Source: a virus
Virus record (IMG/VR): IMGVR_UViG_3300031707_005430
Location: 1 to 23,907 of that record
Reading direction: 5' to 3' (one strand)
Length of the DNA stretch: 23,907 nt
The notes beneath the pieces are model-generated. The model searched no databases. It was given only the letters and a program-made list of their open reading frames with translations, and had not been told where the DNA came from. The stretch's first letter is position 1; the number at the start of each line of letters is the position of its first letter. Position numbers and translations under genes: made by a program. Below are positions 1 to 23,907 of the stretch, piece by piece.

Positions 1-14
1 GCAGCCGCAGGTGG

Positions 15-800
15 TTAGAACGCGTCGCAAGAAGAGGTGGCGGAATGGCTGATGGACAGGACGTCCTTCAGCAGCCGCATACCGGCAAGCTTGATTTGTC
101 TGACACGCTCGGGGGACATCCCCAGGAATGACGCAATCTGAACCAGATTCCGCGGCTCGTCCTTGATTCCGTAGTAAAGATTCAGGACGGTCTGTTCTCG
201 GTCCGGAAGGATGTTGATGGCTTGCCGGAGTCGGCGATTGGCGTCCGAGGTCTCGTAGAGTACTTGGGTTCGGCTGGGGTTCTCTTCGGGCGCGTCCTGC
301 AGCGTTTCCAGGTCTACCGTAGTTCCCTCTGGGGCTCCGGGGTCTAGGTCACGCACAGACAATGAGTTGGGGCCGTGTTGGGCCAACGCTTGTTGAAACT
401 GCTTGGCCTTTTTTCGCTGGGCTTTCTGTCGATGCGTCGGGATGTGCACCAATGAGGACGTTGAATAATCCTCCTTGAACATCTCCTCTTGGATCCAGCA
501 GCTTGCGTAGGTGAGGAAGCGTACGCTCTTCTTGAGGTCGAATCTGTCGATCGCCTTCAGGAGACCGAGGTTACCCGCCGCAATCAGGTCTTGGAGCTTG
601 TCGGGAGCCTTGGTGCGCTTCCGTGCCAGGGTAACGACAAAACGGAGATGGCTCTTTACGAGGGCGTCACGGGCAGGACGATCCTTGTGTTTCTGCCAGC
701 GTTGTATCAGCCTGCGTTCTTCCTTGGGGTCGTTCACGGGATGTGTCCGTGAGATCTCTGTGTAGTAGATCCCTACGCTTCGGCTGACTCCGTCTTGCAT
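15..800 (-). CDS. Phage-encoded sigma-70-family RNA polymerase sigma factor
   Basis: A 261-residue sigma factor expected to bind host core RNA polymerase and redirect it to phage promoters. Region 1.2/2.1 lies at about residues 12-62. The region 2 core follows at about 68-110, including DLIAAGNLGLLKAIDRFD and the 2.3/2.4 stretch FLTYASCWIQ, where Cys101 stands at the first of the two Trp usually found there. A C-terminal region 4 helix-turn-helix spans about 190-248 and contains LPDREQTVLNLYYG and MSPERVRQIKLAGMRLL. The stretch between (about 125-185) is short and does not show a clear region 3, so it resembles a compact alternative sigma rather than a housekeeping one. The start is the only ATG before residue 107. 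No Shine-Dalgarno is visible; a promoter-like -10 lies 8 nt upstream, so the mRNA may be leaderless. It is divergent from the replication block. The family call is firm; the regulon is unknown. Confidence 0.93.
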   Translation of the reverse strand: MQDGVSRSVGIYYTEISRTHPVNDPKEERRLIQRWQKHKDRPARDALVKSHLRFVVTLARKRTKAPDKLQDLIAAGNLGLLKAIDRFDLKKSVRFLTYASCWIQEEMFKEDYSTSSLVHIPTHRQKAQRKKAKQFQQALAQHGPNSLSVRDLDPGAPEGTTVDLETLQDAPEENPSRTQVLYETSDANRRLRQAINILPDREQTVLNLYYGIKDEPRNLVQIASFLGMSPERVRQIKLAGMRLLKDVLSISHSATSSCDAF

Positions 801-808
801 GGGTCAGG

Positions 809-837
809 ACGATACCAGGCCGAGTAAAGTCAGGCAA
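809..837 (-). promoter_or_regulatory. Candidate sigma-70-like promoter for the sigma factor gene
   Basis: Reading the minus strand there is TTGCCT (832-837), a 17-nt spacer and TATCGT (809-814). Each hexamer matches consensus at 4 of 6 positions. The -10 ends 8 nt before the ATG at 800, so initiation would fall on or next to the start codon. This fits the lack of a ribosome binding site. It is a by-eye match only. Confidence 0.35.
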
Positions 838-937
838 ATTTCAATTTACTTAAACGGCGGACGGAGAGTCGTTCTCGTCGCTGCGCTGCCTGATAGGAGG
901 CAATCGATAATTTACGCACATTCACTCAAAAAATAAC

Positions 938-966
938 TTGCTAGCGCCCTGTCGTCTCCCTAGGAT
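938..966 (+). promoter_or_regulatory. Candidate promoter for the four-cysteine gene
   Basis: TTGCTA (938-943) and TAGGAT (961-966) are separated by exactly 17 nt, each matching the sigma-70 consensus at 4 of 6 positions. Predicted initiation near 973 gives a leader of about 60 nt before the ATG at 1034. That leader would begin with the inverted repeat at 972-1000. Confidence 0.4.
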
Positions 967-971
967 GGGCC

Positions 972-1000
972 TCCCAATCGATGGGAAGTTCGGATTGGGA
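972..1000 (+). repeat. Inverted repeat at the predicted 5' end of the leader
   Basis: Arms TCCCAATC (972-979) and GATTGGGA (993-1000) are perfectly complementary around a 13-nt loop. A competing smaller hairpin, TCCCA-atcga-TGGGA (972-986), uses the same left arm, so the two structures exclude each other. It could be a 5'-end mRNA stabiliser, an attenuator-like switch or an operator dyad. Confidence 0.5.
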
Positions 1001-1033
1001 CAACGGGGCATCAACACATAAAGGGGAATCTAG

Positions 1034-2059
1034 ATGGCGAAGAAGGACGAAAAGAAGACCTCAACTGAGACTGACGCGGCACCAACGGCCTTGGTGGCAG
1101 CACCAAGGAGCAATGGGTTCGCGATTCCGACGTTGGCAGACGTGGAGGCCTTGGCCGCAACCGCGAAGGTCAAACTGGATGCGTTGGCTGACCTGCTCCA
1201 GGACGCGGACATCTCTTCTCCTATCAAGGAAAAGGTCCAGGCCCTCATGGAGCTGGCCAACCCGAACAAGCCGGGTATGGAGGAGATCACCACGACCTGG
1301 ACGCTCCCGCGCGTCAGCATCGCGCAGCCGACCACCCAGTCGGCTGCCAAGCCGGAGTCGGCCAAGGCGGGCGACATGTTCACGTCTTCCGGAACCTTGC
1401 TCGAGCGCCCGTTTGGGCTGATCCCGCTCTGGTTCCACGAAGAGAACATCATGTTCAAGACCGGGGAGAAAGCGCCGGAGTGCTCTTCAATGGACGGCAA
1501 GCTTGGCTCGGCCTACGGTGCATGCACCAGCTGTCCGCACCTTCCGTTCGGCAAGCAGAACGGTGGCCGCGGCGAGCAGAAGAAGACGGAGTGCCAGAGC
1601 CAGATCGTGGTCACAGCACTGAGCGCCGACCTGACGCAGGTTTACTCGGTGCAGTTCGCCAAGACGAGCCGGTCGGCAGGTAACGCGCTCATCTCCTTGG
1701 CGAAGTCTCACGCCTTCCCGTGGAAGCAGTCGTACTTGCTCTCGACCGAGAAGAAGGTCGGCGACCTGGGGACCTACTACATCTACAAGATCGAGCCCAC
1801 GGGAAAGGACAACTCCGCGGAGGCCGCCAAGGTCGCCAAGGCGTTGTCCGAGTTGTTTGGCGCGAATCGCAAGACCGCAGTCGGGGACTACTATCTCCGT
1901 GCAGGCGGGGCGGCACACACGGCAGCGGCGTCCGAGATCTCGGGCGTCGATGCGGCGAAGCTCGCGGCGGGGCTCAACCTCGCAACCCAGGGGGAAGAGC
2001 TGGACCTCGGGGACGAGGGGGCGTCCTCCTCGGTTAGGTCGACTGCAAAGCCGATGTAG
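1034..2059 (+). CDS. Four-cysteine, acidic-tailed phage protein, possibly ssDNA-binding
   Basis: A 341-residue protein of uncertain function heading the replication block. The N-terminus is Lys/Ala/Thr-rich and looks disordered to about residue 30. A helical stretch follows, then a core with four cysteines at 150, 164, 167 and 187 (ECSSMDG, CTSCPHLPFG, TEC) that could hold a zinc ion, then a probable beta-rich region to about 265. The C-terminus is acidic (EELDLGDEG), as in many ssDNA-binding proteins. From memory, the C...DG...CxxCP...C layout recurs in an uncharacterised family of phage replication-associated proteins; I cannot confirm this here. A strong SD, GGGGA, sits 6 nt before the ATG. 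It is followed by a terminator, as suits a protein made in excess over the downstream enzymes. That it is coding is solid; the SSB-like role is inference from position and tail. Confidence 0.85.
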   Translation: MAKKDEKKTSTETDAAPTALVAAPRSNGFAIPTLADVEALAATAKVKLDALADLLQDADISSPIKEKVQALMELANPNKPGMEEITTTWTLPRVSIAQPTTQSAAKPESAKAGDMFTSSGTLLERPFGLIPLWFHEENIMFKTGEKAPECSSMDGKLGSAYGACTSCPHLPFGKQNGGRGEQKKTECQSQIVVTALSADLTQVYSVQFAKTSRSAGNALISLAKSHAFPWKQSYLLSTEKKVGDLGTYYIYKIEPTGKDNSAEAAKVAKALSELFGANRKTAVGDYYLRAGGAAHTAAASEISGVDAAKLAAGLNLATQGEELDLGDEGASSSVRSTAKPM

Positions 2060-2075
2060 TACAGGGTACCAAGGG

Positions 2076-2108
2076 CCCGCCTGGGTTTGTCCAGGCGGGT
2101 CTTTTTTT
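2076..2108 (+). terminator. Intrinsic terminator after the four-cysteine gene
   Basis: A perfect 9-bp GC-rich stem (CCCGCCTGG, 2076-2084, with CCAGGCGGG, 2091-2099) has a 6-nt loop and is followed by seven T residues (2102-2108). It lies only 28 nt before the next start codon on the same strand. It therefore probably attenuates expression of the nuclease-primase-polymerase operon. Confidence 0.93.
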
Positions 2109-2136
2109 CACCAAGACTCGGCACGGGGGTGAACGA

Positions 2137-2958
2137 GTGGCATTCGAGATTTCAGAGCTAGCGCAAAAGTTCGCGCCCTGGTCCATCAGCAAAAGTGAAT
2201 TGGCGGACACGTGCCCGAGGCAGTTCGAGTTCAGGTACATCAAGAAGGCTCCTGCAGACGTGGTCCCCTCTGCGAATCGTGTGGGCTCCGCGGCGCATAA
2301 GATCTTGGAGCTTCGTGTAATCGGGGAGCCCGCAAAGGACGCGAAGAAGAAGGCGCTTGAAGAGCACCCCCTTACGTCTACGGAAGGAGAAGATCTCCAG
2401 GCGCTCGAAGACGCCGTCGAATCTTTCCTGCGTAAGTTTGACCGGTTCTGCCGAGAGAACGGCGTCACGAAAGTGCTCCGAGAACAAAAATGGGGAATCG
2501 ACACGGCAGGCAACGGCTGTGACTTCTTTGACGCCAAGGTCTACTTTCGCGGCGTCGTCGACTTGGGCGTTATCACAGCGGCCAACGACCTCATCGTCAT
2601 TGACCATAAATCAGGCATCGCGAGCGACATCCAGAAGAAGGCACGCTACAAGAACCAGCTCAACTCCTACGCAGTCATGGGCATCGCACACGTCCACGAA
2701 CTTGCGGGCGCCCGAGGGGCTATCAATTTTTTACAAGGGCCCGAGGAGAAACGGATTCAGTGGATGGACTACATCCCGGCTGAGCGGATCCGCACTGTTG
2801 TCCGGCCTTGGCTATTTAGCTTCGTCAACTTTTGTGCCGAGTCGTTGAGGAAAGTTCCGTACGTCGCCAAGCCAAAGCCCAAGTGGCCTTGTGATTATTG
2901 TTCGTTTCGTCCGTCGTGCTCGGCCTATCAGGAGATGATTCGTGGCGCGCAAGTCTAA
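2137..2958 (+). CDS. RecB/Cas4-like PD-(D/E)XK nuclease with probable Fe-S cluster
   Basis: A 273-residue nuclease of the RecB/AddB/Cas4 superfamily. Motifs in order are GSAAHKILE with His54, the acidic residue of RGVVDLGV (Asp142), VIDHKSG giving the Asp156-x-Lys158 pair, and the QLNSYAV helix (Gln174, Tyr178). A cysteine in DTCPRQFEFRY (Cys26) and three near the C-terminus in CDYCSFRPSC (Cys252, 255, 261) match the split four-cysteine 4Fe-4S site of AddB and Cas4. Such enzymes cut DNA from ends, often 5'-3', with a divalent metal. No adjacent helicase of the AddA/RecB type and no cas genes are seen, so it is probably a replication or recombination exonuclease. The start is GTG, preceded by a G-rich SD-like GGGGGTGA. 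Its end overlaps the primase gene by 17 nt. Family assignment is strong; exact substrate is unknown. Confidence 0.92.
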   Translation: MAFEISELAQKFAPWSISKSELADTCPRQFEFRYIKKAPADVVPSANRVGSAAHKILELRVIGEPAKDAKKKALEEHPLTSTEGEDLQALEDAVESFLRKFDRFCRENGVTKVLREQKWGIDTAGNGCDFFDAKVYFRGVVDLGVITAANDLIVIDHKSGIASDIQKKARYKNQLNSYAVMGIAHVHELAGARGAINFLQGPEEKRIQWMDYIPAERIRTVVRPWLFSFVNFCAESLRKVPYVAKPKPKWPCDYCSFRPSCSAYQEMIRGAQV

Positions 2959-5900
2959 GAACAAAGAAGCGCCCGACGGCAAGAACCTCGGCAGCAAGCT
3001 CCGTCAGATTTGGGCCGAGCTGGGCACTGACAATTGGTTCGCGTGGCTCATTGAACAACTTCCGGCGTCTAGGTTTACGCGGCGGGGAGAGCACATCGTC
3101 GGCGTGTGCCCGTTCCATACGGACGGGTCCCCCTCGCTAATCATCAGCCCGATGAAAGGGCTGGCCAAGTGCTTCGGGTGCCAGAAGACCTACAGCTGCC
3201 CCGTCAAGTTTGTTCGCGCCGTAAGGGCGCTTGACGGAAGCAATCATTCGTTTTCAGACACGCTCGTTTTCCTGCGTAAACGCTTTGGGCTGAAGTCCTC
3301 GATACCAGAAGCGCTGTACGAAAAGCTGCAAGAGCGCGAGACCTACCAGGACATGAAAGCGGCGTTCGCTGATTGGTCTGGCGCGCTGCTGTTCGATGCC
3401 ATGGTCGCGTACCCGAACCTGGAAGCAGCTAACCTCGAGTGGGCGCGTCCGTTGGTTGAGTGGTTGATGGAGCGCAACCTCGGTGGATACGCACCAAACG
3501 AATTGCAGCCGGCGTCTGCGGTGGAAGCACAATCAAAAAATCCGCCCGCGGATCCGTATGAGATCTGGGCACGCCTTTGCTACAGCCAGTTGGTCGGCGT
3601 CTTTCCGCCGCTCGCGTTCATCAACGCGAAGTGGGAGCACGACCAGACGATGCTCAACTTCGTTCGTACGTACTTCGCCAAGATGCTCGAGGGGCAGACG
3701 TACGTAGGGCAGCTTGTCTTCGTATTGCACGATGCGCCAGGCTCCATCGCTCGGTTCAAGCTCCGGGCACCTCGATCTGACAGCAAGGCGATGACGTATG
3801 TGGACGACGCCTATGCCATGGAGTCCGGTGATTTTCGCGGGTACTTCGGCCTTCACTTCGCGAGAGCGTTTCTGGGTAGTGATGAGAACGGCGTCAATTT
3901 TCTAAATTCGGCGTACCTCGTTGAGGGCGAGTTCGACGTGCTCTCGCCTCTCGCGCGAATGCTTCGGCAGGGGTCGACAGACTTTCTCATCTTGGCGGCG
4001 GGCGGAGGGTCCGTGCAGGGCGCGGATAAGCTGCTCGAGTTCGGCATCACCAACATCTTCATCGTGGGCGACAGGGACAAGGGGGGAGAGAATTTTACTC
4101 AGCTCCTCCTTGAGAAGTCGTCTTCGCCGAAGCTCACGTTCAAGGTTTTCAACTGGCCGGATGAGTATGCGAATTGGCGCGATGCTGTCAGCCCTGCTGC
4201 TCGCGTCAAAGACCCTGACGAAGCCATCAAGCACCTTGGGTACCCTAAGTTCCGCCGGTATCTCTCGGACCCAGACTGCTATTGGCAGACGTATCAGTGG
4301 TGCTTTGAGCAGGCGTCGGTCGAAATCTCCAAAGTCGACGAAGCTGACGTCAAGCAGCGATACCGCGTGGCTCGTGAATGGGGTGTGCTGCTCAAGGACG
4401 CCACGGAATGCGGCGTCTTCTGCAGCAACATCGAGAAGCACTTCGACGGGCTGGATAAAGGGCCGCTGCTACGAGATATCCAGGCTAAGGACGAAGACGA
4501 AGAAGTCTTCATCCTCCGTCTTCTCGATGTTGTCAAAGAGCACTTCCACCCGGTCGGCGTTCAGAACGGGGAGAACCGTAAGCGTATCTTGCTGCTGTAC
4601 AACAAGCGCGAGCGGGCCATTGACCAGATCATCCTCAATGACGAGACGTCAATCGCTACGGCGTTCTCTCGTTACTTCGGCCCCCTCTACGACTTTGTCA
4701 GGGACCAAGTCGGTGAGCCGGGGTTCATGGCTGACGAGGACGAGCAACCAGCGTTTAGAGTCACGAACCGAGTCAAGAAGTACAAAGAGTACTTGAACTT
4801 CGCGTTACTCAAGCTCGCGCAAGGGCTGCCCCACCTCGACCATGCTCCGGTCAAGGCACAGGGGCTCCACTTCATCGACGACGTCGACGGCGTTCTCCGC
4901 GCGTACTTGGTGAATGGCAGGGACGTCTACAGCCTCGTGAATCGCGAGGGCGGCGGATATGAGGTCGGACACCTCAGCGGGCCCAGTGACTCGGGGATCA
5001 TCTTCGACAACTCTGGCGAAGCCTGGCTTCACACAGTAAAGAAGAAAGAGGACCTCACGCTGGAGGACTACAGTCTTCCGGCGGCATTTGAGACCCTGCG
5101 CAGCATGGTCGACAAGGGCTGGGCGTGGAAGTATCAGTCCGTTGACCCCATCTTTCTTGCCTCGTTGACGATGTGCCTCCAGGTCATGGCGATCTTCTCG
5201 AGGCAGACGGCTATCATGCTCAACGCAGAGCACGAGTCCGGAAAGTCTCGCTTTACGACAGGGTTCATCGGGGGCGCTAACTACCCACGCATCAATGTGC
5301 TGGCGAACGCAGTCACCATGAACGGCTACACGGCAGCGTCTATTCGTCAACGGCGCAACAACAGCTCTCTGGCGCTGTGCCTTGAAGAGTTCGAGGACTA
5401 CGGTATCCAGGACAGCAAGTCGGTTCAGGTCCGTAAGGTCCTCGAGCTGACCCGCGACATGAACTCCGAGAAAGAGGTTGAGTGGTCGGTTGGTACGACC
5501 AGCGGCGAGGCGAAGATTTACCGAATCCGCTTCCCGATGATCTGCTGCGCCATCCGGCCGCTGCAAGACGCCGCGTCGATTTCCCGCTTCTTGCGCTTCG
5601 AGCTGGTGAAGGACGCGTCCCGCACGGACCCGGTGATCACCCTGATCAAGGAGTTCGGGGAACCTACGATTAAGGAGCTGAAAAAGAACTTGGCCGTGGC
5701 GTTTCTGCCGCACATGCAGGCGCTCCGTAAGTGCCAGGCCGAGATTGAGCAGGAGTTTGCTACGGGAAAGAATTTGCCCGCCTTCGCTAGCTCACGTTTT
5801 CGAGAGGGCGTGTACCCAATCCTCGCGATGCTCAAGTTCTTGAAGGCGCAAGCAGGTGGCGAGCAGATCCCAGACTATAAGCAATTCGCCTATGACTTTT

Positions 5901-6448
5901 GCATCAGCCGTAAAGACGAGCTTACGGCTCTCAAGACCGAGAGCCAGCACGTTCAGCTCTTCGAGACGATCCTAAGCTCTCCGTTCGAGATTGCGTCGGA
6001 CGAGACCCGGGTGTCTTGGTCGACCAACATCCGCGTTCTGCTTGCGGACTTGGGCAAGCTCGATGAAATCAACAAGACGCAGAAGGGCGTGTACTTCGAC
6101 GCAAAGATGGAGTGGCTGGCCATCAACTGGGTCTCCGCTACACAGGGCGTACTAGCTAGAGCGGTCACCTGGCATAAGCAAAACACGTCGGCCCTTAACG
6201 CCATCGCGTCCCGGTCTCCGTACTACGTCTCCCCTGCCGACGTTGTGAATGGCGGGATTTTGGACCGCCTCGTGCCGTACATGGGTTTTGGGCAAAACGT
6301 CGACACCGTTGCGGTGTTCAGCGTCAAGCATCTGCTTGACCAAGCCCGCAAAGCCCGAGAAGTCGCCTTGGTAGCTACACCCCCTGTGGTGGTTCAGCCC
6401 AAAGATGCGAAGCCTGTATCAGAAAAGATAGATGACATCGAATTCTAA
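2942..6448 (+). CDS. Large primase: CHC2 zinc finger, TOPRIM and C-terminal P-loop ATPase
   Basis: A 1168-residue DnaG-type primase fused to an ATPase. A CHC2 zinc finger (Cys56, His59, Cys77, Cys80; CPFHTDGSPS and KCFGC) would bind template. The TOPRIM catalytic core runs from about 322 to 395, with VEGEFD (Glu328/Glu330) and GDRDKGG (Asp377, Asp379). A long unassigned region follows (about 400-740). A P-loop AEHESGKS (762-769) and a Walker B-like LCLEEFED (812-819) then indicate an ATPase that may be the replicative helicase or loader. No DnaB-like helicase is otherwise present in the window. The layout recalls phage primase-helicases, but the protein is much longer than T7 gp4 (about 566 residues). 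The start is GTG at 2942 with a good SD (AGGAG about 7 nt upstream) inside the preceding gene. Primase identity is strong; helicase activity is inferred. Confidence 0.92.
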   Translation: MARKSKNKEAPDGKNLGSKLRQIWAELGTDNWFAWLIEQLPASRFTRRGEHIVGVCPFHTDGSPSLIISPMKGLAKCFGCQKTYSCPVKFVRAVRALDGSNHSFSDTLVFLRKRFGLKSSIPEALYEKLQERETYQDMKAAFADWSGALLFDAMVAYPNLEAANLEWARPLVEWLMERNLGGYAPNELQPASAVEAQSKNPPADPYEIWARLCYSQLVGVFPPLAFINAKWEHDQTMLNFVRTYFAKMLEGQTYVGQLVFVLHDAPGSIARFKLRAPRSDSKAMTYVDDAYAMESGDFRGYFGLHFARAFLGSDENGVNFLNSAYLVEGEFDVLSPLARMLRQGSTDFLILAAGGGSVQGADKLLEFGITNIFIVGDRDKGGENFTQLLLEKSSSPKLTFKVFNWPDEYANWRDAVSPAARVKDPDEAIKHLGYPKFRRYLSDPDCYWQTYQWCFEQASVEISKVDEADVKQRYRVAREWGVLLKDATECGVFCSNIEKHFDGLDKGPLLRDIQAKDEDEEVFILRLLDVVKEHFHPVGVQNGENRKRILLLYNKRERAIDQIILNDETSIATAFSRYFGPLYDFVRDQVGEPGFMADEDEQPAFRVTNRVKKYKEYLNFALLKLAQGLPHLDHAPVKAQGLHFIDDVDGVLRAYLVNGRDVYSLVNREGGGYEVGHLSGPSDSGIIFDNSGEAWLHTVKKKEDLTLEDYSLPAAFETLRSMVDKGWAWKYQSVDPIFLASLTMCLQVMAIFSRQTAIMLNAEHESGKSRFTTGFIGGANYPRINVLANAVTMNGYTAASIRQRRNNSSLALCLEEFEDYGIQDSKSVQVRKVLELTRDMNSEKEVEWSVGTTSGEAKIYRIRFPMICCAIRPLQDAASISRFLRFELVKDASRTDPVITLIKEFGEPTIKELKKNLAVAFLPHMQALRKCQAEIEQEFATGKNLPAFASSRFREGVYPILAMLKFLKAQAGGEQIPDYKQFAYDFCISRKDELTALKTESQHVQLFETILSSPFEIASDETRVSWSTNIRVLLADLGKLDEINKTQKGVYFDAKMEWLAINWVSATQGVLARAVTWHKQNTSALNAIASRSPYYVSPADVVNGGILDRLVPYMGFGQNVDTVAVFSVKHLLDQARKAREVALVATPPVVVQPKDAKPVSEKIDDIEF

Positions 6449-9443
6449 GAAAGTCGCGCTGCCCGTCGTTGACTTCACCGACGCGTCAGTTAACCCCGAT
6501 ACCCAAACCACAGACTGCAAAGGAATCGTCTGCAACGGCTGTGAGCTGTTCAACAAGGAGCGGATCCTAGGCGCGGGGCACCAAGGCGACATCGACATCA
6601 TGTTTGTGTCGGAGTCCCCCTCGTCATGGTCAGTGAACAACAAACAAGTCTTCTATGGCCGCGGCGGCCGCATCATCCGCGAAGCATGGAAGACCCTGAA
6701 GTTCATGGACGCAAAGGCAGGTCACCCGCTAAACCTCCGGCACCTTCGAAAGTTCGACACGTACGCCATCCAGTGCCAAGTGGAGACGGGGCGTGAGTCT
6801 GCGGGGCCTATCCCCAAACCTGTCATCGACCGCTGCTCGCTCTACCTCAAGGCCTCCATTGTCTCGAAGAAGCCGAAGATCATCCTGGCCTTCGGGTCCA
6901 ATGCGCTCAAGGCGCTGGGCTACAAGGGTGAGAAGTTCATGGAGGTCCGTGGCCGACTCCTGTCGATGGAGATCGGCGGGCATTCGGTGCAGGTGCTGCC
7001 GACGTTTTCGACCAAGCACCTCGTAGCCAAGACAGGCTTGTACACGCTCTTCCACAACGACTTCCTGCGGGCGATTCGTTTGGCGAGCGGCGCAGACCAG
7101 GTCAATTCGCAGATTCCGATAGAGGAGATCGTCAAAGAGTACAAGTTTCCGAAGACCGTCGAAGAGGTTGCTGCGGTTTGCGACGAGATCATCAATTACG
7201 TCGGGCCGGGAGGCGCCAGCGCTCAAAATTGGTCAATTTCGTTTGACACGGAAACCAACACGGTTAACCCGCATCGCGCAGACGCCAAGGTGTTGTGCAT
7301 TTCGTTCGCTTGGGACGATGGTAAATCGACGGCGATTCCGATGTGGCACGACCAGGCTCCTTGGACGCCGGGGGAGTTTATCGAAGTCCTGGGGCATGTT
7401 CGGCGCGTGCTCGAGAGCCCAAAGCCCAAGGCGGCCCACAACTTTAAGTTTGACGGAAAGTTCCTCGAGCTTCGGCACGGGCTAACCATCAACGCGATGG
7501 CTTGGGATTCCATGCTGGCGGAGCATTTGCTGCGTGAAGACCAGTCGGGCGCGTACTCCTTGAAGGTCTTGGGGCGGAGTTACTTTCCGTCCTTCGCCAA
7601 CTACGCGGACAAGATTCACGAGCTTGCTGTCGGGCTCACCGTTGAAGAAGAAGCCGTGCACGAGACCTTGAAGGGGGTCCGTCGCTGCAAAGTCAAGGCG
7701 GGGACCCCTGGATTCGACGAGGGCATGACAGTAGACCTCGGCAAGAAAGACGTCGAACAGTACCTCTACGGGGCCAAGAAGGACCGTAGGAAGCGTGTCA
7801 ACGACTCAGGCTACGAACGCGTCCCGCTAGAGAATCTTCTCACCTACGCCGCCATTGACACCGATCTAACTCGCCGGCTCTGTAAAAATCAGGCGGCGCG
7901 GCTACGCGCAGAGGGCTTTCCCGGCGGCAAGACGCTGATGAAGACTCACTGTGTCCCCGCGTCACGCACGCTCGGCAAAATGGAATTCAAGGGGATGCGG
8001 GTCGACCTCCCCTACGTAAACTTCTTGGAGGAGGCGCTGACCAAGGTCGTCGCTGACAAGAAGACCCAGCTCGAGATTGACTGGGATGGATTTGGGCGCG
8101 GGGAGCCTTTCAATCCGAACTCTACTCAACACGTCGGCCATGTGTTGTTCAGCGCGGGTGTAGATTTCGAAGGGCGCAAACCAGGGGAGCCGAAGGCGCT
8201 TCGTGGCGGACCTTGGGCCGAGAGAAACACGAAGTCTCAACAGTGGAAGACTGACAAGAAAACGCTGCGCGCCATCGTCGAGCACACCAAGTGCCGATTC
8301 AGCACCGCGCTGCTAGATCACCGAGCGGCACACAAGGCGCTCTCGGGGTTCATCCACGACATCAAGATCCTGGCTGAGTACGACGGGTTCCTGCATACGA
8401 ACTTCTTGCTGCACGGGACCTCGACCGGTCGTTTGTCGTCGAACAACCTGAACATGCAGAATCTGCCGTCGTTCCTGGCGGGCTTCAATATCAAGAAGAT
8501 TTTCCTGCCTGATGATCCCGAGACTGAGGTCATCGTTAACGTTGACTGGCGTGGCGCCGAGATTCGAATCTTCACGGCGTACGCACGTGACCCGAAGCTC
8601 ATCGATGCCTTGAACAACGGGCTCGACGTTCACTCGCTCTTTGTCCACGAGATCTATGGGATCCCGTATGACGACGTGGCCAATCGAGACCAGTGGAAGG
8701 ATACGGACCCCGCGAAGTACAAGAAGCTCAACGCGCTACGCACCAACTGCAAGCGCGTCGTCTTCGGCATCTTGTACGGCGCCATGGCCAAGAAGATTGC
8801 TGAGACCGCGGGCATCTCCGAGGACGAAGCCCAGAAGATCATCGACGGCATGTTCACGAAGTTCCCGTCGCTAAAGGGCTACATGGACGAGACAGTTGCC
8901 GAGATCCACACGAAGGGTTACGTCGAGACCTTGCTCGGTCGCCGTCGTCGATTTCCGCTGCAAGGAGTCAATGGCTTTTTCCGCGGACAGGCCGAACGAC
9001 GTGGAAAAAACATGAAGATCCAATCCACGAGTTCGGATATTGTCATCGGCCAGCTCGTCGAGCTGGACCAGGCAATGGGCGAGCTTGGCGGGCGTCTGTG
9101 CATCACGGTTCACGATTCCATTGTGGCCACCGTCAAGAAGAAGTACGTGTCTCAGCTGCCCGCGTTCCTGGACCATTACTGCGTGAAGCGGGTCGCGCAG
9201 AAGTACCCGTGGCTCCCGGTCGCGTTTGCTTGTGACATCGAAGTTGGCCCGAGCTACGGAGAGCTGAGTACAGTTGATAGGTACCTGAAAGCAGAAGCAG
9301 CCAGAGTCAAAACACCCGAGGAGATGATGAATGTCGATTTCGAAATCGAAGCGGTCGAAGAGCTACGGACGGACGACGAGGAGCGAGCCGAAGCAGAAAG
9401 CATCGCAGCCGCTTTGGGAGCGGGTGGCGGGGCTCCCGCTTAG
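6432..9443 (+). CDS. Family A DNA polymerase with N-terminal UDG-like domain and proofreading exonuclease
   Basis: A 1003-residue replicative polymerase. Residues about 30-220 resemble family 4 uracil-DNA glycosylases. Four cysteines (34, 37, 115, 135) sit where the 4Fe-4S ligands of that family lie, but the active-site motifs are altered (SESPS in place of the GEAPG type, PTFSTKH in place of the HPS type). The 3'-5' exonuclease follows, with Exo I Asp272/Glu274 (FDTETN), Exo II Asp341 (HNFKFD) and Exo III Tyr472/Asp476 (YAAID). Pol A motifs are A (Asp705 and Glu710, VDWRGAEIR), B (Lys774, Phe778, Tyr782; KRVVFGILYG) and C (His894-Asp895-Ser896). Motif C reads HDS instead of the common HDE. 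No 5' nuclease domain is seen. The acidic/Ala-rich C-tail after about 960 looks disordered. The gene overlaps the primase by 17 nt and has a weak SD, so coupling is likely. Polymerase identity is very strong; glycosylase activity is doubtful. Confidence 0.95.
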   Translation: MTSNSKKVALPVVDFTDASVNPDTQTTDCKGIVCNGCELFNKERILGAGHQGDIDIMFVSESPSSWSVNNKQVFYGRGGRIIREAWKTLKFMDAKAGHPLNLRHLRKFDTYAIQCQVETGRESAGPIPKPVIDRCSLYLKASIVSKKPKIILAFGSNALKALGYKGEKFMEVRGRLLSMEIGGHSVQVLPTFSTKHLVAKTGLYTLFHNDFLRAIRLASGADQVNSQIPIEEIVKEYKFPKTVEEVAAVCDEIINYVGPGGASAQNWSISFDTETNTVNPHRADAKVLCISFAWDDGKSTAIPMWHDQAPWTPGEFIEVLGHVRRVLESPKPKAAHNFKFDGKFLELRHGLTINAMAWDSMLAEHLLREDQSGAYSLKVLGRSYFPSFANYADKIHELAVGLTVEEEAVHETLKGVRRCKVKAGTPGFDEGMTVDLGKKDVEQYLYGAKKDRRKRVNDSGYERVPLENLLTYAAIDTDLTRRLCKNQAARLRAEGFPGGKTLMKTHCVPASRTLGKMEFKGMRVDLPYVNFLEEALTKVVADKKTQLEIDWDGFGRGEPFNPNSTQHVGHVLFSAGVDFEGRKPGEPKALRGGPWAERNTKSQQWKTDKKTLRAIVEHTKCRFSTALLDHRAAHKALSGFIHDIKILAEYDGFLHTNFLLHGTSTGRLSSNNLNMQNLPSFLAGFNIKKIFLPDDPETEVIVNVDWRGAEIRIFTAYARDPKLIDALNNGLDVHSLFVHEIYGIPYDDVANRDQWKDTDPAKYKKLNALRTNCKRVVFGILYGAMAKKIAETAGISEDEAQKIIDGMFTKFPSLKGYMDETVAEIHTKGYVETLLGRRRRFPLQGVNGFFRGQAERRGKNMKIQSTSSDIVIGQLVELDQAMGELGGRLCITVHDSIVATVKKKYVSQLPAFLDHYCVKRVAQKYPWLPVAFACDIEVGPSYGELSTVDRYLKAEAARVKTPEEMMNVDFEIEAVEELRTDDEERAEAESIAAALGAGGGAPA

Positions 9444-9444
9444 G

Positions 9445-9933
9445 ATGTTCCAAACTGTGGCGGGCCCGGTCATGGGCCACGTGGAGCGGGAGACCGCAAA
9501 AGGCATTCGGATCTGGGCCCCGGCGCAGGTCGCCATGCCGAATCCAGCGAGCGTATTTTTCATGCCCATCGCGTTCTGTGAACAGTACTTCGACATGTTC
9601 TGGACCGGCGCACGCGGCACCAACGAGATCCCGGAAATCATCAAGCAGGGCTACGCCGGGTACTTCAAGAACTTCACCGAAGGCGGCTACCTCATGGCAC
9701 CGGTTGCCGTCAACGTCGGCATCGAAGGCCATGCGCATGTTGTCGACGGGCGGGGAACGCCGGAGGCGTCAGACAAACCCGTGGCGCTCGAGGTTTGCCC
9801 TGCGTGCCACTCCGAGGTCAGCAACTGGACGGCGCACTACCCTGTTATGACAGACCCAAATGTTTGGCTCTGCGAAATCGCGGTGCCAGATATCAGGGAA
9901 AGATTCCCGGACTACGAACCTTCCCTAGGGTAG
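9445..9933 (+). CDS. Hypothetical protein with three cysteines, between polymerase and exonuclease
   Basis: I do not recognise this protein. From the ATG at 9445, one base after the polymerase stop, it has 162 residues. It shows an aromatic stretch (FFMPIAFCEQYFDMFW), a repeated Gly/Tyr pattern and a C-terminal part with CPAC and a further Cys in WLCEI that could bind a metal. An alternative ATG at 9331 has a better Shine-Dalgarno (GAGGAG, 7 nt away) and would add 38 basic residues, but it overlaps the polymerase by 113 nt. I prefer 9445 because the upstream extension is the out-of-frame reading of the polymerase tail; the SD argues the other way. It is cotranscribed with the polymerase and probably belongs to the same functional block. 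Confidence 0.7.
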   Translation: MFQTVAGPVMGHVERETAKGIRIWAPAQVAMPNPASVFFMPIAFCEQYFDMFWTGARGTNEIPEIIKQGYAGYFKNFTEGGYLMAPVAVNVGIEGHAHVVDGRGTPEASDKPVALEVCPACHSEVSNWTAHYPVMTDPNVWLCEIAVPDIRERFPDYEPSLG

Positions 9934-9959
9934 AAAAACCAACAGGTTTTTGTTATAAG
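9931..9959 (+). promoter_or_regulatory. Candidate extended -10 promoter for the DnaQ-like gene
   Basis: TAGAAA (9931-9936), a 17-nt spacer and TATAAG (9954-9959) are preceded by TGT, giving an extended -10 (TGnTATAAG). The -10 matches consensus at 5 of 6 positions. Initiation near 9966 would precede the SD GGAG at 9970. A small perfect hairpin, AAAAACC-aaca-GGTTTTT (9934-9951), lies in the spacer. Confidence 0.5.
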
Positions 9960-9979
9960 CATTAGACACGGAGATCTTT

Positions 9980-10549
9980 ATGGCGCGTCCCGCGAGCATC
10001 AAGGATTACAACCTCTTCTTTTTCGACTCTGAAACAGGCGGCCTCAATACACATGAGGCCGACCTGGTGGAGGTGGCTGCGATCCTTACCGACCCTTCGG
10101 GGAAGGTGGTCCTCGAGGAGTACTCAGCAAAGGTACTTCCCAAGAAACCGGTGAACCCGCGGGCCGCGGCCGTAAACGGATACTCGGTAGAGAAGTGGGC
10201 TACCGAGGCCATCCCGCTGGACCATGCCATGGTCAAGCTGCTTTCGATGGCGCGCAATGCTTTCATGGTTGCGCATAACGTCCAATTCGATTGGGCGTTT
10301 CTCGAGGCCGCCATGAACGAACGCATGCAGCGCTGGACCGGTGACCACCGCAAGATTTGCACGATGACGCTGGCCCAGCCGCTGCTGCTCATGGAGAAGG
10401 TTCCCAATCTGAAGCTGGGGACCTTGGCGGATTACTTCAAGGTCCCGCATGAGAACGCGCACACGGCGCTCGCGGACGTCAGAGCTTGCCGGGGGCTGTA
10501 CTTGAAGCTGATGGACGCTTACGTGCCGGCTTTGGCCGCACTTCAGTAA
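9980..10549 (+). CDS. DnaQ-like DEDDh 3'-5' exonuclease
   Basis: A 189-residue exonuclease of the RNase T/DnaQ superfamily. The five signature residues are visible: Asp16 and Glu18 in FFFDSETGG, Asp104 in AHNVQFDW, and His161 with Asp166 in ENAHTALADV. The DEDDh arrangement places it with DNA polymerase III epsilon-type enzymes. The length matches a stand-alone exonuclease domain with no extra module. The polymerase upstream already has its own proofreading domain, so this enzyme more likely trims or degrades DNA or RNA than proofreads. SD GGAG lies 6 nt before the ATG. It closes the replication block and is followed by a hairpin terminator. Function class is secure; substrate is not. Confidence 0.93.
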   Translation: MARPASIKDYNLFFFDSETGGLNTHEADLVEVAAILTDPSGKVVLEEYSAKVLPKKPVNPRAAAVNGYSVEKWATEAIPLDHAMVKLLSMARNAFMVAHNVQFDWAFLEAAMNERMQRWTGDHRKICTMTLAQPLLLMEKVPNLKLGTLADYFKVPHENAHTALADVRACRGLYLKLMDAYVPALAALQ

Positions 10550-10570
10550 ACGCTCTATAACTTCTTTTCA

Positions 10571-10604
10571 AGCCTCGTGTTGTGTAAACGACACGGGGCT
10601 TTCT
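10571..10604 (+). terminator. Probable intrinsic terminator after the DnaQ-like gene
   Basis: A 10-bp stem with one G-T pair (AGCCTCGTGT, 10571-10580, with ACACGGGGCT, 10591-10600) has a 10-nt loop and a short T-rich tail. It lies 21 nt after the exonuclease stop and separates the replication block from the small-gene cluster. Confidence 0.7.
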
Positions 10605-10612
10605 ATTGGGAA

Positions 10613-10631
10613 ACGTAATATCGGGTTACGT
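10613..10631 (+). repeat. Short inverted repeat before the small-gene cluster
   Basis: Arms ACGTAA (10613-10618) and TTACGT (10626-10631) are perfect complements around a 7-nt loop. The right arm touches the Shine-Dalgarno of the following gene (GAGAGAGG, 10632-10639). It could be an operator or an RNA hairpin that gates translation. Confidence 0.4.
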
Positions 10632-10639
10632 GAGAGAGG

Positions 10640-11026
10640 ATGAGTGGAAAAATGAGCGACGGCACCGAAGGAACATGCGCTGGCGCGCAGGAAGATCACT
10701 TCGTCTGCAAAGACTGCGGGCCGCACACGAAGGCCGACGAGGACGGTTGCTGCGCCTACTGTGGTCGCGATTGCACCGTCGAGCCGTGCAGGCTGTCGCA
10801 ACGCGGGCTGTCATCGCCCATCGAGTTGAACGCCGACGAGGCTGAGCGGTTCGCCAAGATGCTCGACGACGACTCGCCGCCTGGCCCTGCGCTACGGGCA
10901 CTGTTTGCGAAGGCCGAGCCGGAGGCGAAGGCTACAACGTGCCAGCGATGCGGCGCGGCTGCGGCCTATGACGGAGCGGTCTACTGCGGAGCGGCGTGCT
11001 GCGCGCTGTCCGAGGACGGCCGATGA
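10640..11026 (+). CDS. Cys-rich protein with two zinc-ribbon-like segments and an antitoxin-like motif
   Basis: A 128-residue Cys-rich protein. The N-terminal half has CKDC (23, 26), CC and CxxC (37, 38, 41), Cys45 and Cys50; the C-terminal end has CQRC (101, 104), Cys116 and a Cys pair at 120-121. These look like two zinc-binding modules. Between them, residues 60-92 (IELNADEAERFAKML, then SPPGPALRALF) resemble the C-terminal helix and Pro-rich motif of DUF1778/TacA-type antitoxins, but no toxin gene is adjacent. An alternative start at 10652 would improve spacing from the GAGAGAGG Shine-Dalgarno. Its stop overlaps the next start as ATGA. Function is unknown; coding status is supported by the RBS, the overlap and the cysteine pattern. 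Confidence 0.72.
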   Translation: MSGKMSDGTEGTCAGAQEDHFVCKDCGPHTKADEDGCCAYCGRDCTVEPCRLSQRGLSSPIELNADEAERFAKMLDDDSPPGPALRALFAKAEPEAKATTCQRCGAAAAYDGAVYCGAACCALSEDGR

Positions 11027-11277
11027 GCGCGGAGCCTCATCGAGTGCGCCATATCATCGGGCGCGTTCGCCACGAGTCTACGGCGCGTGCTTGCGCGGGC
11101 TACATCGCGGAGCGGTGGTCGAGCGGAAACGCGTCGTACGAGTACAACGAGGGCGAGAAGTGGTGGTTTGTGATTCTGACTCCGTACGACGAGTACAAGA
11201 TCACGAACGACGACTCGGGGCAGATGTGCGAGGCGGTGCGCGCGTTCGCGGCGGGCAGAAAGTCGATGGTCGACTGA
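11023..11277 (+). CDS. Small hypothetical protein, translationally coupled
   Basis: An 84-residue protein of unknown function. I chose the ATG at 11023 because it overlaps the preceding stop as ATGA and has a purine-rich GAGGACGG upstream; an in-frame ATG at 10996 is less likely. The centre is aromatic (EKWWFVILTPYDEYKI), suggesting a compact beta structure, and the C-terminus is helical. It has no cysteine pairs, unlike its neighbours. The next gene begins immediately after its stop, so the three small genes probably form one transcript. Confidence 0.65.
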   Translation: MSAEPHRVRHIIGRVRHESTARACAGYIAERWSSGNASYEYNEGEKWWFVILTPYDEYKITNDDSGQMCEAVRAFAAGRKSMVD

Positions 11278-11490
11278 ATGAGCTGGGCCGGCTGCTACGA
11301 TCTCACGCTGACATGCGACAGCGACGAGCACAGGACGAAAGGCGAGACGTACTCGCGGACGTTCAACGACGAGCACGGATCGAAGTGCCGCGCACGAGCA
11401 CGCAAGGCAGGGTGGACGTTCTGGGACGACGGGCGCGCGCTGTGTCGGGAGCACAAGGACGAGAAGGTGACGACATGGCGACCACGATAG
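11278..11490 (+). CDS. Small Cys/His protein, probable zinc ribbon
   Basis: A 70-residue protein starting directly after the upstream stop (TGA then ATG). It contains Cys6, Cys13, Cys37 and a C-terminal CREH (Cys56, His59), preceded by GWTFWDDGRALC. From memory, small phage proteins ending in GW...dG..lC..H are common and presumed to bind zinc, but their role is unknown. It is convergent with the terminase gene 57 nt downstream. No convincing terminator separates them. Confidence 0.65.
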   Translation: MSWAGCYDLTLTCDSDEHRTKGETYSRTFNDEHGSKCRARARKAGWTFWDDGRALCREHKDEKVTTWRPR

Positions 11491-11547
11491 AACTGGTGTC
11501 TCCCTGCCAGCGAAGCCGAACGTAACGTCGAAGTATGTTCGGTAGTG

Positions 11548-13185
11548 TTAGTAGAACTTCAAGTCCTGGCAGAGCACGCGCCAAGCAATCCACCCGAAGA
11601 TCTGGGCATGCAGCGCGTCGTCAGGCGCCGTCGGTGAGTGCCGCCACACCTTCCGCCCAGCCTGCGTCGTCTCTTCGTACACGTTCAAGATGTCGTCGAT
11701 GGCCGGCTTCATCTGAGTGAGCTTGGGGTAGATAACCTTGCCGTGCGTGAGGAACGTGGCGTAGTTATCGATCAGCGTGGTTCGGTCAGCGTGATAGCAA
11801 AGCGTGTTCGGATTCCAGTCGATGGGCTTCGAGAACGCGCCGTACCGAAGCTGCAGAACCCGGTGATGCCCTAGCTTCTCTCGCAACATGGCGTTGGCCA
11901 TCGCGCCTTCTCCGGCGTCTCCACAAATGGACTGCACGCCCCAGGCGTTGCACAGCTCGACGATTTCCTCGATCCAGCCGACCGGATGTCCGTTGGGGAA
12001 GATCTTGTAGAACATGGTCTTCAAACGCCCGTCACCAGGGTCGCCCCAGATGTGAAGAACCGTGCGGCTCTTGTAGAGCCCTTCGGAGCCTTTGATTTCT
12101 GCCCCGCCTCCGGACCAGTCAACACCCGCCACTGTACGACGGATCCCGAGGAGGGAGTTCGGCAGGGGCAGCCGAGTCATCTCGTATTCATCAGGCCCTG
12201 TGGCGCACAATCCCTGCAGGATTTCCTGTGTAAGGAGACGCGCGCCCGTAGACGTCGAGACCCCTAGAACCTCGTTGAGAAACTTCACTTCGCCGTAGTT
12301 GTCCCGCTTGAACAAGAGGCGGTTCCAACGCTCCTGCGCCTTCTCTTTGTCGCCGGTCGTGACGAAGGCGGCCGGCACGTTCTCCGGCATGATGGGCTGT
12401 GAGATGTGGAAGCCTTTGATTGGCGCCCCCGGCTTCATGTCGATCCAGCGGCCGCTTCGTGGGTTGAGGTGCTTTCCACAGCTGAGACACTCAGGGCCGA
12501 ACAAACCAAGCGCCTTTGGTGAGTCGATGAAGGTGAGTTTGTTGCAACCAGAGCACTTCATGCACCACTCGGTCTGCGACGAAATCGACCAGAGGAACTC
12601 GATGGAGTTCTCCATGGTCTTCGGCGTGCCTGCATAGATGGAACGAGCGTAGTTTGAGTTCGCCATGCACTCTTCGATGACAGGAACGACAGGCTCGTAG
12701 AGCATGTCTTGGACCTCGTCGAAGGTGCACATGTCCGCAGAGAAGCCTCGTGCTCGGTCTGGATTATCCAGGGCGTACGTGAAGGCCATTTCGGAGCCGT
12801 TCTTCAACAAGCGCAAAAGCACGTTGTCGATGGACTCAGGCCCCAAAAACCCCTTTCTAACTTCAGGAGAATAAGTGAGGACTTTTGCGATACGGGTGTG
12901 AGAGAACTTGCGGGTCTGCTCCTGCGACGGAGAGACGAAATACGTCTTGAAGTGGGGCTGCCCTATGCACTGGGCAAGAATGAAGTTAGCGATGGACGTA
13001 CTTTTACCGACCTGACGAGCCGTCTTGAGGAGGAGCTTTGAGTAATCGCCGTCATAGATGGCGGTATACATCGGGTAGTTGCTGAGAGAAAACGGCTTCC
13101 CGTCAACGTGAAATAGAGCTTGTGCAATGTTCGACCGGAAATTCTGGATCTCCAGAGTTTCCTTAGCTGCACCAACCCCCGCCAT
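11548..13185 (-). CDS. terL: Phage terminase large subunit (DNA packaging motor)
   Basis: The large terminase subunit, which powers DNA packaging into the prohead and cuts the concatemer. Counting from the GTG at 13197, the ATPase domain has Walker A in KTARQVGKST (58-67) and Walker B in MCTFDEVQ (Asp160-Glu161). An inserted cysteine cluster, CMKCSGC (212-218) with CLSC (237-240), is probably zinc-binding. The RNase H-fold nuclease has acidic residues in VAGVDWSGGG (Asp360), CGDAGEG (Asp427) and PDDALH (Asp526/527). Length (545-549) and the QVGKS P-loop resemble GpA-type terminases. I chose the ATG at 13185; GTG codons at 13188, 13194 and 13197 are alternatives, and none has a good SD. It is divergent from the MoxR gene with only 23 nt between the starts. 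I saw no small subunit in the window. Confidence 0.94.
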   Translation of the reverse strand: MAGVGAAKETLEIQNFRSNIAQALFHVDGKPFSLSNYPMYTAIYDGDYSKLLLKTARQVGKSTSIANFILAQCIGQPHFKTYFVSPSQEQTRKFSHTRIAKVLTYSPEVRKGFLGPESIDNVLLRLLKNGSEMAFTYALDNPDRARGFSADMCTFDEVQDMLYEPVVPVIEECMANSNYARSIYAGTPKTMENSIEFLWSISSQTEWCMKCSGCNKLTFIDSPKALGLFGPECLSCGKHLNPRSGRWIDMKPGAPIKGFHISQPIMPENVPAAFVTTGDKEKAQERWNRLLFKRDNYGEVKFLNEVLGVSTSTGARLLTQEILQGLCATGPDEYEMTRLPLPNSLLGIRRTVAGVDWSGGGAEIKGSEGLYKSRTVLHIWGDPGDGRLKTMFYKIFPNGHPVGWIEEIVELCNAWGVQSICGDAGEGAMANAMLREKLGHHRVLQLRYGAFSKPIDWNPNTLCYHADRTTLIDNYATFLTHGKVIYPKLTQMKPAIDDILNVYEETTQAGRKVWRHSPTAPDDALHAQIFGWIAWRVLCQDLKFY

Positions 13186-13208
13186 CACACGCACCACAGG
13201 AGAGACGA

Positions 13209-14537
13209 ATGTCCAAGGTTGAGAACACCCAGGCAGAAGAGAGCTTCACCGGAAAGCTCGACATCAACCTGGTGTCGACGAACATGTACCACACGTTGCT
13301 CGAGATCCTCTCGGACGCACCCCGAGCGGTTCTGTGCATGATCGGCATGCCGGGCATCGGTAAGACCGCGATCCCCCAGGAGGTTGTGCGCCTCCGGAAT
13401 TCTCTGTATGCCGCGTTCCATGTGCCGACGCTTTCGGTCGAGGACCTTTCAATTCCGACCACCGCGGTCGACACGAAAAGATACTACGATAAACGCATCT
13501 CGCGCAAACTCCAGCCATTGCTGGATTATTGCACGCGGCTGCGTGAGGAGAATGGGGGCAAGTTCCCAGCTGGCCGGAACCCCATCCTGGCCCTCGAAGA
13601 GCTGAATCGGGCTGTTGACAAGCACGTGACTCGGGCGCTCTTCACCCTCATCGAAGACCGCATGCTGGGCGATACATACATCGACCCAGCCATCCAGATC
13701 GTGGTGACCATGAATCCGTCCGGCGGGTCCATGGCAGTCAACGAGTTCGAGCGTGACCCGGCTGCACGTCGCCGTCTCACCATGGTCGGTGTCACTGCTT
13801 CGTACGGCGACTTCATCAACTACGCACGTGGAACGAACGTGCCGTTCTCACGTGGCCAAGTGTTCGAGGAGCTTCCTCCGCGTGTCGAAGGCGGGCCCCG
13901 GTTCCACCCCAAGATCATCGAGCATTTGGAGGCTCAGCCGACCTGGTTCTATGACGAGGCGGCACTGCAGGCTGGAAAGAAGTTTGCGTGCCCCGCTGCA
14001 TGGGAGACCTTGTCTCAGGTCTGCCGTGCGCTAGAGCGTCGCTCGTTCACCCTCGACTCCTCGGAGGCCCGTGCGGCCTTTGCAGGCACCGTGGGCGCAA
14101 CGGCCGCTGAGGCTTTCATCGAGTTCGTGGTGGACGCCACCGTCGTCATCACGCCAGAGGAGGTCCTGTCGGGCTATCGGGAGGGCAGCACGGTCAAGTC
14201 CCGACTCGTCAAGCTCGTGCAGGACAGCCGCATGGACAAGGTCTCAGAGCTGTGCAAGGGCCTCGTCATGAAGGTCCTGGACGGCGGAAAGCGCAAGCCA
14301 GAGACCTTCGGCAAGCAGCTCGCCCTGTTCATGGACGATCTGCCCGAGGATACCTGTCTGGCGTTCGTGAAGCAGCTGAACGCGCAGTCCAAGGTTGCTT
14401 CCGGCGGTCAGAAGTTCTTCTCTGACCTGAACGCGCTCATGGCAAAGGAAGTCTACTTCCAGACGACCATGAAGCGGTTGCAGGCGGCGCGTGATGCGGG
14501 CGAAGCAGAAGCCAAGAAGTCTGGCTTCACAGCCTAG
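13209..14537 (+). CDS. MoxR-type AAA+ ATPase
   Basis: A 442-residue AAA+ ATPase of the MoxR/RavA/CobS type, which usually remodels or inserts cofactors into partner proteins together with a VWA-domain protein. Walker A is GMPGIGKT (46-53). Walker B is LALEELNRA (127-135), with Glu130-Glu131 where Asp-Glu is usual. Sensor 1 is VVTMNP with Asn169. An arginine-rich DPAARRRL segment (183-190) follows, and a helical C-terminal domain runs to the end. A strong SD, AGGAGA, sits 6-7 nt before the ATG, immediately outside the divergent terminase start. Its likely partner is the metallopeptidase/VWA protein at 16227-17759 on the same strand. The last 11 nt overlap the convergent gene at 14527. The phage target is unknown. 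Confidence 0.9.
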   Translation: MSKVENTQAEESFTGKLDINLVSTNMYHTLLEILSDAPRAVLCMIGMPGIGKTAIPQEVVRLRNSLYAAFHVPTLSVEDLSIPTTAVDTKRYYDKRISRKLQPLLDYCTRLREENGGKFPAGRNPILALEELNRAVDKHVTRALFTLIEDRMLGDTYIDPAIQIVVTMNPSGGSMAVNEFERDPAARRRLTMVGVTASYGDFINYARGTNVPFSRGQVFEELPPRVEGGPRFHPKIIEHLEAQPTWFYDEAALQAGKKFACPAAWETLSQVCRALERRSFTLDSSEARAAFAGTVGATAAEAFIEFVVDATVVITPEEVLSGYREGSTVKSRLVKLVQDSRMDKVSELCKGLVMKVLDGGKRKPETFGKQLALFMDDLPEDTCLAFVKQLNAQSKVASGGQKFFSDLNALMAKEVYFQTTMKRLQAARDAGEAEAKKSGFTA

Positions 14538-15168
14538 ACTGCTGCTCCTGGAGATATAGTTCAATCGCTGCCAGGCGAGCGAGCTGCACTCCATGGGGTG
14601 TCTCAGGAAAAGCATGGCCGGCAATTGAGGTCTTATCGATTGCCGGCCATGCCTTCTGTGTCTCTTCTTTGAGCGTCTTAGCGCCTGCGTGATTCAAGCC
14701 ATCCAGAAGGTCTTGTGCAAAGGCTAGTTCTTCGGGGGCAAGAACTAGCCCTTCCCGGTGCATCACCACAGCCGCGTAAGCCGCCGGTTCGTGCATGAAA
14801 CTGTGAGGCTCGTCTCCGTGTGCCGCGACGATCCGCGCAGCTTCTCTCACGGCCCAGGCCAACTCCGCGGACGAAGCCTCCTCGAGGATGTCCGGATTCG
14901 GGGCATGCCCATCAAAGGCCAAGGCCGTCTTTTCGAAGACGCCCGCGTCCCAGTAAAAGCTCGGCGTGAAGTAGAGCGTGATGCCTGCGAGGATCTTTGC
15001 CTGATTGGAAGCAGGAACTTGAATGTTCCTGTTTCCAAGCTCGAGCCAAATCGACTCAGGCTCCCAGCCCCAACAATCACCGAGTAAATTTTTGAGCGTA
15101 ACCAGCAGCGTACTAGCTGGCACAGTCTCGTCGAGAAGAAGGCTCGTAGCAATCTTGACCTGGGCCAC
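14527..15168 (-). CDS. Hypothetical protein, possibly virion-related
   Basis: A 213-residue protein I do not recognise. It is a mixed alpha/beta sequence with no cysteine pairs, signal peptide or membrane segment; a segment rich in Ala and Glu runs from about residue 95 to 170. The start is GTG at 15168, 10 nt after the stop of the upstream gene, with no clear SD, so translation may depend on reinitiation. A small hairpin (GCAGAT/ATCTGC, 15172-15191) spans the junction. Its 3' end overlaps the convergent MoxR stop by 11 nt and contains a long perfect hairpin at 14612-14652. Minus-strand company (terminase, tail-like genes) suggests a virion or assembly role, but this is inference. Confidence 0.75.
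   Translation of the reverse strand: MAQVKIATSLLLDETVPASTLLVTLKNLLGDCWGWEPESIWLELGNRNIQVPASNQAKILAGITLYFTPSFYWDAGVFEKTALAFDGHAPNPDILEEASSAELAWAVREAARIVAAHGDEPHSFMHEPAAYAAVVMHREGLVLAPEELAFAQDLLDGLNHAGAKTLKEETQKAWPAIDKTSIAGHAFPETPHGVQLARLAAIELYLQEQQSRL
14612..14652 (-). repeat. Perfect 14-bp inverted repeat inside a coding region
   Basis: Arms GCATGGCCGGCAAT (14612-14625) and ATTGCCGGCCATGC (14639-14652) are exact reverse complements. Three further inner pairs are possible (one a G-T), leaving a loop of about 7 nt. On the minus strand the stem is followed by TTTTCC, which is terminator-like, yet it lies about 85 nt before the stop codon of the gene at 14527-15168. On plus it lies about 75 nt after the MoxR stop with no T-run. 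Confidence 0.7.
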
Positions 15169-15178
15169 GAGGCAGATA

Positions 15179-16171
15179 CTACCGCATCTGCTGCCCGAGC
15201 ATCATCTTCATGTCGCGGGGAAGCGTTTCCAGGATCGCCGCGAGCTTGTGCGGGTCCATACCACCGCGGCCGTCGGAGGCCTCACGCACCAGGTCGTCGC
15301 CCAGCACGTCCCCGTAGAACGTCGACGGGTACGAAGCCAGGCGGTCCATCGACACGAACTTGCCGCCGAGGTCAACGCCGTGACCCGCGACCTTGGTGGT
15401 GTTGAAAACTGACATCATCGGGTCCGGCAGCTTGCGATCGTAGAACTTCACAAGCCCCGCCTTCTTGTCCAGCTCCGCCACAACTTCGGCGATCTTGACT
15501 AGCGCTTCACGATCACGAATCTCCGCGGGCAGCCCCTTCAGGCCGTCTGCAATCTTCTGGAAGGCGGCCTTGTAGGGCTCTGCCGAAGCTTCCTTGCGTG
15601 CCTCAATCCAGTCCTTCAAGATGGCCGTCGAAGAGACCGTGAAGCCCGCGAGCTTGTGCATCAAGGGGTCGAGCTTGACGTTGAGCGCGGCCGCCTTGTC
15701 CACGAGACGCTTGCATGCCTGGGCCCGGTGTTCGACGGAGAGCTTCTGATAACCCGCAATGAGCTTCTCCTCCGCGAGCTTGACTTGCGCCGCAGTGCGG
15801 ACAGGCAGGCGCTTCATACCGGGCAGGAGGTAGTCTTCCGGGTCGTCCGGAAGCGCGGCGATTTTGGTACGGTCAAAGAGCGAATCCTCAAGGCCGTAAA
15901 TCTCACAGGCTTCCTTGAGGGTAGCGTCGACGTGAGCTGGAACTGCACCGCGGAAGTTCTCACGATAAACCCGAGACATCGCAGTATGCTCCGCGCTGTG
16001 AATCGGGAACGCCCTTTTCTCGGGCCATGAGAAGGCGGTATCCGGAAGGGTATCAAGCTCTTCCGGGAGAACTTCAGCTTCCTTGACCAGGTCCTCGACG
16101 GCAGGACGGTCCGCCACAAGACGGACAAGGACAGCGAGGCTGGGGTCACGAAATTGGTCGATCAGCGACAT
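15179..16171 (-). CDS. Hypothetical protein, possibly virion-related
   Basis: A 330-residue, mostly helical, charged protein of unknown function. An N-terminal segment reads AFPIHSAEHTAMSRVY; similar FPIH/S-x-x-Y patterns occur, from memory, in uncharacterised phage structural-region proteins. The middle is rich in Lys, Ala and Glu and could form coiled coil. The C-terminus is Met-rich (RDMKMMLGQQMR). Two starts compete. The ATG at 16171 has no SD but has a perfect TATAAT six nt upstream, suggesting a leaderless message. A TTG at 16189 has GAGGG nine nt upstream. I prefer the ATG. The gene is followed 10 nt later by the next minus gene, probably as one transcript. Confidence 0.75.
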   Translation of the reverse strand: MSLIDQFRDPSLAVLVRLVADRPAVEDLVKEAEVLPEELDTLPDTAFSWPEKRAFPIHSAEHTAMSRVYRENFRGAVPAHVDATLKEACEIYGLEDSLFDRTKIAALPDDPEDYLLPGMKRLPVRTAAQVKLAEEKLIAGYQKLSVEHRAQACKRLVDKAAALNVKLDPLMHKLAGFTVSSTAILKDWIEARKEASAEPYKAAFQKIADGLKGLPAEIRDREALVKIAEVVAELDKKAGLVKFYDRKLPDPMMSVFNTTKVAGHGVDLGGKFVSMDRLASYPSTFYGDVLGDDLVREASDGRGGMDPHKLAAILETLPRDMKMMLGQQMR

Positions 16172-16177
16172 GGTGAA

Positions 16178-16183
16178 ATTATA
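16178..16183 (-). promoter_or_regulatory. Consensus -10 hexamer next to a start codon
   Basis: TATAAT on the minus strand ends six nt before the ATG at 16171. The sequence 17 nt upstream (TATGAG) matches the -35 consensus poorly. It might be a promoter for a leaderless mRNA, perhaps recognised by a phage-specific sigma, or it might be a chance coding match if the TTG start is used. Confidence 0.3.
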
Positions 16184-16226
16184 GGTCAAACCGGGAGTCC
16201 CTCATAGGGGCCACCAGAAAGGGTTC

Positions 16227-17759
16227 ATGAACCTCACACTGCCACAACTGTTTACCTACCTGCTCGGCGAACGGAACTTCTACGCTCACGTCGCTAACGG
16301 CATGCCCCGCGTCATCATTCCGGGCGAGGGCACGATGGCCGTTGGTATTTACCAGGGACGAATGACTCTCTTCGTCTACTCGGAATTCATCGAAAAGGTC
16401 AGTCTCGGGTTCGGTATCTACGTTCTCGAGCATGAGATGTACCACGTGGTCATGGACCACATCCCGCGTCTTTTGGAAGCGATGGCGCTCTACCCCGAAG
16501 AAGGCATGCGGGACCGAATCAAAGCGGTTTCGAACATCGCCATGGACTGCGCCGACAACACCAACTTGCGGGGCAGCAAGTATTTCAAGACGGCAGTGGA
16601 AGAGACCAAGGCTATGTGTCGCGCGGGGCGCCCTGAAAAGACCCACGATGACAACGACGGCATGGTTTTGCCCGAGCACTACGAACTCCGAATTGATGGC
16701 TCGTACGAGTTCTATCAAAGCGAGTTGTTGAAGAAGGCAGGGCAAGACGGAAAAGGCCGCGGCAGAAACCCGGGGCGTGAACTCACCGATGAGGAAATGG
16801 AGGCGCTGGAAAAGATTCTGCAGGATGCGGCAGACAAGATCGGCGATGCGCACAGTCGCTGGACGCGGGACCAGGCTGACCTGGAAAAGAAGGAAGGCGA
16901 AGGGGGACTCCCGGTGCCAGGCGGTTTTCCTGGAGGCCCGGGGCCAGGCGGTTCTCCCGGCAGTTCTCCTGGAGATCCTCCGGCAGACCTTCCCCCGCAA
17001 ACCAGCGAGCAGCTCCGCGACCTCGCTGAGCGGCTTCGCACACAGTCCAAGCGCCTCCTACGCAAGGCGGTGGCAGACACCAGACGAGACCGGGGTACCA
17101 TCCCCGGAGAAATCGAAGAGTGGCTCGAGACGTTCTTGGCGGACCCCATCATCCCGTGGTGGGAGCTGCTTACGTCGCGGGTTACGGCGGCGAAACGCTC
17201 GAAGCCGGAGCGAGGAATTCAGCGACCAAATCGAGTTCTGCTAGCCATGGCCGAGGAAGACGGAGCAATCATCCCGTCCATCGGCCGCACCAGAGACCCT
17301 CGCTTCCGTGTGTTCTTCATGGAAGATACGTCCGGGTCAATGCGGACGGAGGAGCTGCAGATTGCCTTCAGCGAGCTGAACCACCTCATGAAGGCGGACG
17401 ACGACATCGAAGTTCGCTATATCCAAGGCGACGCGAGGGTGCACTTCGACAAGGTTCTCAAGACCGGAGACTCCGTCCCCACAGAAGTCCATGGGCGAGG
17501 GGGAACCGATTTCGAATCGTACTTCGAACACATGGCTCAGTACTGTGGCAACGACGAGACAGCGCCGGACATCATCATCGTGTATACCGACGCGGGCTGT
17601 CACTCGCCGAGGGCAGAGTATCGCTTGTCGCCGGACATCCCCGTCATCTGGTTGGTGACCCCCGGCAATAGCGGGGACCACTTGAAGGCAGCGGGCTATG
17701 GCGAGGTGATCGCCTGTGACCGACAGCAGAGCCAGGGCTGGGATAGCAAGGCGGCTTGA
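16227..17759 (+). CDS. Metallopeptidase-like and VWA-like domain protein (DUF2201 type)
   Basis: A 510-residue two-domain protein. The N-terminal domain carries a zinc-peptidase-like HExxH (His69-Glu70...His73 in LEHEMYHVVMDH) and AMDCADN downstream (about 106-111), as in the putative metallopeptidase domain paired with VWA-like proteins. A helical segment (about 180-222) and a Pro/Gly-rich linker (about 225-262) follow. The C-terminal VWA-like domain has a metal-binding motif DTSGS (Asp367, Ser369, Ser371), then GRGGTDF and VYTDAG. Bacterial relatives are commonly encoded beside MoxR ATPases, and a MoxR gene lies 1.7 kb upstream on the same strand, separated by two opposite-strand genes. Purines (GAAAGGG) directly precede the ATG. 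It is followed by a strong terminator. Domain assignment is confident; its phage role is unknown. Confidence 0.9.
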   Translation: MNLTLPQLFTYLLGERNFYAHVANGMPRVIIPGEGTMAVGIYQGRMTLFVYSEFIEKVSLGFGIYVLEHEMYHVVMDHIPRLLEAMALYPEEGMRDRIKAVSNIAMDCADNTNLRGSKYFKTAVEETKAMCRAGRPEKTHDDNDGMVLPEHYELRIDGSYEFYQSELLKKAGQDGKGRGRNPGRELTDEEMEALEKILQDAADKIGDAHSRWTRDQADLEKKEGEGGLPVPGGFPGGPGPGGSPGSSPGDPPADLPPQTSEQLRDLAERLRTQSKRLLRKAVADTRRDRGTIPGEIEEWLETFLADPIIPWWELLTSRVTAAKRSKPERGIQRPNRVLLAMAEEDGAIIPSIGRTRDPRFRVFFMEDTSGSMRTEELQIAFSELNHLMKADDDIEVRYIQGDARVHFDKVLKTGDSVPTEVHGRGGTDFESYFEHMAQYCGNDETAPDIIIVYTDAGCHSPRAEYRLSPDIPVIWLVTPGNSGDHLKAAGYGEVIACDRQQSQGWDSKAA

Positions 17760-17765
17760 ACTATC

Positions 17766-17799
17766 AAGCAGCCCCCGTAACAGGGGGGCTGCTTTTTTT
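17766..17799 (+). terminator. Intrinsic terminator after the VWA gene
   Basis: A perfect 11-bp stem (AAGCAGCCCCC, 17766-17776, with GGGGGCTGCTT, 17784-17794) has a 7-nt loop and seven T residues (17793-17799). It stands between convergent genes, 6 nt after the VWA stop. Confidence 0.95.
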
Positions 17800-17808
17800 A
17801 GCTGCGAA

Positions 17809-18813
17809 TCAGCCACTTACTGTGCAGACGCTCGAGGCCAGGAAGTCCGGACAGATAGCGACAACAGCAGCAAGCGCCGCGGCCTCTGTAACGAGATCAT
17901 CCGCGTAGGTCTGCTGTGCAACCGTATTCGCCGTTGTCTTCGATTGAACGTCTGCCGCGGCCGCAGTCGACGACGCTGACTTGGCAGAGTAGAACGACGC
18001 GATGCTGCCGACAAAGGTCGTGAAGATCGCGAGCTGCGCAGTCAAGATCGGGTCGTACGTACCCTGCGCGTAGCTGACCGCAGCCTGGAATGTAGTCGTT
18101 GCTGCGGCGAACGTTGAGGCACACGACGACGAGCTTGCGGCCGCGATGTAAACGGTGCCCGCATTGTACAAGGTCTCATAGGCGATCTGCGCGTTGCTGA
18201 AGTCGGCAAGAAGCTGCGTCGCGGTCGTCTGGAGACCGGCGATGGTTGTGACGTCGGCCTGGAGAAGCGTGTACAGCGATTGCGCGTCCGACAGGTCCGT
18301 AGCGGCCGTAGCCGCCAGCAGCCCGTCTGTGTACCTAGTCTCCTTAGCCAGTTTGTAAGCCGCGATGAGGGCGTCTTTCTGGGACAGGTCAACTGTCGGC
18401 AGCGTGATGTTGTCTGGCGTCGGGTCCGGCGCGTTGAATGTCGCGTTGAAGGAGATCCAATCGTTGATGAGCGCGTTGACACGGTCTTTGATTGCCGTCT
18501 GTGCGTCGATTGCTTCGGTCAGCGTGGTGTACTTCGTCACCGCCGTCGGCTCGAGGTACTCGATCCCTGTTCCGGTGGACGAGGCCAGCGCGGCTTCCCG
18601 GCCAATGGGGAGCGTGGTCAGGTCGGCGATTCGAGCAACCCGTGCTAGCGAATCGTCCTTCGGGTCGTTCCGCGTCACGAGCGTCAGGACGAAGACGAAT
18701 AGGTGAGGCAGCTCGGTCGGGAAGACCGCTGAGATCATCGTGTTCGTGATGACGAAGTTTTGTAGTGTCCCAGTGACGTACAGGACATGTCGCTCTTGTT
18801 GAAAAACAGCCAT
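17809..18813 (-). CDS. Ala/Ser/Thr-rich probable virion protein
   Basis: A 334-residue protein with a structured N-terminal part (about 1-100; MAVFQQERHVLYVTGTLQNF onwards). A long Ala/Thr/Ser-rich helical region from about 105 to the end looks like a coiled-coil or fibrous segment. The C-terminus has two cysteines (CPDFLASSVC), which may form a disulphide. Composition and its tandem arrangement with the smaller gene upstream suggest a tail-fibre, whisker or other structural component. The SD GGGGAG and AGG lie within 18 nt of the ATG, just after the upstream stop, so the two genes are coupled. No homologue is recognised by eye. Confidence 0.75.
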   Translation of the reverse strand: MAVFQQERHVLYVTGTLQNFVITNTMISAVFPTELPHLFVFVLTLVTRNDPKDDSLARVARIADLTTLPIGREAALASSTGTGIEYLEPTAVTKYTTLTEAIDAQTAIKDRVNALINDWISFNATFNAPDPTPDNITLPTVDLSQKDALIAAYKLAKETRYTDGLLAATAATDLSDAQSLYTLLQADVTTIAGLQTTATQLLADFSNAQIAYETLYNAGTVYIAAASSSSCASTFAAATTTFQAAVSYAQGTYDPILTAQLAIFTTFVGSIASFYSAKSASSTAAAADVQSKTTANTVAQQTYADDLVTEAAALAAVVAICPDFLASSVCTVSG

Positions 18814-18818
18814 TTGGC

Positions 18819-19196
18819 CTAGCTCCCCGCCGTGATGGTGACAGTCTCGTCGATGACTGCTCCGTCCTGAAGACGCGCCAGGTCAGAGGCAAGAAGTTGG
18901 ATCCGTGACTTGGTCACGGTGAGGTCTGCGTTCATCTCGCTCACGGTAGCCCAATCGCGCTGAACCGACGTTAGCCGATAGAACTCCTTGCCGTTCTGCT
19001 GCGCCGAGGCGAGCGAATCGGGCCAGCTCTCCATGTCAGCCGCGGTGGCGTAGTGGTCATAAGCTTGCGTCAACGTCTTGTAGACAAAGGCTGCCGGGCT
19101 TGCGCCAACAGCAGCGGTAACCGTGTTGTTCACTCGGTAAAGCGGCCCCGTTTGTATCGACGTGACCTGGTGAAGCGTGAATGAAACCACGGCCAT
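18819..19196 (-). CDS. Small probable virion protein
   Basis: A 125-residue protein of unknown function. It begins MAVVSFTLHQVTSIQTG, similar in style to its downstream neighbour, which also begins MAV followed by beta-like sequence. The middle is helical and the C-terminal part (SEMNADLTVTKSRIQLLAS) has heptad-like spacing. SD GGAG lies 8 nt before the ATG. It ends 5 nt before the next gene, so both are probably made together. A structural role is inferred from context only. Confidence 0.72.
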   Translation of the reverse strand: MAVVSFTLHQVTSIQTGPLYRVNNTVTAAVGASPAAFVYKTLTQAYDHYATAADMESWPDSLASAQQNGKEFYRLTSVQRDWATVSEMNADLTVTKSRIQLLASDLARLQDGAVIDETVTITAGS

Positions 19197-19261
19197 TTTT
19201 AGGCTCCAAAGATGTAGCGTTGCCTGCGGCCAGATGATAGCGTCTCTTTCCCTTCTCGCCT

Positions 19262-19813
19262 ATGGCTTACCTCGGAATCGACCAAAGTCTGACGGCCACG
19301 GGACTCTGCCTCCTCTGTGACGACGGAACCGTTGCTCACCTAGAGACCGTGGACCCCGGGAAGCTCCGGGGGGCTCCGAGGCTAGCTCTGATCAAGGATC
19401 GCCTCCTGCAGGCGATTGCCTCGGCCGAGGCGTTGAAAGCGGCCTATGAGGGCTACGCCTACGATGCGGTCGGTCGAGTCTTCCAGCTCGGCGAGGTCGG
19501 CGGGGTGGTTCAGCTGACGTTGTACGAAGAAGGCGTCCCCGCCTTCAGCGTGGCACCCGTGGCGCTGAAGAAGTTCGCTACCGGAAGTCCGAAGGCGGAC
19601 AAGGACGCCATGATCTCGGCGGCACATCGGTACGGGGCGCTGGTCGCCGACGATAATCAGGCAGACGCCTTTTTTTTAGCCCGTATCGCTTTTTACCTAG
19701 GCTCTCAAGAGCAGCCGAAAACGCGGGCGCAGATAGAAGTGCTGCACGCGATCAAGAATCCGAAAGTCAAGACTACAAGACGGGTACGGAAGTTAGTAAA
19801 ACACGCTCTCTAG
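19262..19813 (+). CDS. RuvC-like Holliday junction resolvase
   Basis: A 183-residue RNase H-fold endonuclease resembling RuvC, likely to resolve branched DNA before packaging or in recombination. The N-terminal GIDQSLTATG supplies the first catalytic Asp (Asp7). Glu63 in the second region and Asp135 in DDNQADAFFLA are candidates for the other metal ligands. Three residues before Asp135 is Asn132, where the family usually has Asp or His; Asp130 and Asp131 lie next to it. No Shine-Dalgarno precedes the ATG: the 20 nt upstream are pyrimidine-rich. It is followed by the ribonucleotide reductase 20 nt downstream. The family call is good; activity with the altered last motif is untested. Confidence 0.85.
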   Translation: MAYLGIDQSLTATGLCLLCDDGTVAHLETVDPGKLRGAPRLALIKDRLLQAIASAEALKAAYEGYAYDAVGRVFQLGEVGGVVQLTLYEEGVPAFSVAPVALKKFATGSPKADKDAMISAAHRYGALVADDNQADAFFLARIAFYLGSQEQPKTRAQIEVLHAIKNPKVKTTRRVRKLVKHAL

Positions 19814-19833
19814 TTCTTTCACCGGGGGAAACA

Positions 19834-22152
19834 ATGGAGATGGAAATGCCGCTGATGCCAGTCACGGGGATTCAGGCTGTTCAGGTTCTGCCACAGGTCA
19901 AGAAGCGCGACGGGCAGACGATTCAGGTCTTTGACTTCACCAAGGTCCGCAACGCGATTCGGAAGGCGTGGCTCGAGGCTGAAGGCGTCATCGATGAGGA
20001 TAAGCTCGTCGCGGTCACTAACTTCGTGGCCAGCACCATCCCTGACGACGTAATTGGCGTCGAGGAAATCCAGGACCTCGTCGAAGCCGCGCTCATGCGG
20101 AAGCGTCTCTTCAAGGTCGCCAAGGCGTACATCGTCTATCGGCACGAGCGGTCCGAGAAGCGAAAGACCCGCCATAAGCCCGACGAGGACGCGGTCGCAA
20201 ACTACGTTCACTTCGGAAAGTACGCGCGCCATCAGCCCGACCTTCTTCGACGTGAAGTCTACCTCGAGACGGTCAGCCGCACGGAAGACATGCATCTCCG
20301 TCGCTTCGCGCACATCCCGGGCCTGGCAGAAGACATCACCTGGTCGTTTGACCGCGTCCGCGAAAAGCGTGTCCTGCCCTCGATGCGCTCGATGCAGTTT
20401 GGCGGTAAGGCCATCGAGTCAGTGAACAACCGGATCTACAACTGCACCTTCTCCTTCGTGGACCGCCCCAAGGTCTTTGCCGAGGCGCTCTACCTCCTGC
20501 TGTGCGGTTCGGGTGTCGGCTTCTCCGTTCAGTACGAGCACGTGGACCAGCTCCCTCCGTTGAAGCACGTTGACCTGAACAAGGTCGTCCATCACACCGT
20601 CGCCGACACTGTCGAAGGTTGGGCCGACGCACTGCACACCTTGTTCACTGCCCACGTCGACGGGTTCTACGTCGAGTTCAATTTTTCGAAGATCCGGGAC
20701 AGGGGGACTCCGCTCAAGACCTCGGGCGGCCTGGCCCCCGGGCACCGCCGCTTGAAAGAATCCCTCGAGCAGATTCGAAAGGTCCTCGAGGGGGCTGCGG
20801 GACGTAAGCTCCGCCCAATCGAGTGCTACGACATCTTCTGCCACGCCGCCGATGCGGTTCTCTCCGGTGGAATCCGCCGGAGTGCCATGATCTGCCTGTT
20901 CTCCCTCGAGGACAGTGAGATGGTCTACGCCAAGACGGGACGCTGGTACGACACGCACCCGTGGCGGACGAACTCCAACAACTCCGTCATGCTCAAGCGC
21001 GACGAGGTCAAGAAGAAGCAATTCAAGCGCATCTACCAGATGGTGCGTGAGTGGGGCGAGCCCGGGTTCTACTTCTGCTCGGACTACGATCACGGCGCCA
21101 ATCCCTGCGTCGAGATTGGGCTCAATCCGAAGCTTACGGTCGACGCGGAAACGCGCCCGATGCTTGAAGGTAAGCTGGGTAAAGAAGCAGCCGCCGCGCT
21201 TGAGGATGGGCAGACCCTGACGGGCTGGGCTTTCTGCAACTTGTGCGAGCTGAACGCGAAGAAGTTCACCTCCGCCGAGGACTTCCTCGAAGCTGCCAAG
21301 GCCGCCACCATCATCGGAACGTTGCAAGCGTCGTACACGAGCATGCCCTACCTTGGCTGGGTCTCTGAGATCATCGCTGAGCGCGAAGCGCTCCTCGGTA
21401 TCGGCATGACGGGAATGCTCGACTCACCGGCGATTTCAACGGACCCGGCTACCCAGCGTCTCGTGGCAGAGAGCATCAAGAAGTGGAACGCGGAGTACGC
21501 GGCCAAGATTGGGATCCGCCCCGCTGCGCGCACCACCTGCGTGAAGCCGTCGGGCACCACGTCGCTAGAGCTGGGTTGTGTTGCGTCGGGCCACCATGCG
21601 CACCACGCTAAGCGATACATTCGCCGCGTCACCGCAAACGAACTTGAGGTTGGCTTTCAGGCCTTCCGAAAACTCAATCCGCACATGTGCGTTCGCAAGC
21701 CGAATGGGGATTGGGCTGTGGAGTTTCCTGTCGAGGCCCCAGAGGGCGCAATCGTCAAGGAAGACCTCACGGCGTTGTCCTTCCTGGCGATGGTCAAGTC
21801 CACGCAGGAGAACTGGGTGCTCCCGGGCGTCGCTCGTCCGGCGTCTTCTCCGGGTCTGACCCACAACGTCTCGAACACCATCCACGTCCGCGAGGACGAA
21901 TGGGACGCGGTGGCCGAGTTCATCTGGCAGAACCGAGAGTTCTTCACCGGTGTCGCGCTGATTCAGATGCGCGGCGACAAGGACTACGCCTTCGCCCCCA
22001 ACGAGGCCGTGGTCACCGAGGCGGACGAGGCACGCTGGAACCAGCTGGTGGACGGCTATGTTCCGCTCGACTATTCTTCCGTTCTCGAGATGGACGACGG
22101 AACGTCGCTCACCGCTGAAGCCGCGTGCTCCGCGGGTGGCTGCGAAAAATAG
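19834..22152 (+). CDS. nrdJ: Class II (adenosylcobalamin-dependent) ribonucleoside-triphosphate reductase
   Basis: A 772-residue monomeric ribonucleotide reductase that makes dNTPs using a B12-derived radical. An N-terminal ATP-cone for allosteric control lies at about 22-106. The barrel shows YNCTFSF with redox Cys204, LCGSGVGFSV, GGIRRSAMI, NPCVE with thiyl Cys425 and Glu427, FCNLC (Cys468, Cys471) and KPSGTTS. The C-terminal tail CSAGGCEK (Cys765 and Cys770, CX4C) matches the shuttle pair of the Lactobacillus RTPR type. The stretch between Cys425 and the second redox cysteine is longer than I expect for that enzyme. An SD-like GGGGGA precedes the ATG. No thioredoxin, small subunit or activase is visible, consistent with class II. 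Identity is very strong; substrate level (NTP rather than NDP) is inferred from similarity to RTPR. Confidence 0.95.
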   Translation: MEMEMPLMPVTGIQAVQVLPQVKKRDGQTIQVFDFTKVRNAIRKAWLEAEGVIDEDKLVAVTNFVASTIPDDVIGVEEIQDLVEAALMRKRLFKVAKAYIVYRHERSEKRKTRHKPDEDAVANYVHFGKYARHQPDLLRREVYLETVSRTEDMHLRRFAHIPGLAEDITWSFDRVREKRVLPSMRSMQFGGKAIESVNNRIYNCTFSFVDRPKVFAEALYLLLCGSGVGFSVQYEHVDQLPPLKHVDLNKVVHHTVADTVEGWADALHTLFTAHVDGFYVEFNFSKIRDRGTPLKTSGGLAPGHRRLKESLEQIRKVLEGAAGRKLRPIECYDIFCHAADAVLSGGIRRSAMICLFSLEDSEMVYAKTGRWYDTHPWRTNSNNSVMLKRDEVKKKQFKRIYQMVREWGEPGFYFCSDYDHGANPCVEIGLNPKLTVDAETRPMLEGKLGKEAAAALEDGQTLTGWAFCNLCELNAKKFTSAEDFLEAAKAATIIGTLQASYTSMPYLGWVSEIIAEREALLGIGMTGMLDSPAISTDPATQRLVAESIKKWNAEYAAKIGIRPAARTTCVKPSGTTSLELGCVASGHHAHHAKRYIRRVTANELEVGFQAFRKLNPHMCVRKPNGDWAVEFPVEAPEGAIVKEDLTALSFLAMVKSTQENWVLPGVARPASSPGLTHNVSNTIHVREDEWDAVAEFIWQNREFFTGVALIQMRGDKDYAFAPNEAVVTEADEARWNQLVDGYVPLDYSSVLEMDDGTSLTAEAACSAGGCEK

Positions 22153-22160
22153 GAGCCCTG

Positions 22161-22376
22161 ATGTACCCCTGTGGAAACTGCGGAGCCGAGTTCAACGGAC
22201 GTCACGACGATTGCCTCGTAATCGAGCAAGGAGGCGCCCCGGTGGCGTCCCTCTGCTCCTCCTGCGTCGGCGGCACCAAAATCATCAAGATCATCTTGAA
22301 GCGCGACGACAAGGGCGTCTTCGCTTGTGAACAGTACGCAGCCCTCGAGATGATCAACAAGGCTTTCGGTAAGTGA
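22161..22376 (+). CDS. Small zinc-ribbon-like protein
   Basis: A 71-residue protein beginning MYPCGNCGAEFNG. Cysteine pairs CxxC (4, 7) and CSSC (32, 35) are spaced like a zinc ribbon, and Cys18 and Cys56 are additional. The C-terminal half is helical (YAALEMINKAF). SD TAGGAG lies 5-6 nt before the ATG and the gene starts 8 nt after the reductase stop, so it belongs to that operon. A longer start at 22125 would overlap the reductase and lacks support. Function is unknown; a regulatory or redox role beside the reductase is possible. Confidence 0.72.
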   Translation: MYPCGNCGAEFNGRHDDCLVIEQGGAPVASLCSSCVGGTKIIKIILKRDDKGVFACEQYAALEMINKAFGK

Positions 22377-22654
22377 GGACAGAGCACCGCTTGGGGATCA
22401 CTCAAGTCCTCAAGCGGCTTGCTTTTTTCTACCTGAAAAAAGGTATCGGCTCTCACGCTATTGAGAGCCCTTTTTACGATGAGGTTCTCGTCCGAGAATT
22501 ATATTCGTGGCACTCCCCCGACGGCCAAAGCAACCTGCCCCCGCAAGGGGGCATGGTCGTCGAGTTCTTCTGGCTAGGGGAGAGAGTTAGGTGGGTCGAG
22601 TTCGGTTGCCACTATATCGGGGGTGGTGGGGAGCCGATCTTGCGAGAGCTGTAG
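22373..22654 (+). CDS. Doubtful ORF running across tandem terminators
   Basis: A 93-codon frame opening with GTG at 22373 that overlaps the preceding stop as GTGA. Its second half reads like real protein (MVVEFFWLGERVRWVEFG). However, the first third is made of two hairpin terminators, there is no good ribosome binding site, and no in-frame start other than the ATG at 22553 follows them. It may be a genuine small gene with an unusual start, a remnant, or noise. Apart from it, 22377-22661 holds only the two terminators. Confidence 0.25.
   Translation: MRTEHRLGITQVLKRLAFFYLKKGIGSHAIESPFYDEVLVRELYSWHSPDGQSNLPPQGGMVVEFFWLGERVRWVEFGCHYIGGGGEPILREL
22387..22428 (+). terminator. Intrinsic terminator 1 after the reductase operon
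   Basis: A 10-bp stem with one G-T pair (CCGCTTGGGG, 22387-22396, with CCTCAAGCGG, 22408-22417) is followed after five nt by six T residues. It lies 10 nt after the zinc-ribbon gene's stop. Confidence 0.75.
22448..22475 (+). terminator. Intrinsic terminator 2 after the reductase operon
   Basis: A perfect 8-bp stem (GGCTCTCA, 22448-22455, with TGAGAGCC, 22462-22469) has a 6-nt loop and is followed by C and five T residues (22471-22475). It is a back-up to the terminator just upstream. Confidence 0.85.
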
Positions 22655-22661
22655 TTAGTTC

Positions 22662-23651
22662 CTATAGCTCCCACTTGAAGATGCGGCCGGTCGCGCCTGC
22701 CCCGCCTGTTTTAGGGGCGCCTGCCGTGTTGGCGTTAACCCCCCCGGCACCGCCAGCAACGCTGAATGTAATCGTTGAATCGATAGAACCATAACCAATC
22801 AAGATCACGCCGCCACCGCCGCCACCGCCAGGCCCTGGGGTCGCAACTGCGCCGCCATCGCCCGTTCCGCCATCACCACCCTTGGCTTCGATGCGAGGTG
22901 CGGTACCCGCGCCCGAGCGGACGATTCGGTTTGCGAAGATACGAACAACACCGCCGCCAGCGCCACCGCCGCCACCCCCGCGTGTCGGCCCTGGGACAAT
23001 ATCAGACCCGCCGCCACCGCCGCCACCGCCGCCGTAGATCGGGTATTGAGTGCCCAAATACAGGAGGTGCCCTGTCAGCAAAGCGTTCAAGCTGAGAATG
23101 TCGCTGAATACCGGAATCGACGTACTTGCCTGATTGATGAAAGAGACCAGCGCGCCCGCGCTTCCATTGTTTCCGACGTTCGTGCCGCCGCCTCCTCCGG
23201 AGGTGCCGGCCAGCCCACCAGACCCACCGTTTCCCTGAGAGCCGAAAGCGCCGCCGCCGCCGCCACCGCCAAGGTGAACACCACTTCCGGGAAGCCCTGT
23301 AGTGGCGCCGGCACCCGCGCCGCCCGTGCCCCCGGCCCCCGCATTAGTAAAGCTACCTCCGTTCGTTCCCGCCGCTCTGGAAGTACCTGCAACGCCACCA
23401 GTGCCGGCCGCGTTTGTACCGCCGTTCCCCGCAGTGAGGGGACTAATTACGACGCCGTCAGCCAGCGTAAGCGTTCCTCGGACAAAAAGACCAAAATCCG
23501 ATAGCTGAATAATGGCTGACGCACTCAACGTCAGGTTGTCGTAGTACGCATCGGCAGTCAGCACCGAACTCCCCAGCGTGGGGGACGTCAACGCCGACGG
23601 AGGGAACGGAGCGAAGATCGCTTCAAGACTTCCAGACCCACGAAGTGGCAT
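22662..23651 (-). CDS. Glycine-rich tail-fibre or adhesin-like protein
   Basis: A 329-residue protein with an ordinary N-terminal part (1-72), then a Gly-rich region to the end interrupted by a non-Gly segment at about 168-206. Polyglycine runs of seven (128-134), nine (207-215), six and seven residues alternate with hydrophobic strands such as GVVRIFANRIV and GVILIGYGSI. The C-terminus is GRIFKWEL. Polyglycine-rich stacks are known from phage tail-tip adhesins (T-even-type gp38) and from other phage structural proteins, where they build compact polyglycine-II or beta-helical structures. SD AGGAG lies about 9 nt before the ATG, just after the stop of the upstream CxxC gene. It is probably a host-recognition or tail protein; the receptor is unknown. 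Confidence 0.85.
   Translation of the reverse strand: MPLRGSGSLEAIFAPFPPSALTSPTLGSSVLTADAYYDNLTLSASAIIQLSDFGLFVRGTLTLADGVVISPLTAGNGGTNAAGTGGVAGTSRAAGTNGGSFTNAGAGGTGGAGAGATTGLPGSGVHLGGGGGGGAFGSQGNGGSGGLAGTSGGGGGTNVGNNGSAGALVSFINQASTSIPVFSDILSLNALLTGHLLYLGTQYPIYGGGGGGGGGSDIVPGPTRGGGGGGAGGGVVRIFANRIVRSGAGTAPRIEAKGGDGGTGDGGAVATPGPGGGGGGGVILIGYGSIDSTITFSVAGGAGGVNANTAGAPKTGGAGATGRIFKWEL
22811..23270 (-). repeat. GGN triplet tracts encoding polyglycine
   Basis: Several runs of Gly codons (GGC/GGT) form imperfect triplet repeats, for example around 22811-22829, 23008-23034 (nine consecutive Gly codons) and 23250-23270. The minus strand is G-rich here and could form G-quadruplexes. Such tracts are prone to slippage in units of three. 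Confidence 0.8.
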
Positions 23652-23663
23652 TTTCTATAGCTC

Positions 23664-23843
23664 CTAAAGCAGCGAGGCCGCGCACGCGGGGCAGATGATG
23701 TTGGGTCGACGATCGCCTTCCACGGACACTGGCGGGGGCGGCGCATTCGGGTCTGGTGTTGGTGGGTCGAGCGTCAACGGGGTATCAGAGTCTGTAAACC
23801 CCAACTTGACCCCGCAGAGCCTGCAAAGAATGTCGTAGCGCAT
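23664..23843 (-). CDS. 59-residue CxxC/CxxC protein between tail genes
   Basis: A short gene beginning MRYDILCRLCGVKLG and ending IICPACAASLL. An N-terminal CRLC (7, 10) and a C-terminal CPAC (51, 54) flank a Pro/Asp-rich linker, the classic layout of a zinc ribbon with a long loop. SD AGGA lies 8 nt before the ATG. The gene sits tightly between the upstream stop (10 nt away) and the SD of the tail gene, which strongly supports it as real despite its size. Function is unknown; it may be a minor virion or assembly protein, or a regulator carried in the structural operon. Confidence 0.72.
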   Translation of the reverse strand: MRYDILCRLCGVKLGFTDSDTPLTLDPPTPDPNAPPPPVSVEGDRRPNIICPACAASLL

Positions 23844-23853
23844 ATACTTTATC

Positions 23854-23907
23854 CTAGGTCACGTCCGACTCGGCAATGACTGTGACGAGACCGGTTGGGT
23901 TGGCGGT
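23854..23907 (-). CDS. C-terminal end of a gene cut by the window edge
   Basis: Seventeen codons and a TAG on the minus strand, reading TANPTGLVTVIAESDVT. The gene continues beyond the window. The beta-strand-like sequence and its place directly upstream of the CxxC and glycine-rich genes fit a structural protein, but the fragment is too short for assignment. Confidence 0.55.
   Translation of the reverse strand, partial: TANPTGLVTVIAESDVT

Follow-up and report, generated by a model that had tools for sequence, protein, structure and literature searches.

The pairing of a MoxR-type AAA+ ATPase with a protein that joins a metallopeptidase to a VWA domain is already known from phages: it is the gp24/gp25 family of phage N4, which is also present in AR9, RaK2 and S-TIM5, and it has been described in jumbo phages (Iyer et al., 2021; PMC7824862). 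The N4 members are middle genes (PMC4193335), and the annotation of AR9 places an early promoter directly upstream of its pair. Pairs of this type occur in many unrelated phages, and the literature that we searched held neither a paper on the function of N4 gp24/gp25 nor a function for the type as a whole.

The window analyzed here (23,907 nucleotides, the whole stretch of viral DNA under study) carries such a pair in divided form. A sequence-only reading had placed a MoxR ATPase and a VWA protein on the plus strand, split by two minus-strand genes, and all four open reading frames are confirmed. The ATPase (13209..14537, plus strand; 442 aa) belongs to the N4 gp24 family (phrog_1297, 7.5e-36) and also matches AAA_5 at 3.8e-6, above the Pfam cut-off. 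It displays the marks of its family, namely the Walker A motif GMPGIGKT (residues 46-53; 13344..13367, plus strand) with its near-invariant K52, the Walker B glutamate, the sensor 1 Asn and the arginine finger, and K52, E131, N169 and R189 are at least 97% conserved among 37 clade members. The Walker B motif reads EE instead of DE in the window, as it does in some relatives, and full ATPase activity is therefore regarded as putative. By sequence, the closest solved AAA+ protein is midasin (5e-49).

The partner (16227..17759, plus strand; 510 aa) is a metallopeptidase-VWA protein of the N4 gp25 family (phrog_1314, 1.6e-46), composed of a DUF2201_N putative metallopeptidase domain (4.2e-12, above the cut-off) and a DUF2201 VWA-like domain (2.4e-13), the two parts (PF13203 and PF09967) of the DUF2201 metallopeptidase-VWA family. 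Together, the Pfam and PHROG matches show that this phage has a true MoxR-VWA pair whose VWA member includes a zincin domain. As the sequence-only reading had pointed out, both HExxH and DxSxS are present. The zinc motif, HEMYH (residues 69-73; 16431..16445, plus strand), is followed by conserved H78, R81 and D107, and the MIDAS motif, DTSGS (residues 367-371; 17325..17339, plus strand), is completed by T427 and D455, giving the C-terminal VWA domain a full set (D367, S369, S371, T427, D455). The HExxH motif is invariant in 17 distant phage homologues, and in the 37 clade members every catalytic residue of the zinc, MIDAS and AAA+ sites, HExxH included, reaches at least 97% conservation. The closest zincins to the N-terminal domain are BepA and MJ1213, and proteolytic activity is predicted from the conservation of these residues. 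The dN/dS of the pair (~0.01-0.19) indicates purifying selection. Nothing in the domains of the VWA partner supports the “HNH endonuclease” label that it bears in RefSeq/PHROG.

The pair shares its strand with the DNA-metabolism genes PolA, DnaQ, RuvC and RNR, with the virion genes on the opposite strand. The terminase large subunit (11548..13197, minus strand; phrog_675, 2.4e-46) is the conserved antiparallel neighbour of MoxR, its start lying 11 bp from the MoxR start, and the two genes are antiparallel neighbours in 59 of the 60 distinct relatives whose sequence reaches upstream. At its other end, MoxR overlaps the first enclosed gene (14527..15168, minus strand) tail to tail by 11 bp; the second enclosed gene (15179..16171, minus strand) follows, and 1.7 kb separates MoxR from the VWA gene. 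Seven bp after the VWA stop is an intrinsic terminator (17766..17800, plus strand) with an 11-bp stem and a T tract (fold −24.1 kcal/mol, z −4.3), which sits between the convergent ends of the VWA gene and the next gene in the minus-strand virion-side block (17809..18813; 334 aa, unknown). A 17-bp hairpin 75 bp past the MoxR stop was rejected as a conserved terminator, since it was not found in L049 or L052.

Neither a DNA-level search among phages nor single-protein scans of viral contigs with the VWA protein, the terminase or the 15179 product returned a match; relatives were reached only via the RNR and then through two-row and multi-row alignments. The order of the four genes is kept in all 39 relatives with enough sequence, and synteny holds across a clade in which terminase identity falls to ~46%. 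With this synteny and with catalytic residues near-invariant in 37 members, the arrangement is not a product of chance.

The two partners are kept or missing together. Each of 18 diverse phage records picked by the VWA protein also holds MoxR, and in two phages of 181-187 kb that lack VWA the MoxR profile gives no signal. Both genes are missing from the locus in L063, a long and poorly placed branch in the tree on which the absence may be ancestral or secondary, and from the whole genomes of Arash and D69; no relative with one partner gene and without the other was found among those examined, and such a relative would have refuted the sequence-only reading. In a mirror-tree analysis that controls for terminase and PolA (n=37), the partial r between MoxR and VWA is 0.40 (permutation p 0.0005), as against −0.05 for MoxR and 15179 and 0.04 for VWA and 15179. 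MoxR and VWA thus co-vary beyond phylogeny, and the 15179 product co-varies with neither. The values for 14527 with the two partners (0.16 and 0.17, p 0.02-0.03) leave a slight link of the pair to one enclosed gene.

The first enclosed gene encodes an all-helical protein of 213 aa (AF2 pLDDT 92), for which a structure search of the PDB gave no match and BFVD only an uncharacterised phage protein. It is a remote homologue of Arash gp243, which the clade HMM detects at 33.2 bits, with shuffles at 5.9 or less. The second encodes 330 aa from the ATG at 16171, a start favoured by the relatives although a TTG at 16189 is possible; its product has no significant Pfam match, its predicted model (pLDDT 79) has no structure match in the PDB, and it is a homologue of Arash gp242, “structural protein.” For Salmonella phage Arash, a mass-spectrometry list of virion proteins includes gp242 and gp243 (PMC10585845, Table 2), and in that phage the genes stand in the same order, yet without MoxR and VWA. 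Both homologues also persist in L063, where the 17809 homologue directly precedes that of 15179. From these homologies, the enclosed genes would most likely be virion genes and not clients of the pair.

We consider it most likely that the pair is an early or middle AAA+ remodeling metalloprotease, its genes lying on the strand of the DNA-metabolism genes. The fuller reading, to which we give somewhat better than even weight, is of one remodeling-protease machine of the N4 gp24/gp25 type, acting early or in the middle of infection on a non-virion target, with the enclosed genes belonging to a virion operon. The MoxR ring would hydrolyze ATP and remodel or feed a protein substrate; the partner would attach to the ring, or grip the substrate, by its C-terminal MIDAS/VWA domain, and its N-terminal zincin domain, with D107 probably as the third ligand beside HExxH, would cut the substrate. 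Because the pair shares a strand with the DNA-metabolism genes, it would be expressed with them, early or midway through infection. This timing is borrowed by analogy from N4 and AR9, and it does not strictly exclude a later role in assembly. The target may most plausibly be a host protein or one of replication or transcription, rather than a virion component. The enclosed genes would belong to an operon for virion and packaging proteins (18819-17809-15179-14527-terminase), with MoxR and VWA set between its members at two different junctions. The residues listed above are those to mutate, and N4 in laboratory E. coli is the place to seek the target of the pair.

A role in the virion, one of the functions proposed in the sequence-only reading, is possible but doubtful. 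The pair would then be a chaperone-protease that helps to put structural proteins together and processes them by proteolysis. Iyer et al. (2021; PMC7824862) proposed such a role for group 2.2 jumbo phages, and Acidianus two-tailed virus, whose MoxR-VWA serves in tail assembly, offers an analogy. The constant interleaving of the clade pair with virion-type genes, beside the terminase, is consistent with such a role, as are a gene in S-TIM5, two genes downstream of the pair, whose annotation is virion structural/packaging, and the structural genes that adjoin the gp24/25 homologues of Roseophage RPP1 (PMC4193335). However, the pair is on the strand opposite the virion genes, with PolA, RuvC and RNR; its counterparts in N4 and AR9 are in the middle and early expression classes; the virion-gene homologues persist without it in Arash and L063; and 15179 shows no co-variation with it. 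The earlier suggestion was that the 14527 and 15179 products are specific clients of the pair, which their position between the partners in 39/39 relatives and the weak co-variation of 14527 would favor. We now set that suggestion aside as quite improbable, because the homologues of both genes are listed as virion proteins in a phage that lacks the pair; moreover, they are retained in L063, 15179 does not co-vary with the pair, and no 15179 homologue is detected in the pair-bearing phages LUZ7, AR9, S-TIM5 and TMA.

In a further reading, the pair of this clade is an assembly or gating protease whose genes stay antiparallel to the terminase/virion operon and interleaved with it because antisense transcription or shared divergent starts tie its expression to the early-to-late switch; we find this scheme improbable. 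A defence or counter-defence module has a precedent in MoxR-VWA-effector ternary conflict systems (PMC7159879); it is very improbable here, where none of the four proteins has a meaningful PADLOC match, no VMAP-like third partner is recognised among neighbours that are virion and DNA-metabolism genes, and conservation in the clade is core-like rather than patchy. Least credible is a chelatase-like or cofactor-insertion machine of the CobS-CobT or MoxR/CoxD type, serving for instance the B12-dependent ribonucleotide reductase at 19834-22152. The MoxR-VWA class does include such systems, and a same-strand B12-type RNR lies downstream (TIGR02505, 5.9e-57, below the curated cut-off), but the idea gained no support beyond class membership. 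No chelatase large subunit was seen in the 24-kb window, which comes from a fragmentary record, and the sequenced locus has no RNR in L058-L060, L061-L062 and L064, three lineages in which the pair is retained. To our knowledge, a conserved HExxH is also not a feature of CobT.

Among cellular systems, RavA-ViaA, CbbQ-CbbO and midasin resemble the window pair in that an AAA+ ring and a MIDAS domain work together. None of them, as far as we know, carries a DUF2201_N zincin domain; a ViaA-type partner is without a metallopeptidase, whereas the partner here has one. The CobN large subunit and cobalamin pathway context of CobS-CobT are not seen in the 24-kb window of this fragmentary record, and the third VMAP/effector component that accompanies MoxR and vWA in a ternary conflict system is missing from this locus. 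Among phages, the group 2.2 jumbo phages share the architecture, with an N-terminal metallopeptidase joined to the vWA cochaperone (PMC7824862), but the window represents a different large-phage clade in which virion genes split the pair. Bacillus phage AR9 encodes the same pair in the same order (g028, an AAA ATPase, and g029, a zincin-like protease fused to vWA), and its match to the window VWA protein is near full-length, although its genes form an adjacent operon behind the annotated promoter. N4 gp24 (AAA ATPase) and gp25 (metallopeptidase-vWFA), with their Schitoviridae orthologues, share with the window pair the families phrog_1297 and phrog_1314, the domain order, the common strand and invariant zinc and MIDAS residues, at ~20% identity. 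The N4 genes are 0.2 kb apart in a one-strand operon, and gaps elsewhere are mostly below 0.7 kb; here the interval is 1.7 kb and holds two genes of the opposite strand, and it is this stable interleaving of a MoxR-VWA pair with virion genes that is new.

All four ORFs described in the sequence-only reading are present in the window, an IMG/VR record of 23,907 bp for which no end repeats are known. The MoxR gene (13209-14537, plus strand) encodes an AAA_5 domain and matches phrog_1297 in Pfam and PHROG searches, and the VWA gene (16227-17759, plus strand) encodes the putative metallopeptidase domain DUF2201_N followed by the VWA-like DUF2201, with a match to phrog_1314. The latter family is labelled “HNH endonuclease” in PHROG and RefSeq, N4 gp25 included, although its domains are metallopeptidase plus VWA. 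The proteins of the two enclosed minus-strand genes (14527-15168 and 15179-16171) lack significant Pfam matches, and direct tblastn against GenBank phages gives no match for either.

The window pair is a genuine, well-conserved member of a phage pair that is already known. Metallopeptidase-VWA proteins accompanied by MoxR have been named in jumbo phages, where virion assembly was proposed as their role (Iyer et al., 2021; PMC7824862), and N4 gp24/25 are a putative AAA ATPase and vWFA protein (PMC2784036). The VWA protein has tblastn matches in 255 phage records, including N4-like phages, AR9/PBS1, RaK2, S-TIM5 and Staphylococcus jumbo phages. MoxR was found in 18/18 diverse VWA-bearing records (the window and 17 phages drawn from these matches), usually adjoining VWA and preceding it. 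Because phrog_1297 also scores in 14/14 control genomes, two large VWA-less phages, Arash (181 kb) and D69 (187 kb), were chosen as negative controls, and these contain neither MoxR nor VWA. Across 17 aligned VWA sequences, H69, E70, H73, H78, R81 and D107 are invariant, as are the MIDAS residues D367, S369, S371 and D455. In Listeria phage LPJP1 (L010:1166-3615), both frames seem fragmented, possibly through joint decay or misassembly.

Closer relatives were collected from two loci found by an RNR search, alignments from which yielded 19 loci via 15179 and 80 via the terminase large subunit (67 distinct terminases after duplicate removal). MoxR lies antiparallel to and directly beside the terminase in 59/60 distinct relatives with at least 600 bp upstream, and every one of the 39 with 5.2 kb or more upstream keeps the order VWA-15179-14527-MoxR; in one of these (L131), the 15179 match is split in two pieces. 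Conservation across 37 complete clade members is 97% or higher at MoxR K52, E131, N169 and R189, and likewise at every zinc and MIDAS position of VWA; dN/dS for close pairs is 0.008-0.17 (MoxR) and 0.04-0.19 (VWA). Elsewhere in the clade, L139:1-4453 has MoxR beside the terminase, and no 14527 homologue was found in the 1.6 kb on the left side of MoxR. Two terminases of ~905 aa (L052:12992-15709 and L054:12991-15741) are interrupted in frame at the FDE-QDM motif by an intein-like insert whose end reads GQC, not the usual HN-C/S. The clade contig L154 (QMZE01000001.1) is binned in an Archaeoglobales MAG, through either an archaeal host or mis-binning.

Separation of the pair by opposite-strand genes is unusual, but not unique. 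The 257-kb phage G005 has two such genes between MoxR and VWA, an amidase endolysin gene and one whose peptidoglycan-binding match falls below threshold, and in SNUABM_55 MoxR and VWA lie on opposite strands, 3.7 kb apart. A clear intrinsic terminator directly follows the VWA stop. Gene 14527 contains a perfect 17-bp hairpin (14612-14652), 75 bp beyond the MoxR stop; the 71 nt around it fold at -38 kcal/mol (z -6.7), and the hairpin was not seen in the two relatives inspected, L049 and L052.

The enclosed genes had been suggested to encode clients of the pair, which is now disfavoured: they are most likely virion or late genes independent of it, since their homologues are listed as virion proteins in Arash, which lacks MoxR and VWA. 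A clade HMM for 15179 finds Arash gp242 with 27.4 bits, against 8.8 for the best of 2,200 shuffles; the 14527 HMM finds its neighbour gp243 with 33.2 bits, against no more than 5.9 in shuffles. Gp242, Gp243 and Gp244 are among the virion proteins detected by mass spectrometry (Table 2; PMC10585845). As the GenBank annotation is structural for gp242 and hypothetical for gp243, the paper's numbering is possibly off by one; with or without that shift, both homologues remain in the virion list. Mirror-tree correlations controlled for terminase and PolA point weakly the same way: r = 0.40 (p 0.0005) for MoxR-VWA, as against -0.05 for MoxR-15179, 0.04 for VWA-15179, and 0.16 and 0.17, respectively, with 14527. 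The predicted fold of the 14527-15168 product is all-helical and confident (pLDDT 92), with no PDB relative; its sole match is an uncharacterised protein of an uncultured phage (TM 0.85).

In addition, the 4,086-bp contig L063, a long branch in the tree, carries 17809-15179-14527-terminase contiguously on one strand, with neither MoxR nor VWA on this short contig; the two genes may lie elsewhere in that genome, and the lineage may have either lost the pair from this locus or never had it there. The virion-side genes are hence able to make up a single unbroken block, the pair sitting at two separate junctions. Throughout the clade loci, 17809 (17809-18813), 18819, 15179, 14527 and the terminase (11548-13197) share one strand, whereas any PolA, RuvC or RNR gene is on that of the pair. 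A phage-encoded sigma factor (15-800; phrog_351, 5.7e-40) is on the virion-gene strand, and the PolA protein (6432-9443; 1003 aa) is a fusion in which a family-4 uracil-DNA-glycosylase/UdgX-like domain, at residues 33-213, forms the N-terminal part ahead of the polymerase.

The coding strand of the pair, the expression timing in N4 and AR9, and the persistence in Arash of virion genes despite the absence of the pair together suggest that the target is probably on the host or replication side. N4 gp24/25 transcripts are of the middle class (PMC4193335), and in the AR9 record the ATPase gene has an annotated early promoter directly upstream. Virion maturation, another role raised from the sequence, is possible, but on the same three grounds less likely than a host or replication-side target.

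The closest solved relative of the MoxR AAA+ profile is midasin, and the zincin part resembles, with weak E-values, M48-type and minigluzincin structures (BepA, MJ1213, projannalysin). Presumably, the AAA+ ring would remodel a substrate that the zincin then cuts. In midasin and RavA-ViaA, a VWA/MIDAS domain operates together with an AAA+ ring; in the window pair, the VWA/MIDAS chain itself also carries the putative protease.
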